Shown: positions 1 to 64,000 of the stretch, piece by piece
Layout of the letters: each line of letters starts with the position of its first letter
Position numbering within the stretch: position 1 is the first letter of the stretch
NCBI GenBank assembly: GCA_015056765.1
Contig: SVFQ01000002.1
Coordinates: 124,001-188,000, forward strand
Direction of reading: 5' to 3'
DNA: 64,000 bases
Source: Lachnospiraceae bacterium
GTDB lineage: Bacteria; Bacillota; Clostridia; Lachnospirales; Lachnospiraceae
The notes under the pieces: generated by a model
Told to the model about the DNA's origin: nothing
Seen by the model: the letters and a program-made list of their open reading frames with translations, nothing else
The model's database searches: none
Program-made: the position numbers and the translations under genes

Positions 1-2342
1 TTTAGTGGATTCATCGCATACTGGAATGGGAAAGAATCCGCACTAATGGTACCTTCAAACGTAAGGTGTGTCAGCTTTGTAGCAGCCGGCTCTGTCTGTG
101 TCTTATTGGCATTGGTCACATTCTGTGTCTTAAAGGCATCCACTCCAATTTGAGAAGTTATGGATAACGGATCTTCAAACACTACTCTGTTCAAGTTATA
201 GCATCCTTTAAATGCTTCTGCTTGAATAGAATGGATTGTTTCCGGAATATTCACCTGGGTAATCTGTTCATTACCCTGGAAATTGGTACCAATGGTAGTA
301 ACATCATATGGACCGACTTCAGCAGGAATATCCAAGTGATAGAATTTCGTATTTGCTGTATCTAGCGGCTCTACATTGATCAGCTGACCATCTGCATCTA
401 CCTGGAATTTTACTTTAATTCTTTCGGTAGGATCCACCCTATCGCCGTTTACATCATCCGGTGCCCCACTGATGACACTGCACTTTACGACTTTCTCGTA
501 AGTACCGTTCATCTTTTCATCCATGTATTTAAAGGCAACCTCATTGTTCTGTGCCAATTGATGGATAGCGGATCCGCCATAGCCTTCAAAGTAGAAACCG
601 TTCTCTTCGGTTTCCACTACAAAACTATCTACATAGTATCGATAAACGCTAGCAGTAGATCCGTCTTCCTGGTCCACAAAAGTATTGTGTACATTAGGCA
701 CCTTCACATGACCAAGTTTAGAGCAACCTTGGAACATAGAAATATGCAGATGATCTGCAGTGCCATCATGTCCAAGTGTGGTGCTATGGTTAAGAGGTGT
801 GTCCACAGGTGGGAAAATCACTTCTTGCAGCTGATTACAATTTCTAAACAAATGGCAACCAACCTGTCTTAATGCAACCGCATTGGTCATATCTACATTA
901 GTCAAAGAAGTATTTCCATAGAAAACATCATTACCAATGCACTGTAAGGATGCTGCATTATTAAAATCTACATTACGAAGGCCGGTGCATCCCATAAATG
1001 CACCATCCCCAATATGGGTTGTCTGTCTTGGAATGACTACATTCTGTAATTTACGACAATCTTTAAAAGCATTCTTTTCAATGTATGGCAAAGAAGCGTA
1101 CTCTGTCAGATTCAGAGTACTCATGTTATTGCAGTTTTCAAATGCAGATTCACCGATTGCTCGAATCTGGTTATCAAAGGTAACGGAATTCAGACCGGTG
1201 CAATCATAGAAGGCATATTTACCGATACCTTTTACAGATTCCGGAACAATCAAGGACTGAATATTACCTCGTCCGGAGAATACACCTTTGTAGGTACCAT
1301 CAGCCTGCAATCCACTTTCGTAGATTTTCCATTTATTGGTACCCTGCTCACGGCTGGCAAACTGGCTAGCAACATAAGCTACGTCTGCGTTTACCATTCG
1401 TCCACCATGATCTGTGGAGAAGTTTGCATTACCGGAGTCTACAGTAAGTGCCAAAGATGGGTTGGTAGTATTCAGGAAAGTCTTTGTATCATTATCGGCA
1501 ACAAACAAAGTAGACTCATTGATTGCAGGATCCGTTGCCACCTTTTTGTACAATACAGAACCTTCAATATCCCATCTTTCAATGTTGTTGGCATAACAAG
1601 GCAGGTATTGATAAGTGTAATAAATTGTAGTCTTTAAGGTACCAACCTTCTCCGGCGTGTTATTGTTATCCGGATTTGGCTCCATAATATCTACTTCAGA
1701 TACCGTTCTGGTCAGAGTATAGCTACCATTTTCAACAAAAGGCGCATCACTTACCGTATTGGTAGAGGTTTGTCCTGTGCTGTTTCTGGTTTCTTCTGTA
1801 TAGGTATATTTGGTGATGTACTTGTAGAACAAAGGATCACCGGCAAGGTCTACCGCTACGTTTGAGAAGTTTGTACCTTGAGATTCATTGTAAGAAATAT
1901 ATCCATCTACGGTCTGTGGAATTGTAAGCTCACCACTTGCACCTAAAGAACCAAGGTCACAACCAACAAGAATCGCTCTTGCCTTACTATCACCGGAAAT
2001 AGGATATTTATAAACGAACTGGAAATCACCGTCTTTGGTTACATATACCGTATCCGTTGCATAATGATTGGAATCATAATTAATCTGCGGGAAGGTGGTA
2101 CCATCCGCTGTTGTATTAGACACTGTCACACTGGTACCGGCTGTATGATTCGGTTCCACATTGACGTTTGTCTTGGAAGCATTTTCACCGGCTGCGGAGG
2201 TTTCCGGAACAGGAATAGCCGCAATGGTAATTGCAGAAATCATAAGAACAGCAGCCAAGGTTCTTCTTGCCTGTTTTCTCATGTGTCTTTTTCCTCTCAC
2301 AGGTGTCTTCTTCTCGTTTCCTTTTACAACTTTATTTGCCAT
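1..2342 (-). CDS. BspA-like leucine-rich repeat (LRR_5) surface protein, C-terminus truncated by window edge
   Basis: Manual minus-strand translation from ATG at 2342 (RBS GGGAGGAG) gives MANKVVKGNEKKTPVRGKRHMRKQARRTLAAVLMISAITIAAIPVPETSAAG..., a signal peptide followed by repeats such as IGKYAFYDCTGLNSVTFDNQIRAIGESAFENC and IPRQTTHIGDGAFMGCTGL. Open to position 1; absent from the ORF track because no stop lies in the window. Confidence 0.85.
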   Translation of the reverse strand, partial: MANKVVKGNEKKTPVRGKRHMRKQARRTLAAVLMISAITIAAIPVPETSAAGENASKTNVNVEPNHTAGTSVTVSNTTADGTTFPQINYDSNHYATDTVYVTKDGDFQFVYKYPISGDSKARAILVGCDLGSLGASGELTIPQTVDGYISYNESQGTNFSNVAVDLAGDPLFYKYITKYTYTEETRNSTGQTSTNTVSDAPFVENGSYTLTRTVSEVDIMEPNPDNNNTPEKVGTLKTTIYYTYQYLPCYANNIERWDIEGSVLYKKVATDPAINESTLFVADNDTKTFLNTTNPSLALTVDSGNANFSTDHGGRMVNADVAYVASQFASREQGTNKWKIYESGLQADGTYKGVFSGRGNIQSLIVPESVKGIGKYAFYDCTGLNSVTFDNQIRAIGESAFENCNNMSTLNLTEYASLPYIEKNAFKDCRKLQNVVIPRQTTHIGDGAFMGCTGLRNVDFNNAASLQCIGNDVFYGNTSLTNVDMTNAVALRQVGCHLFRNCNQLQEVIFPPVDTPLNHSTTLGHDGTADHLHISMFQGCSKLGHVKVPNVHNTFVDQEDGSTASVYRYYVDSFVVETEENGFYFEGYGGSAIHQLAQNNEVAFKYMDEKMNGTYEKVVKCSVISGAPDDVNGDRVDPTERIKVKFQVDADGQLINVEPLDTANTKFYHLDIPAEVGPYDVTTIGTNFQGNEQITQVNIPETIHSIQAEAFKGCYNLNRVVFEDPLSITSQIGVDAFKTQNVTNANKTQTEPAATKLTHLTFEGTISADSFPFQYAMNPL

Positions 2343-2360
2343 AATTCTCCTCCCGTAGAG

Positions 2361-3230
2361 TTAGGAAATCTTGACGCCTACTACTACGAATCTTCCTTCT
2401 GCTGTTTGAGAACGATCACAGGTAGATAGTGTCACCAGTTCGTCGCCGTACTGTGGAACTACCCCTGTCTGATATAAGGACATATCTGCCATGGCCTGCA
2501 TGTTCGAATAGAACTCTGCTTCCGAATTGGCATTGATAAATTGGTAATACTTGAAAGTGATTTCATTCTCTGCATATACCTGAGAACGAAATACATAAGC
2601 GATTGCATAGGCGCCTTCCTCATAAATCGTATCGAATTGGAAGGTCTGATGAGACTTATAAAAGTCTTCGTTTGCATATGCATCTAAGGAACCAAACATC
2701 TTACCGGATTTCATGTGGTGGCCGTAGATGATAAGGTTCGTAGGGCGATCAATCACATCACAATTAGCATCCAGGAAAATGCTGCCGTTTTTATCATATT
2801 GCTGATTAAAGTTATGAGTCAGATAATAGTCATTATTCTGGGTCTGCATTACCGGATAATCGATATCTGTACCGGGGATGGATAGCCACCCAATAACACT
2901 TTTATTCTCTTTCAAAATCGGCACAAACTTTTCTAAAACCGGAGGCGCTTCTTTTTCTCCTGTCTTATGAACTATCACCGGAGCATCCGGATCCACCGTA
3001 ACACCTTTTCCGGCACCGCTTCTGATCTGCTCTGCCCAATTGGTGGTAGTAATCTCTGTTCTCTCTGCCATGTATTGATAAAAGAAGAAATATCCAAAGC
3101 AGCCTATGGCAGCTACGATGCAAAATGTAATGATTGCCTTTCTTCTTCGCTCTTGTCTTTTTAATTCTTCGATGACAGCTTTTTTCAGCTTCTCATCCTT
3201 GATACTGTCTAATCCTTTATTTCCAGCCAT
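2361..3230 (-). CDS. srtB: class B sortase
   Basis: N-terminal TM; motifs VIGWLSIPGTDIDYPVMQ, YLTHNFNQQYDKNGSIFLD, LIIYGHHM (catalytic His), TLSTCD (catalytic Cys), C-terminal Arg. Confidence 0.9.
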   Translation of the reverse strand: MAGNKGLDSIKDEKLKKAVIEELKRQERRRKAIITFCIVAAIGCFGYFFFYQYMAERTEITTTNWAEQIRSGAGKGVTVDPDAPVIVHKTGEKEAPPVLEKFVPILKENKSVIGWLSIPGTDIDYPVMQTQNNDYYLTHNFNQQYDKNGSIFLDANCDVIDRPTNLIIYGHHMKSGKMFGSLDAYANEDFYKSHQTFQFDTIYEEGAYAIAYVFRSQVYAENEITFKYYQFINANSEAEFYSNMQAMADMSLYQTGVVPQYGDELVTLSTCDRSQTAEGRFVVVGVKIS

Positions 3231-3465
3231 ATCTTACTACTTAAAATCTTTTCTTTCACGCAAACAAATGGGCATACCATCCCCATTTCTATATGTATCG
3301 GAAGAAGTGCCAGCAAGCATTAGTCTAAAACCAGTTTTTTTCTTTATAAATTCTCTAATAACTTTCTGACAAATTACAAATATCCCATAATTCTACATAC
3401 TATTTTCATTTTACTATATCTAGCATGATTTTCAAGACATTTTACAAGATATTGTAAATAGAAAA

Positions 3466-3489
3466 AGGGTTTCGATTTCTCGAACCCCT
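3466..3489 (-). terminator. rho-independent terminator
   Basis: Stem agggtttcga-tttc-tcgaacccct with T-run on the minus strand, downstream of 3495..3719. Confidence 0.65.
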
Positions 3490-3494
3490 TTCAA

Positions 3495-3719
3495 TTATGC
3501 CCCGTATTTTATATCTTCACAAGCGGCATCTTCATAAAAATCATCCTGTTCTGAAACAAAACGCACTACTTCAGAACTAGATGCTGTTGGATTCTGTTTT
3601 AAAAATGATAAAACAGCCTCTAATCTCGAAGCTTTCTTTCTTGCATATGCTGATATTGCACACACAAAGTCATAGTAGGAATCATCTATACTATTCAATC
3701 TATGCACTAATTCATCCAT
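3495..3719 (-). CDS. small hypothetical protein (DUF3791-like by feel only)
   Basis: 74 aa ORF, RBS AAGGAG, 12 bp after the upstream ORF of the same mini-operon. Confidence 0.65.
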   Translation of the reverse strand: MDELVHRLNSIDDSYYDFVCAISAYARKKASRLEAVLSFLKQNPTASSSEVVRFVSEQDDFYEDAACEDIKYGA

Positions 3720-3731
3720 ACTCTATTCTCC

Positions 3732-3935
3732 TTATATCTCTGTTTTCATGTAAATATTATATTGATTATAACCTTGATTCTCAAAATAGTATGCGTAAGC
3801 TTTATCATCTACACCATAGCTCATATGAATGGCAAAGCTTTTTCCCCAGTACTTCTGATAATTGGTATTAATCTCGCTGTAAATCTTCGCATACTCTTGT
3901 TTGCTTAATGCAAACGTTTCAAATATAAAACTCAT
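3732..3935 (-). CDS. small hypothetical protein (67 aa from internal ATG)
   Basis: ATG at 3935 preceded by AAGGAGGGTA; probable start MSFIFETFALSKQEYAKIY. The longer ORF start at 4001 lacks a good RBS. Confidence 0.6.
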   Translation of the reverse strand: MSFIFETFALSKQEYAKIYSEINTNYQKYWGKSFAIHMSYGVDDKAYAYYFENQGYNQYNIYMKTEI

Positions 3936-4120
3936 TACCCTCCTTCTCGAAATTGCCGAGAAGAAGAATCTCTCTAAAAAAATCTTAGCATGATAATTCA
4001 CCCATCACAAGCAATTCGTTATTAAAAAAAAAGATGAAATCATAGCTGTGAAAATCAATAAATAAGATTAAGAATCTTTAGAATTTATAGAATTCTTTCA
4101 GCAAAGATGCCAAAAGAAAA

Positions 4121-4156
4121 CAGCTACGAGGATTAATTTATCATTCCTCGTAGCTG
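4121..4156 (-). terminator. leuS terminator
   Basis: Stem cagctacgagga / tcctcgtagctg followed by T-rich tract on the minus strand. Confidence 0.75.
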
Positions 4157-4191
4157 CTGTCAACAGTTGCAATGTGAAGTTCTGATGAACT

Positions 4192-6606
4192 TTATTTCTG
4201 TACAATATTTACAAGTCTGCCCGGTACGTAAATCTCTTTTACGATAGTGCCGGTCAGTTTGTCTGCCAGTGCTTCTTTTGCCTGTGCGATGACTGTATCT
4301 TTGTCTGCATCTTTGGCGATATTGATGGTAGCACGTACTTTACCGTTGATCTGTGCTGCGATTTCTACGGTGTCATCTACCAGTGCTGCCTCGTCATAGG
4401 TAGGCCATGGCTCATAAGCGATGGTGTCATCGTGACCCATGATCTGCCAGATTTCCTCACCTACATGAGGGCAAATGCAGGAAAGCATCTTGATTAAGCC
4501 TTCTGCATATTCTCTTGGGCATTTGCCTACTTTGTAGACTTCGTTGACGAAGATCATCATCTGGCTGATAGCTGTGTTGTAACCTAAGCTTTCGAAGTCT
4601 TCTGTAACTTTCTTTACAGTCTGATTGTAGACTTTAGTCAGGCTGCCATCGTCGGTATCCGTGATATTTTCAGCTTCGGTGAAGAAATTCCATACACGAG
4701 TGATGAATCTCTTTGCACCCAGTACGTTGTTATCATTCCATGGTTTGGATACTTCCAAAGGACCCATGAACATTTCATACAGACGAAGGGTATCTGCACC
4801 ATACTCTTCTACTACATCACTTGGGTTTACTACGAATTCAGGGAAACGTTTACCCATCTTGATGCCGTTAGAGCCTAAAATCATACCCTGATGAACCAGT
4901 TTCTTAAATGGCTCTTTGACAGGAGATAAGCCATTGTCATATAAGAATCTGTTCCAGATTCTGGCATACATCAGGTGTCCTACTGCATGCTCAGGTCCAC
5001 CTACATAAAGGTCTACAGGGAGCCAGTGTTTTAACAGTTCCTGATTGGCAAACTCTTTATCATTGTGTGGATCGATGTATCGCATATAATACCAAGAAGA
5101 ACCAGCAGAACCAGGCATAGTAGAAGTCTCTCTTACGCCGTCCACGCCATTCTTGTGGTACTGTTTCCATTCGGTAGCATTCTCTAAAGGTGCTTTGCCG
5201 TTCTTGCCTTTATAGTCTTCCAATTCAGGAAGTACCAAAGGAAGCTCTTCATCCGGCAAGAAGTAAATACTGCCATCTTCTCTATATACGCAAGGAACAG
5301 GCTCACCCCAATATCTCTGTCGAGCGAAAATCCACTCACGGAACTTGTAATTTACAGTTCTCTTGGCTACGCCCATCTTCTCTAATTTAGAAGTAATGGC
5401 TTCTTTTGCTTCTTCTACAGTGAGGCCTGTGAACTCTTCGGAATTGATGAGCTTGCAGCCCTTACCTAAGTAGTCCTGTTTCTCAAATGCACATTCAGAT
5501 ACATCTCTGCCTTCGATAACCTGAATCATAGGGATATTGTGTACCTGTGCATATTCAAAGTCACGCTGATCATGGGAAGGTACAGCCATAACTGCACCGG
5601 TACCATAGCTGGCAAGTACGAAGTCACCGATAAATACAGGTACTTCTTTGCCATTTACAGGATTAATGGCATAAACACCCTTTAATGGACAACCGGATTT
5701 GGTCTTGTTCAGTTCTGTACGGTCCATATCACTCTTCTTTAATGTCTCTGCGATATAAGCCTCTACTTCGTCCTTATTCTCTACACGGTCCATAAGGGAC
5801 TTCACGATATCTCCATCCGGAGCAAGTACCATGAAAGTGATACCATAGATGGTTTCGATACAAGTGGTGAAGATGGAGAATTTACCACCACCCACAAGTT
5901 CAAACTCTACTTCTACACCGGTGCTCTTACCGATCCAGTTGCGCTGCATCTCTTTGGTAGACTCCGGCCAATCGATTTCGTCAAGACCTTCTAATAGCTT
6001 CTCAGCAAAAGCCGGCTGATCGATAACCCACTGTGGCATGTTCTTACGTACTACAGGATAGCCGCCACGCTCGGACTTACCATCGATAACCTCATCATTG
6101 GAAAGTACGGTACCAAGCTCTTCACACCAGTTTACAGGCATTTCGATATGCTTTGCATAACCAGCCTCATATAATTTCTTAAAAATCCACTGGGTCCATT
6201 TGTAAAATTCAGGATCGCTGGTAGCAATCATCTTGGACCAGTCATAGTCAAAACCAAGTTCTTTTAACTGTTTGGAGAAAGTCTTGATATTCTCCTGGGT
6301 AAAGCCGTTTGGATGGTTACCTGTAGTAACAGCATACTGCTCTGCAGGCAAACCAAAAGAATCATATCCCATGGGATGCAGTACATTATACCCCTGCATT
6401 CTCTTCATACGAGACATGATATCTGTAGCGGTGTATCCTTCCGGATGTCCGGCATGAAGACCTACACCTGATGGATATGGGAACATATCCAGCGCATAGA
6501 ATTTCGGTTTAGAGAAATCCCAGACATCTGTCTTAAATGTCTCGTGTTCTTCCCAATATTTCTGCCATTTTTTCTCAATGGCCTTATGATTATAAGCTTC
6601 TGACAT
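4192..6606 (-). CDS. leuS: leucyl-tRNA synthetase (divergent signature motifs)
   Basis: 804 aa; MFPYPSGVGLHAGHPEGYTATDI (HIGH region), WYYMRYIDPHN, GGPEHAVGHLMYARIW; KMSKS equivalent reads KMGKR. Confidence 0.97.
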   Translation of the reverse strand: MSEAYNHKAIEKKWQKYWEEHETFKTDVWDFSKPKFYALDMFPYPSGVGLHAGHPEGYTATDIMSRMKRMQGYNVLHPMGYDSFGLPAEQYAVTTGNHPNGFTQENIKTFSKQLKELGFDYDWSKMIATSDPEFYKWTQWIFKKLYEAGYAKHIEMPVNWCEELGTVLSNDEVIDGKSERGGYPVVRKNMPQWVIDQPAFAEKLLEGLDEIDWPESTKEMQRNWIGKSTGVEVEFELVGGGKFSIFTTCIETIYGITFMVLAPDGDIVKSLMDRVENKDEVEAYIAETLKKSDMDRTELNKTKSGCPLKGVYAINPVNGKEVPVFIGDFVLASYGTGAVMAVPSHDQRDFEYAQVHNIPMIQVIEGRDVSECAFEKQDYLGKGCKLINSEEFTGLTVEEAKEAITSKLEKMGVAKRTVNYKFREWIFARQRYWGEPVPCVYREDGSIYFLPDEELPLVLPELEDYKGKNGKAPLENATEWKQYHKNGVDGVRETSTMPGSAGSSWYYMRYIDPHNDKEFANQELLKHWLPVDLYVGGPEHAVGHLMYARIWNRFLYDNGLSPVKEPFKKLVHQGMILGSNGIKMGKRFPEFVVNPSDVVEEYGADTLRLYEMFMGPLEVSKPWNDNNVLGAKRFITRVWNFFTEAENITDTDDGSLTKVYNQTVKKVTEDFESLGYNTAISQMMIFVNEVYKVGKCPREYAEGLIKMLSCICPHVGEEIWQIMGHDDTIAYEPWPTYDEAALVDDTVEIAAQINGKVRATINIAKDADKDTVIAQAKEALADKLTGTIVKEIYVPGRLVNIVQK

Positions 6607-6680
6607 GTTACGTCCTCCTCAGTACTAATACTCGTCTATTATATATCGAAACCCTTAAAAATCAAAGGAAATCTGCATGT

Positions 6681-7229
6681 TTAAAACAAATCCGGTCTTC
6701 TTTCCCGTAGGAAAGCGGTAAATAACCCCAGCCCTGATAGTTTCGTTTTCTTTATCGTGTAGTTCCCGCTTGGGTTCTTTAAAATAGTGCTCTTCTTTGT
6801 CTCTACCACCTGCGAAATATCATCAATGGCGCCACAACAGTTTTTCTTCAAACCATTCTCCACATAATAATAGTTCTCTGTATAGTAGATATACCCCATG
6901 TAACCAATAGCCATACGACGTACAAAGAGGATATCCGCCAGAAAAATCAGTGCAAGACCCGGCACAAAGATAAAGTCTCCTCCTGCCATCCCCATAAGTG
7001 CCATGGCTGCAAAAATCACATAGTATATCTTATAAGAATCTATATATCTTACATTTTCAATGCCGTAGTAGGTTACACCAATTAAATCTGTGGTATCAAT
7101 TTCAAGCCCCCGTTGTTCTTTTAGAATAGCTTGAAACTTCTTAAATCCCTCATCCCGATTTTTCCCAAAAACCTTCTTATAAATAGCTTTCGTAGTGGGA
7201 TCAAATTGTTTGGTATTCATAGCATTCAT
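6681..7229 (-). CDS. hypothetical membrane protein
   Basis: 182 aa with central hydrophobic hairpin; C-terminus FTAFLRERRPDLF. Confidence 0.7.
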   Translation of the reverse strand: MNAMNTKQFDPTTKAIYKKVFGKNRDEGFKKFQAILKEQRGLEIDTTDLIGVTYYGIENVRYIDSYKIYYVIFAAMALMGMAGGDFIFVPGLALIFLADILFVRRMAIGYMGYIYYTENYYYVENGLKKNCCGAIDDISQVVETKKSTILKNPSGNYTIKKTKLSGLGLFTAFLRERRPDLF

Positions 7230-7236
7230 AGTTCCA

Positions 7237-7860
7237 TTAATACCTCGTCACCATATCTCCAAAATAGGCAGATAAGTCCTTCTTGATTAAATTCATGCAA
7301 TTCTCATTTTGAAGGATTGATTCTTTGATGCCTAAATCCGGTCTGTTTTCATCCAGAAATTCTAAATAATTCAAAACAGAATATCCCGGAATACCATGTT
7401 TTATATACTTGTTACGATATACAATTCCAAACTCGTGACCTACCATCTGAAACTTCGTAATTTCATCGATGGAAATCAGATAGGATTTTCCAAAGTACTC
7501 CTGGATAAAGATTCTATTTTCCATCCAGATTAAATAGCTTACTTTGGTAAATCGGCTGATTGTCAAAATCGGCAACAAAGCAAATAGCAAAAAACAAATC
7601 ATAAAAAGATCAAATAGTTTTACAATCAGCAATGGGCCAAAGCAAAAAACAAAGATAAACGTAAACACCACCAGTGGTTGCTTCAAAACAGCCGCCATAT
7701 TTAAAGAACCTGCATACATTTCCCTGATGATATCGTCCTTATCAAAGGGAAGTCCTTGTTTTTCCATGGTCAGCTGAAGCTGACGCCACGCTTTATTTCT
7801 GAGTTTTTCGCAGCATTTATCTCTTTCCTGCTTTTCTACTGCCTTTAATTCCCGTACCAT
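7237..7860 (-). CDS. hypothetical membrane protein, possible paralogue of neighbour
   Basis: 207 aa, central hydrophobic pair, NYLEFLDENRPDLG motif near C-terminus; adjacent and same strand. Confidence 0.7.
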   Translation of the reverse strand: MVRELKAVEKQERDKCCEKLRNKAWRQLQLTMEKQGLPFDKDDIIREMYAGSLNMAAVLKQPLVVFTFIFVFCFGPLLIVKLFDLFMICFLLFALLPILTISRFTKVSYLIWMENRIFIQEYFGKSYLISIDEITKFQMVGHEFGIVYRNKYIKHGIPGYSVLNYLEFLDENRPDLGIKESILQNENCMNLIKKDLSAYFGDMVTRY

Positions 7861-7931
7861 AATGTCTAAACCCCTGTTTTCATTTTATATACCTATCAAA
7901 CATATAGATTCTACCATATTTCCACGAAAAA

Positions 7932-7959
7932 AGGACCCTTGTCCGAAAACAAGGGTCCT
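7932..7959 (-). terminator. terminator of EF-G-like gene
   Basis: aggacccttgt / acaagggtcct stem followed by TTTTTT on the minus strand. Confidence 0.8.
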
Positions 7960-7969
7960 AGAATTTTAA

Positions 7970-10060
7970 TTAAGCATCTGCTTCCTCTTCTTTTTCCTTT
8001 GCTCTATTTGCTATCTCAGCATCCTGGATTTCCTGTGGAGCTTGTTCATAGCGGGCAAATTCATAGGAGAAGTCGCCTCTACCGCCGGTCATGGAGCGAA
8101 GGTCTGTGCAATAGCCATATAGTCCTGTCATTGGAATATCTGCTTCTATGCAGGTCTTGCCATCTGCCGTAGGATTCATACCCAGCACGCGACCTCTACG
8201 TTTATTCAGATCACCCATGACATCACCGGTAAACTGATCCGGTACGATGACTTTTAGGGAAGCGATGGGCTCAAGAAGTACCGGGGAGGCTTTCATGATA
8301 CCATCTTTGAATGCACCAATGGCTGCAGTCTTAAATGCCATTTCGGAGGAGTCTACTGCATGGTAAGAACCATCGTATAATACGGCTTTGATGCCTACTA
8401 CCGGATAGCCTGCCAGAGGTCCTCTCTGTACCCCTTCTGCGATACCTTTTTCAACCGCCGGGAAGAAGTTCTTCGGCACTGCGCCACCTACGACTTCCTG
8501 CTCGAAGATATACGGTGTCTCAAGGTCACCGGATGCAGAGAAGCGCATCTTTACATGACCGTACTGGCCATGTCCGCCAGACTGCTTTTTATACTTATAC
8601 TCTACATCAGAGTTTTTACGAATGGTCTCTCTAAAAGCTACCTTTGGTTTACTGAGTTTAATCTCACACTTATATTCATTGAGAAGCTTGCTGGCGATGA
8701 CATCCAGATGCTGGTCACCCATACCATACAGAAGCATCTGTCTGTTCTCTGCATCATTTACATTCTTGATGGTGAGATCTTCGTGGGTCATCTTCTGGAT
8801 GGCCTGTGCAATCTTATCGATATCCCCTTTATTTACCGGCTCATATCTCTTATAAGTGTATGGCGTTGGAAGGTCAGGCTTGCCATATTTGATGGTATGG
8901 CCTTTGGTAGATAAGGAATCACCGGTTCTGGCAGCAGTCAGTTTCGCAATGGCACCGATATCACCGGCATGCAGTTCCGGTACTTCGATTGGCTTATTGC
9001 CCTGTAATACATACAATTTACCAATCTTCATATCGATATCTTTATCTACGTTGTAGACTTCATCATCGGTTTTCAATACACCGGAGTATACCTTGATCAG
9101 GGAGTATTTACCGATATATGGATCCACAATGGTCTTCCAAATCTGACCGGATTTTGCTTTTGCAAAGTCATAGTCAGCTTCAAAGATTTCATTGGTCTTT
9201 AAATCCACACCGGCTACTTTTCTATTTTCAGGACTTGGGAAGTATTTAATCACATCATCCATCAAGGTGTAGATACCCTGGCACAACAGGTTGGAACCCA
9301 TGGTAATTGGGAATACGCTACAATCCATGACATTATTACGCATAGCCGCACGGATTTCCGCTTCAGAGAAGGATTCGCCATTAAAGAATCTTTCCATGAA
9401 TTCTTCGGATGTTTCAGCCACAGCTTCCAGCAAGGTGTCTTTACAGATTTTCAGGTTATCCTTACTGTAATCCGGGATTTCACATTCTACGACTTCTTTG
9501 CCTTGCCATCTATTACCTGTTTCCGTGATGACATTGATATAACCCACAAATTTCTCGTTTTCACGAATTGGTAAATGGAATGGAGCAATGCGCTTTCCGT
9601 ATTTATTCGTCAGATCTTCCACCACCTGTCTAAAGGAGGCAGAATCCACATCCATCTCATCTACGTAGAAAATACGTGGCAGATGATACTTTTCGCATAA
9701 ATCCCAAGCGCGCTCTGTACCTACTTCCACGCCGGCCTTTCCGGACACAACAATAATTGCTGCCCCTGCGGCCAACATAGCTTCTTCTACTTCTCCTGCA
9801 AAATCAAAGAAACCGGGAGTATCCAGAATGTTGAGTTTATAGCCTTGCCATTCGACTGGAATTACAGATGTGCCCAAAGAAATTTTACGAGCCTGCTCTT
9901 CTTTTTGGTAGTCTGAAATGGTATTACCATCCTCTACCTTACCCATACGACTTGTCAGTCCGGCCATATAAGCCATAGCCTCAGCCAGACTGGTTTTCCC
10001 CGAGCCCCCATGCCCGAGAAGTACCACGTTACGAATCTTGTCAGTTGTGTAAACGTTCAT
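7970..10060 (-). CDS. elongation factor G-like GTPase (EF-G paralogue type)
   Basis: 696 aa full-length EF-G architecture; G1 GHGGSGKTS, G3 DTPGFFDF, G4 position VDEMD; domain IV KKQSGGHGQYGHV. Confidence 0.9.
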   Translation of the reverse strand: MNVYTTDKIRNVVLLGHGGSGKTSLAEAMAYMAGLTSRMGKVEDGNTISDYQKEEQARKISLGTSVIPVEWQGYKLNILDTPGFFDFAGEVEEAMLAAGAAIIVVSGKAGVEVGTERAWDLCEKYHLPRIFYVDEMDVDSASFRQVVEDLTNKYGKRIAPFHLPIRENEKFVGYINVITETGNRWQGKEVVECEIPDYSKDNLKICKDTLLEAVAETSEEFMERFFNGESFSEAEIRAAMRNNVMDCSVFPITMGSNLLCQGIYTLMDDVIKYFPSPENRKVAGVDLKTNEIFEADYDFAKAKSGQIWKTIVDPYIGKYSLIKVYSGVLKTDDEVYNVDKDIDMKIGKLYVLQGNKPIEVPELHAGDIGAIAKLTAARTGDSLSTKGHTIKYGKPDLPTPYTYKRYEPVNKGDIDKIAQAIQKMTHEDLTIKNVNDAENRQMLLYGMGDQHLDVIASKLLNEYKCEIKLSKPKVAFRETIRKNSDVEYKYKKQSGGHGQYGHVKMRFSASGDLETPYIFEQEVVGGAVPKNFFPAVEKGIAEGVQRGPLAGYPVVGIKAVLYDGSYHAVDSSEMAFKTAAIGAFKDGIMKASPVLLEPIASLKVIVPDQFTGDVMGDLNKRRGRVLGMNPTADGKTCIEADIPMTGLYGYCTDLRSMTGGRGDFSYEFARYEQAPQEIQDAEIANRAKEKEEEADA

Positions 10061-10238
10061 GTGCTAAACCCTCCAAGCCTTTATAGTTTTTTACTTATAG
10101 ATATATTTTACTATCATCTATACGGGAGAGCAAGTATTATTCAGTCAATTATGTTTGAATTGTGTATATTTTTTGACAAATAGAGAAAATAAGGGATTCT
10201 ATCTAACGAAATAGGAGCGTATCTCTACGCTCCCAGCT

Positions 10239-11009
10239 TTATCCAAGGGCTACATCCAAAATCATCATGATGATGAAACCCAATGCAAAACTAATGGTAC
10301 CGATATTGGAGTGTTTGCCTTCCGCCATCTCCGGAACCAGTTCTTCTACCACCACATACATCATGGCACCGGCTGCAAAGCTAAGAAGATATGGCATCGT
10401 CGGAATCAGAAGTCCCGCTGCACCCAGAACCAAGACCGCACCGATAGGCTCAACCACACCGGATAATACCCCATACAGGAAAGTCCGCCACTTCGCTACG
10501 CCTTCTGCACGTAGTGGCATGGATACGATAGCGCCTTCCGGGAAATTCTGAATCGCGATACCAATGGCCAGGGCTAAGGCACCCATGAAGGATATGGTTT
10601 CATTCCCATAACGCCAGCCGGCGGCTACTACGCCTACCGCCATACCTTCCGGCAGATTGTGCAATGTCACAGCCAGTACCAGCTTCGTAGTACGCTTCAA
10701 ACCGCTTCTTGGTCCTTCCTCACTTTTATCAATGTGAATATGCGGAATAACCATGTCAAGAACCAGCAAAAAGAGCATACCAATGAAAAATCCAATGGCA
10801 GAAGGTATAAACCGAAGTTTTCCCATACTCTGTGCCTGCTCTAACGCCGGCAAAATCAAACTGAAAAAAGAAGCCGCCACCATGACACCGGCGGCAAATC
10901 CACCAAGACCTTTCTGGGTAGTCTGTTTCATCTCGTCCTTCATAAAGAAGACACAGGTTGCACCCAATGCGGTTCCTAAAAAAGGAATTAATATAATTGT
11001 CCAAATCAT
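10239..11009 (-). CDS. ZIP family metal transporter
   Basis: 256 aa polytopic; HNLPEGMAVGV and NFPEGAIVSMPL motifs. Confidence 0.92.
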   Translation of the reverse strand: MIWTIILIPFLGTALGATCVFFMKDEMKQTTQKGLGGFAAGVMVAASFFSLILPALEQAQSMGKLRFIPSAIGFFIGMLFLLVLDMVIPHIHIDKSEEGPRSGLKRTTKLVLAVTLHNLPEGMAVGVVAAGWRYGNETISFMGALALAIGIAIQNFPEGAIVSMPLRAEGVAKWRTFLYGVLSGVVEPIGAVLVLGAAGLLIPTMPYLLSFAAGAMMYVVVEELVPEMAEGKHSNIGTISFALGFIIMMILDVALG

Positions 11010-11076
11010 AACCCATCACTCCTCACTTATGTTTTCCACCTTCTATTTTAACAAAAGATTTCAAAATTTGAATATT

Positions 11077-11088
11077 GAACATCCGTTC
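11077..11088. promoter_or_regulatory. putative LexA/SOS box GAACATCCGTTC within promoter TTGAAC-N17-TACACT
   Basis: Perfect GAAC-N4-GTTC between and overlapping promoter elements of the downstream plus-strand gene. Confidence 0.55.
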
Positions 11089-11139
11089 TATCTGTGCTAC
11101 ACTTAAATCGAAAATTTGTTCTATTGTTAGAGGTTATGT

Positions 11140-11424
11140 ATGAAGCGAGTATTTGATGTAGACGTAATATGTGAGCACAGGACCGACGCTACCACTGTGC
11201 CCATGAGATTTAGACTGATGAATGATGAAGGAGTCTATGAATCCTACTCGATTTCTGCCTATAAGCTTGTTCCCACCCATGGATGTTATACCTCCAGTGA
11301 CAGTGTCTATGTCTGTGACAGCACCCAGATTTTCGAGTGCCGTGTCACTATCTTTGGTTTGCAACGCATCGTGCGACTCTACTATGAGCCCAAGTCCGGC
11401 AACTCTTGGAAATTAGCGGTATAA
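11140..11424 (+). CDS. small hypothetical protein, possibly SOS-regulated
   Basis: 94 aa, own promoter and terminator; no recognisable family. Confidence 0.7.
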   Translation: MKRVFDVDVICEHRTDATTVPMRFRLMNDEGVYESYSISAYKLVPTHGCYTSSDSVYVCDSTQIFECRVTIFGLQRIVRLYYEPKSGNSWKLAV

Positions 11425-11427
11425 AAA

Positions 11428-11457
11428 AGTCCTCTAACCCGGTTGGATTAGAGGACT
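11428..11457. terminator. bidirectional terminator
   Basis: agtcctctaa / ttagaggact stem between convergent genes. Confidence 0.7.
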
Positions 11458-11468
11458 TGATTGTCTCA

Positions 11469-12188
11469 TTATGCAGTTTCTTCTGCGATTTTATCTAAAA
11501 TTCTTTGGCGTACCATTTCAGCAATTTCATTGGTACGCATGTTTTTGTATTCCTCGTATGGGATAGGCTTTAAGTAATGCACATAGGTAGTAACAGGACC
11601 CAGGTGGTAACTGTTATATACTTTATAGGAATCGATTAAGGCGATAGGGACAATAGGTGCTTTTGCTTTGATGGCCACCTTGAAACTTCCGGGTTTAAAG
11701 GCTACCGGAATGTTACGATTGTTGAACTTATAGCCACCCTCCGGGAAGATGATGAATTTGCGTCCTTTTTCCCGAATTTCCTTGGCAGTCTCGTTGAAGA
11801 TATCTACAGTCTGACGCAGGTCTTTGATTTTCAAACGCTTAGACTCTGTCAAATCTACGAACTCATTTACCAGAATTGTGTGACTTTTGCGCTCGTCCAT
11901 GATGAAAGCGCAAGGCTCTTTATGGGTATACATGATACCCAGTGCATCGTACTTTCCCTGGTGATTTGGAACCATGACATAGCCGCCTTCTTTGGGAAGG
12001 TTTTCGATGCCGGTGGCAATGGTCTTTACCTTACCGGTGCGATTCATGAGATAGACCACATGCATGGCTAATTTGTATCTGCGAACTTCGTCATACTTTT
12101 CCTTATGATCAGCGTAGTAACGCATCTTGGTTATCATGTAAGGTGCCCGAAATAGATTCATCAGGATCACGTAAAAAAATTTAAGCAT
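11469..12188 (-). CDS. plsC: 1-acyl-sn-glycerol-3-phosphate acyltransferase (PlsC family)
   Basis: NHQGKYDALG (NHxxxxD) and IFPEGGYKF motifs; start MLKFFYVILMN preferred over ORF start 12254. Confidence 0.9.
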   Translation of the reverse strand: MLKFFYVILMNLFRAPYMITKMRYYADHKEKYDEVRRYKLAMHVVYLMNRTGKVKTIATGIENLPKEGGYVMVPNHQGKYDALGIMYTHKEPCAFIMDERKSHTILVNEFVDLTESKRLKIKDLRQTVDIFNETAKEIREKGRKFIIFPEGGYKFNNRNIPVAFKPGSFKVAIKAKAPIVPIALIDSYKVYNSYHLGPVTTYVHYLKPIPYEEYKNMRTNEIAEMVRQRILDKIAEETA

Positions 12189-12356
12189 AGTTTTCTCCCA
12201 CTTGTATATTATAACGGAGACGGAAAACATGTTCAAATTATGTTCAGAAGTCAAACAATTTTAACACTTTAACTTGATAAATTGCCCTTGCTCCTCTATA
12301 GTAATAAATAAGAGTTTGCTCCAAGGGGCAGCCAGAAAACAACTGAGGGAAAACAC

Positions 12357-13460
12357 ATGACAAACAATAGTGCATTTCATAGTATCGGATTTATTGGACT
12401 TGGCTTGATCGGCGGTTCTGTAGCAAAGGCTGCAAAACTTGCTTATCCAAATCTGGAAATCTATTTTTATGACAAAGATGAAATCACAATTACATTAGCA
12501 GAAGAAAAGGGTTACCATTACGTAGAACTAACGGATCCTAAATTGACCCAGGCGGAGATTCTCTTTCTATGTGGTCCGGTACTTGCCAATAGTGAAAATC
12601 TAAAAAACATAGCAAATCAGCTGGGAGATGATACATTATTGACTGATGTGGGCTCTGTAAAAAAAGAGATTACAGACGAAGTATCTGCTTTGGGACTTAA
12701 CGCGAAGTTCATCGGTGGTCATCCCATGGCAGGTAGTGAACGTATCGGTTTTGCAAACAGTACCCATAAGATTCTGAAGAATGCATATTATATTCTTTCA
12801 CCAAGTGACGCTAATACGACAGCGCAAATAGAGAAGCTGACTAGCTTTGTTACAGCCATCGGTGCTTTGCCACTTACATTGGCGCCGGAGAAGCACGACT
12901 ACGTGACAGCTGCCATTTCTCATCTGCCACATGTCATTTCTGCATCCTTGGTGAATCTAGTAAAAAATTCCGATGATCCAAATGGCACCATGAAGATGAT
13001 TGCGGCAGGCGGGTTTAAGGATATCACCAGAATATCCTCATCCTCACCCACTATGTGGGAACACATCTGCATGACCAATAAGGATAATATCCTGGCACTA
13101 CTGGATGACTATATGGCATCCCTGTCTGCTATTCGAAGTGAAATCGAAGCACAGAAAAGTGATGAGATCCATGACTTCTTTGATTCTGCCAGAACCTACA
13201 GGGACTCCTTCCCGGAGACCAGTTCCGGTCCAATCAAAAAGGCACACGTATTCTATGTAGAGATTCCGGATGAGAATGGTGCACTAGCTACCATCGTGAC
13301 GCTACTTGCCTTTGCACAAATCTCTATCAAAAACATCAGCATCACCCATAATCGTGAGGTGGCGCAAGGTTCTCTACGTATGGAATTATACGAAGAAAAA
13401 GATTTGCCAAGAGCAATGCAGATCCTACAAGAAAAGAACTATCAGGTATTTCAATCATAA
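12357..13460 (+). CDS. tyrA: prephenate dehydrogenase with C-terminal ACT-like domain
   Basis: IGFIGLGLIGGSVAKAAK Rossmann motif; GGHPMAGSE; C-terminal HVFYVEIPDENGALATI ACT-like. Confidence 0.93.
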   Translation: MTNNSAFHSIGFIGLGLIGGSVAKAAKLAYPNLEIYFYDKDEITITLAEEKGYHYVELTDPKLTQAEILFLCGPVLANSENLKNIANQLGDDTLLTDVGSVKKEITDEVSALGLNAKFIGGHPMAGSERIGFANSTHKILKNAYYILSPSDANTTAQIEKLTSFVTAIGALPLTLAPEKHDYVTAAISHLPHVISASLVNLVKNSDDPNGTMKMIAAGGFKDITRISSSSPTMWEHICMTNKDNILALLDDYMASLSAIRSEIEAQKSDEIHDFFDSARTYRDSFPETSSGPIKKAHVFYVEIPDENGALATIVTLLAFAQISIKNISITHNREVAQGSLRMELYEEKDLPRAMQILQEKNYQVFQS

Positions 13461-13462
13461 AC

Positions 13463-13486
13463 AAAAGGAGCACTTCGCTCCTTTTT
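13463..13486 (+). terminator. tyrA terminator
   Basis: aaaaggagc-acttc-gctccttttt. Confidence 0.75.
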
Positions 13487-13582
13487 GTTTACCATTGAAT
13501 AGACCGCTGACAGTCGGTGTGGAAAAGCGCAAGCAATGAGGCTGTCAGAACGGAGTAGCGTCTCACCCATTTATGCAATGTC

Positions 13583-15025
13583 TTAGTCATGTTGTAGTTC
13601 ATCCCAAATCTCAAAATAATTCTCGAATGTCTTACGACAACATTCTGGATTCTCTATCACAATACCAGGTATACGAAGGCCTGTTAATGTGAAAGACATG
13701 GCTACACGATGATCCTCATAAGTATGTATCAAATGTTTGTTTAAACCCTGTCTCGCAAAAGTAATGGAAAGTCGATCGCAATAAGCGGCTTCTTCTAGTG
13801 GATAAATTCGAATTCCATCTTCTAATTCTTCCACCCTTATCCCCAAGGTAGATAGATTATCTATGATAGCATGGATTCTATCACACTCCTGGCCTCTGAT
13901 ATGAGCAATGCCCGTAATTTCTGTGACAGAATCCGCAAAAGGTGCAATGGCCGCCAATGTCAGTGCCTGATCTGAGAACTGATTCATATTGATATGGACA
14001 CCATGTAATACAGGAAATCTGTATTGACGTTCTTTGCCTTCTGCGTCGTGGATGACATAATGATTTGTTTCCACAGGTGATTTTAGGCGCAAGCCCTTCT
14101 CACCCTCTTCTACCTTGCAGCCCATTTGCTCTAATACATCTAGGAACTTCAGGTCACCCTGATGCAAGTCGCGCCGGACATTCTCTACTTCCACTTCTCC
14201 GCCTAGGATAGCTGCGGCTGCATAGAAGTAGCACGCACCGGACATATCCACTTCAATCTGGTAATCCTGGACTTTGATTGGCTCTCTGCCATCTACTACA
14301 TAGGTATCTCCATCAAAGGTCACCGGAACGCCGAAGTCCTTCAACAAATCCATCGTCATCCGGATGTAAGTGCCGGTCTTCTTCTCACTGGTCACGCGTA
14401 TCTTTCCCACTACGCCGGATCCGGCAAAGGTCAGAAGCCACGCTGTCAGATACTGGGTGCTACGGCTGATATCTAATTCCAGTTGATATGTCTTTTGCGC
14501 AATTTTTTCAGCCTGCAGTTCGTTTTCTTCAGAAGACGCTTCATCTGAAAGCGCAAATAGGCCTCGAAGTTTGATTGGCAGATGACCTTTTTCCTCCAAA
14601 TACCGGAAAGAAACCCCCAAATCTTCTAGGGTGTGAAACAGCTCCTTCATAGGTCTTTTCTTCATCTGCTCCGAGCACTGAATCTCGTACTCTCCATCGG
14701 AAAAGGCTAAGAAGGAAGTCAGGAATCTGGCGCCGGTACCGGCAGAGCCCACATCGATAGTAGCTTTTTTCTTCGGTATATCCCTGCCACATCCATGAAC
14801 TGTGACTTGATAGTTTTTTTCATCTATCTCCAGCTCATAGCCCAAATCTCTCAGGCTTTGTAAGAAATGTCTGGTATCATCGCTGAATTGAACCCCGGAA
14901 ACGACAGAAGTTCCCTCTGACTTCGCTGCCAAAAGAAGGACTCGGTTGCTGAGGCTTTTCGACCCCGGTACCTTGATTATGTCCTTCATTTTGCGCTTCA
15001 TCATGGGAACTTCGTAAGTAGTCAT
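13583..15025 (-). CDS. aroA: 3-phosphoshikimate 1-carboxyvinyltransferase
   Basis: KVPGSKSLSNRVLLLAA; GSAGTGARFL; HTYEDHRVAMSF. Confidence 0.95.
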   Translation of the reverse strand: MTTYEVPMMKRKMKDIIKVPGSKSLSNRVLLLAAKSEGTSVVSGVQFSDDTRHFLQSLRDLGYELEIDEKNYQVTVHGCGRDIPKKKATIDVGSAGTGARFLTSFLAFSDGEYEIQCSEQMKKRPMKELFHTLEDLGVSFRYLEEKGHLPIKLRGLFALSDEASSEENELQAEKIAQKTYQLELDISRSTQYLTAWLLTFAGSGVVGKIRVTSEKKTGTYIRMTMDLLKDFGVPVTFDGDTYVVDGREPIKVQDYQIEVDMSGACYFYAAAAILGGEVEVENVRRDLHQGDLKFLDVLEQMGCKVEEGEKGLRLKSPVETNHYVIHDAEGKERQYRFPVLHGVHINMNQFSDQALTLAAIAPFADSVTEITGIAHIRGQECDRIHAIIDNLSTLGIRVEELEDGIRIYPLEEAAYCDRLSITFARQGLNKHLIHTYEDHRVAMSFTLTGLRIPGIVIENPECCRKTFENYFEIWDELQHD

Positions 15026-15039
15026 AATTATCTCCGCTG

Positions 15040-15384
15040 TTATTCCTGTGTGCCGTTATGAATCATGTCATAAATGCTAATCTTATTGGCATCCAGTCCT
15101 GCCATGCCAACAAAGGTAGCTCCATAGTTAAATACGGACTCGTCTTCCGGATTTACCTCGATACGAACAATCTTCAAGAAAGAGTGAATCACTTCACCGG
15201 TCCAAATACGAAGATTTGCTTCATATACGCCTTTGATTTCAAGTTTTGCAGGGCTTGTAAAACCAACACCAGTCTTAGACAAGTCTGTTACTTCGATTTT
15301 TGCTTCCTGGGTATCCCCCTGTAATCCTTTGATTACCAATTCGGAATTGAGTTCCAAACGTCTGCTTTTTCTACGATCTTCCAT
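15040..15384 (-). CDS. PilZ domain protein
   Basis: 114 aa; RRKSRR and DLSKTGVGF (RxxxR ... DxSxxG) c-di-GMP-binding-type motifs. Confidence 0.8.
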   Translation of the reverse strand: MEDRRKSRRLELNSELVIKGLQGDTQEAKIEVTDLSKTGVGFTSPAKLEIKGVYEANLRIWTGEVIHSFLKIVRIEVNPEDESVFNYGATFVGMAGLDANKISIYDMIHNGTQE

Positions 15385-15483
15385 AACCCACCTCTAAATC
15401 ATAAAATTGTTTTACCAACAATTCCATTGTAAAGCATTCCTACGCATTTGTCACTTTTCAATCAGGATAAATTCCTAAGCTTC

Positions 15484-16515
15484 TTAGTGAATAAACATAG
15501 CATCGCCGAAGGAGAAGAAACGATATCTCTCCTGCACCGCCACTTCATAAGCATGCAACACATGCTCTCTTCCTGCCAGGGCGCTGACAAGCATCACCAG
15601 GGTTGACTCCGGTAAATGGAAGTTGGTAATGAGTGCATCCAGTACCTGGAACTTATAGCCCGGATAGATGAAAATCTGGGTATCACCGCTTCCCGGCATT
15701 ACTTTACCATCTACCGCAGCGCTTTCGATGGTACGGGTAGAGGTAGTACCGACACAGATGACTCTGCCACCCTTTGCTTTGGTTTCATTGATGGCATCAG
15801 CCGCTTCCTTAGATACATGATAATACTCAGAATGCATATGGTGATTCAATACATTTTCTTCTTTGACCGGACGGAAAGTGCCAAGTCCAACATGTAGCGT
15901 CACATATACGAGACGCACGCCCTTTTCTTCAATTCTCTGAAGAAGCTCCTTGGTAAAGTGAAGGCCTGCTGTAGGAGCAGCTGCACTACCTTCATACTTT
16001 GCATATACAGTCTGATATCTGTTACGGTCCTGCAGTTTATGGGTGATATAGGGTGGTAAAGGCATCTCGCCTAAGCGGTCCAGTACTTCTTCAAAGATAC
16101 CTTCATAGGAGAACTGTACCAGTCGGTTACCATCCTCTAACACATCGATAATCTTTGCACTGAGAACGCCATCACCAAAGGTAATTTCTGCACCTACACG
16201 GCATTTCTTACCTGGTTTTACCAGTGTTTCCCAGACATCCTTCTCACGGCGCTTCAGGAGTAGAATCTCCACTGTCGCACCGGTATCCTTCTTCGTTCCC
16301 ATAAGTCTGGCCGGAATGACCTTGGTATCATTTAATACCAGGCAGTCACCGGGATTCAGGTCATCGATGATGTCATGAAATACCGCATGTTCGATTTCCC
16401 CTGTCACCTTATCCAGCTTCATGAGTCTGGAGGAAGATCGATCCTCCAGAGGATCCTGCGCAATCAGTTCCTCCGGCAGATCATAATAAAAATCACTTTT
16501 TAATAATTGTTCCAT
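15484..16515 (-). CDS. queA: S-adenosylmethionine:tRNA ribosyltransferase-isomerase
   Basis: [46 protein letters not shown]. Confidence 0.97.
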
Positions 16516-16534
16516 TTTAACTAACCAATTCTAA

Positions 16535-17953
16535 CTATTTGCCTGCTCTTTTCAAGAAAGAAACATAGCCACGAAATGTCTCATAAAGATCTACTTTGCT
16601 GATGCATTCCCAAGGTGCGTGCATGTTCAGAACAGCCACACCGCTATCGATGACATTCATACCGTATTTTGCCAGGTATAAAGCGATAGTTCCGCCGCCA
16701 CCTGCATCTACTTTACCAAGTTCTGCTGTCTGGAATACGACTTTGTCTGCATCCATCATGGCTCTGATCTGTGCAACGTATTCTGCGTTAGCATCACTAC
16801 TGCCGTATTTACCTCTGGATCCGGTGTATTTGTTGTATACCATACCGCCACCAAAGTAAGCACTGTTCTTCTTGTCGAACTGTCCTGCGTAAGTAGGATC
16901 GTAAGCAGCACTTACATCAGAAGAAAGCATGAAGGAATTCTTCATAATTCTGCGTACATATAAGTTTCCATCAAAGCCTGTTAAAGCTGCAAGTTCTGCT
17001 ACGACATTCTCAAAGAACATGGACTGCATACCGGTTGCACCATCAGAACCGATTTCTTCTTTATCAGCCAGGATTGCACAGGTAGTACGCTCAGGAGTCT
17101 TCACTTCCATCAAAGCTCTTACAGATGGATATGCACAAACTCTATCATCGTGGCCATAGCCCAGAATCATGCTGCGGTCAAAACCTGCATCACGGCATTT
17201 GCCAGCCGGTACTACTTCGATTTCTGCAGAGAGGAAATCCTCTTCTTCGAAATCATAGGTATCTTTCAGAATCTGAAGAATAGCTTTCTTTACAGCATCC
17301 TTACCATCTGCTTCTTCTTTGTCTTTGGCAGCAGTTTTCTTAATGGTAAGTGGTTTACTTCCGATGATGACATCCAAAGCTTCGCCTTCGATGACTTTGC
17401 TGGCTTTCTTGTCCATCTGCTCTGCAGCCAAGTGAATGAGAAGGTCAGAAATGAAGAATACAGGATCATCTTCATCTTCACCTACATTTAATTCTACTGT
17501 GGTACCATCTTTCTTCACTACCACGCCATGAAGAGCCAGAGGGATAGTTACCCACTGGTATTTCTTCACACCACCGTAATAGTGGGTGTCAAGGTATGCA
17601 AAATCAGTATCTTCATAAAGAGGATTCTGTTTGATATCCAATCTAGGAGAGTCGATATGTGCACCTAAGATGTTCATGCCTTCTGTCAAAGGCTTCTTAC
17701 CGATGATGAAAGCTGCTAAAGTCTTGTTCATCTGTACGGCATATACTTTATCACCGGCTTTTAATTTCTTACCGGATTCAATGGCTTTCTCTAATTCTAC
17801 GAAACCTGCATCCTCTAAAGTATTGACAATCTGGTCTACTGCTTCACGCTCTGTTTTTGCGTGATCTAAGAAAAACTTATAGTCTTCTGCAAATTTCATT
17901 GCATCTTTGGTCTGTTTGTCTGTGTATTCTTTCCACACATTTTTACGTTCCAT
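16535..17953 (-). CDS. M18 family aminopeptidase
   Basis: GAHIDSPRLDIKQNPLYED; DKEEIGSDGATGMQS. Confidence 0.93.
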   Translation of the reverse strand: MERKNVWKEYTDKQTKDAMKFAEDYKFFLDHAKTEREAVDQIVNTLEDAGFVELEKAIESGKKLKAGDKVYAVQMNKTLAAFIIGKKPLTEGMNILGAHIDSPRLDIKQNPLYEDTDFAYLDTHYYGGVKKYQWVTIPLALHGVVVKKDGTTVELNVGEDEDDPVFFISDLLIHLAAEQMDKKASKVIEGEALDVIIGSKPLTIKKTAAKDKEEADGKDAVKKAILQILKDTYDFEEEDFLSAEIEVVPAGKCRDAGFDRSMILGYGHDDRVCAYPSVRALMEVKTPERTTCAILADKEEIGSDGATGMQSMFFENVVAELAALTGFDGNLYVRRIMKNSFMLSSDVSAAYDPTYAGQFDKKNSAYFGGGMVYNKYTGSRGKYGSSDANAEYVAQIRAMMDADKVVFQTAELGKVDAGGGGTIALYLAKYGMNVIDSGVAVLNMHAPWECISKVDLYETFRGYVSFLKRAGK

Positions 17954-18017
17954 GTTTACCTTCTTTCTGAAATCCCAGGTTGACCAGGATTTCCATTACG
18001 CTAAGTCTTATCTATTC

Positions 18018-20435
18018 TTAGTCTCTCAGATTAATGCCCATGCTTTCAAGACCATTTAGAATTTTCTTCATGGCTCCTGTTACATCTGCTTCTTCCAAAG
18101 TTCTATCCTTTGCACGGAAGGTAATGGAATAAGCGACGGATTTGAATCCGGCTTTAATCTGATCTCCCTCATAAACGTCGAAGAGTTTCACTTCCTCTAA
18201 CAGTTTGCCGGCTCTCTGGCTAATCATAGCCTCGATATCTCCTACCGGAATCTCTTTCGGTACAACCATAGATAAGTCACGGCTTACTGCAGGGAATTTT
18301 GCAATGCCCTCATACTTACGATCAAAGGTAGCAAATGGTAAGATTTCAGGCATATCCAGTACAGCCACATAAGCTCTGCACTTCATGTCATAGTTCTTGC
18401 AAACTTCAGGATGTACTTCACCAAGGAAGCCAATTACTTTACCTTCATAGCTCATGACAGCACCACGTCCGGGATGCAGGAAAGTCTTACCATGTTTGCC
18501 ATCATAAGAAACTTTACCATTCATACCAATTTGGCTTAAGAATTCTTCTACCACACCTTTCATGGTAAAGAAGTCTCCATCCCCGTAGAATCCCAAAGTA
18601 AACTGCATTCTTTCATCAGGCAGCTCTGTCAGAGGCAGTGCCTTTGGCAGATAGATATTACCAAGTTCGTACAGTCTGCAATCGCCGTTACGACGGTTGT
18701 AGTTGGTAGATAAGCTGGTCAGCATACCATTTAAGGATACGGTACGCATGATTGCATAATCTTCACCCAAAGGATTGGCAATACGGATTGCCTGTCTTTC
18801 CTTTGCATCTTCCGGCATTAACAGCTTATCAAATACCTTTGTACTTTCGAAAGAATAGCTCATGCCCTGAGAGAAACCGCAGAATTCTGCTACGTCTCTG
18901 GCTTTTCTTTCAATCATCATCTTAAAGGTCAGCTTACCTGCTACAGCAGAACCACCCGGCATGGTGGTAGGAATCTTATCATAGCCGTAGAAACGAGCTA
19001 CTTCCTCTGCGATATCTGCAAAGCCCTTTAAGTCCTGACGGAAAGATGGGCAAGTCAGCATGTTGGTAGCTGGATCATATTTGATTTCCAGTCTTTCAAA
19101 ATAAGAAAGCATATCTTCCTTGGAGATATCAGTACCAAGGAATGCATTGGTTTTTTCAGGCTCAAATGGCAGAGTAACCAGGTCCTTTAATGGCTCTTTC
19201 ACATCTACCATACCACCGACTACTTCACCACAACCCAGTTCTTCAATCAGCTGGCAAGCACGCATAATAGCTGCTTCTGCATTGCGAGGATCCAGGCCTT
19301 TTTCGAATTTACCGGAAGCATCTGTACGAAGACCAAGTCTCTTAGCAGATTTACGGATGTTTGGTCCGTTGAAGGTAGCTGCTTCGAAAAGAACAGTCTT
19401 TACATTGTCCGTAATCATGGTGTTTTCACCACCCATGATACCTGCGATGCCCACTTCTTTCTCGCCATCACAAATCATTAAGATGTCATGATCTAAGCTG
19501 CGATCCTGACCATCCAAAGTACGGAAGGTATCTCCGTCTTTTGCACGACGAACCACGATTTTCTTACCTGCGATGGTATCCAGGTCATAAGCATGCATCG
19601 GCTGACCGAATTCTTCCATGACATAGTTGGTGATATCTACTAAGTTATTGATTGGACGAATGCCACTGGCAGCTAATCTTCTCTGCATCCACCATGGTGA
19701 TGGAGCGATTTTGATGTTCTTTACCACTTTTGCACAGTAACGAGTGCACAGGTCATCCTGAACATCTACAGAAATATAATCATTTACATCTCCTGTTTCG
19801 TTTTTCACTTCTACAACAGGAGGATTGCAAGGCAATCTAAAGGTAGCTGCGACTTCTCTGGCGATACCAAGGATACTGAAACAATCTACACGGTTATTGG
19901 TAACTTCATATTCGAATACGGTATCATGCAGACCCAGTACTTCTACGGCGTCTGCACCTACTTCAACAGAGTCATCAAATACGTATAACCCTTCTTCCGG
20001 TGCTTCCGGATAGAAGTTACGAGAAGAGCCCAGCTCTTCAATGGAGCACATCATACCGTTAGAAGGTACGCCACGTAATTTACCTGCTTTAATAGTGATA
20101 CCTTCTTCCGGAAGGGCGCCACCGTCATGGCCACCTGCTACTTTACCGCCATCTAATACAACAGGCACCTTCATACCTACGACTACGTTAGGCGCACCTG
20201 TTACAATCTGAATGGTCTCTGTGCCGATGTTTACCTGGCAAATCACCAGTTTATCGGCATCCGGATGTTTCTCTACAGATGTGATCTGTCCTACTACGAT
20301 TTTCTCTAAGTTTTTATCCAGTCTGGTAAAGGTTTCCACCTTGGTACCGGACATGGTCATTTTGTCAAAATATTCGCGATCTGTGCATTCCAGTCCTGGC
20401 ACATACGCTTTAATCCAAGATAATGCTGTATTCAT
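18018..20435 (-). CDS. pheT: phenylalanyl-tRNA synthetase beta subunit
   Basis: 805 aa; N-terminal tRNA-binding domain; B3/B4 region RPINNLVDITNYVM; GLRTDASGKFEKGLDP. Confidence 0.98.
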   Translation of the reverse strand: MNTALSWIKAYVPGLECTDREYFDKMTMSGTKVETFTRLDKNLEKIVVGQITSVEKHPDADKLVICQVNIGTETIQIVTGAPNVVVGMKVPVVLDGGKVAGGHDGGALPEEGITIKAGKLRGVPSNGMMCSIEELGSSRNFYPEAPEEGLYVFDDSVEVGADAVEVLGLHDTVFEYEVTNNRVDCFSILGIAREVAATFRLPCNPPVVEVKNETGDVNDYISVDVQDDLCTRYCAKVVKNIKIAPSPWWMQRRLAASGIRPINNLVDITNYVMEEFGQPMHAYDLDTIAGKKIVVRRAKDGDTFRTLDGQDRSLDHDILMICDGEKEVGIAGIMGGENTMITDNVKTVLFEAATFNGPNIRKSAKRLGLRTDASGKFEKGLDPRNAEAAIMRACQLIEELGCGEVVGGMVDVKEPLKDLVTLPFEPEKTNAFLGTDISKEDMLSYFERLEIKYDPATNMLTCPSFRQDLKGFADIAEEVARFYGYDKIPTTMPGGSAVAGKLTFKMMIERKARDVAEFCGFSQGMSYSFESTKVFDKLLMPEDAKERQAIRIANPLGEDYAIMRTVSLNGMLTSLSTNYNRRNGDCRLYELGNIYLPKALPLTELPDERMQFTLGFYGDGDFFTMKGVVEEFLSQIGMNGKVSYDGKHGKTFLHPGRGAVMSYEGKVIGFLGEVHPEVCKNYDMKCRAYVAVLDMPEILPFATFDRKYEGIAKFPAVSRDLSMVVPKEIPVGDIEAMISQRAGKLLEEVKLFDVYEGDQIKAGFKSVAYSITFRAKDRTLEEADVTGAMKKILNGLESMGINLRD

Positions 20436-20480
20436 TTTCTTCTCCTACTTATCATCTATTCCTACGAAAACTACCAAAAA

Positions 20481-21497
20481 CTAGAACTGTTTCAGGAAGC
20501 GGATATCATTCTCATATAAAAGACGCATGTCGTCAATTTCGTATTTCAAAAGGGCAATACGCTCAAGACCAAGACCAAAGGCAAATCCTGTGTATTCCTC
20601 AGGATCGATATTGCATCTCTTTAATACGTCAGGATGTACCATACCGCAGCCAAGGATTTCAATCCAGCCTTCACCCTTACAGAATCTGCATCCTGTACCG
20701 CCGCATTTAAAGCAGCTTACATCCATTTCTGCAGAAGGCTCTGTGAATGGGAAGTGATGTGGTCTGAATTTTACTTTGGTATCTGCACCGAAAAGTTCTT
20801 TTGCGAACTCCTGCAAGGTACCTTTCAAATCTGAAAAAGTAATATTCTTATCGATGACCATACCTTCAATCTGATGGAAGGACGGGGAGTGTGTCGCATC
20901 TACTTCATCTGCACGGAATACACGTCCCGGAGCAAGCATACGGATAGGAAGCTTGCCTTTCTCCATTTCACGGACCTGAATTGGAGAAGTCTGGGTACGA
21001 AGTAAAATATCATTACCAATATAGAAAGTATCCTGTTCATCTTTTGCAGGATGATCCGCAGGAATATTCAGAGCTTCGAAGTTATAGTAGTCTTTCTCTA
21101 CTTCAGGGCCTTCTACCACTTCATATCCCATGCCTACGAAGATACGCTCGATTTCTTCTAGCGCAATAAAGTTTGGATGTCTGTGTCCTACCAGGTTCTT
21201 CTTAGCAGGTAAAGTTACGTCGATGACTTCCGCTTTTAATCTTGCTTCCATCACCTCTGCTTCCATACGCTTTTTGGCATTCTCCAGTGCTGTTTCGATT
21301 TCTTCACGAACAGCATTTACCATTTGGCCCATCTTCGGTCTATCTTCTGGCGGAATGTCTTTCATGCTTTTTAAGAGACCGGTCAGTTCACCTTTTTTAC
21401 CAAGGAACTGTACTTTAATGTCCCCTAATTTTTCAAGAGCTTCGGAGTCTTTAATCTGGCGAAGCGCTTCTTCTTTGATTTGGTCTAATCTTTCCAT
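20481..21497 (-). CDS. pheS: phenylalanyl-tRNA synthetase alpha subunit
   Basis: GHRHPNFIALEEIERIFVGMGYEVVEGPEVE; FGLGLERIALLKY; start MERLDQIKEEAL. Confidence 0.98.
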   Translation of the reverse strand: MERLDQIKEEALRQIKDSEALEKLGDIKVQFLGKKGELTGLLKSMKDIPPEDRPKMGQMVNAVREEIETALENAKKRMEAEVMEARLKAEVIDVTLPAKKNLVGHRHPNFIALEEIERIFVGMGYEVVEGPEVEKDYYNFEALNIPADHPAKDEQDTFYIGNDILLRTQTSPIQVREMEKGKLPIRMLAPGRVFRADEVDATHSPSFHQIEGMVIDKNITFSDLKGTLQEFAKELFGADTKVKFRPHHFPFTEPSAEMDVSCFKCGGTGCRFCKGEGWIEILGCGMVHPDVLKRCNIDPEEYTGFAFGLGLERIALLKYEIDDMRLLYENDIRFLKQF

Positions 21498-21530
21498 ATT
21501 TCTCTCCTTACATATTCTATGCAATAAAAA

Positions 21531-21745
21531 ATCCCTATATCCACTTTCGCAGATATAGGGACGATTTCTCGCGGTACCACCCTGATTCCTATAATCCTAT
21601 AGGCACTCTTGGACGTAACGTGTCTCCTACGGCCTAAACTACTGTGATTCATCCAGGCAGCTACAACGGGAATATGAGTCTTAATGTAAATAAGGAAGCT
21701 TACAGCCGGTGACTTCCTCTCTCTGAAAATAGGGATTAAGACCTT
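21531..21745 (-). promoter_or_regulatory. T-box leader (Phe specific) of pheST
   Basis: Minus strand AGGGTGGTACCGCG (T-box, 21570-21583), terminator TCCCTATATC/GATATAGGGA + TTTTTT, Stem I GGTCTTAAT...ATTAAGACT with AGAGAGAGGAAG...GGCTGTAAGCTTCC and probable TTC specifier in ATATTCCCG. Confidence 0.93.
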
Positions 21746-21775
21746 TATGCGTTGTCTACGCTTTTGGGCAAAATA

Positions 21776-21956
21776 AACCCCCAAAATGCCGATTCCTGTA
21801 ATTGACTCCTAGCTCGCGCTAGGTGGGCAACCGCAATCATATTTCTGCCTTCCTCCGAATCAAAAGATTAAGGCCTGACATCCACATGATAATGTAGGAA
21901 TCCCGTTTAAAGAAATGTAGGATCAAAATAACAGGAGTTGCCGAGCATTTCAGGTT
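21776..21956 (-). ncRNA. ssrS: probable 6S RNA
   Basis: About 180 nt; closing helix CCUGAAAUGC/GCAUUUUGGG plus UCCUGU/ACAGGA; terminal hairpin GCCUUAAUC-UUUU-GAUU...AAGGC; 3'-side hairpin CCUAGC-GCGA-GCUAGG in a large bubble; dedicated sigma70 promoter. Confidence 0.72.
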
Positions 21957-21962
21957 AAACTC

Positions 21963-21991
21963 ATTATAATGCAGGTTCTGCCTGCTGGCAA
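21963..21991 (-). promoter_or_regulatory. sigma70 promoter of the 6S-like RNA
   Basis: TTGCCA (21986-21991) - 17 bp - TATAAT (21963-21968) on the minus strand. Confidence 0.75.
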
Positions 21992-22040
21992 GTGAAAAAT
22001 CTCTAAAGACTTTCCGACAAAACTATAATCCGTCTATAAA

Positions 22041-22907
22041 CTACATAGCATCCAGACCAAGTTTTAAGGCACCCATAATACCCTGCTCATCGTCCAAACT
22101 CTGAGCCACAATATAGGTATCTAAGTCTTCCATTTCCTTTGTGGCGATATAGCCGTTCATCTGCTTTTTGAATTCTTCTCTAACCAGAGGAAGCATCTGT
22201 AACTGATGGCTAACGCCGCCCCCAAGGATAATACGCTGCGGACTGGCGATACATACATAATCTACCAAAGCCTGGGCGATATAGTAAGCTTCCAGTTCCC
22301 ATACGAAGGGCTGATCCTGTAATTCAGCACCCTTTTTGCCCCATCTTTTCTCGATGGCCGGGCCTGCGCAAAGACCTTCAAAGCAGTTCTTATGGAAAGG
22401 ACAATTTCCAGGGAACTCTAAATCCTTTTCATGTCTGGTAAGAAGGATGTGACCACCTTCCGGATGCATCATACCATGTACCAACTTGCCATCTAAGATA
22501 ATACCTACACCTACACCGGTACCGATGGTGATATACAGTACACTGTGTAAGCCTTTTCCGATTCCCCAGGTATGCTCACCAAGTACGGAACCGTTTACAT
22601 CGGTATCAAAACCGATAGGAACCCCAAGTCCTTTGAATGCGCCTACCATATCGTAGTTCTGCCATGCAAGCTTTGGTGTGGTAGTGATATGTCCATATTC
22701 CGGACTGGACTTATCTAAGCAAATCGGCCCAAAACAGCCGATACCTAAGGCCTCAACGCCTTCCTTCTCAAAGAAATCATACAATTTCGGTATGGTTTCT
22801 TCCGGGGTTAAAGTAGGAAAAGATTCCTTTTTCAGAATCTTTCCGTTCTCGTCACCAATGGCGCAAACCATCTTTGTGCCACCGGCTTCTAATGCTCCAA
22901 GTTTCAT
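22041..22907 (-). CDS. ROK family sugar kinase (fructokinase type)
   Basis: LGALEAGGTKMVCAIGDENG; TIGTGVGVGIILDGKLVHG; zinc-site-like CPFHKNCFEGLCAGPAIEKRWG. Confidence 0.9.
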   Translation of the reverse strand: MKLGALEAGGTKMVCAIGDENGKILKKESFPTLTPEETIPKLYDFFEKEGVEALGIGCFGPICLDKSSPEYGHITTTPKLAWQNYDMVGAFKGLGVPIGFDTDVNGSVLGEHTWGIGKGLHSVLYITIGTGVGVGIILDGKLVHGMMHPEGGHILLTRHEKDLEFPGNCPFHKNCFEGLCAGPAIEKRWGKKGAELQDQPFVWELEAYYIAQALVDYVCIASPQRIILGGGVSHQLQMLPLVREEFKKQMNGYIATKEMEDLDTYIVAQSLDDEQGIMGALKLGLDAM

Positions 22908-22918
22908 TTCGTCTTCTC

Positions 22919-24517
22919 CTAGTGGTTTTCATTTAACTCTTTCGCACTATGAATCAAAAGCACACCGTTCCCACCGGTATCTTTGGTTCGGTATAGTGCT
23001 GCGTCTGCAGATGAAGTATAATCCCAGACTTTATTTAATGCCCTGGGCACGTGATTGCAAATGCCTTGTGAAATGGTGAATTTCGGCAAGTCCCTTTCTT
23101 CCAAAACCCGTGCCAGGGTCGTATTTAACATACCACAAATCTCATGAATGGCATCGTCTTCAAATCCCATGTAGAGAATAAAGAACTCATCACCACCGTA
23201 TCTGGCGCAAAACATACCATCTCGCTTCATGAGCTTTAAAACGTCTGCAAGGGCAATGAGACACTCATCCCCGATTTTATGACCATACTTATCATTAATC
23301 GCCTTAAAATGGTCGATGTCCAGCATCTCCACCCCAAGACTTTCTTTATAGGTATCTGCCAGTTCGAAGTACTTATCTGCCACTTCGTTTAACTTACGTC
23401 TGTTAGGCAGTTTTGTAAGACCATCGGTATCCGCTTCTTGTTTCAGTTCCGAATTCTGGTTTTTCATCTTTTTTAGATTATTCCGAATCTCTATGAACTG
23501 GTAGACATTACGATTGTTCTGCACAGTTTGCGCCTGGGCATACTTCACAAATCTGCGGAATTCTTCTACATTGGCCTCAGTTATATTTTTACGATGAAAA
23601 ACATCTAATTTCAAAGCAGAAAGCTTCATACGGATATCCGGATATTCGTTATCCTGAATGCTTTTTTCTATAGATGCAATCATCTCTTCCAAGATGTCAT
23701 TATCTCCTTTTTCATTGAGATAATTCATCAAATCAAAGCAATCTGTAAAATAGTCAATTTTATATTTGCAATTACGGAACTCCTGAATGGCGTACTGTAA
23801 TTCTTCTGCCTCTTTTTCGCTATTTCCTTGGGCTTTTGCCAAAAGCACAGCTGCAATGCGAATACTCAGAGTTCTGAAATCCGTTTCCACCTTTTCCTGT
23901 AAGGCCATGGACTTTTCCATGTAGATTTCCGCTAGTTTTAACTGGCCTGTTAAAATACAGGTTTTTACCAGCTGAATGCTCAAAGCCAAAACCACATCCA
24001 GCACCTTATTCTGCTGAGAATCGCTGACTTTTTCGCTATATTCCATGGAAATCTTTTCAAGACGAAAGGCTTCCTGATAGTTGCCGATATCGCAAAAGAT
24101 CTCCCCTAAATTTGCATAGACCATAGTGGCAAGCAAATATAGCTCGTGTTTTTCAGCAATTTCAATTGCCTCATACATACTCTCAATGGAACTTACGATA
24201 TTTCCCTGATGAGACAGCATAAGTCCCAAAAGGTTATAGCAAATACCCATGCGTTCCCAGTTTTTTGCATAGCTTAGGTCTCTGGTAGCGCGTTCCAAAT
24301 AGCTAAAGCTTTCTTCTGTTTTATTCAAGGTATACAGGCAATCCCCGATATAATAATACAGAAGACCACGCAGATTCACATCGTGCCTTTTCTCGGCTAC
24401 AGGCAGAAGCTCCATAGCTTTATCAATAACTGCCTGTGGCTCATCAAAACGACTCGCTTCCGCGAACTCTAAAAACTCTTTAATTGTGTCGTCCTGTAGG
24501 TATTGTTCCGTTGTCAA
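22919..24517 (-). CDS. TPR-repeat diguanylate cyclase (GGDEF)
   Basis: N-terminal TPR-like helical repeats; DGLTKLPNRRKLNE ... ARYGGDEFFILY. Confidence 0.93.
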   Translation of the reverse strand: MTTEQYLQDDTIKEFLEFAEASRFDEPQAVIDKAMELLPVAEKRHDVNLRGLLYYYIGDCLYTLNKTEESFSYLERATRDLSYAKNWERMGICYNLLGLMLSHQGNIVSSIESMYEAIEIAEKHELYLLATMVYANLGEIFCDIGNYQEAFRLEKISMEYSEKVSDSQQNKVLDVVLALSIQLVKTCILTGQLKLAEIYMEKSMALQEKVETDFRTLSIRIAAVLLAKAQGNSEKEAEELQYAIQEFRNCKYKIDYFTDCFDLMNYLNEKGDNDILEEMIASIEKSIQDNEYPDIRMKLSALKLDVFHRKNITEANVEEFRRFVKYAQAQTVQNNRNVYQFIEIRNNLKKMKNQNSELKQEADTDGLTKLPNRRKLNEVADKYFELADTYKESLGVEMLDIDHFKAINDKYGHKIGDECLIALADVLKLMKRDGMFCARYGGDEFFILYMGFEDDAIHEICGMLNTTLARVLEERDLPKFTISQGICNHVPRALNKVWDYTSSADAALYRTKDTGGNGVLLIHSAKELNENH

Positions 24518-26649
24518 ATCATCAACCCCGTCTTTTCTTTGCTCTTTTCTATCATATGATTAAGCTTTTCAAAAGGTTTGTGAAGCACTAATCCTATGAA
24601 TAAAGAAACTAACACAAAAATCCCCAGTTTTAATAAATACTCTAGATAGGCATTTTCATACAAGCCACCAATGGTTTCTCTCATAGCATTCATAGAGTAG
24701 TTAAATGGCAGGAAACGATACACCGCCTGATATACTTTTGGCAAAGTCTCTATCGGGAATGTACCACCTGCTCCGGCTACCTGTACTACCATGATGACAA
24801 CCGCAAGAGCTTCCCCTACATTTTCAAAAGCCACCGTCAAGGAATAAATAAAGATGGTGTAGGTAAAGCTGGTGAAGCTGGCTGCAAACCAAAACATAAA
24901 CGGATGTGGGCATTGAATCTTTATGTAGAAAAGGTTGCCCAGCACGGTAATTAAGGTCTGAATCTGGCCTACCAAGAAGAATAAAATATATCTTCCAAAA
25001 TAGCTCTGGTATGATTTTAGCACAACACCCTCTATTGGTTCTACCTTAACATGAATAATTGCAACTAAAATTAATGCACCTACCCATAATGCTAAAGTCG
25101 AATAGAAAGGTGTCATAGCAGATCCATAACTTTTAATCGGATAGATAGCCTCTGTTTTCATACTTACAGGGCTGGAAATAAACTCACCTATCTGATCCGG
25201 ATTTTCGGAAAGGATTTCCTTTACCTTTTGATATTCCGCACTATCTTGAATAGGGGAAAGTCTATCAATCACCTGATTCAGCATGCTGATCATATCATCG
25301 ATAATCTGTTTACTCTGCTTCAAAGCAAGTTTACCACTGTCTAAAGCTCTGCCATACTCTTCCACGATGGAAACAGCTTTATCTTTATCTCCACCTAAAT
25401 CCGTAAGGGCATTTGCTGCCTTATCCAGTGCATCTTTTGAATCCGTAATGGCTTTCTGCATGGAACTATCCAGATTCTTTAAGCCTTCTGTTTCCAGTTT
25501 TGTCAAAGCATCCATGGCATTTTGGCTAATGGTCTGAGACTGGGAAAGCAGATTCTTTATCTCATCCACAGATTGAGAGCTCTGTATCTTTTGAATGGTT
25601 TCTTTTAATGCATCCAATTGCTTGGAAATCTCTTCCAGAGACTTGGCAGCATTTTCATCGTAATCCTTGATGGCCTCTCCTGCATACTTCAGCACTTCTG
25701 CAGCACTTTTTGCAAGGTCTTCGTACTGTTTTAATTCCTGTAAGGCTTCATCCCCTTTAGCAATAATCGTGCTCTCATCTTTTGCAAGGCCGTTTTGAAC
25801 AGAGGTAATGCTTTCTTTTACCTCTGAAATAGCGGTACTAACCATGCCGGAGGAAGTATTTTCCGTAATCATCACCACATCCGTCAAGTCCTTCAGTTCC
25901 TGCAATACAAAAGCACTTTGATTTCCAACTGTCTCTGCCTGGGCTACAGCACTACTGCCTAAATCTCCCATGGCATCCACAGCTTCGGTAATGGCCACCA
26001 TAGAACCAAAAAGTGCATCAACCGTCTGCAGATCGTCTCGTAAATCTGTCAGTTCTTCTATAGTAACGTCCAGAATCGTTTGATTACTACCATTTTCAGA
26101 AGCCAGTAATTCACCGCCACTGGTTAAATACCCAGCCACCGTAGCGATAAAAGTTGCATTGATTTGCTGTTGTACGGCAGTCTTTGCTTTCCCGGTAATC
26201 TTCGGTGCAATGGCATTCTTCTTATCATTTTCATAATAAACGATTGTGGGATGCTTCACCTCTCCACTCATAAAGCTGATGACGTCTTCGGTAAAGCTTT
26301 CCGGAATGATGATTGCAGCATAATAGCTTCCATCATATACGCCTTCCACGGCTTTTTCGTCATTGTCCTCAAATACCCATCCAATGGTGCGGTTACTCTT
26401 TAAGCCTTCTACCACGCTACCACCGATATTTAGTTCTTTGCCGGCAAGACTTTGGCCTAAATCATTGGAACAAACAGCAATCTGCATCCTACCTGTGGCA
26501 CTTTCTCCGTAAGGATCCCAGTTGGAGAATATGTTAAACCAAGCATAGAGAGATGGTAAGACGCAAAGTCCCATGATAACCACAAATCCAACTACATTAT
26601 TTGCAATTCTACCGGCATCGGTTCGAAAGACCCGAAGAATGTTTCTCAT
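24514..26649 (-). CDS. YhgE/Pip family membrane protein
   Basis: 711 aa; N-terminal TM GLCVLPSLYAWFNIFSNWDPYG; C-terminal multi-TM GGTFPIETLPKVYQAVYRFLPFNYSMNAMRETIGG; long coiled-coil ectodomain. Confidence 0.92.
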   Translation of the reverse strand: MRNILRVFRTDAGRIANNVVGFVVIMGLCVLPSLYAWFNIFSNWDPYGESATGRMQIAVCSNDLGQSLAGKELNIGGSVVEGLKSNRTIGWVFEDNDEKAVEGVYDGSYYAAIIIPESFTEDVISFMSGEVKHPTIVYYENDKKNAIAPKITGKAKTAVQQQINATFIATVAGYLTSGGELLASENGSNQTILDVTIEELTDLRDDLQTVDALFGSMVAITEAVDAMGDLGSSAVAQAETVGNQSAFVLQELKDLTDVVMITENTSSGMVSTAISEVKESITSVQNGLAKDESTIIAKGDEALQELKQYEDLAKSAAEVLKYAGEAIKDYDENAAKSLEEISKQLDALKETIQKIQSSQSVDEIKNLLSQSQTISQNAMDALTKLETEGLKNLDSSMQKAITDSKDALDKAANALTDLGGDKDKAVSIVEEYGRALDSGKLALKQSKQIIDDMISMLNQVIDRLSPIQDSAEYQKVKEILSENPDQIGEFISSPVSMKTEAIYPIKSYGSAMTPFYSTLALWVGALILVAIIHVKVEPIEGVVLKSYQSYFGRYILFFLVGQIQTLITVLGNLFYIKIQCPHPFMFWFAASFTSFTYTIFIYSLTVAFENVGEALAVVIMVVQVAGAGGTFPIETLPKVYQAVYRFLPFNYSMNAMRETIGGLYENAYLEYLLKLGIFVLVSLFIGLVLHKPFEKLNHMIEKSKEKTGLMI

Positions 26650-27023
26650 TTCTTAGCTCCCTGATTGGTTTTTCCATCATTTCTTAGTTTTAATTCACTG
26701 ATAGTCTTTAGATCTGACAGCTTATTCAAATCCATAAGCGGACCTTCCACGTCAGCATCTACACCTAATTCTTTTTGCTTTTCCTGCAGCTTAAAGTCAC
26801 CATACTCCACTGCAATCAGATAAAAGGAAAGCAAAAACATGGATAAAATCCATAGAATCAAAAAGAATACTTTATTGCTTCCTGTAAGCAAAAGGGCAAT
26901 TAGGAATACGGTCGGAATCAAAAGTAGGAGTCGCAAGCCTATCTTAATGCGTCGCTGATTCTGCTCATGAATCTCCGTCATATAATTCGATAATTGCTCG
27001 TACATTTTTTCATAATTCTTCAT
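26646..27023 (-). CDS. small two-TM membrane protein
   Basis: 125 aa; two hydrophobic helices; overlaps next ORF by 4 nt. Confidence 0.75.
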   Translation of the reverse strand: MKNYEKMYEQLSNYMTEIHEQNQRRIKIGLRLLLLIPTVFLIALLLTGSNKVFFLILWILSMFLLSFYLIAVEYGDFKLQEKQKELGVDADVEGPLMDLNKLSDLKTISELKLRNDGKTNQGAKK

Positions 27024-27027
27024 CTCG

Positions 27028-29217
27028 CTACATCAACCTCGTGTCTTCCATGCGTTCTTCTACGTAATGGTTCAGTCCGATGAGTGGCTTACGAATCACA
27101 AGGCCAATCACCAGTGCAACTACTGCAAATACCAGTAGATACAATAAATTCATTACATAATTATGATCGTACATTCCGCCTATGGTTTCACGCATGGCAT
27201 TGATTGCATACGGGAATGGGAAGAAAATATAAATCTTCCGGTACACATCCGGCAAAAGTTCTATCGGGAAAGTACCACCGGATCCCGCAATCTGAATAAC
27301 CACAAGTACAACGCCAAGGGCTTTACCGATATCTCCAAAGGTAGCTGCCAAAGCGAAAATCAGTAAAGTAAAGACAAAGCTGGTCACTGCACTTGCTAAG
27401 TAGAACAGCCATGGATGAATCACCTGGCAATGTAGCAGGAAAATATCACCGCCTACAATAATAGCTGTCTGAATCTGTCCTAAAAGGAAGAATAAAAGAT
27501 ATCTTCCAAAGAACAGCTGATTATCCGTTGCCTTCGGATAATCCTTTTTCGAAGCATGCGGTTTAAAGATAGCGGTAAGTAACATGGCGCCCACCCAAAT
27601 AGCCAGGGTGGAATAAAATGGCGTGACGCCGGAGCCATAGTTGGCTACAGGATAAATCTCTTTTGTCTCTACTTCCACCAGGGATGAGAAAAATGCCCCA
27701 TAGGTTTCCGGATTGCCATCCATAATACTGAGCACCGTATCCAGAAGTCCACCATTCTCTACCTTATCAATTTCTGTCAGGACTCTATCGCACTTTTGAA
27801 TTGCAAGATTTAAGCTGTTTTGCACTTGCTTTAGAGACTGATTGGTTGTTTCCACCGTAGTAGCGGTTTGGTCTGACATCTGTTGTACAGAATCCATGGT
27901 AATCTCCATAGATTGCAAAATGGCTTTGGAATCAGTCAATATAGATTTCAATCTTTCCTTAGAATCATCTACGTTTGGTTTTAAACCATTATCATAGCTT
28001 CCCTTCAGGCCCTTAGCCGCGTCCATGGCATTAGTTAATGCGCTCTTCAAGCCCTGCATGGAGCCGGTATTTTTCACCATATCCACTGGGTCATTTCCTG
28101 AAATGTCCGCAAGGGCATTAGGATTTAAACCAAGCGCCTCCAATTCTGCCACAATGCTGTCCAGGTTTTCATTCATGGATTGAATATAACCTCTGATTTC
28201 AGAGATTTTTTCTCTGTCTGCGGCGGGAATAAACCACATATCTTCCAGCGTTGCCAGAATACCGTCCAGGGTCTCCAGTTGCTTCTTGATATCAGTGGCA
28301 TTTTTCTTAGCTTCTTCCAATTTGTCCTTAAAGTCCACTGCTTGCGGAGAAGTGGCCGCTTCTTTCATTAAGCTTTCCAGATTCGTGATACTGCTTTCAA
28401 TAGAAACTAAACTATCTTTAATATTTTTAGCATACGTATCATAGTTACGTGGTGGATTTTGTAAGGTATTCTTTGCCGCATCCAGTTTGCTTTCACTGTT
28501 CTGAAGGGTGGTCTTTGCCTGACCGACTTTTCCTTCTGTATCATCAAAGATTTCGCCCAGGGACTGATTACCGTTTACCACGATATCCAAAGCATTTTTG
28601 TAGGTCTTTAAGTTTTTTTGTAAATCCTCGACTTTTTCCCTAGGAGAAGCATCTGCCGTATCTTCATCCAGTTCTTTTTTATAGTCTTCTGTTATCTCAA
28701 ATAGAGATGAAACCAGTGTCTCCACATATTTTTCATTGATATTGTTCTTCAAAGTAGAAACTGCAGTATCCGTAATCTTTGTAGCTACTGCGTTTCGTTT
28801 CTCATTTTCATAATAGAAAATCGTAGGTTCGGATACCCCTTGGCTAAAGGCTTCCACCATGCTCTTGGTAAACAACGGGTCAATGACAACAGCTGCATAG
28901 AATTCACCGGAGCGCACACCATTGATAGCGTCCTCCTTCGTGCTTTCCGTCCAGCCAATTTTATTGTTTTCCCGCAAGGATTCTACGATATCCTCGCCCA
29001 TGTTTTCTTTTTTTCCATCTAAAAGGAAACCATCATCCTGATTGACAATGGCAATCTTAATGTTTCCTGTATTGGCATAAGGATCCCAGTTGGAATAAAT
29101 GTTGAACCAGGCATAGAGGGAAGGGATTGCGCACAATCCCCCCGCTACGACCAGAGCAAAGAACTGCTTTACTAATCTTTTGAAATCATTATGAAAAATA
29201 GAAAAAACTTGTTTCAT
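27028..29217 (-). CDS. YhgE/Pip family membrane protein
   Basis: 729 aa; GLCAIPSLYAWFNIYSNWDPYANTGN; GGTFPIELLPDVYRKIYIFFPFPYAINAMRETIGGMYDHNY. Confidence 0.92.
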   Translation of the reverse strand: MKQVFSIFHNDFKRLVKQFFALVVAGGLCAIPSLYAWFNIYSNWDPYANTGNIKIAIVNQDDGFLLDGKKENMGEDIVESLRENNKIGWTESTKEDAINGVRSGEFYAAVVIDPLFTKSMVEAFSQGVSEPTIFYYENEKRNAVATKITDTAVSTLKNNINEKYVETLVSSLFEITEDYKKELDEDTADASPREKVEDLQKNLKTYKNALDIVVNGNQSLGEIFDDTEGKVGQAKTTLQNSESKLDAAKNTLQNPPRNYDTYAKNIKDSLVSIESSITNLESLMKEAATSPQAVDFKDKLEEAKKNATDIKKQLETLDGILATLEDMWFIPAADREKISEIRGYIQSMNENLDSIVAELEALGLNPNALADISGNDPVDMVKNTGSMQGLKSALTNAMDAAKGLKGSYDNGLKPNVDDSKERLKSILTDSKAILQSMEITMDSVQQMSDQTATTVETTNQSLKQVQNSLNLAIQKCDRVLTEIDKVENGGLLDTVLSIMDGNPETYGAFFSSLVEVETKEIYPVANYGSGVTPFYSTLAIWVGAMLLTAIFKPHASKKDYPKATDNQLFFGRYLLFFLLGQIQTAIIVGGDIFLLHCQVIHPWLFYLASAVTSFVFTLLIFALAATFGDIGKALGVVLVVIQIAGSGGTFPIELLPDVYRKIYIFFPFPYAINAMRETIGGMYDHNYVMNLLYLLVFAVVALVIGLVIRKPLIGLNHYVEERMEDTRLM

Positions 29218-29230
29218 GTTCCCACTCTTA

Positions 29231-31027
29231 CTAAATTGCTTTTGTAGCCTCTTTTAACCAGATTCGTTCTTCTTCATCCAGGTATGGGCTAATCTTTGCA
29301 TATACATCTGCATGATATGCATTTAATCTACGCACATCTTCTTCCCGAAGATACTTTTTGTCGATTGCTTCCAAATCAATTGGCGCATAGGTAAGATGTT
29401 CGAATTTCATAAATTGACCATCCCCATTGTGCATAGCTTTTTTCACTTCTAAGATATTTTCAATTCGAATACCATGGCTACCCTGGATATATACACCGGG
29501 TTCGTCACTGACAATCATGCCTTCCTCTAATGGGGTATCTTTTTTGGATAACAATCTTGGGCGAATGCTCTGTGGTCCTTCATGGACATTTAGAACAAAT
29601 CCGATTCCATGACCTGTACCACATTTATAATCAATACCCAAATCCCATAAAGGCTGTCTAGCCATAATATCCAGGTTAATACCACCACAGCCATAAAGGA
29701 ATGTGGTATCAGCCAGCTGTAACATACCTGCTACAGTCTTTGAATAATGCTCTTTCATGGTATCGGAAATCTCACCAATGACGATAGTACGGGTGACATC
29801 CGTAGTACCTCTGTGATAGGTACCGCCGGAATCCACCAAAAGCATTCCCTTCGGTTCAAGTACCTTGAAATCTGTTTCTGTAGCTTCATAATGCATCATC
29901 GCTGCATTTTCCTGATATGCAGAAATGGTTGGGAAGGATAATTCCACAAAATCATGAATCTTCTCACGGAAGCTATCCATTTTCATGGCAGCAGAGTACT
30001 CCGTGATTTCTTCCTTTCCGATATGGTTCTTTAACCAATAGATGAATTTGCAAACAGCAGCACTATCCTCTAAGTAGATATCGCGAATCTGTTCCATTTC
30101 TCTGGGTGTTTTAACAGCTTTATACCACTCTGTTGGGTTTGCCTTTTCTACTACCTGGGCTTTTTCCTTTGCCAGCTGGTATAGGCCATAACTGATATTC
30201 TCTTCATCCAGCATTACAGCGCCCCGGAAATCATAAGCTTTCAAAAAGGCAGTCACATCCTGATAAGAACGAATCTGAATGTTTTTCTTTTCAAAGTAGG
30301 CTTTTGCTTCTGCGGTAATCTCGGCTTCCTGAATGAAAAGATATACGTCATCCATAGTGATAAAGCCATAGCTCATAGCTACAGGATTGCATTCCACATC
30401 ATTTCCTCTGATATTTAAAAGCCACATCAAATCATCCAGTTTGGAAAGCAATAAATAAGCCGCATCTGCTTCTTTCATCTTGTCTCGAACAAGAGCCAGC
30501 TTTTCTTCTGCTGTACGACCACAGTTTTCTTCTTTTAAAAGCCAAACAGGATTGCAAGGAAGTGCCGGACGGTCTGTCCATACTTCCTTAGATAAGTCCA
30601 AATCATATTGAACCTTTCCATCCTTCTTTGCAACGGTCTTTGCCATCTGAAGGCCTTTGCCGGCTTCCACGGTCATACCGTCAAAGGCCAGGGTTTCTCC
30701 AGCCTTTATATGATCTTTTAAATACTCATTCAGAGTAGGCACATTTTCCTGCGCCATACGGTATAAGGTAACACCGGTACCCTCTAATTCTTTTTCTGCC
30801 TGGACAAAGTATCTGCCATCTGTCCAAAGTCCGGCCCAATCCTGAGATACTAAAAGGTCTCCGTTGGATCCTGTAAAACCGCAGAAATATTCTCTGCTTT
30901 TAAAGAAATCACTTACATATTCACTGCAATGATAATCCCCTGTGGTGATATAGTAATACTCTACACCATGGGCTTTCATAGCTTTTCTAAGTTCTTCTAA
31001 TCGTGTTGTAATTACAGTATTAGTCAT
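29231..31027 (-). CDS. M24 family Xaa-Pro aminopeptidase
   Basis: DSGGTYHRGTTDVTRT; GTGHGIGFVLNVHEGPQSI; start MTNTVITTRLEELRKAM. Confidence 0.93.
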   Translation of the reverse strand: MTNTVITTRLEELRKAMKAHGVEYYYITTGDYHCSEYVSDFFKSREYFCGFTGSNGDLLVSQDWAGLWTDGRYFVQAEKELEGTGVTLYRMAQENVPTLNEYLKDHIKAGETLAFDGMTVEAGKGLQMAKTVAKKDGKVQYDLDLSKEVWTDRPALPCNPVWLLKEENCGRTAEEKLALVRDKMKEADAAYLLLSKLDDLMWLLNIRGNDVECNPVAMSYGFITMDDVYLFIQEAEITAEAKAYFEKKNIQIRSYQDVTAFLKAYDFRGAVMLDEENISYGLYQLAKEKAQVVEKANPTEWYKAVKTPREMEQIRDIYLEDSAAVCKFIYWLKNHIGKEEITEYSAAMKMDSFREKIHDFVELSFPTISAYQENAAMMHYEATETDFKVLEPKGMLLVDSGGTYHRGTTDVTRTIVIGEISDTMKEHYSKTVAGMLQLADTTFLYGCGGINLDIMARQPLWDLGIDYKCGTGHGIGFVLNVHEGPQSIRPRLLSKKDTPLEEGMIVSDEPGVYIQGSHGIRIENILEVKKAMHNGDGQFMKFEHLTYAPIDLEAIDKKYLREEDVRRLNAYHADVYAKISPYLDEEERIWLKEATKAI

Positions 31028-31206
31028 AACTATTCGCCTTTCGTGTCTAGTGTAGCACCATTTATCAGAAAAACGGTAGTACATTTTCTTTACACTGTCA
31101 AAATTATTATTCTTCTGACTATAGATGCTCTGTCTCATTTATTCTACTCTTGATGCCCGTTTTCTTCAACTTGATTGCAGACTAATTTTGATTGAATTTT
31201 CGCATA

Positions 31207-31239
31207 ATTCTTGTATAATAATACAAATTCTTGTACAAT
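31207..31239 (+). promoter_or_regulatory. tandem overlapping promoters of citrate synthase with repeated ATTCTTGTAYAAT
   Basis: attcttgtataat (31207-31219) and attcttgtacaat (31227-31239); TTGAAT-16-TATAAT and TTGTAT-17-TACAAT. Confidence 0.6.
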
Positions 31240-31271
31240 AGACGGAAAGAAAAATAAGAAAGGTGGTAGCC

Positions 31272-32642
31272 ATGGATAACGAAATAATAAATTACTCAGA
31301 AGTCACTCCAGACTTAGTCACCCTAGCAGAGAGGAGTAGACAAGCCGGCGTTATCGATTCGGAATTATATACGAAATATGACGTCAAACGCGGTCTTAGA
31401 GATTTAGACGGCCGTGGCGTATTGGCAGGTCTCACCAATATCTCTGATGTAAGGGCCTCAGTCATAGAAAATGGTCAGTTGATTCATATCGATGGCGACC
31501 TTTTTTATAGAGGATACAATGTAAAAGATTTAATCGGTGGATATACAAAAGATCACCGTTTTGGTTTTGAAGAAGCCACTTACCTACTTCTGTTTGGCGA
31601 ATTACCTACGAAGAATGAGTTACAGGCCTTTCAGGAACTGCTTGGAAAGTATCGTTCTCTCCCACCAAGTTTTGTGAGAGACGTCATCATGAAAGCACCA
31701 AGTAATAACATGATGAACACTCTAGCCAGATCTGTACTTACTTTATACTCTTATGATTCTGCCGCAGACGATACTTCTTTACCAAACGTTCTCAGACAAT
31801 GTATTCAGCTCATCAGTGCTTTCCCGCTTCTAGCGATTTATGGCTATCAGGCTTACTCCCATTATCACGAAGGAGGAAGTCTCATTATTCATCAGCCTGA
31901 CCCGAAGTTGTCTACTGCTGAGAATATCCTTCACCTTTTGCGTCCTGACAGTAGCTATACGCCTTTAGAAGCGCAGATTTTGGACGTAGCCTTGGTATTA
32001 CACATGGAGCATGGCGGTGGTAATAACTCTACTTTCACCACTCATGTAGTAACTTCTTCCATGACAGATACCTACTCTGTTATTGCAGCGGCTCTTGGTT
32101 CTTTAAAAGGACCTCGTCACGGCGGCGCCAATATCAAAGTAGTGGAAATGTTCGAAGACATGAAAGAAAAAGTGAAAGACTGGGAAGATGATGAGGAAGT
32201 ATCTGCTTACCTCATCGACTTGCTGGATAAAAAAGCTTTTGATAAACAAGGCTTGATCTACGGTGTGGGCCACGCAATTTATTCCAAGTCTGACCCGCGT
32301 GCTGTGGTATTCAAGGATTTCGTTCGAAGATTATCGGAGGAAAAGGGACTATCGAAAGAATTTGAATTATACAGTCGTGTAGAAAGACTTGCTCCAGGCA
32401 TTATTTCCAAACATAGACAGATGTACAAAGGCGTCAGTGTAAACGTAGACTTTTATTCCGGCTTTGTATATCACATGCTGGACTTGCCTCTAGAGCTCTA
32501 CACACCGATCTTTGCCATAGCCAGAATCGCCGGATGGAGTGCTCACCGCATGGAAGAATTATCCAACAACGGAAAAATCATCCGTCCAGCCTACAGACCT
32601 GTCAGCGATAATCGAGAATACATTCCAATGGAAAAACGTTAA
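31272..32642 (+). CDS. gltA: citrate synthase
   Basis: IDGDLFYRGYNVKDLI; GSLKGPRHGGANIKV; GVGHAIYSKSDPRA; RIAGWSAHRMEEL. Confidence 0.96.
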   Translation: MDNEIINYSEVTPDLVTLAERSRQAGVIDSELYTKYDVKRGLRDLDGRGVLAGLTNISDVRASVIENGQLIHIDGDLFYRGYNVKDLIGGYTKDHRFGFEEATYLLLFGELPTKNELQAFQELLGKYRSLPPSFVRDVIMKAPSNNMMNTLARSVLTLYSYDSAADDTSLPNVLRQCIQLISAFPLLAIYGYQAYSHYHEGGSLIIHQPDPKLSTAENILHLLRPDSSYTPLEAQILDVALVLHMEHGGGNNSTFTTHVVTSSMTDTYSVIAAALGSLKGPRHGGANIKVVEMFEDMKEKVKDWEDDEEVSAYLIDLLDKKAFDKQGLIYGVGHAIYSKSDPRAVVFKDFVRRLSEEKGLSKEFELYSRVERLAPGIISKHRQMYKGVSVNVDFYSGFVYHMLDLPLELYTPIFAIARIAGWSAHRMEELSNNGKIIRPAYRPVSDNREYIPMEKR

Positions 32643-32643
32643 A

Positions 32644-32669
32644 AAGAGCCGGGAAGCTTCCCGGCTCTT
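32644..32669. terminator. perfectly palindromic bidirectional terminator
   Basis: aagagccgggaagcttcccggctctt. Confidence 0.75.
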
Positions 32670-32674
32670 ACTTT

Positions 32675-33022
32675 TTATGAATTAGGCCATAAATACTTCT
32701 TCTGTGCATCCATATTCATCTTTGCATAAAGCATGACGATGATGAAAAATGCAAGGCACATAGCCATGTTGAAATAAGGAATCAACAAATACTGTGTGTT
32801 CACAATATCCAGGATACCTACGATTGCTGTCATAGCTCCCAAAACCACAGTCTTCCTATACATTGCTTTGATAAATCCCTCTTTATCAAACGCGGTATCC
32901 AAATCAGCACCTTTAGAAATCAACGTAGTAGAAATCACTCTCGTCTGATTCATCTTGATGGCACTAAATACCAGATATACGCCGCATATAATAATAAAAA
33001 CATCCAAAAAGTTCTCAGACAT
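32675..33022 (-). CDS. hypothetical membrane protein
   Basis: Start MSENFLDVFIIICGVYLVFSAIKM immediately after the stop of the response regulator. Confidence 0.65.
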   Translation of the reverse strand: MSENFLDVFIIICGVYLVFSAIKMNQTRVISTTLISKGADLDTAFDKEGFIKAMYRKTVVLGAMTAIVGILDIVNTQYLLIPYFNMAMCLAFFIIVMLYAKMNMDAQKKYLWPNS

Positions 33023-33023
33023 A

Positions 33024-33389
33024 TTATGCCTCCAACACCTTCTGTACACATTCTAATACTCTGTTTGGTTCAAAGGGTTTGCGAATAAAATCTACAGCCC
33101 CCATCTGAAGGCCCTTTTCCTCAGTAGCAATTTCAGAATCCGCACTTAAGAAGATAACAGGAATCTCACTTAATCCACGTTCTTTAATGAGCTCCATGGT
33201 CTGATATCCATCCAGATTCGGCATAAAGACGTCAAGAATAATGAGATCCGGTTTTTGTTCTGCCAAAAAGGTCAGCGCCGCCTCTCCTGACTTTGCCATA
33301 GAAATCTTGTAATAGTCTTTGAGGATTTCACCGATGCATCTTAAGTTTGTTGAAACATCATCCACAACAAGGACATGCTTTTTTTCCAT
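33024..33389 (-). CDS. stand-alone response regulator receiver protein
   Basis: VLVVDDVSTN; LIILDVFMPNLDGYQ; FLSAD; FIRKPFEP. Confidence 0.92.
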   Translation of the reverse strand: MEKKHVLVVDDVSTNLRCIGEILKDYYKISMAKSGEAALTFLAEQKPDLIILDVFMPNLDGYQTMELIKERGLSEIPVIFLSADSEIATEEKGLQMGAVDFIRKPFEPNRVLECVQKVLEA

Positions 33390-33437
33390 TATAGCTAGTA
33401 TTATCTCCTATTTAGAATCCGCTAGTAGTATAGCATA

Positions 33438-34928
33438 TCATTTTAAATTAAGAAATGCTTTTATTTGATTTACCATTTCTTCTTTTTCACATACGTGATC
33501 ATGTACAACTTTTGCGTTGCGAATTTCCTCAATTGCTTTCGGAACTTCAACATTTCCAATTTTAGAAAGTTCGTCTACCAAGTCAAAATCAGACCAGCTA
33601 TCATATTTAGAATCAATAGCCGTCATGACGCTTCTGGTAAATTTGAAAGGAGATGCGGTACTTGCAATAATGCAAGGATTCGTATTCCCGGTCTTCTTTC
33701 TAAAGTCTTGGCATACACTACTGGCAACAGCTGTATGAGTATCCAGTACATAGCCACAAGACTCATATACTCGTTTAATCTCTGCTGCAGTCTCTTCTTC
33801 AGATGCATAACCGCCAAAGAAGTCTGCCATATTCTTTTTCATTTCGTCCGTAATGACATAGCTGCCCTTTGTCTGTAAATCAGACATGAGACTTGCGCAA
33901 AGCTTCGCATCTCTTCCGGCTACTTCATAAAGAAGTCGCTCCAAATTAGAAGAAATCAAGATATCCATGGATGGAGAGCTTGTGAGCATAAACTCACGAT
34001 TTCTATCATAGGTGCCGCTCTGGAAGAAATCAAACAGTACTTTATTTTCATTGGAAGCACATACAAGTCGATCAATGGGCACGCCCATTTCCTTTGCATA
34101 GTGTGCTGCCAGGATATTACCAAAGTTACCGGTAGGGACTACCACGTTTACCTTTTCCCCTGCCTTAATCTTCTCTTCTCCAAGTAATTTGGCATAGCTA
34201 TATACATAGTAAACAATCTGGGGAACCAGTCTGCCGATATTGATGGAGTTCGCTGAGCTAAAACGGTAACCTGCCTGTTTCATCTCCTCTGCAAAAGCAG
34301 CATCGTTAAAGATTTTCTTTACACCGGTCTGGGCATCATCAAAGTTACCGTGAATACCTACTACATAGGTATTATCTCCAACCTGGGTAACCATCTGTTT
34401 TTCCTGAATAGGACTGACTCCATTTTTGGGATAGAACACCACAATCTTGGTGCCTTCCACACCGGCAAACCCAGCCAAAGCAGCCTTTCCGGTATCTCCA
34501 CTGGTAGCTGTTAAAATCACGATTTCCTCTTTGATCTGATTCTTACGAGCTGCAGTAGTTAGTAGATGGGGCAAAATAGATAATGCCATATCTTTAAAGG
34601 CAATGGTAGCCCCATGGAATAATTCAAGATAATATGCATCTTCTGCGTAAGTAAGGGGTGCGATTTCCTCAGTATCGAACTTCTTATCATATGCTTTCTC
34701 AATGCAGTTTTGCAGTTCTTCTTTTGTAAAGTCTGTCAGGTACAGCTTCATTACCTCATAAGCTGTTTCCTGATAGGACATCTTGGATAATTCTTCTAAA
34801 GAAACATCCAGTGTCGGAATGTGATCCGGAACGAATAAACCACCGTCTTTCGAAAGGCCCTGCAAAATCGCCTGGCTTGCGGTGATACCTTCACCCTCAG
34901 ATCTGGTACTTAAATAATGAATAGCCAT
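33438..34928 (-). CDS. thrC: threonine synthase
   Basis: LFHGATIAFKDMALSILPHLL; TATSGDTGKAALAGF; VPTGNFGNILAAHYAK. Confidence 0.97.
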   Translation of the reverse strand: MAIHYLSTRSEGEGITASQAILQGLSKDGGLFVPDHIPTLDVSLEELSKMSYQETAYEVMKLYLTDFTKEELQNCIEKAYDKKFDTEEIAPLTYAEDAYYLELFHGATIAFKDMALSILPHLLTTAARKNQIKEEIVILTATSGDTGKAALAGFAGVEGTKIVVFYPKNGVSPIQEKQMVTQVGDNTYVVGIHGNFDDAQTGVKKIFNDAAFAEEMKQAGYRFSSANSINIGRLVPQIVYYVYSYAKLLGEEKIKAGEKVNVVVPTGNFGNILAAHYAKEMGVPIDRLVCASNENKVLFDFFQSGTYDRNREFMLTSSPSMDILISSNLERLLYEVAGRDAKLCASLMSDLQTKGSYVITDEMKKNMADFFGGYASEEETAAEIKRVYESCGYVLDTHTAVASSVCQDFRKKTGNTNPCIIASTASPFKFTRSVMTAIDSKYDSWSDFDLVDELSKIGNVEVPKAIEEIRNAKVVHDHVCEKEEMVNQIKAFLNLK

Positions 34929-35038
34929 TTCCTCATTCTCCTCATTTCATGTGTATTGTACTTCCAAACTCACATCTATTATAATATAACTGAAGTAACG
35001 TATAAAAACAAGGAAACTAGCGAAAAAGGACGTGTAAT

Positions 35039-35833
35039 TTGCATTATCCCGGCGTATACGAAACGGAACTAAAAGATGGCACCAAAAGTTATAGAGCCTC
35101 ACTTACGCACAAAGGAAAACATATTGCGTTAGGCTCTTTTTCTAGTGCAAAAAAGGCCTCCAAAGTCTATGAAGAGGGACATAAAGTACTGAAAGATAAA
35201 ACCTATCAGCCCCAAAACTACCGCAAATCCTTCTCTCTTCCTTTTGATAAATACATCTCCCTTATTAACTTACGAGATAATCGTATGTATTTCGCAAACC
35301 CGATTTATCTGGAGAAAAACTACTTTTCCTATTACTTATCGCCGGACAGAGTCCTGCGTTTTGATTCCGATGATCTCTTCTACTATTCCATGCATCGCAT
35401 CATGAAGCGCGGCAAACATCTTTTCATCGATGACTATGGTTCCCAGGTCTCCCTCCCCGGCAGATACGGCATCAGGAATTACGCCATCGAAGGCAAAGAC
35501 TACCGCTTTGTCAATGGGGACCACTACGATTATAGACATGCCAACATCGAAATCTATAATCCATATTATGGGATTGAAGAAATAGAGAAAAAAGGTGTTA
35601 CTAAATATCGTGCCAAAATCCATGTAAATGGATACTTTATCGTGGGAGTCTACAATACACAAATCGAGGCTGCTATCGCTTACAATAAAGCTGCCGATAT
35701 CCTAAAGGCTGCCGGCGTGAAAAAGAACTACGCTGTCAATTATATCGATGAGATTACCCAAAAGGAATACGCAGATATTTACAAAGAACTAACCATTTCG
35801 GAAACTATAAGGAATTATACCTGTCCATGCTAG
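35039..35833 (+). CDS. AP2 domain-containing protein (two AP2-like repeats with degenerate HNH-like linker)
   Basis: TTG start with AAAAGGA 8 nt upstream; N-terminal GVYETELKDGTKSYRASLTHKGKHIALGSFSSAKKASKVYE; C-terminal GIEEIEKKGVTKYRAKIHVNGYFIVGVYNTQIEAAIAYNKAADIL; middle VNGDHYDYRHANIEIYN resembles HNH homing endonuclease IDGDxxNNRxENLRxxN. Confidence 0.78.
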   Translation: MHYPGVYETELKDGTKSYRASLTHKGKHIALGSFSSAKKASKVYEEGHKVLKDKTYQPQNYRKSFSLPFDKYISLINLRDNRMYFANPIYLEKNYFSYYLSPDRVLRFDSDDLFYYSMHRIMKRGKHLFIDDYGSQVSLPGRYGIRNYAIEGKDYRFVNGDHYDYRHANIEIYNPYYGIEEIEKKGVTKYRAKIHVNGYFIVGVYNTQIEAAIAYNKAADILKAAGVKKNYAVNYIDEITQKEYADIYKELTISETIRNYTCPC

Positions 35834-35880
35834 TCTTACTCGGATTAGTAATCTTATCCTTTCAACAAAAGGCCAAAAGA

Positions 35881-35908
35881 AAGCCCGCAGAATTACCTGC
35901 GGGCTTTT
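35881..35908. terminator. bidirectional terminator
   Basis: aagcccgcag-aattac-ctgcgggctt. Confidence 0.7.
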
Positions 35909-35929
35909 AAAAATCACACTGCTATAAGT

Positions 35930-37033
35930 TTACTTCAAAGTATAATCATGGAAGCTTAGATTTAAATGACATGGTCCATTGATACCGGAGATCTCACCTT
36001 GCATCTCGTACTGCCACATGCCTAGCTCATAAGGATAGTCTAACTGGTCTCCCGGCTGAGATAACCAAATATCATAATCTGATAATTTGTTCAGATTGAT
36101 ATCTTTCAAAAGGAAGGATTTGTCTCCATACACTGCCGGGATATATCCTGCTTGCTGTACCGACTGACAAAACTGCAGGATAACATTGGTTTTTTCTTCT
36201 CGATTTAATTTCTCAATGCGGGAAGAATCTCCCGTCACATATTCCATGTCGATTGCAATGGGGTAAGTCACTTTGTACTCTCCAATGGAGTTTACGATAG
36301 TCACCACTTCTTCCACCGCTTCCTCCAGGGAAATAGCCTGAGAATAGAAGGTAAGTCCGATGTTCATACCGGCTTCTGATGCCTGTCTCATATTCTCCTG
36401 GAAGTACTCATCCATGGTAATCTTGCCGGTTTCGTACCCTCTGGCCCCAACCCTGATCATGACAAAGGTTACGCCTGCTTTTTTCAACGCATTATAATCC
36501 ACGTAGCTATTGGTTTTGGAAACGTCAACGCCAACCGAAGTAATCACTTCACCGTCTTCCGTGTATTTCATCAACTGGTTGGTCTTGGAAAACTTGGTCA
36601 GGTCATACTGATTTTTCTTTAGATAATTGTTAATGGGAATCCACTCTTCTTTTCCGTCCCGATTGACAATCTTGGTGTGCTTTCCATCATTGGTTTCATC
36701 TATTTCAGTGGTTTCCGTTTCTTCTTCTGATTCAGCTGCCTGATTGGAGGCTTGTTCTTCTGTCTTCTCCGGATACATATTCCAAAATGTCAGGTCCTGC
36801 GCAGTTAAGTACTCTTTTTTGGAAGTGTCGGAGTTTACACTGCTTTCTTCTGTTTCTACAGATACCACGCTTTCAGCCTTAGAAGCCCGCTTCACAAGTC
36901 CCAATTCATAGCGATTCAAATAGATGACAATACCTAAAATCAAAATCGTTACCACTGCCATAATGGCAATCATGGCAGTTAGGCCTGTGTCGTGTCCGCT
37001 TTCATCATATTCATCATCAGGTGACCAGCGCAT
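35930..37033 (-). CDS. membrane-anchored GH25 lysozyme-like protein
   Basis: TM VVTILILGIVIYL; GVDVSKTNSYVDYNALKKAGVTFVMIRVGARGYETGKITMDEYF; YPIAIDMEYV; WQYEMQGEISGINGPCHLNLSF. Confidence 0.9.
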   Translation of the reverse strand: MRWSPDDEYDESGHDTGLTAMIAIMAVVTILILGIVIYLNRYELGLVKRASKAESVVSVETEESSVNSDTSKKEYLTAQDLTFWNMYPEKTEEQASNQAAESEEETETTEIDETNDGKHTKIVNRDGKEEWIPINNYLKKNQYDLTKFSKTNQLMKYTEDGEVITSVGVDVSKTNSYVDYNALKKAGVTFVMIRVGARGYETGKITMDEYFQENMRQASEAGMNIGLTFYSQAISLEEAVEEVVTIVNSIGEYKVTYPIAIDMEYVTGDSSRIEKLNREEKTNVILQFCQSVQQAGYIPAVYGDKSFLLKDINLNKLSDYDIWLSQPGDQLDYPYELGMWQYEMQGEISGINGPCHLNLSFHDYTLK

Positions 37034-37175
37034 ATGCTTCCTCCAAATACTAGTTTACGTTCATTATAACATATCTTTTTTTGTTGTTTACGTGATCTTC
37101 TGTGCCGCATAATTGTCAATTCCCCCGTTTTTTGCTAAACTAAACATTAGTGAAACAAGAGAAAGGGGCACTTTC

Positions 37176-38291
37176 ATGAGAATTGTAAGACAGACATTTC
37201 ATTTACCGGAAAGCTCTTACCCATTAGAAAATCTACTTTCTGAGGGCAGTTCTCTGGATCAGGTACTATTCTTCGATATCGAAACAACCGGTTTTGCAGC
37301 CAAGAATTCCAATGTATATCTAATCGGATGCGCCTACAAAAAGGGCGAAGACTATGAATTGACTCAATGGTTTGCAAATTCCTATGATGAAGAATTAGAA
37401 ATCATTCGAGCATTTTATGATTTTTCTTCTCACTTCACTACCCTTGTACATTTTAATGGAACAAACTTTGATATTCCATTTTTGGAGCAAAAGTGTGCCA
37501 TGCACAAGTTGCCCTATCATTTCAGTCATTTACAGGGCATCGACTTATATCGACGTGTTGCACCCTATAAGCTATTCTTAAAAACACCAAACTTCAAGCA
37601 AAAAACCGTGGAATATTTCCTTGGAATCGGCCGAGAAGACACATACTCCGGCGGCGAGCTGATTAATGTATATCATCAGTACGTTGAGGATCCAAATACG
37701 GCAGACCTTGAGCTTTTACTTCTGCACAATGCAGATGATATCAAAGGACTCATCGAAATCCTGCCGATTCTCTCCTACTATGATTTATTTAACAAACCAT
37801 TAAAAGCAAAGAAAGTACAGGCCAACACCTATACCGACTATTTTGGCACCATCCATCGTGAGCTTCTCATTCGATGCAGCCTTCCAACCTCCTTACCGGT
37901 ACCGGTAAAAGCCGGAGCTGTAGGTTGCTATTTCAACGGAGAAGACAAAGTAGGACATTTCCGTATTCCATTATACGAAGAGGAAATGAAATACTTCTAT
38001 GCAAATTACAAGGACTATTATTACATGCCTGATGAAGATGTTGCGATTCATCGTTCTGTTGCCACTTTTGTAGACAGAGATCACCGTATGAAAGCAAAGG
38101 CTGAAAACTGCTACACCAGAAAGTTTTCCAATTATTTACCGGAGTGGGATTTATTTATAGAACCATTCTTCAAACGTGATTATAAGAGCAAAGATCTATT
38201 CTTTGAACTAACAGAGGAAATGAAAACAGATAGAGACTTCTTCTCTCGCTATGCAGAACATGTTCTGCATATGCTGGCTAATGCAAATTAA
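37176..38291 (+). CDS. ribonuclease H-like (YprB-type) exonuclease domain protein
   Basis: LFFDIETTGFAAKNSNVYLIGCAY; FNGTNFDIPFLEQKC; HNADDIKGLIEILP. Start MRIVRQTFHLPES preferred. Confidence 0.88.
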   Translation: MRIVRQTFHLPESSYPLENLLSEGSSLDQVLFFDIETTGFAAKNSNVYLIGCAYKKGEDYELTQWFANSYDEELEIIRAFYDFSSHFTTLVHFNGTNFDIPFLEQKCAMHKLPYHFSHLQGIDLYRRVAPYKLFLKTPNFKQKTVEYFLGIGREDTYSGGELINVYHQYVEDPNTADLELLLLHNADDIKGLIEILPILSYYDLFNKPLKAKKVQANTYTDYFGTIHRELLIRCSLPTSLPVPVKAGAVGCYFNGEDKVGHFRIPLYEEEMKYFYANYKDYYYMPDEDVAIHRSVATFVDRDHRMKAKAENCYTRKFSNYLPEWDLFIEPFFKRDYKSKDLFFELTEEMKTDRDFFSRYAEHVLHMLANAN

Positions 38292-38293
38292 AA

Positions 38294-38321
38294 AAAGTGT
38301 GTACCATTTGGTACACACTTT
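38294..38321. terminator. bidirectional terminator
   Basis: aaaagtgtgtacc-attt-ggtacacactttt. Confidence 0.75.
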
Positions 38322-38329
38322 TCTTTTTA

Positions 38330-39112
38330 TCAATCCTTTGGTTTCTCATAGAAGAAGGAAGTCTTTCTCTGATAACCGATTTCCTTGTAGTTCATAATCT
38401 GTTCGGTGCTACCGATAAAGAGAACTCCACCCGGCTTCAAAGAATCTTTGAATTTGCGGAACACTTCATCCTTTGCTTCTTCCGTAAAATAAATCAATAC
38501 GTTACGACACACAATCATATCATAATCGGTATCATATTTATCCAGCAATAAGTTATGCTGTCTAAAGGTAACACGGCTCTTAATTTCATCAGAAATACGG
38601 TAGGAGCTTCCCACCTTTTCAAAGTATTTCTTTTTGAATTCATCTGGCACAGATGCAATACTCTTTTCATTGTAAAGACCAGCCTGGGCTTTACCCAAGA
38701 TGACTTTATCAAGATCTGTGGCATAGATGCGAATCTGATTCAAAGGTACATGCTTAGACAAAGCCATAACCAAAGAATACGGCTCATCACCGGTAGAGCA
38801 AGCAGCGCTCCAAATCTTAAGATTCTTGCCAAATTTGTTAATCAATTCAGGAAATACATCCCTGTCCATAATTTGCCACTGATCCGGGTTACGATAGAAT
38901 TCGGAAACATTAATCGTAATGTAACCTACGAATTCATCAAACATCTCCTTATCCGATTTCAGGGCTGCTATGTAATTATTATAGCCGGTAATTTTGTTTT
39001 TCTGAATCAGCGTATCAATACGACGCTTCATCTGTTTTTCTTTGTAGTCATTAAGGTCTATCTTTGTCATAGCCTTAATCTCTTTTTTAAAGTACTCGTA
39101 ATCGTATTCCAT
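38330..39112 (-). CDS. cheR: CheR-type protein-glutamate O-methyltransferase
   Basis: NVSEFYRNPDQWQIMDRDVFPEL; IWSAACSTGDEPYSLVMAL; IYATDLDKVILGKAQ; VCRNVLIYF. Confidence 0.94.
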   Translation of the reverse strand: MEYDYEYFKKEIKAMTKIDLNDYKEKQMKRRIDTLIQKNKITGYNNYIAALKSDKEMFDEFVGYITINVSEFYRNPDQWQIMDRDVFPELINKFGKNLKIWSAACSTGDEPYSLVMALSKHVPLNQIRIYATDLDKVILGKAQAGLYNEKSIASVPDEFKKKYFEKVGSSYRISDEIKSRVTFRQHNLLLDKYDTDYDMIVCRNVLIYFTEEAKDEVFRKFKDSLKPGGVLFIGSTEQIMNYKEIGYQRKTSFFYEKPKD

Positions 39113-39250
39113 AAGATTTCCCCGTCTTTCAAATAAGTATTGAATTCACAGACTAATTATAGCATAGGGTTTCTATTGATTGTCTATTCTGTGAATTATT
39201 TTCGAAATAATTTATATTTTTTATTTATTTCATATAATTCAAACAAAAAA

Positions 39251-39277
39251 ATCCCCTTCCGCATTGGAAGGGGATTT
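39251..39277 (-). terminator. rpsA terminator
   Basis: aatccccttcc-gcat-tggaaggggatt with T-run on minus strand. Confidence 0.75.
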
Positions 39278-39284
39278 GGGAATC

Positions 39285-40427
39285 TTATTCTTCTTCCTGA
39301 TTAGCAATTGCTTCTTCGATATTTACAGAAACAACATCTGCATTATCATCTTCAGCTTTTTCTTCGCTTGGTTCAGGTGCGAACATAGCTTTTACACTCA
39401 AGCTGATCTTTTTGTCAGCTGCATTGAAGTCTACTACTTTTGCAGTAACTTCATCACCAACTTTTAATACATCAGCTGGTTTCTCCACATGATCTTTAGA
39501 AATCTGAGAAACATGAAGAAGAGCATCAATACCTGGCTCTAATTCAACGAATGCACCAAAGTCAGTCATACGAGCAACTTTACCTGTAACAACTGTACCA
39601 GTAGCATACTTGGTTTCAGCTTCTTTCCAAGGATTTGCATCTTCATACTTCATGGAAAGTGCAATCTTACTACCATTGATTTCTTTAATCATGGCTTTTA
39701 CTTTGTCGCCAACTTTGAAGACTTTCTTAGGATTCTCAACACGTCCCCAAGACATTTCGGAGATATGAAGAAGACCATCTGCTCCACCCAAGTCGATGAA
39801 AGCACCGAAGTCTGTAACGTTCTTAACAACGCCTTCTACGCTATCGCCTTCTTTGATCTTAGCGAAAAGTTCTTTCTGCTTCTCAGCTTTATCAGCAACG
39901 ATAAGCTGTTTGCAGTCACCAATATATCTTCTTCTCTTAGGATTGTATTCTGTTACAACGAAGCTTACTTCCTGACCAGCATATTTGCTTAAGTCTTTTT
40001 CGTAAACATCGGATACAAGGCTTGCAGGAATGAAGATACGAACTTCCTCTACAACTACGCAAAGGCCACCATTTAATACTTCTGTTACTTTTGCAGTAAG
40101 TACTTCATGATTGTTGAATGCTTCTTCAATTCTCTTATTGCCTCTATCAGCAGCAAGTCTCTTATAAGATAAGATGACCTGTCCATCTCCATCATTTACT
40201 TTCAATACTTTCACTTCGATAGAATCACCTACGTGAAGCACTTCGGTAAGATCGACGCTGGAATCATTTGTATACTCGTTACGAGTTAAGATACCATCTG
40301 ATTTGTAGCCAATGTTAATGATGGCTTCTTCTGGTTTCACAGCGATAACGGAACCCTCAACTACCTCTCCTGTATGGATTTGTTTCAATGATCCTTCCAA
40401 TAACTGTTCAAAAGTTTCTTCTGACAT
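39285..40427 (-). CDS. rpsA: S1 RNA-binding domain / ribosomal protein S1 homologue (four S1 domains)
   Basis: GVVKNVTDFGAFIDLGGADGLLHISEMSWGRV and three further S1 motifs; start MSEETFEQLLEGS with GAGGAGG RBS inside ispH. Confidence 0.93.
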   Translation of the reverse strand: MSEETFEQLLEGSLKQIHTGEVVEGSVIAVKPEEAIINIGYKSDGILTRNEYTNDSSVDLTEVLHVGDSIEVKVLKVNDGDGQVILSYKRLAADRGNKRIEEAFNNHEVLTAKVTEVLNGGLCVVVEEVRIFIPASLVSDVYEKDLSKYAGQEVSFVVTEYNPKRRRYIGDCKQLIVADKAEKQKELFAKIKEGDSVEGVVKNVTDFGAFIDLGGADGLLHISEMSWGRVENPKKVFKVGDKVKAMIKEINGSKIALSMKYEDANPWKEAETKYATGTVVTGKVARMTDFGAFVELEPGIDALLHVSQISKDHVEKPADVLKVGDEVTAKVVDFNAADKKISLSVKAMFAPEPSEEKAEDDNADVVSVNIEEAIANQEEE

Positions 40428-41262
40428 AACTTTGAACCTCCTCAATAATATTATTTGGGGTTGAAGCCCCTGCTGTAATACCCACTAGTCGAACAGATTT
40501 AGGTAGTTCTAAATGCAAGTCATCCAGTGTCTGTATAAAATAGGTCTGCTCACATTCGCTTTTACAGATTTCGTAAAGCTTCCTGGAATTGGAACTGTGT
40601 GCACCTCCTATGACGATCATGACGTCTGCTTTCTGCGCAATTGCTTTTGCTTCTGTCTGTCGCTCCTCAGTTGCGTTACATATAGTATTCACAACATTAA
40701 CATTATAGCCTTTTGTAGCAAAAATATCAACAATTTCTTGAAATTTATTCATACGGAAGGTAGTTTGTGACACAACACAGAGTTCCGTTTCCTTAGAACC
40801 TTGGTAATTCTCGGCTTCTTCTACGGTTCCAATCACCACTGCTTTGTTGTGACACCAGCCTTCAATTCCCACAACTTCCGGGTGTCCGTCATTTCCCACG
40901 ATGATGATTTGTTTTCCTTCAGCGCTTTCCTTTTCCACAACTTTATGGATTCTTTTTACAAAAGGACAGGTCGCGTCTACACATGTCAGGTTTTGTGCTT
41001 CAATCTGGTCATAGATTTTTTTCTCTACACCGTGGGAGCGAATAATAATGGTGCCCTTTTTGACTTCCCCCAGTTTGCCTTCTTCCAAAACCTCTACGCC
41101 GTGGTTTTGCAATTCTTCCACTACCTGTTCGTTATGAATAATGGGGCCATAGGTGTAAATCTTGTCGTCACCGGAAGCTTTCTCTACTTGTTCATAAACC
41201 GTATCTACAGCTCTTTTTACGCCAAAACAAAAACCGGCACTTTTTGCCACAATAACTTCCAT
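40408..41262 (-). CDS. ispH: 4-hydroxy-3-methylbut-2-enyl diphosphate reductase
   Basis: VIVAKSAGFCFGVKRAVD; IRSHGV; DATCPFV; VGITAGASTPNNIIEEV. Confidence 0.97.
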   Translation of the reverse strand: MEVIVAKSAGFCFGVKRAVDTVYEQVEKASGDDKIYTYGPIIHNEQVVEELQNHGVEVLEEGKLGEVKKGTIIIRSHGVEKKIYDQIEAQNLTCVDATCPFVKRIHKVVEKESAEGKQIIIVGNDGHPEVVGIEGWCHNKAVVIGTVEEAENYQGSKETELCVVSQTTFRMNKFQEIVDIFATKGYNVNVVNTICNATEERQTEAKAIAQKADVMIVIGGAHSSNSRKLYEICKSECEQTYFIQTLDDLHLELPKSVRLVGITAGASTPNNIIEEVQSYVRRNF

Positions 41263-41288
41263 AGGATTTCCTCTGTTATAATGCTTTC

Positions 41289-41945
41289 TTATTTGATATA
41301 AGACATGATTTTATCTGCTACTTCCTGAATCGTCATGGAAGTGGTATCCACCAAAACAGCGTCCTCTGCCTGTTTTAATGGTGCTACTTCTCTTGTCATG
41401 TCTCTATGATCTCTTTCTGCAATATCTTTCTCTATAGCGGAAAGGTCTGGGTTCTCTCCCTTTGCCTTCAGTTCATCAAAACGGCGTTTTGCTCGTTCTT
41501 CCACACTTGCAGTAAGGAAAATCTTTAAATCTGCGTTTGGTAAAACGACAGTTCCGATATCCCTTCCATCCATAACCACGTCCTGCTCAGCAGCAAGCTT
41601 TCTCTGAAGTTCTGTCATTTTCTCACGAACCTTTGCATGTACGCTGGAAGCAGAAGCCATATTGCCCACCTCTTCCTGACGCAAATATGCATTTACATTT
41701 TCTCCATTCAGTAATACAACCTGTTCACCGTCTATATAGCGAATGGATACGTCTGCTTTCTGTGCCTCTTCGCAAATACGCTCCACATCCTCTACATCTA
41801 CATGGTTCTGTAAAAGATGATAAGCGATGGCACGATACATAGCGCCGGTATCTACATAAATAAAACCTTTCTCTTTCGCTACGATTTTAGCGATTGTACT
41901 TTTGCCTGCACCTGCAGGTCCATCAATTGCAATATTATAACTCAT
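41289..41945 (-). CDS. cmk: cytidylate kinase
   Basis: MSYNIAIDGPAGAGKSTIAKIVAKEKGFIYVDTGAMYRA; DGRDIGTVVLPNA. Confidence 0.97.
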   Translation of the reverse strand: MSYNIAIDGPAGAGKSTIAKIVAKEKGFIYVDTGAMYRAIAYHLLQNHVDVEDVERICEEAQKADVSIRYIDGEQVVLLNGENVNAYLRQEEVGNMASASSVHAKVREKMTELQRKLAAEQDVVMDGRDIGTVVLPNADLKIFLTASVEERAKRRFDELKAKGENPDLSAIEKDIAERDHRDMTREVAPLKQAEDAVLVDTTSMTIQEVADKIMSYIK

Positions 41946-41979
41946 ACCAAACCTTCTATTATTCGTATTTTGAAATGGC

Positions 41980-43215
41980 TTAAACCCATTCAATGCTGCT
42001 TCCGGCCAGGTGTCCTGTAGACCAGGCAATCTGCAGATTAAATCCACCTGTCACCGCATCCAAATCCAGCACTTCACCTGCAAAGTAAAGTCCTTTCACC
42101 AATTTGGATTCCATGGTAGATGGATTGATTTCTTTTAGAGACACACCACCGTGAGTGATGATTGCTTCTATAAAGTCTCTTGTTCCAGTGACAGTAAAGC
42201 AAAAATTCTTTGTCTCCTCTACCAACTTCTGACGTTTTTCTTTCGTCAAATCAAAGCCTCTCATGGTTTCCTCGATACCACAGCGCTTGCACATAACCGG
42301 TATTAGCTTATGAGGAAACAAAGAAGGCAAAATATTTCGCATATTCTTAGCGCCATTTTCTTCGATTTCTCGAAGGATTCTCTTGTCTAGCTGCTCCTTT
42401 GTCAGGGCCGGCTTTAAGTCAATGGAAAGAGCAGCCTCTTCTCCATAACACTTGGCAGAATAAATGCTACTAGCGGAGAGCATCAATGGTCCGCTTACGC
42501 CAAAGTGAGTAAAAAGCATCTCTCCGAAATCTTCATATAGGTTCTTTCCTTTATAAGATAAAGAAGCTTTCACATTTCGAAGTGACAGGCCCTGCAGTTC
42601 TTTGCAGTCTACTTCCTTTATCGTCAAAGGAACAAGGGCCGGATAGGTAGGCGTCACTTCATGACCGGCAGCCTTTGCAAATAGATAGCCATCACCGGTA
42701 GAACCTGTAGTGGCATAGGATAAACCTCCTGTCGCAACGATAACCGCATCTGCTTCTATCTTGCCGCCTTTTTTTAACTCTACTCCCGTAACATGTCCGT
42801 CCTGCATCAGGATTTTCTTCACTTCAGAATAAAGTTTCACCTTTACATAATTATCCTGCAAAGCTCTTTGGAAGGCTTTGATGATATCTGAAGAATGGTC
42901 TGAAACCGGGAAAACACGCTGTCCTCTTTCTACCTTTAAAGGACAACCCTGATTCTCGATAAATTCCATCACCGCTCTGGCATCATATTGATACACAGCA
43001 CTATACAGAAATTTAGAATTTCCAAAAACATGGTTGAAATACTGCTCTGTATCGCAAGCATTGGTCACATTGCATCGACCTTTTCCGGTGATATAAACCT
43101 TTTTTCCAAGTTTTTCATTTTTTTCAAGCAGGGTGGTATCATGTCCAAGTTCTGCAGCAGCTACTGCAGCCATCATGCCGGCAGCGCCACCACCAATTAC
43201 TACAACTCTACTCAT
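41980..43215 (-). CDS. NAD(P)/FAD-dependent oxidoreductase (HI0933/YhiN family)
   Basis: VVVIGGGAAGMMAAVAAAELGHDTTLLEKNEKLGKKVYITGKGRCNVTN; GLYFAGEVLDLDAVTGGFNLQIAWSTG. Confidence 0.94.
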   Translation of the reverse strand: MSRVVVIGGGAAGMMAAVAAAELGHDTTLLEKNEKLGKKVYITGKGRCNVTNACDTEQYFNHVFGNSKFLYSAVYQYDARAVMEFIENQGCPLKVERGQRVFPVSDHSSDIIKAFQRALQDNYVKVKLYSEVKKILMQDGHVTGVELKKGGKIEADAVIVATGGLSYATTGSTGDGYLFAKAAGHEVTPTYPALVPLTIKEVDCKELQGLSLRNVKASLSYKGKNLYEDFGEMLFTHFGVSGPLMLSASSIYSAKCYGEEAALSIDLKPALTKEQLDKRILREIEENGAKNMRNILPSLFPHKLIPVMCKRCGIEETMRGFDLTKEKRQKLVEETKNFCFTVTGTRDFIEAIITHGGVSLKEINPSTMESKLVKGLYFAGEVLDLDAVTGGFNLQIAWSTGHLAGSSIEWV

Positions 43216-44146
43216 GTTCCGGTTCTTCTTCCTCTTCTTTACGCAATGGATAATTCAGAATCGGTTCGTCATCAATGAAGTTGATTTCATCATTTAAGTA
43301 TACCTGATAGTTATTCCATACTTCTTCCAGGGTTTGCAGACTATTTCGCACTTCTGTAGGGCGCTTTAAGCAAAGGCCTACCACCAGAGCATTGATTACA
43401 CTAAGTGGTGCAACCAAAGAGTCTACTATAGAAACCATGTCGCTTCTGGCTAAAAGATTACAGGAAGAATACATACACATAGGGGAATGAATGGTGTCCG
43501 TAATGGAAATAATCTTTGCATTACGATCATTGGCAAATTCCATAGCCTTTAGAGTACGCATGGAGTAACGAGGAAAACTGATTCCGATAAAGCAATCTCT
43601 CTCATTGATACGAATCATCTGCTCAAAAGTTTCACTCATGCTGGTGGTCTTAAGGCAGTACACGTCCTGTCTGATCATAGACAAATAAAAATTCAAAAAG
43701 TCTGCTAAAGGTGCACAGCTTCGGATACCGGAAATATACACCTTTCTAGCTTTCAAAATAATCTGAATCGCGGTATCGAAAGCCGATGGATCCATGTGCA
43801 AAATCGTATCATGAATCTTATCCATATCTGACTGCAATACGGACTTCAGAATCTCAGACTGGGAGGATGCACCGGTACGCACACCAAGCCTTTGCATATC
43901 TGTCAATTGTTCCTTAACCCAGGCTTCCAAAGCCTTCTGGAAATCAGGATATCCATCATATCCCATCATCATAGCAAATCGCACTACTGTGGATTCACTG
44001 ATTTTCAAGGTATTTCCTAATTCTGCAGCAGTCATGAATACTGCTTGATCATAATGATCTGAAATATAAGAAGCAATAATTTTCTGGCTTTTACTCATAT
44101 GCTGAAATTTACTGCTCATTTCTGACATAAAATCTTGTTTACCCAT
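43208..44146 (-). CDS. MurR/RpiR family transcriptional regulator
   Basis: SKSQKIIASYISDHYDQAVFMTAAELGNTLKISESTVVRFAMMMGYDGYPDFQ; SIS domain. Confidence 0.92.
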   Translation of the reverse strand: MGKQDFMSEMSSKFQHMSKSQKIIASYISDHYDQAVFMTAAELGNTLKISESTVVRFAMMMGYDGYPDFQKALEAWVKEQLTDMQRLGVRTGASSQSEILKSVLQSDMDKIHDTILHMDPSAFDTAIQIILKARKVYISGIRSCAPLADFLNFYLSMIRQDVYCLKTTSMSETFEQMIRINERDCFIGISFPRYSMRTLKAMEFANDRNAKIISITDTIHSPMCMYSSCNLLARSDMVSIVDSLVAPLSVINALVVGLCLKRPTEVRNSLQTLEEVWNNYQVYLNDEINFIDDEPILNYPLRKEEEEEPEHE

Positions 44147-44199
44147 ATATACCGTCTTTCTGCCAAAAGCAATTCTAGTCTATGTTTTGTCAAATCCCC

Positions 44200-44751
44200 T
44201 TATGATTTAAAGGAAGCATATACTTCCTGAATCATTTTTCTGGTGTCATCTCGATTTAGGTCATAGTCTCCTGTAATGGTCATAGAAGCTGCTCCATGAA
44301 TAAAGATCCACATTTTCATAAACAGACCTTCCGGGTCCGGGCATCCAAGGCTTTTCGCAAGCTGAATCTCTCGCATGACATTACCACTCACACCATTGAT
44401 CAATTCATAAAGGGATCTTCCACCATGACCTTCTCGTAAAAACATCATATGGAACAAGTTCTTTTCTTCCTTGGCGAAGCCAATATAAGCCATACCTAAA
44501 TTTAAAAACGGAACTTCTGCAGTTTCTCTAGGGTATTCTGCATAAAAGCGCTCAAAAAAGCGAATGCTATGGTCCATCACATCCCCTAATACTTCATCCA
44601 TATTATGGTATGCGCGAAAGATAGGCTGCGTACTACATCCCACCTTATTTGCCAGTTTACGAGCAGTCACTTCTGCAATTCCTTCTTCTCTGGCAAGTTC
44701 AAATGCACATCTAAGTATCTCGTTTTTCGTTATGACTTCTTTTCTAGGCAT
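44200..44751 (-). CDS. TetR/AcrR family transcriptional regulator
   Basis: ITKNEILRCAFELAREEGIAEVTARKLANKVGCSTQPIFRAYHNMDEVL; ATG at 44751 with GGAG RBS. Confidence 0.88.
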   Translation of the reverse strand: MPRKEVITKNEILRCAFELAREEGIAEVTARKLANKVGCSTQPIFRAYHNMDEVLGDVMDHSIRFFERFYAEYPRETAEVPFLNLGMAYIGFAKEEKNLFHMMFLREGHGGRSLYELINGVSGNVMREIQLAKSLGCPDPEGLFMKMWIFIHGAASMTITGDYDLNRDDTRKMIQEVYASFKS

Positions 44752-44775
44752 CTTTTTCTCCAAGTCTATAAAAAT

Positions 44776-44793
44776 TTGCAAGTAAACTTGCAA
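44776..44793. promoter_or_regulatory. inverted repeat TTGCAAGT-AA-ACTTGCAA, candidate TetR operator
   Basis: 8 bp perfect arms, between promoter TTGACA-18-TATAAT (44816-44845) and the ATG. Confidence 0.65.
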
Positions 44794-44849
44794 TTAGTAT
44801 TTCCACACAAGTGTTATTATATGTGATTTTTCTAGGCCATGTCAACGAA

Positions 44850-44875
44850 AAAGAGCGTGCAAATGCACGCTCTTT
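44850..44875 (-). terminator. terminator of decarboxylase operon
   Basis: aaagagcgtgc-aaat-gcacgctcttt with T-run on minus strand. Confidence 0.75.
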
Positions 44876-44944
44876 AATATTTCACAATTGCAGGCGCGTC
44901 CTCAAGCGGCGGACTGCCTGCAAGCATCAATAGATGCTCGCAAC

Positions 44945-46357
44945 TTAAACCGGATAAGCTCCGTTTGCTGTATCAGCTTTTGTGAGATCCACTTTTTCCT
45001 GCTGTGCCTGACGATATTTGAAGAAGTCTTCAGCAACCTGTGGGAACAATGCATAGGACAATACGTCCTCATCCTGCTGTTTCCACTGTTTGATTTTTTC
45101 TTCGTAGTCTTTTAATGCAGGTTTTAACAGATCTGCAGGTCTGCAGGTGATAACTTCTTCATCACCGATAACCTTTTTCTGTACTTCAGGATTGAAAGGT
45201 TTAACAGTCTGACCATATTTACCGGAAAGTAAGTCTTTGGTCTGGCCTGTAGCCATCTTGTATGGTTCGCCCATCAGGACGTTCATAACAGCCTGAGTAC
45301 CTACGATCTGAGAAGATGGTGTAACAAGAGGTGGCTCACCAAAGTCTTTACGAACTCTAGGGATCTCTTTTAATACTTCATCATACTTATCTTCAGCGTT
45401 CTGCTCTTTCAACTGGCTAACCATGTTGGAAAGCATACCACCTGGTACCTGATATAACAGAGTCTTGATATTAACACCCATAACCTTTGGATTCAGAAGG
45501 CCATTTTCAAGGCATTCTTCTCTGTAAGGTCTGAAGTAATCAGCGATTTCGGACAAGATGTTCTGATCCAGGCCTGTATCGTATGGTGTGCCTTTGAAAG
45601 TCTCAACCATAACTTCAGTAGCAGGCTGAGAAGTACCCATAGAGAATGGGCTGATAGCGGTATCGATTACATCAACACCAGCTTCTACAGCTTTCAAATA
45701 GGTCATACTAGCTACACCGGAAGTGTAGTGTGTATGTAACTGGATAGGTAATTTGGTTGCAGACTTCATAGCTGTAATCAGCTCAGAAGCTTTATAAGGA
45801 ACCAAAAGACCAGCCATATCTTTGATACAGATAGAGCTTGCACCCATCTCTTCGATTCTCTTAGCGATATCCATCCAGTATTCCATGGTATAAGCATCGC
45901 CTAGGGTATAGGATAAAGCAACCTGTGCTTCAGCGCCTTCTTTGTTACAAGCATCGATAGCTGTCTTTACGTTACGAAGGTCGTTCAGGCAGTCAAAGAT
46001 ACGGATGATATCGATACCGTTTGCTACGGATTTCTGTACGAAATAAGTAACAACGTCATCTGGATAGTGAGCATAACCAAGGATGTTCTGACCACGCAGA
46101 AGCATCTGTAATTTGGTTTTCTTGAAACCATCTCTTAATTTACGAAGTCTTTCCCATGGATCTTCGTGTAAGAAACGAAGGGAAGCATCGAATGTAGCAC
46201 CACCCCAGCATTCTACAGAGTGATATCCTACTTTATCCATTGTGTCTACAATGGGAAGCATTAATTCGGTTGGCATTCTGGTTGCAATCAAGGACTGATG
46301 TGCATCACGCAGAATGGTTTCGGTAATGCCAACTGGCTTTTTAGCTTGTTCTGACAT
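44945..46357 (-). CDS. oadA: oxaloacetate decarboxylase alpha / pyruvate carboxylase subunit B / transcarboxylase 5S-type carboxyltransferase
   Basis: ITETILRDAHQSLIATRMPTELMLPI; ICIKDMAGLLVPYKA; LHTHYTSGVASM; no C-terminal biotinyl domain. Confidence 0.92.
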   Translation of the reverse strand: MSEQAKKPVGITETILRDAHQSLIATRMPTELMLPIVDTMDKVGYHSVECWGGATFDASLRFLHEDPWERLRKLRDGFKKTKLQMLLRGQNILGYAHYPDDVVTYFVQKSVANGIDIIRIFDCLNDLRNVKTAIDACNKEGAEAQVALSYTLGDAYTMEYWMDIAKRIEEMGASSICIKDMAGLLVPYKASELITAMKSATKLPIQLHTHYTSGVASMTYLKAVEAGVDVIDTAISPFSMGTSQPATEVMVETFKGTPYDTGLDQNILSEIADYFRPYREECLENGLLNPKVMGVNIKTLLYQVPGGMLSNMVSQLKEQNAEDKYDEVLKEIPRVRKDFGEPPLVTPSSQIVGTQAVMNVLMGEPYKMATGQTKDLLSGKYGQTVKPFNPEVQKKVIGDEEVITCRPADLLKPALKDYEEKIKQWKQQDEDVLSYALFPQVAEDFFKYRQAQQEKVDLTKADTANGAYPV

Positions 46358-46396
46358 TGTTTTTCCTCCTAGTATTCTCTCATTCAAGTTCAGAAT

Positions 46397-47545
46397 TTAG
46401 AAAATTCCATAAATTGCCATGAAGGTACCGGCAGCAACTGCTGTACCGATAACTCCGGCTACGTTAGGTCCCATAGCATGCATCAGAAGGAAGTTTGTAG
46501 GATCCTCTTCTGCACCAACTTTCTGGGCTACACGAGCTGACATAGGCACTGCGGATACACCGGCTGCACCAATAAGTGGATTGATTTTGCGACCGGATAA
46601 GTGGCACATAAGCTTACCAAAGAGTGTACCTGCTGCTGTTGCAACAGAGAATGCAATCAGACCAAGGATTACGATTTTGATAGTATCCAGGTTCAGGAAA
46701 GCTTCAGCTGACGTAACACCACCTACGGAAGTACCAAGTAAAATAACAACAATGTACATCAGGGCATTGCTTGCTGTATCGGTAAGCTGTTTTACAACGC
46801 CGCATTCACGGAACAGGTTACCAAGCATCAACATACCAACAAGTGGAGCTGTGGTAGGAAGCAGTAAGCAAACGATGATTGTAACGATAATAGGGAACAA
46901 TACTTTCTCCAGTTTGGATACAGGACGAAGCTGTTCCATTTTGATTTTACGTTCTGCTTTTGTAGTCAGAGCTTTCATGATAGGTGGCTGAATAATCGGC
47001 ACGAGGGACATATAGGAATATGCCGCTACAGCGATAGGACCAAGTAAGGAAGTCTGACCCATTTTGTTTGCAAGGAAAATGGAAGTAGGACCATCAGCAC
47101 CACCGATGATAGAGATAGCTGCTGCGGCTTTTCCATTGAAGCCCATTGCAATGGCACCAAAATATGCCATGTAGATACCGAACTGAGCTGCTGCACCAAG
47201 CAGGAAGCTCTTAGGGTTCGCAATCAGCGGACCAAAGTCTGTCATGGCACCTACACCCATGAAAATAAGTGGAGGCAGAATTGCCCACTCATCCAAGGTA
47301 TAGAAGTAATACAGAAGTCCACCGTCTTTACCACCCTCTCCAAATGGAGCCATAATGTTCGGATAGATATTAACGAGTAGCATACCAAATGCGATTGGAA
47401 TCAAAAGCAAAGGCTCGAAACCTTTTACAATCGCCAGGTATAAGAAAACAAGTGCTACAACAATCATGATGTAGTTACCCCAGGTCAGGTTAAAAAACGC
47501 TGTCTGGTGCACCAGATTGTTAAGCGTGTTAGCAATGTAATCCAT
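46397..47545 (-). CDS. oadB: sodium-ion-translocating decarboxylase beta subunit
   Basis: Polytopic; GFNGKAAAAISIIGGADGPTSIFLANKM; ARVAQKVGAEEDPTNFLLMHAMGPNVAGVIG. Confidence 0.94.
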   Translation of the reverse strand: MDYIANTLNNLVHQTAFFNLTWGNYIMIVVALVFLYLAIVKGFEPLLLIPIAFGMLLVNIYPNIMAPFGEGGKDGGLLYYFYTLDEWAILPPLIFMGVGAMTDFGPLIANPKSFLLGAAAQFGIYMAYFGAIAMGFNGKAAAAISIIGGADGPTSIFLANKMGQTSLLGPIAVAAYSYMSLVPIIQPPIMKALTTKAERKIKMEQLRPVSKLEKVLFPIIVTIIVCLLLPTTAPLVGMLMLGNLFRECGVVKQLTDTASNALMYIVVILLGTSVGGVTSAEAFLNLDTIKIVILGLIAFSVATAAGTLFGKLMCHLSGRKINPLIGAAGVSAVPMSARVAQKVGAEEDPTNFLLMHAMGPNVAGVIGTAVAAGTFMAIYGIF

Positions 47546-47574
47546 GTTGATTCCTCCTAAGAGTTAGTGGCTGA

Positions 47575-47946
47575 TTATTTTAATGTTGCAAGTACTTTTC
47601 CTGCTTCACAAGCATCGCCTACTGCAACATTGATGCTAGCAACCACACCGTCCTGTGGAGCAACCTGAGGGATTTCCATCTTCATAGCTTCGATGGTAAG
47701 TACTGTATCGCCTTTCTTTACAGACTGGCCAACAGTTGTGTCTAATTTTACAACTTTACCAGCTGCGCCGGCTTTGATTTCTACAGAGCCTGCTGCTCCG
47801 CTTGCTGCAGGAGCTGCTGCTGGTGCAGGAGCTGCTACTGGAGCTGCTACTCTCTTTGGTGCTACAGGAGCTGCGCCTGTAGATGCACCTTCTTCAACCT
47901 GTACGTCGTATACATTTCCGTTAACGGTAATCGTATAATTCTTCAT
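47575..47946 (-). CDS. biotin carboxyl carrier subunit
   Basis: Ala/Pro-rich linker; IEAMKMEIPQVAPQDGVV biotinylation site. Confidence 0.94.
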   Translation of the reverse strand: MKNYTITVNGNVYDVQVEEGASTGAAPVAPKRVAAPVAAPAPAAAPAASGAAGSVEIKAGAAGKVVKLDTTVGQSVKKGDTVLTIEAMKMEIPQVAPQDGVVASINVAVGDACEAGKVLATLK

Positions 47947-47972
47947 GATATCCTCCAATTCAATCCATAAAA

Positions 47973-48818
47973 TTAAGCTTTTCTAATGATAGATCTCACC
48001 ACAAATCCATCTGTGGATGTGCCCTCGCTGGCTGCGATGGCAGCTGCGATTACCGCAACGAGTTCAGAATCATCTGCGGCTTCTTCTCTGGTGATAATAT
48101 CAGCAACTGTATTGTCTACAGCTTCTGCTTTTACATCGCTGACTTTTTCTTTGCCTGCGTTCTGTGCTGCTTTAACGATAACGCCCATGAGCCAGATACA
48201 GAATGCAATCAGAATCAGGATGCAGAATACAGTACCCATACCAAGTAAGGTATTCAGTCCTGCAGTACTTACAGCTTCAGATAACTCGTAATCTACTGTA
48301 GTACTAATGCTGGAAATACTATTTTTCGTAATGATGACTTCCTGAGTTGCTGTACGTGTCTTGCCTTCTTTGTAAACTTTGTTACCTTCTAATGTAAGGT
48401 TTACAACAATCTCATCACCTTTAATTTTAACTTTTGCATCATACTTAGGTGTTTCACCTTCTACTGCATCCAAAGTCTTGATTTTAACTTCGGAACCAAG
48501 TTCTTCTTTCGCATCGATATAGCTTTCCACACCTGCTAAAATAGCATCTGTCTCAGCTGTATCCTGCTGTTTTAAGAATTTGGTATAATCTTCAACAGTG
48601 GTCATGGCTGGCATATTCTGACTAAAGTAGGAAAGGATAGATGGATCCTCGCTAGCTGCAATGACGTAAATCTGTGTTGCGCTAGCTGCTGTATTCACAG
48701 CTTCCTCTGCGGTCATGTAATCATTCTCTGTAACTTCTTCGGAAGAAGCTCCACCGCAAGCTGTCAGACTGAATGCACACGCTACTGCTAATGCAAAAGT
48801 AAGCAGTCTTTTTTTCAT
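47973..48818 (-). CDS. OadG-family gamma subunit fused to lipoprotein-like ectodomain
   Basis: MKKRLLTFALAVACAFSLTACGG lipobox; C-terminal TM LNTLLGMGTVFCILILIAFCIWLMGVI. Confidence 0.78.
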   Translation of the reverse strand: MKKRLLTFALAVACAFSLTACGGASSEEVTENDYMTAEEAVNTAASATQIYVIAASEDPSILSYFSQNMPAMTTVEDYTKFLKQQDTAETDAILAGVESYIDAKEELGSEVKIKTLDAVEGETPKYDAKVKIKGDEIVVNLTLEGNKVYKEGKTRTATQEVIITKNSISSISTTVDYELSEAVSTAGLNTLLGMGTVFCILILIAFCIWLMGVIVKAAQNAGKEKVSDVKAEAVDNTVADIITREEAADDSELVAVIAAAIAASEGTSTDGFVVRSIIRKA

Positions 48819-48835
48819 AGTTGAAAGCTTCCTTT

Positions 48836-50260
48836 CTAGAATGTGCTGTGTTTCTTAGCTACTGTGTCTACGCTTTTGGTGAATAACATTTCAAATGCAC
48901 CGATCACGTATTTTCTGGTATCTGCTGCTTCGATTACGGTATCTACATAACCTCTTCTTGCTGCTGCAGTTACGCTAGCCTGAAGTTCTGCATATTCTTT
49001 TGCTTTTGCTTCGATTTCATCAGCACTCTTGCCATCATACATAACCTGTGCTGCATGTTTTGCATCCATAGAGCCGATCTGAGCTGTAGACCAAGCGAAG
49101 GTCATATCAGCGCCGATGGCTTTGGAGTTCATAGCGATGGAAGCTGTGCCAAATGCTTTACCTACCACTACATTTACTTTTGGTACTGTAGCTTCAGCAA
49201 ATGCTGCTGTAAGAGCAGCTACGGCACGAGCAAGTTTCTTCTCGCCTTCTTTACAAGCTTTGAAACCGTCTACATTTGTTAATGTAAGAACAGGAATTTC
49301 GAAAGCATCACAGAATTTCACGAAAGAAGCTGCTTTGCGTGCACCACATGCACAAAGTTTGGAATCAAATTCTTTTTCTACTTTGCCATCTTCATTATAA
49401 AGAGCTGTTCTGTTTGCTACACAACCTACAGTCATGCCATCCAAACGGATAAATCCTGTAACCATGCTCTTTGCATGATTTGCTTTTGTCTCGAAGAATA
49501 CACCGTCATCAGCGATTCTGGAAAGAGAAATAGCAGGATCGGTATAAGCTGCTGCAAGGTCTGCGCATGCTCTGTTTAAATCGTCGTTGCAATCTGTGAT
49601 AGCTTCTTCATCACAGTTAGCAGGTAAGAAGGAAACCAGTTCACGAATGCTTGCAAGAACAGTAGCCTCATCAGCTACAACATCTACAAGTCCGGATTCG
49701 CTCTGGAACTCAGCACTGCTTGTATCGCATTTGCTTACTTCGTTACCATCGATTGTATTAGGTGCGTTCACAAAGAGTTTTGCATCTTTGCCTTCCATAA
49801 ATACGAAATCGGAAAGTCCCGGAATAACGGCAAGACCACCACCGCAGTTACCAAATACTGCAGCAATCTGTGGTACGATACCACTTGCCATAGTCTGCTT
49901 TGCATAGATTTCACCAAATGCTTCCAGTGCATCTACGCCTTCCTGTAATCTCATACCTGCAGAGTCAAGCAGACCGATTACAGGTGCGCCCATTTTAACA
50001 GCCATATCATATAAAGCTGTAATCTTACGAGCGTGCATCTCACCTACAGTACCATTCAGTACGGATGCATCCTGGCTATATACATATACCAAGTTGCCGT
50101 CAATGACACCGTACCCAGTAATGACACCATCGGAAGGTGTTGGGGTTTGTTTCAAATCAAAATCGGTATTTCTAGCTGTAACAGCAGCACCGATTTCAAC
50201 GAAACTGTTTTCATCGAGCAAAGACTCAATTCTTTGTCTCGCTTTTGAAGAAGTGCTCAT
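48836..50260 (-). CDS. acyl-CoA carboxyltransferase / methylmalonyl-CoA decarboxylase alpha (transcarboxylase 12S-type)
   Basis: SKARQRIESLLDENSFVEIG; GLLDSAGMRLQEGVDAL; MNSKAIGADMTFAWSTAQIGSM; start MSTSSK with GGAGG RBS. Confidence 0.9.
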   Translation of the reverse strand: MSTSSKARQRIESLLDENSFVEIGAAVTARNTDFDLKQTPTPSDGVITGYGVIDGNLVYVYSQDASVLNGTVGEMHARKITALYDMAVKMGAPVIGLLDSAGMRLQEGVDALEAFGEIYAKQTMASGIVPQIAAVFGNCGGGLAVIPGLSDFVFMEGKDAKLFVNAPNTIDGNEVSKCDTSSAEFQSESGLVDVVADEATVLASIRELVSFLPANCDEEAITDCNDDLNRACADLAAAYTDPAISLSRIADDGVFFETKANHAKSMVTGFIRLDGMTVGCVANRTALYNEDGKVEKEFDSKLCACGARKAASFVKFCDAFEIPVLTLTNVDGFKACKEGEKKLARAVAALTAAFAEATVPKVNVVVGKAFGTASIAMNSKAIGADMTFAWSTAQIGSMDAKHAAQVMYDGKSADEIEAKAKEYAELQASVTAAARRGYVDTVIEAADTRKYVIGAFEMLFTKSVDTVAKKHSTF

Positions 50261-50456
50261 ATTAGTCCCTCCATTTATTGTTTGATAATTAAGCATTATC
50301 CCTAATTACGCATTCATCTTAGTATAGCACACATGGGCTTTGAATTCCTAGTAAAAAATCTCTAAACAAGCCGAATCTGTCTGACTTTTTTCATAAAAAA
50401 AATCCTTTCCATAACCCTAAGGTTACAAAAAGGATTTTCCATACTTTTCTAGCATT

Positions 50457-51026
50457 TTAAATGCTAACAACTTCTTTTGCTTCTTGTTCTGCTTCTTCCC
50501 TGAACTCAGCAGCCTGGGCCGGATTGATTTCCGGAAGCTCATCTAGACTCTTCACGCCGAAGCTACGGAGAAACTGCTCCGTGGTACCAAACAGCATGGG
50601 TCTACCGGGAGCATCTTTTCGACCAAGCTCCTGTACCAAACCGTATTCTACCAGTTTGCTTACAGCAAAGTCACAACTAACGCCACGGATATTTTCAATC
50701 TCCAGTTTGGTAACCGGCTGCTTATACGCAATGATAGACAGTGTTTCAAGCTGTGTATCCGTAATCACATTTTTACGAGGAGTAGATGCAATCTTAATCA
50801 AAGACTCATAGAACTCATTTTTCGTACAAAGCTGTACCGCATCTTCTAATTCAATCAATTCAATGCCACGGTCTTCCGCTTTATACTTTTCCTTCATTTC
50901 TTCCAGGTAAGACTTTGTGGTTTTTACGTCTTCTTCGATGACACCTGCAAGTCTATTTACTTCCACAGATTCTCCCATAGTAAAAAGGATTGCCTCTATG
51001 GTAGCCATGGCCTTTTGTTTTTCCAT
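50457..51026 (-). CDS. scpB: segregation and condensation protein B
   Basis: TIEAILFTMGESVEVNRLAG; LSIIAYKQPVTKLEIENIRGV; APGRPMLFGTTEQFLRSFGV. Confidence 0.95.
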   Translation of the reverse strand: MEKQKAMATIEAILFTMGESVEVNRLAGVIEEDVKTTKSYLEEMKEKYKAEDRGIELIELEDAVQLCTKNEFYESLIKIASTPRKNVITDTQLETLSIIAYKQPVTKLEIENIRGVSCDFAVSKLVEYGLVQELGRKDAPGRPMLFGTTEQFLRSFGVKSLDELPEINPAQAAEFREEAEQEAKEVVSI

Positions 51027-51036
51027 GATAGTGCTC

Positions 51037-51813
51037 CTATTCTATCGCTACAGTTTCGGTCAAATCAGCTTCCGGATTCACTGTAATGAAAATGTCACCA
51101 AAGAGATTTTCCTGCTCTATAAGGATTTTGCCCATTTTCATCATTTCCAACACCAACATGAACGTCACAATGACCTCCATCTTGCTGTTTTGTTTTTCCA
51201 GAAGTTCCTTAAAACTGCATTTTTTATGGCTACGTAAGAATTCGTTGACGTGGTGTTGTTTCATATCCATATCCACATCTTCTTTTTCAATACGTCCAAA
51301 AGTGCTTCGAACCGGGTCGATTTTATCCACCTGCTTCTTCAGCACAAACTGAAATACCTCATTGAGTTTCGCCAAGGTATTCTCACCAATCAGTTCTTCA
51401 TAATCAATAGGAGGTCGATAGTTCTTCACTTCCTCCGGTAAATGCTCTGACCTGTAAAAGGATTTCGCAGCATGCTCTTCCATATCCCTGAGAGAAAAAG
51501 ACATATACTTGTACATCTTGTACTCCAAGAGCTTTTGAACCAGTTCCGCTCTAGGGTCTTCTTCCTCCCCTTCCTCTGTCTCTTCTTTTGGCAGAAGCAT
51601 TCGGGATTTAATATCCAATAAAGTAGCAGCCATAACCAGGAACTCGCTCATCACATTCATATCATCCGTATCCATGTGATTGACGTATTCCATATATTGG
51701 TCCGTAATGATTGCTATCGGAATGTCATATATATCAATTTTGTTTTTATCAATCAGGTGTAAAAGCAGGTCTAACGGGCCTTCAAACACCTCTAGTTTAA
51801 CCGGTATCGCCAT
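51037..51813 (-). CDS. scpA: segregation and condensation protein A
   Basis: KLEVFEGPLDLLLHLIDKNKIDIYDIPIA; EFLVMAATLLDIKSRMLLP. Confidence 0.96.
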   Translation of the reverse strand: MAIPVKLEVFEGPLDLLLHLIDKNKIDIYDIPIAIITDQYMEYVNHMDTDDMNVMSEFLVMAATLLDIKSRMLLPKEETEEGEEEDPRAELVQKLLEYKMYKYMSFSLRDMEEHAAKSFYRSEHLPEEVKNYRPPIDYEELIGENTLAKLNEVFQFVLKKQVDKIDPVRSTFGRIEKEDVDMDMKQHHVNEFLRSHKKCSFKELLEKQNSKMEVIVTFMLVLEMMKMGKILIEQENLFGDIFITVNPEADLTETVAIE

Positions 51814-51842
51814 ATCAATCTCCACACATAAACAGTACTATT

Positions 51843-52754
51843 TTAAAGAGATTTTTCATTTTTTGCAAGGCTGTGAAGCTGTAGCACCACAAGCTCGCCG
51901 GGATTAAAAATACGGATTGGAATAGTATGACTTCCTAACCCCCTACTAATAATCATCTGCTTACCTTCCTCCTGGAACACGCCGCCGTCATAATGTGGGA
52001 AGATGCGGAAAGAAGGTGAAATCACGCCACCAATAAAAGGAAGTCTCATCACCCCGCCGTGCACATGTCCGGCCAGGGTCAAATCCGGGTTCCATTTTCG
52101 GAAACTCGGGAAAAATTCAGGATTATGGGCAAGCAAAATATTGAAGGTATCTTCCTTTGCTTTACCAAGTGCCATCGGCATCTCTTCCTCCGGCAGAACT
52201 CTGGGGATAAATTTCTTATAATACTCCCAAGGCATAGTATAGCCATAGATACTAAGGCCGTATTCCTCTAAGGTCTCATGCTGATTATTTAGAAAAGTAA
52301 TAGGATAGTCTTTTACTGCTTCTAAATACTTTGTCCATAAGTCTCCATATCTATCGATACGTCTGCCGGCTCTGTCCTCGTGATTACCATAGGCATAGTA
52401 AATAGGATACTTTCCTTGCAATGCCGAAAGCAACTCGATAGCATGGCCGGAAGTATCTTTCTTCTTTTTCTTCTTGTTGTTCTTTGCTTTCGCTGTCAAA
52501 AGGTCCCCGCCTATTAAAATCAAATCAGGGCTTTCCTTCTGAATTGCCTCAACAAGTTTCTTATTCTCCGGACCGTAGCACTTATTGTGTAAATCTGATA
52601 AAAAGACAATCTTACAGTCTTTTTTCAGTTTCGGTGCTTCTATGTCATAGGTCACTGTCACAAAACGATTGCTATCAAAAACAGCAGCCCATAGGCATAT
52701 CAAAAGAAAAAGAAATAGGAATATTAAAATCAGATCAATCATCCAGTTCATCAT
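51843..52754 (-). CDS. membrane-anchored metallophosphoesterase
   Basis: IVFLSDLHNKCYG; LILIGGDLL; YAYGNHEDRAG; LTLAGHVHGG. Confidence 0.92.
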   Translation of the reverse strand: MMNWMIDLILIFLFLFLLICLWAAVFDSNRFVTVTYDIEAPKLKKDCKIVFLSDLHNKCYGPENKKLVEAIQKESPDLILIGGDLLTAKAKNNKKKKKKDTSGHAIELLSALQGKYPIYYAYGNHEDRAGRRIDRYGDLWTKYLEAVKDYPITFLNNQHETLEEYGLSIYGYTMPWEYYKKFIPRVLPEEEMPMALGKAKEDTFNILLAHNPEFFPSFRKWNPDLTLAGHVHGGVMRLPFIGGVISPSFRIFPHYDGGVFQEEGKQMIISRGLGSHTIPIRIFNPGELVVLQLHSLAKNEKSL

Positions 52755-52770
52755 TTCCCTTAGAAAACTA

Positions 52771-52798
52771 AATCCCCGGAATGCACTTCCGGGGATTT
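52771..52798 (-). terminator. rpsU terminator
   Basis: aatccccgga-atgcac-ttccggggatt. Confidence 0.7.
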
Positions 52799-52803
52799 AT
52801 AGA

Positions 52804-52980
52804 TTAATTGTATTTACGCTTTCTTGCTGCTTCAGACTTTTTCTTACGTCTTACGCTTGGTTTCTCATAGTGCTCTCTCTTACGGATCTCCTGCTGGATA
52901 CCTGCCTTAGCGCAACTTCTTTTGAAACGACGTAAAGCGCTGTCTAAAGACTCATTCTCTTTTACGATTACGTTAGACAT
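52804..52980 (-). CDS. rpsU: 30S ribosomal protein S21
   Basis: Manual translation [58 protein letters not shown]; below the ORF-track length cut. Confidence 0.96.
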
Positions 52981-53054
52981 TACTCACCTGACCTCCCTTC
53001 AGTCCCTTCAAGTATACTTGACTGAATAGGGTTATTCTTTAACATACAAGTAGT

Positions 53055-53082
53055 ATTATACCATAGAAATACTATCCGTCAA
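53055..53082 (-). promoter_or_regulatory. sigma70 promoter of rpsU
   Basis: TTGACG-16-TATAAT on minus strand. Confidence 0.65.
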
Positions 53083-53134
53083 TATAAATTTGAGATTTTT
53101 CCCAACTTTTTGATTTTCCAGACGAAGAAGGCAA

Positions 53135-55789
53135 TTATGCGAGCTGTCCTTCCAGTACTTTCACAGCTTCAGCTAAAGCTGCCTCGATACCGTTTGGATT
53201 CTTACCGCCGGCCTGCGCCATGTTTGGACGACCACCGCCGCCACCACCAACAAGGGCTGCAATGCCTTTGATCAAGTTACCTGCATGGGCACCTTTGGCC
53301 ATAGCACCGTCTGTAGCCATGGTTACCAGGTTTACCTTGCCATCTGCTGCAGAAGCAAGTACGATAACACCTTCTCCCAGTTTTTCTTTCATCTGATCGC
53401 CTAAATCACGAAGGCCATTCATATCCACACCGTCTAAGGAAAGTGCTAAGAGCTTCACATCTTTCACAGTCTGCACTTTATCCATGACATCGCCCAGCTG
53501 ATCTTTGGCAGCTTTGCTCTTTAAGGATTCGTTCTCACTTCTAAGAGCTTTCATTTCCTCCAGCAATTTGTTCAGATGTTCTGTTACATCTGCCGGATTA
53601 GTCTTAAGAAGTTTGGCAGCATCTGCCAGTTTTGCTTCTACATCTTCATAATATGCTTTAGCATTATCACCTGTCAGGGCTTCAATACGTCTTACACCTG
53701 CAGCTACGCCGCTTTCGGAAACGATTTTGAAAAGTCCAATCTGGCTGGTGTTGCTTGCGTGAGTACCACCGCAAAGTTCGATGGAGAAGTCACCCATCTT
53801 TACAACACGTACTGTGTCACCGTATTTCTCACCAAAGAGTGCTATAGCGCCGGTTTTCTTTGCATCTTCCATGGACATCTCTTCTGTGGTAATAGGTAAG
53901 GAAGCTAAAATCTGCTCATTTACCAGTTTCTCTACTTTCTGAATTTCTTCAGAAGTCATAGCCTGATGATGAGAGAAGTCAAATCTTGTCTTATCTGTAT
54001 CCTGATAGGAACCAGCCTGCTCTACATGGTCACCTAAAACCACCTGTAATGCTTTCTGCAGTAAGTGTGTTGCAGAATGGTTACGGCAAGTTTTGGCTCT
54101 GCCGTTTTCATCTACCTTTAAAGTAACGGTCTTTCCGCAAGTAAAGCTTCCGGACACTACTGTACCCACATGGGCTGTTCTGCCACCTGCTACATGAATG
54201 GTTTCGGTAACCTTGAATTCTGCGTTGTCCGCTAAAATCACACCGGTATCTCCTACCTGACCACCCATAGTACCATAGAAAGGTGTCACATCTGTAAGGA
54301 TTGTACCGTTTTGACCTTCTGTTAAGGTATCTACCAAGGAATCCTCTCCTGCCATAGCAAGGATTCTTCCATCAGCCTGTAACTGTGTATAGCCTACAAA
54401 GTTAGTCTGTACGTCCTGACCCAAGTTATCAAAAAGGCCGGCACCGGTAGATAGCGTTGCAGAGAAGCTCTGATTGTCTCTAGCTTTCTGTTTCTGCTCT
54501 TCCATTGCTTCAGCAAAGCCTTTTTCATCTACGGTAAGTCCCTCTTCTCCGGCCAGTTCTACGGTAAGTTCGATTGGGAATCCATAGGTGTCATATAAGA
54601 AGAAAGCTTCTTTTCCACTAAGTTCTTTTACGCCTGCTTCAGTAGCTTTATCCAGAATCTTACGGAATTCTTTCATACCGTTTTCCAGAGTGCTTTCGAA
54701 TCTTGCGATTTCACGCTGCAGCTCTGTTAAAACGAACTCACGATTCTTTACAAGGAGTGGATAGCTTTCTGCATATACTTCATCAATATAAATGGTAGCC
54801 AGTTTGATAATCTGGTCTTTATTCAGTCCTAATGCTCTAGCATGTCTTACTGCGCGACGAATCAAACGTCGAAGTACGTAACCAGCTCCTGCGTTGCTTG
54901 GAAGAAGTTTTGCTTCATCACCAATCAGCATCACAGAAGTACGAATGTGATCTGCTAAGATACGCATAGACTTAGTAGTTTTCTCATCCTGACCGTATTT
55001 GGTATTGCTCTCTTTTTCAATAAATGCAATAGCCGGTGTAAACAGGTCTGTCTGATATACGTCCTTTGTACCGTTTAAGAATGCCAGAATACGCTCTAAG
55101 CCCCAACCGGTATCTACGTTTTTCTGTGCAAGAGGAGTTAAAGTGCCATCCTGATGTTTCTCGTACTGCATAAATACATCGTTACCAAGTTCGGTGTACT
55201 TACCGCAGTCACATCCAGGGCCGCAATTAGGACCGCAATCCGGTTTATCCGCGATGTAGAACATCTCGCTATCCGGACCGCATGGACCGTATTCTAATCC
55301 CCACCAGTTATCCTCTGCAGGAAGATAATAAATGTTCTCTTTTTTGAATCCGGAGGCAATACGGAATTTCGCTCCTTCTTCATCTCTTGGCGCGTTTTCG
55401 TCACCGGCAAATACAGTAGCTGCCAGGTGATCTGCATCAAAGCCAAACACTTCTGTTAAAAGTTCAAAGCTCCATTTGCAACGCTCTTCTTTGAAGTAGT
55501 CTCCAAGAGACCAGCTACCCATCATTTCAAAGAAGGTAACGTGGCTCTTATCTCCAACGGAATCGATATCATTGGTACGTACGCATCCCTGCACATTACA
55601 AAGTCTGGTACCAAGTGGATGCTTTTTACCAAGCAGATATGGCATAAGTGGCTGCATACCTGCAACATTAAACATAACACCTGTAGAACCATCAGATACA
55701 AGGGAAACAGCCCCTACATCCACATGGCCACGATCAATATAAAACTGCTTCCATGTCTTACGCAGTTCATTAGCGGTAAATTGTCTCAT
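53135..55789 (-). CDS. alaS: alanyl-tRNA synthetase
   Basis: 884 aa; NHSATHLLQKAL, ELCGGTHASNTSQIG editing motifs; GGGGGGRPNMAQAGG C-Ala. Confidence 0.98.
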   Translation of the reverse strand: MRQFTANELRKTWKQFYIDRGHVDVGAVSLVSDGSTGVMFNVAGMQPLMPYLLGKKHPLGTRLCNVQGCVRTNDIDSVGDKSHVTFFEMMGSWSLGDYFKEERCKWSFELLTEVFGFDADHLAATVFAGDENAPRDEEGAKFRIASGFKKENIYYLPAEDNWWGLEYGPCGPDSEMFYIADKPDCGPNCGPGCDCGKYTELGNDVFMQYEKHQDGTLTPLAQKNVDTGWGLERILAFLNGTKDVYQTDLFTPAIAFIEKESNTKYGQDEKTTKSMRILADHIRTSVMLIGDEAKLLPSNAGAGYVLRRLIRRAVRHARALGLNKDQIIKLATIYIDEVYAESYPLLVKNREFVLTELQREIARFESTLENGMKEFRKILDKATEAGVKELSGKEAFFLYDTYGFPIELTVELAGEEGLTVDEKGFAEAMEEQKQKARDNQSFSATLSTGAGLFDNLGQDVQTNFVGYTQLQADGRILAMAGEDSLVDTLTEGQNGTILTDVTPFYGTMGGQVGDTGVILADNAEFKVTETIHVAGGRTAHVGTVVSGSFTCGKTVTLKVDENGRAKTCRNHSATHLLQKALQVVLGDHVEQAGSYQDTDKTRFDFSHHQAMTSEEIQKVEKLVNEQILASLPITTEEMSMEDAKKTGAIALFGEKYGDTVRVVKMGDFSIELCGGTHASNTSQIGLFKIVSESGVAAGVRRIEALTGDNAKAYYEDVEAKLADAAKLLKTNPADVTEHLNKLLEEMKALRSENESLKSKAAKDQLGDVMDKVQTVKDVKLLALSLDGVDMNGLRDLGDQMKEKLGEGVIVLASAADGKVNLVTMATDGAMAKGAHAGNLIKGIAALVGGGGGGRPNMAQAGGKNPNGIEAALAEAVKVLEGQLA

Positions 55790-55812
55790 GTCTGTTACTC
55801 CTTTAAACAGTC

Positions 55813-57204
55813 TTAGAATGTGAATTTATCTGCGAAGAATGCATCCAATTCATCAATTGCCACACGTACCTGCTCCATAGAATCACGGAAACGTACGGTT
55901 ACTTTGTGGTCTTCTTCGGAATCGAAGTCATATGTGATGCAGAAAGGAGTACCAATCTCATCCTGTCTACGATATCTCTTACCGATATTGCCTCTATCGT
56001 CGAATTCACAATTGTATTTTTTAGAAAGCTCTACGAATACTTTTTCAGCGCCTTCATTTAATTTCTTAGAAAGTGGTAACACACCTATCTTGACTGGTGC
56101 AATTGCCGGATGGAAGTGCATTACAGTACGGACATCGCCGCCCTCTAGTTCTTCTTCATCATATGCTGCGCAAAGGAATGCCAGAACCACACGATCTGCA
56201 CCAAGAGAAGGCTCGATAACGTATGGTAAGTATTTCTCGTTGGTCTCATCGTCGAAGTAGGTTAAATCCTGGCCAGAAGTCTCCTGATGTCTGCCAAGGT
56301 CATAATCTGTACGATCAGCGATACCCCAAAGTTCACCCCAACCGATGGATGGGAATAAATACTCGATATCTGTTGTACCCTTAGAGTAGAAAGCAAGCTC
56401 AGCAGGATCATGATCACGCAGACGCATCTCGTCTTCTTTGATACCAAGGCTGATGAGCCAATCTCTGCAGAAGCCTCTCCAGTACTGGAACCACTCTAAA
56501 TCAGTACCCGGTTTGCAGAAGAATTCCAATTCCATCTGTTCAAATTCACGAGTACGGAAAGTGAAGTTACCAGGTGTAATCTCATTGCGGAAAGATTTAC
56601 CTATCTGACCGATACCAAAAGGTACTTTCTTTCTGGAAGTACGCTGTACATTTTTGAAGTTTACAAAGATACCCTGTGCTGTTTCCGGACGAAGATATAC
56701 TGCATTCTTCGCATCTTCTGTAACACCCTGGAAAGTCTTAAACATCAGATTGAACTGACGGATATCTGTGAAATTATGTTTTCCGCAAGTTGGGCATGGT
56801 ACGTTGTGATCTTCGATAAATGCTTTCATCTCTTCCTGAGAGAATGCATCGATTGGTTTGTCTAATGCAATGCCGTTTTCTTCTGCAAATTTCTCGATAA
56901 TTTGGTCTGCGCGGAATCTTTCGTGGCATTCTTTACAATCCATCAAAGGATCGGAGAATCCAGCCAAGTGACCGGATGCTACCCATGTCTGAGGATTCAT
57001 CAGGATTGCACAATCCACGCCTACGTTGTATGGGCTTTCCTGGATGAACTTCTGCCACCAAGCGCGTTTTACATTATTTTTCAATTCTACACCCAGGTTA
57101 CCGTAATCCCAGGTATTGGCAAGTCCGCCATAGATATCAGAACCAGGATAAATAAAACCTCTGGACTGACATAGTGCTTTGATTTTCTCAAGTGTTTTTT
57201 CCAT
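55813..57204 (-). CDS. glyS: glycyl-tRNA synthetase (homodimeric type)
   Basis: [61 protein letters not shown]. Confidence 0.97.
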
Positions 57205-57220
57205 CTTTCTCCTCCTTGGG

Positions 57221-57850
57221 CTATTTGGTCACAATCATGATCAATGTGCCGGCTTCTTTTTCTATATATGCATTCTTTCCATCCACTTTAATGCCTTCTG
57301 TTGCATATGCAATCTTATGAGGAAGACTGATGGTAATGGGTAAAGAATTATTCAGGGCATTATCAAAGATAAATACATGACTGTCACCCCTGGTTTTCAA
57401 TGTATCAGTATTGATAAAGGATTTGGTCTGATCCCCATCTTCATATAATGTAACGTTTCCAACAAGGCCATCCTGAAAAGCCTGTTCCACGGTTCCATAA
57501 AAACAAGTAGCTAAGTCACTGCTGTCCACTTTACCATTTTCAAATGCGGAAAAACTCTCCACGGAAGGATATGTCATCAGCAAATGCACATTTGCTTCCT
57601 GCTGTTCTATTTTCTTTAAAGAAATGGCTTCTTTTCCTTCTCCGGCAAAACCGGCAATTTCAGATAAAACCATACTCTTTAGCTCGTCTAAACTTCCATC
57701 TTCTGCTGAAAATGGCTCTATGATATTCTGTGTCACCCCACCTTTTGAAGATATGGACAAGGTGGTGTTATTTACTTTTGCTTCTCCGCAGCCTGCCATA
57801 AGTATACCCAGGCAAATCAAAAGACTGACTGCTATTTTTCTGTACATCAT
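57221..57850 (-). CDS. hypothetical lipoprotein
   Basis: Signal peptide with lipobox LMAGCGEAK. Confidence 0.75.
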
Positions 57851-57894
57851 GTCTCCTCCCACATAAACCTACTGCGAAATCACAGCAATTCACA

Positions 57895-58545
57895 TTATAG
57901 CAAGGATTCTAAAAACTGCAAACTCTTAAATGTATGATGCAGGATTTCTTGTAAGTCTTTTTGGGCAACCTCTTGTAATTCCTCCAAAGCCTCTTTGGAT
58001 AGGTCAAAGGAATACAAAGCCTTCGGTTCTGTGGTCACAATGCGTTCCACAGCCAATGCTGTAGCCGGACAAACTTCCATATGACTGGGAATCCCCGGAA
58101 ACTCACCATTTACAACCAATGCTTTGCACTCATAAATAGCTCGAATCAGTGGATAGGATATTCTCTTTTTCACAAGAGCTCGTAACGTGAAAAACAAAAG
58201 ATTCATCATCTCCATCTCATCGTTATTTTCCCTGGTATAATAATCCGCAATTTCCAAAAAGTAAGTGCCATAGGCCATGGCTTCCATATCATCTCTAAGT
58301 TCTTCAAAAAAATATTGCACGTCTGCGCCGGTAACGGTATATGCGTTCCGACCCGGATACAGAGCAAATTCTCCCGTACAAAACGGGTTCGATACCGCCA
58401 TCAGCTTATTATTCATCCTACGAGCATTTCTGGAAAAAGCACTGATTTTTCCTTTTTCTTTTGTCAAAATCGTGAGTACTTTGTCGTACTCTCCCACAGG
58501 CATAGCCTTTAGTACCACCCCATGGACTTTCAACTGGTCCTGCAT
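57895..58545 (-). CDS. recO: DNA repair protein RecO
   Basis: VHGVVLKAMPVGEYDKVLTILTKEKGKISAFSRNARR; position between era and glyS. Confidence 0.93.
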   Translation of the reverse strand: MQDQLKVHGVVLKAMPVGEYDKVLTILTKEKGKISAFSRNARRMNNKLMAVSNPFCTGEFALYPGRNAYTVTGADVQYFFEELRDDMEAMAYGTYFLEIADYYTRENNDEMEMMNLLFFTLRALVKKRISYPLIRAIYECKALVVNGEFPGIPSHMEVCPATALAVERIVTTEPKALYSFDLSKEALEELQEVAQKDLQEILHHTFKSLQFLESLL

Positions 58546-59442
58546 TTATACGTCCTTCATGTTGTAACCGAAGTTCTTCATCCAAAGTTCTTCATCACGC
58601 CAGTCCTTTTTCACCTTTACCCAAAGTTGAAGATTGACTCTGCACTCCAAGAGCTCCTCGATATCTCTTCTGGCCATGGTACCGATTTTCTTCAGCATCG
58701 CACCCTGTTTTCCAATGATGATTCCCTTGTGAGAGTCACGCTCACAAACAATGGTCGCTTGCACATCGCAGATATCTTTGCGATACTTCATGGACTCTGT
58801 CACAACAGCAATACCATGTGGAATCTCATCACTAAGGCAAGTCAAAGCTTTTTCACGAATCAGTTCTGCCACAATCTGTCTTTCAGGCTGATTGGTAATG
58901 GTGTCTTCATCATAAAAGGCTTCCCCCTGTGGCAAATACGAATGAATCACTTCGATTAAATGATCGGTATTCTCACCGGCCTTCGCAGACAATGGAACGA
59001 TTTCTGCAAAATTATAACAATCTTTATAAGTATTGATACAAGCGACTACTTGTTCCTGTTTTACCGTATCAATCTTATTAATCACTAAGATAACAGGTGT
59101 TTTTATTTTGCCCAGTTGTTTTAGTATCTCCTGTTCCGCAGCGCCAATATAGTCGGAAGGCTCTACCAGGTAAAGCACTACATCGACTTCCTGTAAAGTA
59201 TTTACCGCGACCTTTACCATATAATCCCCAAGTTTATTTTTTGCCTTGGTAATTCCAGGAGTATCCAAAAAGACAATCTGTCTTTCTTCGTCGGTATATA
59301 CGGTCTGGATTTTATTTCTGGTGGTCTGTGGTTTGCTGGAAGTAATGGCAATCTTCATTCCAATCAATCGGTTCATCAACGTGGACTTTCCCACATTTGG
59401 TCTGCCTACCAGCGCACAGAATCCTGCTTTGTATTCTGACAT
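58546..59442 (-). CDS. era: GTPase Era
   Basis: GRPNVGKSTLMNRLIGMKIAITSSKPQTTRNKI; DTPG; NKID; KH domain IVCERDSHKGIIIGKQGAMLKKIG. Confidence 0.98.
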   Translation of the reverse strand: MSEYKAGFCALVGRPNVGKSTLMNRLIGMKIAITSSKPQTTRNKIQTVYTDEERQIVFLDTPGITKAKNKLGDYMVKVAVNTLQEVDVVLYLVEPSDYIGAAEQEILKQLGKIKTPVILVINKIDTVKQEQVVACINTYKDCYNFAEIVPLSAKAGENTDHLIEVIHSYLPQGEAFYDEDTITNQPERQIVAELIREKALTCLSDEIPHGIAVVTESMKYRKDICDVQATIVCERDSHKGIIIGKQGAMLKKIGTMARRDIEELLECRVNLQLWVKVKKDWRDEELWMKNFGYNMKDV

Positions 59443-59443
59443 A

Positions 59444-60469
59444 TTATTTACTCTCTTCATTTGCAGTGGAGAAATCTCCCTTTTCTTCTGCATTCGTATC
59501 TGTTTTTGTTTTTCCGAGCACGATTTGCTCCGGTTTCTTTTCCGGCATTGTAACAGGTTTTGCTTTTTTCTTATGTACCTTTTTTACAATCAGCACAATA
59601 CAAAGAATAATCAGTCCCCAGACAACAATATAAGGAAGATAAATCACAACACCTACAAAGAAATCTCTAATACCGATTCCTACACCATATAGGCTATCGC
59701 CAAAGCCACTAATCATTCTTTCCCAAGTAGTTTGCGGTTTAGATGTAGTACGGTTCACTTCTGTGATATCCAGATAAACTGTGCTGTAATCAATCTGATT
59801 GTCATAGGTGCGAATCTGTGATTCCATGCTTTCTAACTGATATCTCACATCAGCCAGTTTATCTTCAATGGTAATCAGATCTTCGATGGTTTCGGCCTGT
59901 TCCATCAATTCCTGTAATCTTGCTTCTTCTGCAAGCAAGGCTGACTTATGGCTTTCCAGGTCTACGTATTGCAGAGTTACGTCCTCTACAGATGTAGATT
60001 TGTTGGTGATATTTGTAGCACTTTCTACACATTCCAAGAAAGCATCCAGCTTATCTGCCGGAATTCGAAGCACCAGGTAAGTGCTTTGTCCGCCTCTGTC
60101 ATACTCATTATAGTAAGAAGCATAGCTGGTATCGCTGGACTGAATATATCCGCCTAATTCTGTTACTTTATTTTCTACTGCAGTAAGGCTCTCAGCCAGA
60201 TTCTCTGATTCCGCATTGAGTCTCAAGGTAGTAATCAGTTTCCGTCCCTGCTGCGGATTTTGTGCCACAGTCTCAGCACCACCGGTTGCATCAGAATCCG
60301 TAAAACTATCTGCTGCAGCTTCATCTGCCATTTCCGGAGCCGCACTCTTTGAGGATACCGCAAAGTTACTTCCCGTATATGCCGAAGAACTGGCAGAATC
60401 CGCACTGTTTCCGCAGCCGGTCAGTAATAAGCAACTCATTAAAATCAGCGCTATTTTTGTCTTTTTCAT
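59444..60469 (-). CDS. DUF4349-type lipoprotein
   Basis: MKKTKIALILMSCLLLTGCGNSAD lipobox; YIQSSDTSYASYYNEYDRGGQSTYLVLRIPADKLDAFL; coiled coil then C-terminal TM. Confidence 0.82.
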   Translation of the reverse strand: MKKTKIALILMSCLLLTGCGNSADSASSSAYTGSNFAVSSKSAAPEMADEAAADSFTDSDATGGAETVAQNPQQGRKLITTLRLNAESENLAESLTAVENKVTELGGYIQSSDTSYASYYNEYDRGGQSTYLVLRIPADKLDAFLECVESATNITNKSTSVEDVTLQYVDLESHKSALLAEEARLQELMEQAETIEDLITIEDKLADVRYQLESMESQIRTYDNQIDYSTVYLDITEVNRTTSKPQTTWERMISGFGDSLYGVGIGIRDFFVGVVIYLPYIVVWGLIILCIVLIVKKVHKKKAKPVTMPEKKPEQIVLGKTKTDTNAEEKGDFSTANEESK

Positions 60470-60482
60470 ATTTCCTCCTAAA

Positions 60483-63440
60483 CTACACCGTAAACATCGG
60501 TGTAATCTCCATAAAAAGCTCTTTTTCCGCCTTGATTTTTTCTTCCGACCCAAGCACGCACAAGCATTCCGAATCAGACATGGCTGTGAGATAGTCCGCA
60601 AGCTTTTGAATCTGTGGAACAGTCACCTGCAAGAGTTCATCTCGTTCTTTTTGAATCATATCGTATGTTATGTTTGTCATATAACAGGAAAGACCATAGT
60701 CCCCCTTCTCCCTCGCGCTCTTAGGTACATCCAAATCTCCTATAGCACTTATAACATACTGGGTAAGCTGATTACGGTTTTCCTCCGTATCTTCAAAGTT
60801 TCGAATATACTCTGCGGTACCTTCAAAAACTTCTAAGGAACGTCTCAGATTAGGATCCCGATAGGTGGCAAAAAAGGTATTGCCGGTACGATTGAAATTA
60901 CACATACACCCATATGCGCCACCAAGCACACGAATTTCATTCCAGAAATAATCGTAACTTAGCATCACTTTTAAGGCTCTCAGTGCACCGGTGTATGGCA
61001 AATTGCTCTTTTTGAAATTACCTGCCACAGCCACATATTGTACTTGGGAAGCCGAGGTAAAGCCCTCATTTTTACGTTCCGCCAAAGGAATATAACAGTT
61101 TTCCTGTTCCATCGGCTCCGTATATAAAGCATCCTTTATTACATGGAAGTGTTCCTCTATTACAGGCAATCCTTCCGGCTCTGCGATATAATCCACAAAC
61201 AAGTTCTCCGGTCTAAAAATACGGCGGCGAAGCTTATTTAGTCTAGCAACCAGTGCATCCTTCTCTTCCTCAAAATGGCTGGTCAGATGTTCAATCATTC
61301 TGAACTGATCTACACCATTGAGGATTTCCGCGCATTTGCCAGCCTTGGACTGATAAGAGATAGCCCTTGCAATTGCGATTACATGTCCTGCACTCATCAC
61401 GTCGGACTGCGCTCTGGAATGGATTTCATTGATGATTTCCTGTAATCTCTTGGTGTCATCAAACTTCGTTTCAAAGATTACTTCCTTCATGAAGTCTAAA
61501 GCTTCAGGCAGCTGATGATACATAGCCTTAACTCTCACATCAAATGTAATCTTGTATTCATCCAATTTATCTATTTTCACAAAGCTGGAGATATATGTCC
61601 CCATACCACCGGTTTTGCAATGAATCTCATGATACAAATCCGCATACGCATAATTGGTCGTATCCATTATCCCCAGGGTTGCCTTTAAAATGGGAATGTA
61701 GATAAAATCTTCTGTGGACACATCTTTGCAATCAAAGAGTAGTCTGAAATAACCGATTTCATGTGTATCTACCTCATGCAAAAGACCGGGGACTCCATCG
61801 AAGGTATGCTCTTTATAAATAATCTCTCTTGCCTTTTTATTCAGGTCTTCCCTAGTAAGCCTTGGAATACACTTTAATGCCTCAGGATCATCCGGAGCCA
61901 TTTGGTATTCTTTCAGTTCTTCTGTTTCTTTTACCAGCGTCAGTTTTTCCTGTTCACTCATGCCGGCCAGTTTCTTTGCCAGTTTGTCTTCCAGCGCTTT
62001 TTCTCTCCTGGTAGTGAGTCCTTTTTCAGGTACCAAGGTAACGAAGCTGCCAAAAGGATTCTTCAGGAGTTTTTCCTCTATCAGTTTCTCGAAATAACCT
62101 TCTTCCATACGCTGACGTAAGCTGCTAATGGTACGCAAAACGTCTAAATGAATAAAAGGCTTGTCATCTTCATGGAGCCAGGTGTCCAACATTTGAAGAC
62201 CGTACATCAAGCCCTTTGGATATGAGCCAAAGTCCTGCTCTCTGAACTTAAAATCATAATGATTCAGTGCTGCTTCTAATGCTTTCTTTTCAATTCCCTC
62301 TTTCACGATACGGGATAACGTTTCTTCATAGATACGCATAAAAGCATCTTTTTGGTCTGCATCAGCATTTTGCGCAATCACAGAAAAATATGGCTGTTTC
62401 ACGCCTTCGTCAAAAATGCTATATACATCCTTCCCGATACCTGCATCCAGCATGGCCTGTTTTAGTGGTGCACCCGGTGCAGAGCAAAGGGCATAATCCA
62501 AAATCTGGAATGCCATGTATAGTTCAGGGTCTAAGGTATCTCCTACTACTTTATTTAACGCCAGATAGGTATTATTCTTTTCTGACTCGGATTCAGAAAT
62601 CGAATACGGGCAGGAAACTTCCTGTATTTTGGTAAAAGCCTTCTGCTCCGCAATGGTGGAGTCGATAGGCTGTTCTTCAAACTTAGATAAGTAATGTTCG
62701 TCTATGAACTGCAATTTTTCCGCCATATCCATATCCCCATAGAGATAAATATAGCAGTTCGACGGATGATAGTATCTGCGATGAAAATCCAGGAATTTTT
62801 CATAGGAAAGTTCCGGAATCACATCCGGGTCACCGCCGCTTTCAAAACCATACGCATTATCCGGGAACAGAGAATTCAAAATCTGTCTTTCCAATACATC
62901 ATCCGGAGAGGAAAAGGCACCTTTCATTTCACTGTAAACCACACCATTCAAGGTAAGCCGGTCTTCCGGATGTTCCAGTTCATAATGCCAGCCTTCCTGC
63001 ATAAAGATTTTCTTTTCTTTATAAATGTTGGGATAAAAAACAGCATCCAAATATATATGCATCAGATTTTGAAAATCCTTTGCATTGCAACTTGCTACCG
63101 GAAATACTGTTTTATCCGGATAGGTCATGGCATTTAAAAACGTATTAAGACTTCCCTTTACCAGTTCCACGAAAGGATCTTTGATAGGGAACTCTTTGGA
63201 CCCACATAGCACCGTGTGCTCAACAATGTGCGCAGCACCTGTGGAATCTACCGGTGGTGTGCGAAATCCTATATAAAAGACTTTATTTTCGTCTTTATTC
63301 TCCATGAGCACTACACGAGCCCCTGTTTTTTTATGGCGAAGCAAATAGCCTTTTGACTCAATGTCACTTAAGTCTTCTCTATGCAATTCTTCGTAAGCCA
63401 TACAGTCCTGTATTCTCATGTACTTTTTCTCCTTTGCCAT
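60483..63440 (-). CDS. M16C insulinase/PreP-type metalloprotease
   Basis: 985 aa; inverted zinc motif HIVEHTVLCGS (HxxEH); M16C-associated domain. Confidence 0.93.
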   Translation of the reverse strand: MAKEKKYMRIQDCMAYEELHREDLSDIESKGYLLRHKKTGARVVLMENKDENKVFYIGFRTPPVDSTGAAHIVEHTVLCGSKEFPIKDPFVELVKGSLNTFLNAMTYPDKTVFPVASCNAKDFQNLMHIYLDAVFYPNIYKEKKIFMQEGWHYELEHPEDRLTLNGVVYSEMKGAFSSPDDVLERQILNSLFPDNAYGFESGGDPDVIPELSYEKFLDFHRRYYHPSNCYIYLYGDMDMAEKLQFIDEHYLSKFEEQPIDSTIAEQKAFTKIQEVSCPYSISESESEKNNTYLALNKVVGDTLDPELYMAFQILDYALCSAPGAPLKQAMLDAGIGKDVYSIFDEGVKQPYFSVIAQNADADQKDAFMRIYEETLSRIVKEGIEKKALEAALNHYDFKFREQDFGSYPKGLMYGLQMLDTWLHEDDKPFIHLDVLRTISSLRQRMEEGYFEKLIEEKLLKNPFGSFVTLVPEKGLTTRREKALEDKLAKKLAGMSEQEKLTLVKETEELKEYQMAPDDPEALKCIPRLTREDLNKKAREIIYKEHTFDGVPGLLHEVDTHEIGYFRLLFDCKDVSTEDFIYIPILKATLGIMDTTNYAYADLYHEIHCKTGGMGTYISSFVKIDKLDEYKITFDVRVKAMYHQLPEALDFMKEVIFETKFDDTKRLQEIINEIHSRAQSDVMSAGHVIAIARAISYQSKAGKCAEILNGVDQFRMIEHLTSHFEEEKDALVARLNKLRRRIFRPENLFVDYIAEPEGLPVIEEHFHVIKDALYTEPMEQENCYIPLAERKNEGFTSASQVQYVAVAGNFKKSNLPYTGALRALKVMLSYDYFWNEIRVLGGAYGCMCNFNRTGNTFFATYRDPNLRRSLEVFEGTAEYIRNFEDTEENRNQLTQYVISAIGDLDVPKSAREKGDYGLSCYMTNITYDMIQKERDELLQVTVPQIQKLADYLTAMSDSECLCVLGSEEKIKAEKELFMEITPMFTV

Positions 63441-63463
63441 TCATCCCAGATTCTTGCGAAAAA

Positions 63464-63889
63464 CTATAGGGTGAAACCAAGTAAGGCAATTTTAGGTAAA
63501 ATCAGTTCGCAAATCACCATGTCTTTATTTCTTTTTTCTGTCGCCGAGAGCTTCACCAAGTCACTCACCTTCATAATCTGTTCTTCATGAATCAGTTCCG
63601 GTTTTCGTAACAGGTGTTTCTTTTCAACCTTCACATTCACTTTTACTTTGGCTCTTAGTTGCTGATATGTCTGATAGGATAAACTCTTCTCGTCCATGAA
63701 ATACAAATCACTTTCAATAGTAGTATCCCCAGTCGTCTGCGCCAAAATATAGCGTTCTACGATATTCTTAAATTTAAAATTAATTTCTTTGTTTAGAAGC
63801 AATTCTTCGTAGGAGAACTTACTGCCAATATAGATATTTGAAGTATCACTTATGGTGTATTTGAATGCTTCATAGCTGGTAGATGTCAT
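63464..63889 (-). CDS. hypothetical protein
   Basis: 141 aa, ATGA overlap with upstream partial ORF. Confidence 0.65.
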   Translation of the reverse strand: MTSTSYEAFKYTISDTSNIYIGSKFSYEELLLNKEINFKFKNIVERYILAQTTGDTTIESDLYFMDEKSLSYQTYQQLRAKVKVNVKVEKKHLLRKPELIHEEQIMKVSDLVKLSATEKRNKDMVICELILPKIALLGFTL

Positions 63890-64000
63890 TGATTTTTGTT
63901 TCCTTCGATTCCTTCAATTGCAAACCCACTGATTCGAAAAGCTTCTTCGATTTCTTCCGCAGGGATTTTCGTCTCTTCTGCCAATTCTTCAATCGTCACA
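63886..64000 (-). CDS. C-terminal fragment of hypothetical protein, truncated by window edge
   Basis: Translation ...VTIEELAEETKIPAEEIEEAFRISGFAIEGIEGNKNQ*, coupled by ATGA to the next ORF. Confidence 0.6.
   Translation of the reverse strand, partial: VTIEELAEETKIPAEEIEEAFRISGFAIEGIEGNKNQ

Follow-up and report, generated by a model that had tools for sequence, protein, structure and literature searches.

In the window, the whole 64,000-nt stretch of Lachnospiraceae DNA analysed here (contig SVFQ01000002.1, positions 124,001 to 188,000), the gene for 6S RNA, a regulator of RNA polymerase, is followed directly by the T-box leader of pheST, the phenylalanyl-tRNA synthetase operon, with neither a T-box promoter nor a hairpin terminator between them, and the same arrangement is present in three genomes. 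We propose, with a probability of roughly 0.6, that 6S is here the promoter-proximal part of the pheST transcription unit and carries a leaky built-in terminator and/or a nuclease site. The elements of the locus, in the order of transcription, are as follows:

21963 to 21991, minus strand: sigma70/sigmaA-type 6S promoter, TTGCCA-17-TATAAT (consensus scan, 11/12)
21774 to 21959, minus strand: 6S (SsrS) RNA (Rfam RF00013, 67.2 bits against a gathering threshold of 46.4)
21945 to 21954, minus strand: 5' strand of the 6S closing helix, CCTGAAATGC (RNAfold; covariation)
21780 to 21789, minus strand: 3' strand of the closing helix, GCATTTTGGG, which is also the 5' arm of a proposed junction hairpin
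21770 to 21777, minus strand: T-rich tract TTTATTTT right behind the closing helix, a putative leaky terminator or cleavage site
21760 to 21768, minus strand: CCCAAAAGC, the 3' arm of the proposed junction hairpin
21554 to 21767, minus strand: T-box leader (Rfam RF00230, 99.1 bits against a threshold of 93)
21531 to 21562, minus strand: T-box terminator hairpin, then TTTTTT (terminator scan)
20481 to 21497, minus strand: pheS, phenylalanyl-tRNA synthetase alpha (open reading frame; 77-87% identity to Lachnospiraceae PheS)
18018 to 20435, minus strand: pheT, phenylalanyl-tRNA synthetase beta (open reading frame; sequence and position)

The whole 6S fold, whose closing helix, central bulge and apical stem are kept in relatives, is recovered by RNAfold, and the RNA is the single 6S match in the window genome, which is 84% complete. 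In the T-box, an alignment read by eye places the specifier at 21727-21725, where UUC precedes AGAGA; this Phe codon fits the downstream synthetase gene pheS, and the UGGU bulge lies at 21579-21576. The two RNAs are closely packed: the Rfam models are 6 nt apart, and 18 nt lie between the closing helix, whose 3' end is at 21780, and the first pair of Stem I (21761), fewer than the ~30 nt that the earlier note had given between the 6S 3' end and Stem I. Located upstream of 6S are a ROK-family and a TPR-GGDEF gene.

The distribution of the tandem was assessed with a pattern combining a 6S motif (CCCACCTAG) and a T-box motif (GGGTGGNACC) 201-261 nt apart, which demands exact motifs, so that diverged tandems may escape it. 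Two of 397 family genomes, which represent 334 genera, match: the window genome and G277, which belongs to a different genus. A second species of the latter genus, G580, has the same fused 6S-T-box-pheST tandem, bringing the total to three genomes from two sister genera (2/334 genera in the family search), a small group of gut/rumen Lachnospiraceae. The T-boxes of G277 and G580 reach Rfam scores of 97.2 and 100.7 bits. Apart from the window, no tandem was matched in a sample of 196 genomes from the class at the same spacing, and none in 196 genomes from the order at a wider spacing of 246-306 nt. Since 6S was found as a single copy in each of the three tandem genomes, all of them incomplete metagenome-assembled genomes (77-84%), this locus most likely supplies their 6S RNA; two copies per genome, as seen in G024 and G132, are unusual in Lachnospiraceae. 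That the arrangement is a neutral rearrangement or an assembly error of no functional consequence seems highly improbable: the incompleteness of the three genomes and the rarity of the tandem would fit such an explanation, but three separate assemblies from two genera share it together with like linkers of the form GGGTTT(A/G)TTT, the window contig is 225 kb long, and pheST has no other visible promoter. Because it recurs in G277 and G580, the tandem is, as judged from these assemblies, not a quirk of one of them.

A promoter-like site of its own is a regular property of the non-tandem pheS T-boxes scored in this family. In the 75 nt ahead of the T-box, the best such site scores 8-11.5 out of 12 in all 36 of them, and only 6 out of 12 in each of the three tandem genomes, which is the level of shuffled sequence (median 6.5). 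In the window, a consensus scan found no promoter and a terminator scan no hairpin terminator between 6S and the T-box. Because both elements are missing, it is very probably the 6S promoter that drives pheST. The earlier note had proposed a single unit of 6S, T-box and pheST and had seen no convincing separate T-box promoter; the chance-level site bears out the latter point, and the former gains support from the tandem in three genomes, the absence of the T-box promoter exactly there and the single 6S copy. A different account would place a hidden T-box promoter in the 3' half of 6S, or one read by another sigma factor, so that two units merely abut and the 3' half of 6S would join the T-box 5' UTR. 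A candidate site does exist inside 6S (TTGATT-16-TATGAT, 21863-21836, 9/12), but the number of such sites is at chance level (4 found, 2.1 expected), no counterpart is visible in G277 or G580, and the usual strong T-box promoter is absent in the tandem genomes only; we therefore consider a hidden promoter improbable.

If transcription starts at the 6S promoter, the question is how a discrete 6S RNA is made. Of 135 6S genes in the family, 105 are followed within 125 nt by a hairpin terminator, and the median distance from 6S to its T-run is 42 nt. The remaining 30 differ from these in the sequence that immediately follows the closing helix. If any 8 nt that begin 0-4 nt past the helix and contain 6 or more T are counted as a T-tract, it is present in 15/30 genes that lack a hairpin terminator and in 8/105 that have one (p=9e-7, kinship uncorrected), and in 12/27 versus 8/105 when the tandem genomes are left out (p=2e-5, again uncorrected for kinship). 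The difference is strongest right behind the closing helix and fades further downstream. In the window, the helix is followed by 2 nt and then UUUAUUUU; the tract TTTATTTT has 7 T in 8 nt, and its equivalent in G277 and G580, TTTGTTTG, has 6 in 8. The earlier statement that the junction has no T-run terminator thus stands with respect to a hairpin terminator and falls short with respect to the T-rich tract at 21777-21770. These data suggest that 6S may act as its own terminator through closing helix and U-tract, and that in the tandem this terminator would be leaky; in the window it must leak, because pheST sits behind it. The closing helix encloses a domain of ~165 nt, unlike the short loop of an ordinary intrinsic terminator; this is unusual for a terminator stem and counts against the reading. 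Self-termination of this kind may be common in Lachnospiraceae as a way in which 6S ends.

In the model that we favour, RNA polymerase would initiate at the 6S promoter (21991-21963) and transcribe 6S, whose closing helix and U-tract (UUUAUUUU) would form a weak built-in terminator and/or a landing site for a nuclease. Some transcripts would end there as mature 6S and others would read through to the T-box, which is predicted to halt transcription at 21562-21531 unless uncharged tRNA-Phe is bound, and trimming as far as the closing helix would release the 6S portion of read-through RNAs. The output of pheST would then be the product of 6S promoter activity, 6S read-through and tRNA-Phe antitermination. 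Read-through, leaky termination and trimming are here inferred from sequence comparison. The stricter version, in which 6S is an obligatory leader of T-box-controlled pheST, one promoter feeds both and a leaky self-terminator splits the flow between them, is put forward tentatively. A related scheme dispenses with termination at the U-tract altogether: all transcripts would enter the T-box, and 6S would arise solely by cleavage and trimming of the precursor. This fits the lack of a hairpin terminator, the unstructured, U-rich linker and the co-processed 6S reported in Streptococcaceae (PMC8414754), but it does not account for the specific enrichment of T-tracts where 6S lacks a hairpin terminator, and we regard it as rather unlikely.

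Several other loci have features of interest in this region. At L016, L017, L118, L120, L139, L154, L159, L180 and L200, the closing helix runs straight into a T-tract and there is no hairpin terminator, which makes these candidate self-terminating 6S genes. In many Lachnospiraceae, (T)ACAAAAGA(TAA) occurs once or several times ~0-130 nt after 6S, often just ahead of the terminator hairpin (loci include L002, L010, L023, L126, L135, L137, L156, L194 and L197).

The junction between the two RNAs also contains a potential competing structure, which the earlier note had interpreted as a switch coupling 6S maturation to the charging of tRNA-Phe. The complementary segments do exist where it had placed them (GCATTTTGGG at 21789-21780 and CCCAAAAGC at 21768-21760) and are able to pair, forming a hairpin (GCAUUUUGGG/CCCAAAAGC) of 9 bp with one bulge at -9.5 kcal/mol, slightly weaker than the 6S closing helix at -10.7 (as a duplex) to -11.0 kcal/mol. 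The GC of CCCAAAAGC (21761-21760) is the start of Stem I, so the hairpin also opens the base of that stem. With T-box starts as defined by Rfam, the pairing is only mildly unusual, falling within the top 1.9% tail of 4946 combinations of a 6S end with an unlinked T-box start; 2/39 other T-boxes pair equally well or better with the 6S strand of the window, and 26/127 other 6S strands do so with its T-box start. Both arms are mainly family consensus: GCA.UUUU is that of the 6S 3' end, where the commonest 3' strand is CGGCATTTTGGG, and AAA.GC is that of pheS T-box starts, which begin AAAAGC, AAAGGC or AAATGC. The earlier note had also called for the conservation of both pairings to be checked in relatives, and here the two helices part ways. 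The closing helix is kept: 97% of cells are paired across 40 genomes, both sides are altered in 13 cells, and covariation scores higher than in any of 500 shuffles, although such shuffle-based scores can be inflated by relatedness. The junction hairpin is broken in G277 and G580, where mismatches in one genome or the other, or in both, hit four of its nine pairs, and other positions are gapped or weak; this comparison comprises three sequences and is a failure of conservation, not proof against a function in the window.

The order of events during transcription weighs against the switch as well. Polymerase reaches the 3' arm of the hairpin only once it is past the U-tract, so the hairpin is unable to decide termination there. 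Moreover, 6S lies upstream of the T-box decision, and attenuated and full-length transcripts both carry it; charging of tRNA-Phe would therefore not alter the amount of 6S sequence made. The existence of the pairing, its stability close to that of the closing helix and its place in the 1.9% tail speak for a competition that ties 6S maturation to tRNA-Phe charging, but its loss in G277 and G580, the consensus nature of its arms, the covarying closing helix, the position of 6S ahead of the T-box decision and the cost to Stem I make this very unlikely indeed. The hairpin was rejected as a conserved switch, and the junction complementarity is probably a coincidence. Global folds of 6S plus T-box were not used as evidence, because the minimum-energy fold (-124.8) mixes both RNAs and lies within 2.4 kcal/mol of the separately folded domains (-55.5 and -66.9).

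What the co-transcription of 6S is for, as in ssrS-ygfA, is a long-standing question. The tandem makes this link testable, as an essential and separately regulated operon would sit on the 6S promoter. If pheST depends on that promoter, altered 6S transcription should alter the supply of synthetase, deletion of 6S should be impossible without a new pheST promoter, and a single promoter would set the supply of both 6S and phenylalanyl-tRNA synthetase. The T-tracts of terminator-less 6S genes suggest, in addition, that 6S can set its own 3' end. Two known systems are comparable. In Escherichia coli, 6S is co-transcribed with the downstream gene ygfA (PMC2848244); as proposed for the tandem, the transcript continues into a protein gene and 6S is cut or terminated out of it, but no tRNA-sensing attenuator lies between, whereas the tandem has a T-box within 18 nt that controls pheST. 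One transcript seems to yield both 6S and a downstream tRNA-Lys in several Streptococcaceae (PMC8414754), likewise with a Gram-positive 6S that is not separated from a downstream RNA, which in that case is a tRNA rather than the T-box leader of a synthetase operon. Other T-box-pheST loci of Lachnospiraceae (L036, L110, L208 and others) have the same T-box class, gene order and attenuation hairpin, but their T-boxes have their own TTGACA/TATAAT-like promoter just upstream, which the tandem genomes lack. The open-access papers found by searching contained no report of a 6S/T-box tandem, which we regard as a new form of 6S co-transcription with a downstream unit, built from well-established parts.

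Among 100 family 6S loci taken with up to 2.5 kb of downstream sequence, nine are followed in that stretch by a co-oriented pheS, usually with one gene between. At L070, L082, L102 and L110, where Pfam was tested, the intervening gene is BrkB/YihY (PF03631), and the order 6S, BrkB/YihY-like membrane protein, (T-box), pheST recurs at these loci; the intervening reading frames of several other 6S-pheS loci resemble the BrkB/YihY ones, and L140, L144, L150, L155, L168 and L199 were assigned to the same order by this resemblance. The T-box is present at some of these loci and absent at others. G239 (L208) has no middle gene, and there a 6S hairpin terminator and a promoter (TTGACA-17-TATCAT) separate 6S from the adjoining T-box. 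In G299 (L033/L035), from the genus of the window, a GGDEF gene is followed by 6S, a terminator, a 500-aa gene, the T-box and pheS. A PheS tree places G277 and G580 as sister to G299 plus the window, with support of 92/90 that is not full. From this tree and the gene order of G299, the tandem had either one origin, followed by insertion of a gene in G299, or two, in which the gene in the middle was lost. The linkers of the tandems, GGGTTTATTTTG and GGGTTTGTTTGTG, are alike in their shared form, and this sequence likeness favours one origin without proving it. A BrkB-type gene is retained elsewhere in the window genome (G000:C27:138926-139672) and in G277 and G580. Finally, a Clostridiales-1 RNA (Rfam, 107.9 bits) lies downstream of pheS in G230 (L168:423-580, minus strand).

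Follow-up and report, generated by a model that had tools for sequence, protein, structure and literature searches.

The window, a stretch of 64,000 nucleotides of Lachnospiraceae DNA, encodes a 264-aa AP2 / dead HNH / AP2 protein that is best explained as an endonuclease that was domesticated long ago and now serves as a DNA-binding regulator (probability roughly 0.64). The domestication of an HNH-AP2 endonuclease is well supported: computation shows its ancestry, that the catalytic set is lost, that the gene is inherited vertically as a single copy, and that strong purifying selection acts on it; DNA binding, transcriptional regulation, and the targets of the protein are what we infer.

Gene locus and domain architecture

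The gene lies divergent from thrC, and its features in the window are as follows (in brackets, what each assignment is based on).

33438 to 34928, minus strand: thrC, threonine synthase, the conserved divergent neighbor
34929 to 35038, no strand: divergent intergenic region between thrC and the AP2 gene, 110 bp
35023 to 35030, plus strand: Shine-Dalgarno-like AAAAAGGA, 8 nt 5' of the TTG start (sequence)
35039 to 35833, plus strand: AP2 / dead HNH / AP2 ORF, 264 aa (sequence, orthologue alignment, AF2 model)
35048 to 35197, plus strand: N-terminal AP2 domain, residues 4 to 53 (AF2 model, hhalign)
35198 to 35290, plus strand: linker with helix 69 to 81; K71, N77, and Y84 nearly invariant (AF2 model, alignment)
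35291 to 35569, plus strand: HNH-like central domain, residues 85 to 177 (hhalign, alignment)
35504 to 35509, plus strand: R156-F157, at the catalytic D-H position of HNH-AP2 nucleases (hhalign, alignment)
35570 to 35716, plus strand: C-terminal AP2 domain, residues 178 to 226 (AF2 model, hhalign)
35717 to 35830, plus strand: C-terminal tail, residues 227 to 264; N234 and Y244 nearly invariant (alignment)
35880 to 35907, no strand: perfect 11-bp inverted repeat AAAGCCCGCAG-AATTAC-CTGCGGGCTTT, terminator-like (sequence, read by eye)

The gene stands alone, starts with a TTG codon, and has a Shine-Dalgarno-like stretch of its own, the last of these as the preliminary description of this DNA had proposed. 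On the thrC strand, the intergenic region carries a promoter-like TTTATA-17-TATAAT (35006 to 34978), and the inverted repeat sits between the convergent AP2 gene and a GH25-type gene (the neighbor names thrC, SleB-like, GH25, transketolase, and gyrB-like used throughout are sequence readings, not database assignments). Elsewhere in the window (21554 to 21959, minus strand), Rfam places a 6S RNA (21774 to 21959) 6 bp upstream of a T-box leader (21554 to 21767) on the same strand.

The AlphaFold (AF2) model of the protein (pLDDT 92.1, pTM 0.72) has a beta-beta-beta-alpha unit at each end (residues 6 to 52 and 179 to 224), with strands 6 to 10, 16 to 24, and 27 to 34 followed by helix 37 to 52 in the N-terminal unit and strands 179 to 184, 187 to 195, and 199 to 205 followed by helix 208 to 224 in the C-terminal one. 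Slices of the two ends match the AP2 part of phage HNH-AP2 proteins (hhalign, E 1.6e-12 for the N-terminal and 6.6e-14 for the C-terminal slice) as well as one another (E 1.7e-11), in agreement with the AP2-like repeat originally noticed at each end. The AP2 fold of a three-stranded sheet and a helix is present at both ends in the AF2 model and by Foldseek, which retrieved plant AP2 domains including TEM1 and WRI1 from the PDB with weak E-values (best 5e-3) and probabilities of up to 1.0. A profile of 83 orthologues searched against the PDB found the plant double-AP2 factor WRI1 (5e-6), besides de novo TIM barrels that we rejected as chance repeats. Pfam AP2 is reached by 28 of the 83 orthologues (best 5.5e-6); the window protein itself does not match this model (PF00847) at the gathering cut-off, and searching the source genome with it gave no match either, so that AP2 membership of the window protein rests on profile-profile comparison. 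More generally, no useful Pfam or NCBIfam match was obtained for the window protein alone (a Pfam BetaGal_ABD2 match was below the cut-off and meaningless), and no model of these collections names the family. The AP2 / HNH-like / AP2 arrangement is far beyond chance because it is conserved in more than 100 genera.

HNH ancestry of the central domain

The window protein on its own matches PHROG families of HNH endonucleases. All 83 orthologues match phrog_99 (HNH endonuclease; best 5.5e-16) and 66 of them match phrog_953, with weak matches to Pfam HNH_3 in 14 of 83. Compared as a whole with phage HNH-AP2 proteins, the family gives 97.7% and an E-value of 1.8e-12 in hhalign, and its middle plus C-terminal AP2 domain are colinear with phage HNH-AP2 endonucleases. 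Foldseek of the AF2 model against viral models returned mostly HNH-AP2 endonucleases (best E 1.1e-9). An AP2-independent test compared the central slice with the HNH-only columns of 78 phage proteins, using 40 column shuffles as a control: the slice scored 23.1 (E 6.2e-4) and was colinear over 74 columns, while none of the 40 shuffles reached this score (maximum 16.9), so the middle is HNH-derived. Together with the C-terminal AP2 domain, the middle is the counterpart of an entire HNH-AP2 nuclease.

Matches to phrog_99 that we examined in other Lachnospiraceae genomes are separate proteins and not closer ancestors. At locus L302 (G111 contig 13), several HNH-like proteins of around 250 to 280 aa are clustered at 4326 to 6645 and 14654 to 15490; most of them keep the D-H-I-N motif, and their location is a probable mobile element.

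Loss of the catalytic site

The segment KDYRFVNGDHYDYRHANIEIYN of the window protein pairs with the HNH-AP2 core (..VDHINGDxLDNRxxNLRxxT), and the D-H of this core reads R-F; the preliminary description had aligned the middle of the protein in just this way, and correctly so. The N-G-D / D-x-R-x-x-N skeleton is retained from phage HNH-AP2 endonucleases, and their D-H-I-N reads x-F-x-N in the family. None of the 83 aligned orthologues has the catalytic D-H pair: position 156, where the Asp metal ligand would lie, varies freely, and the His column is Phe (F157) in 101 of 104 homologues, divergent families included, with a single homologue that has H at position 157 without the D. The same 104 homologues share no invariant histidine anywhere in the protein, and the loss of the catalytic residues first noticed in one sequence extends to all orthologues examined. 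The Asn that assists the general base (Asn87 of I-HmuI; PMC2816704) corresponds to the invariant N169. The QN-plus-linker segment of the phage enzymes is missing, since residue 178 already starts the AP2 domain and the C-terminal AP2 abuts the HNH-like part directly without the nuclease linker in between. The third metal ligand, the Asn that comes next in the nucleases (Asn96 of I-HmuI), would fall in this segment. With the D-H pair absent, the third ligand gone, and no invariant His, the catalytic set is gone.

Residues 159 and 164, usually N159 and D164, are D159 in 9 and N164 in 9 of the 104 homologues, with all variants in families related to that of the window; this exchange is perhaps a coordinated swap, and the two residues might touch each other within the inactive HNH fold.

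Distribution and inheritance

Orthologues, mostly 43% to 60% identical, are present in 119 of 299 Lachnospiraceae genomes (one per genus, with the family called by record names), and a scan of the genome collection yielded at least 550 loci carrying the gene; the loci listed are named Butyrivibrio, Lachnospiraceae, Parablautia, Agathobacter, and similar, besides a few otherwise named MAGs. The gene is also present in 5 other families of the order, and a search of around 280 genomes of the class gave no match outside the order. It is normally single-copy, multiple matches, seen in a few genomes, being split or fragment matches, and its pairwise distances track those of thrC (r 0.63 versus a permutation maximum of 0.13). 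Family f79, one of these 5 (loci L310 to L317), has orthologues of 342 to 377 aa that are extended C-terminally by a third AP2 domain; where checked (L310, L311, and L316), a divergent transketolase gene lies next to them.

We found neither a plasmid copy nor a true phage copy of the gene, and the apparent viral records that we examined are bacterial flanks with leuC/leuD. The "Bacteriophage sp." record MT837267 (49% match), the examined one of 2 unverified "phage" records, is a bacterial fragment whose neighbors match a chromosomal locus of the family. The conserved chromosomal neighborhood, the absent plasmid match, and the bacterial nature of this record led us to reject a mobile element, and with vertical inheritance and no mobility found, the gene is indeed the stable chromosomal gene outside introns and phages that it had been taken for. 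Another such viral record is IMG/VR contig L171, where the gene and leuC/leuD lie at the contig end as host flank adjoining phage-like sequence; the latter is likely a prophage close to the chromosomal locus of the gene.

Genomic neighborhood and upstream signals

A dead HNH-AP2 protein with 2 AP2 domains is most simply a DNA-binding protein. In favor of DNA binding, plant factors, among them DNA-bound WRI1, are matches of the AP2 fold, and the family-average net charge is positive in both the AP2 and the HNH-like parts. The arrangement of divergent promoters points to a regulator; against this reading count the weak Foldseek E-values to solved AP2 structures, a divergent gene that differs between families, and an operator search that gave mainly extended -10 signals. 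No family-wide operator emerged upstream of the gene, whether from enrichment of gapped words, from EM motif finding, or from held-out tests that set these regions against divergent controls. What the upstream regions of the family share is an extended -10, taTGnTAtAcT (held-out AUC around 0.67 versus the divergent control regions), which may reflect promoters that work without a -35 or else a site that overlaps the -10, and TATGNTATACT is enriched on both strands (9% and 11% versus 1% and 0% in controls). In Butyrivibrio loci L091 to L111, the region that separates thrC from the AP2 gene has near-palindromes, e.g., ACTTTGAGTACAAAGT and ACTTTGAATTATTAAAGT, as a possible operator that is absent in the window; palindromes of the type ACTTTG-N4-CAAAGT, noticed by eye upstream of the gene in some Butyrivibrio, are likewise absent in the window.

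The dead HNH-AP2 protein could also bind DNA in an architectural, replication, or repair role, as a nucleoid-associated or site-marking protein and not for transcription control. Its single copy, its retention across the order even where neighbors change, and the lack of an obvious operator at its own promoter would fit such a role, but we consider it doubtful given that the divergent promoter layout conserved in most loci is the usual layout of regulators and that the unusual extended -10 motif is enriched in divergent regions.

A special case of the regulator reading would be a dedicated local regulator of thrC or of a thrC / SleB-like transcription unit. The divergence from thrC that the preliminary description had pointed out is deeply conserved, as thrC lies upstream and divergent in around 110 of 138 loci and the layout recurs in 3 further families of the order, and the co-divergence of both genes (r 0.63) points the same way. 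However, a SleB-like cell-wall hydrolase gene sits between thrC and the AP2 gene in 58 loci, around 10 loci with complete flanks keep the AP2 gene without thrC nearby, and the divergent partner in 2 other families is a transketolase or gyrB-like gene. Due to this partner swap, thrC is unlikely to be a universal target, and the loci without thrC make it unlikely that the protein is only a thrC switch. The specific link to thrC is thus partly undercut while the divergence stands, and we regard a dedicated thrC regulator as unlikely.

Selection on the dead HNH domain

Conservation within the family peaks in the HNH-like part (residues 104 to 177), whose mean majority-residue frequency is 0.742 compared to 0.60 to 0.62 in the AP2 domains and whose invariant polar residues are Q136, R142, D154, R166, and N169. 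This conservation could indicate a nuclease whose active site was rebuilt, with these 5 residues as a new catalytic center, yet no histidine is invariant, the metal-ligand position 156 varies, the third ligand is gone, and inheritance of the protein is vertical and not by mobility, all of which make such an enzyme very improbable. A functionless, degenerating remnant of a homing endonuclease, as the lost catalytic residues alone might suggest, can be dismissed based on dN/dS far below 1 (around 0.04 to 0.1 in close pairs) and on the conservation of the protein, best in its HNH-like part, across more than 100 genera.

Proposed origin and relation to known systems

The ancestor of the domesticated endonuclease was a phage-type HNH-AP2 homing endonuclease, probably captured before the carrier families of the order diverged. 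Its HNH metal site was destroyed: the position of the Asp ligand was freed, the general-base His turned into Phe, and the Asn metal ligand disappeared together with the deleted linker. An extra AP2 domain at the N-terminus completes the AP2 / dead-HNH / AP2 protein. This protein would bind DNA, probably through the beta-sheets of its 2 AP2 domains, while the inactive HNH fold may add a third surface for binding DNA or a partner, and it may regulate transcription in trans, with its own divergent promoter region as a plausible target among others.

HNH-AP2 homing endonucleases have been described from, e.g., Tetrahymena, Trichodesmium, and phage RB49 (PMC5318435). The phage enzymes (phrog_99 and phrog_953) have an HNH domain followed by AP2, colinear with the central and C-terminal domains of the window family, but this family lacks their D-H pair, third metal ligand, and interdomain linker, has an extra N-terminal AP2 domain, and is chromosomal and vertically inherited. 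A comparable conversion is known for WhiA (DUF199), a degenerate LAGLIDADG homing endonuclease that is a transcription factor in Gram-positive bacteria and, like the window family, is a conserved gene that lost its metal and catalytic residues upon domestication (PMC3781837). The window protein is not WhiA, given that it has no Pfam match and an AP2/HNH fold instead of LAGLIDADG plus helix-turn-helix. WhiA is therefore an analogue from an unrelated nuclease family (LAGLIDADG versus HNH) of which the window protein is not a member, and while WhiA binds DNA via an added helix-turn-helix, the window family presumably does so via endonuclease-type AP2 domains. Arm-type AP2-like domains of phage integrases (PF13356 and PF14657) share the three-stranded DNA-binding fold and gave weak matches, but the window protein has no tyrosine recombinase domain.

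Plant AP2/ERF factors have been proposed to derive from HNH-AP2 endonucleases as well (PMC5318435). Among them, the double-AP2 factor WRI1 (7wq5) resembles the window protein in its 2 AP2 domains and is its best PDB match by both profile and fold, but the window family is a separate lineage that kept an HNH remnant between the AP2 domains as its best-conserved part. We know of no plant AP2/ERF factor with an HNH remnant between the domains. The plant factors would be a parallel outcome to the bacterial family, for which, or for any bacterial AP2 regulator in this group, we found no paper in the open literature (most subscription journals lie outside of it).

The protein is widespread and conserved in abundant gut and rumen bacteria and has no Pfam or NCBIfam name. 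With somewhat less than even odds, it may be an order-wide single-copy regulator that arose by conversion of an HNH-AP2 endonuclease into a transcription factor in which the dead nuclease domain persists as a working recognition module, a bacterial counterpart to the route proposed for plant AP2/ERF factors. The origin of AP2 factors from HNH-AP2 endonucleases rests on distant plant comparisons, and the family offers a visible intermediate in culturable anaerobes that kept AP2 and the nuclease fold under strong selection after the active site was gone, so that the conversion of an endonuclease into a regulator becomes directly testable in Butyrivibrio and relatives.
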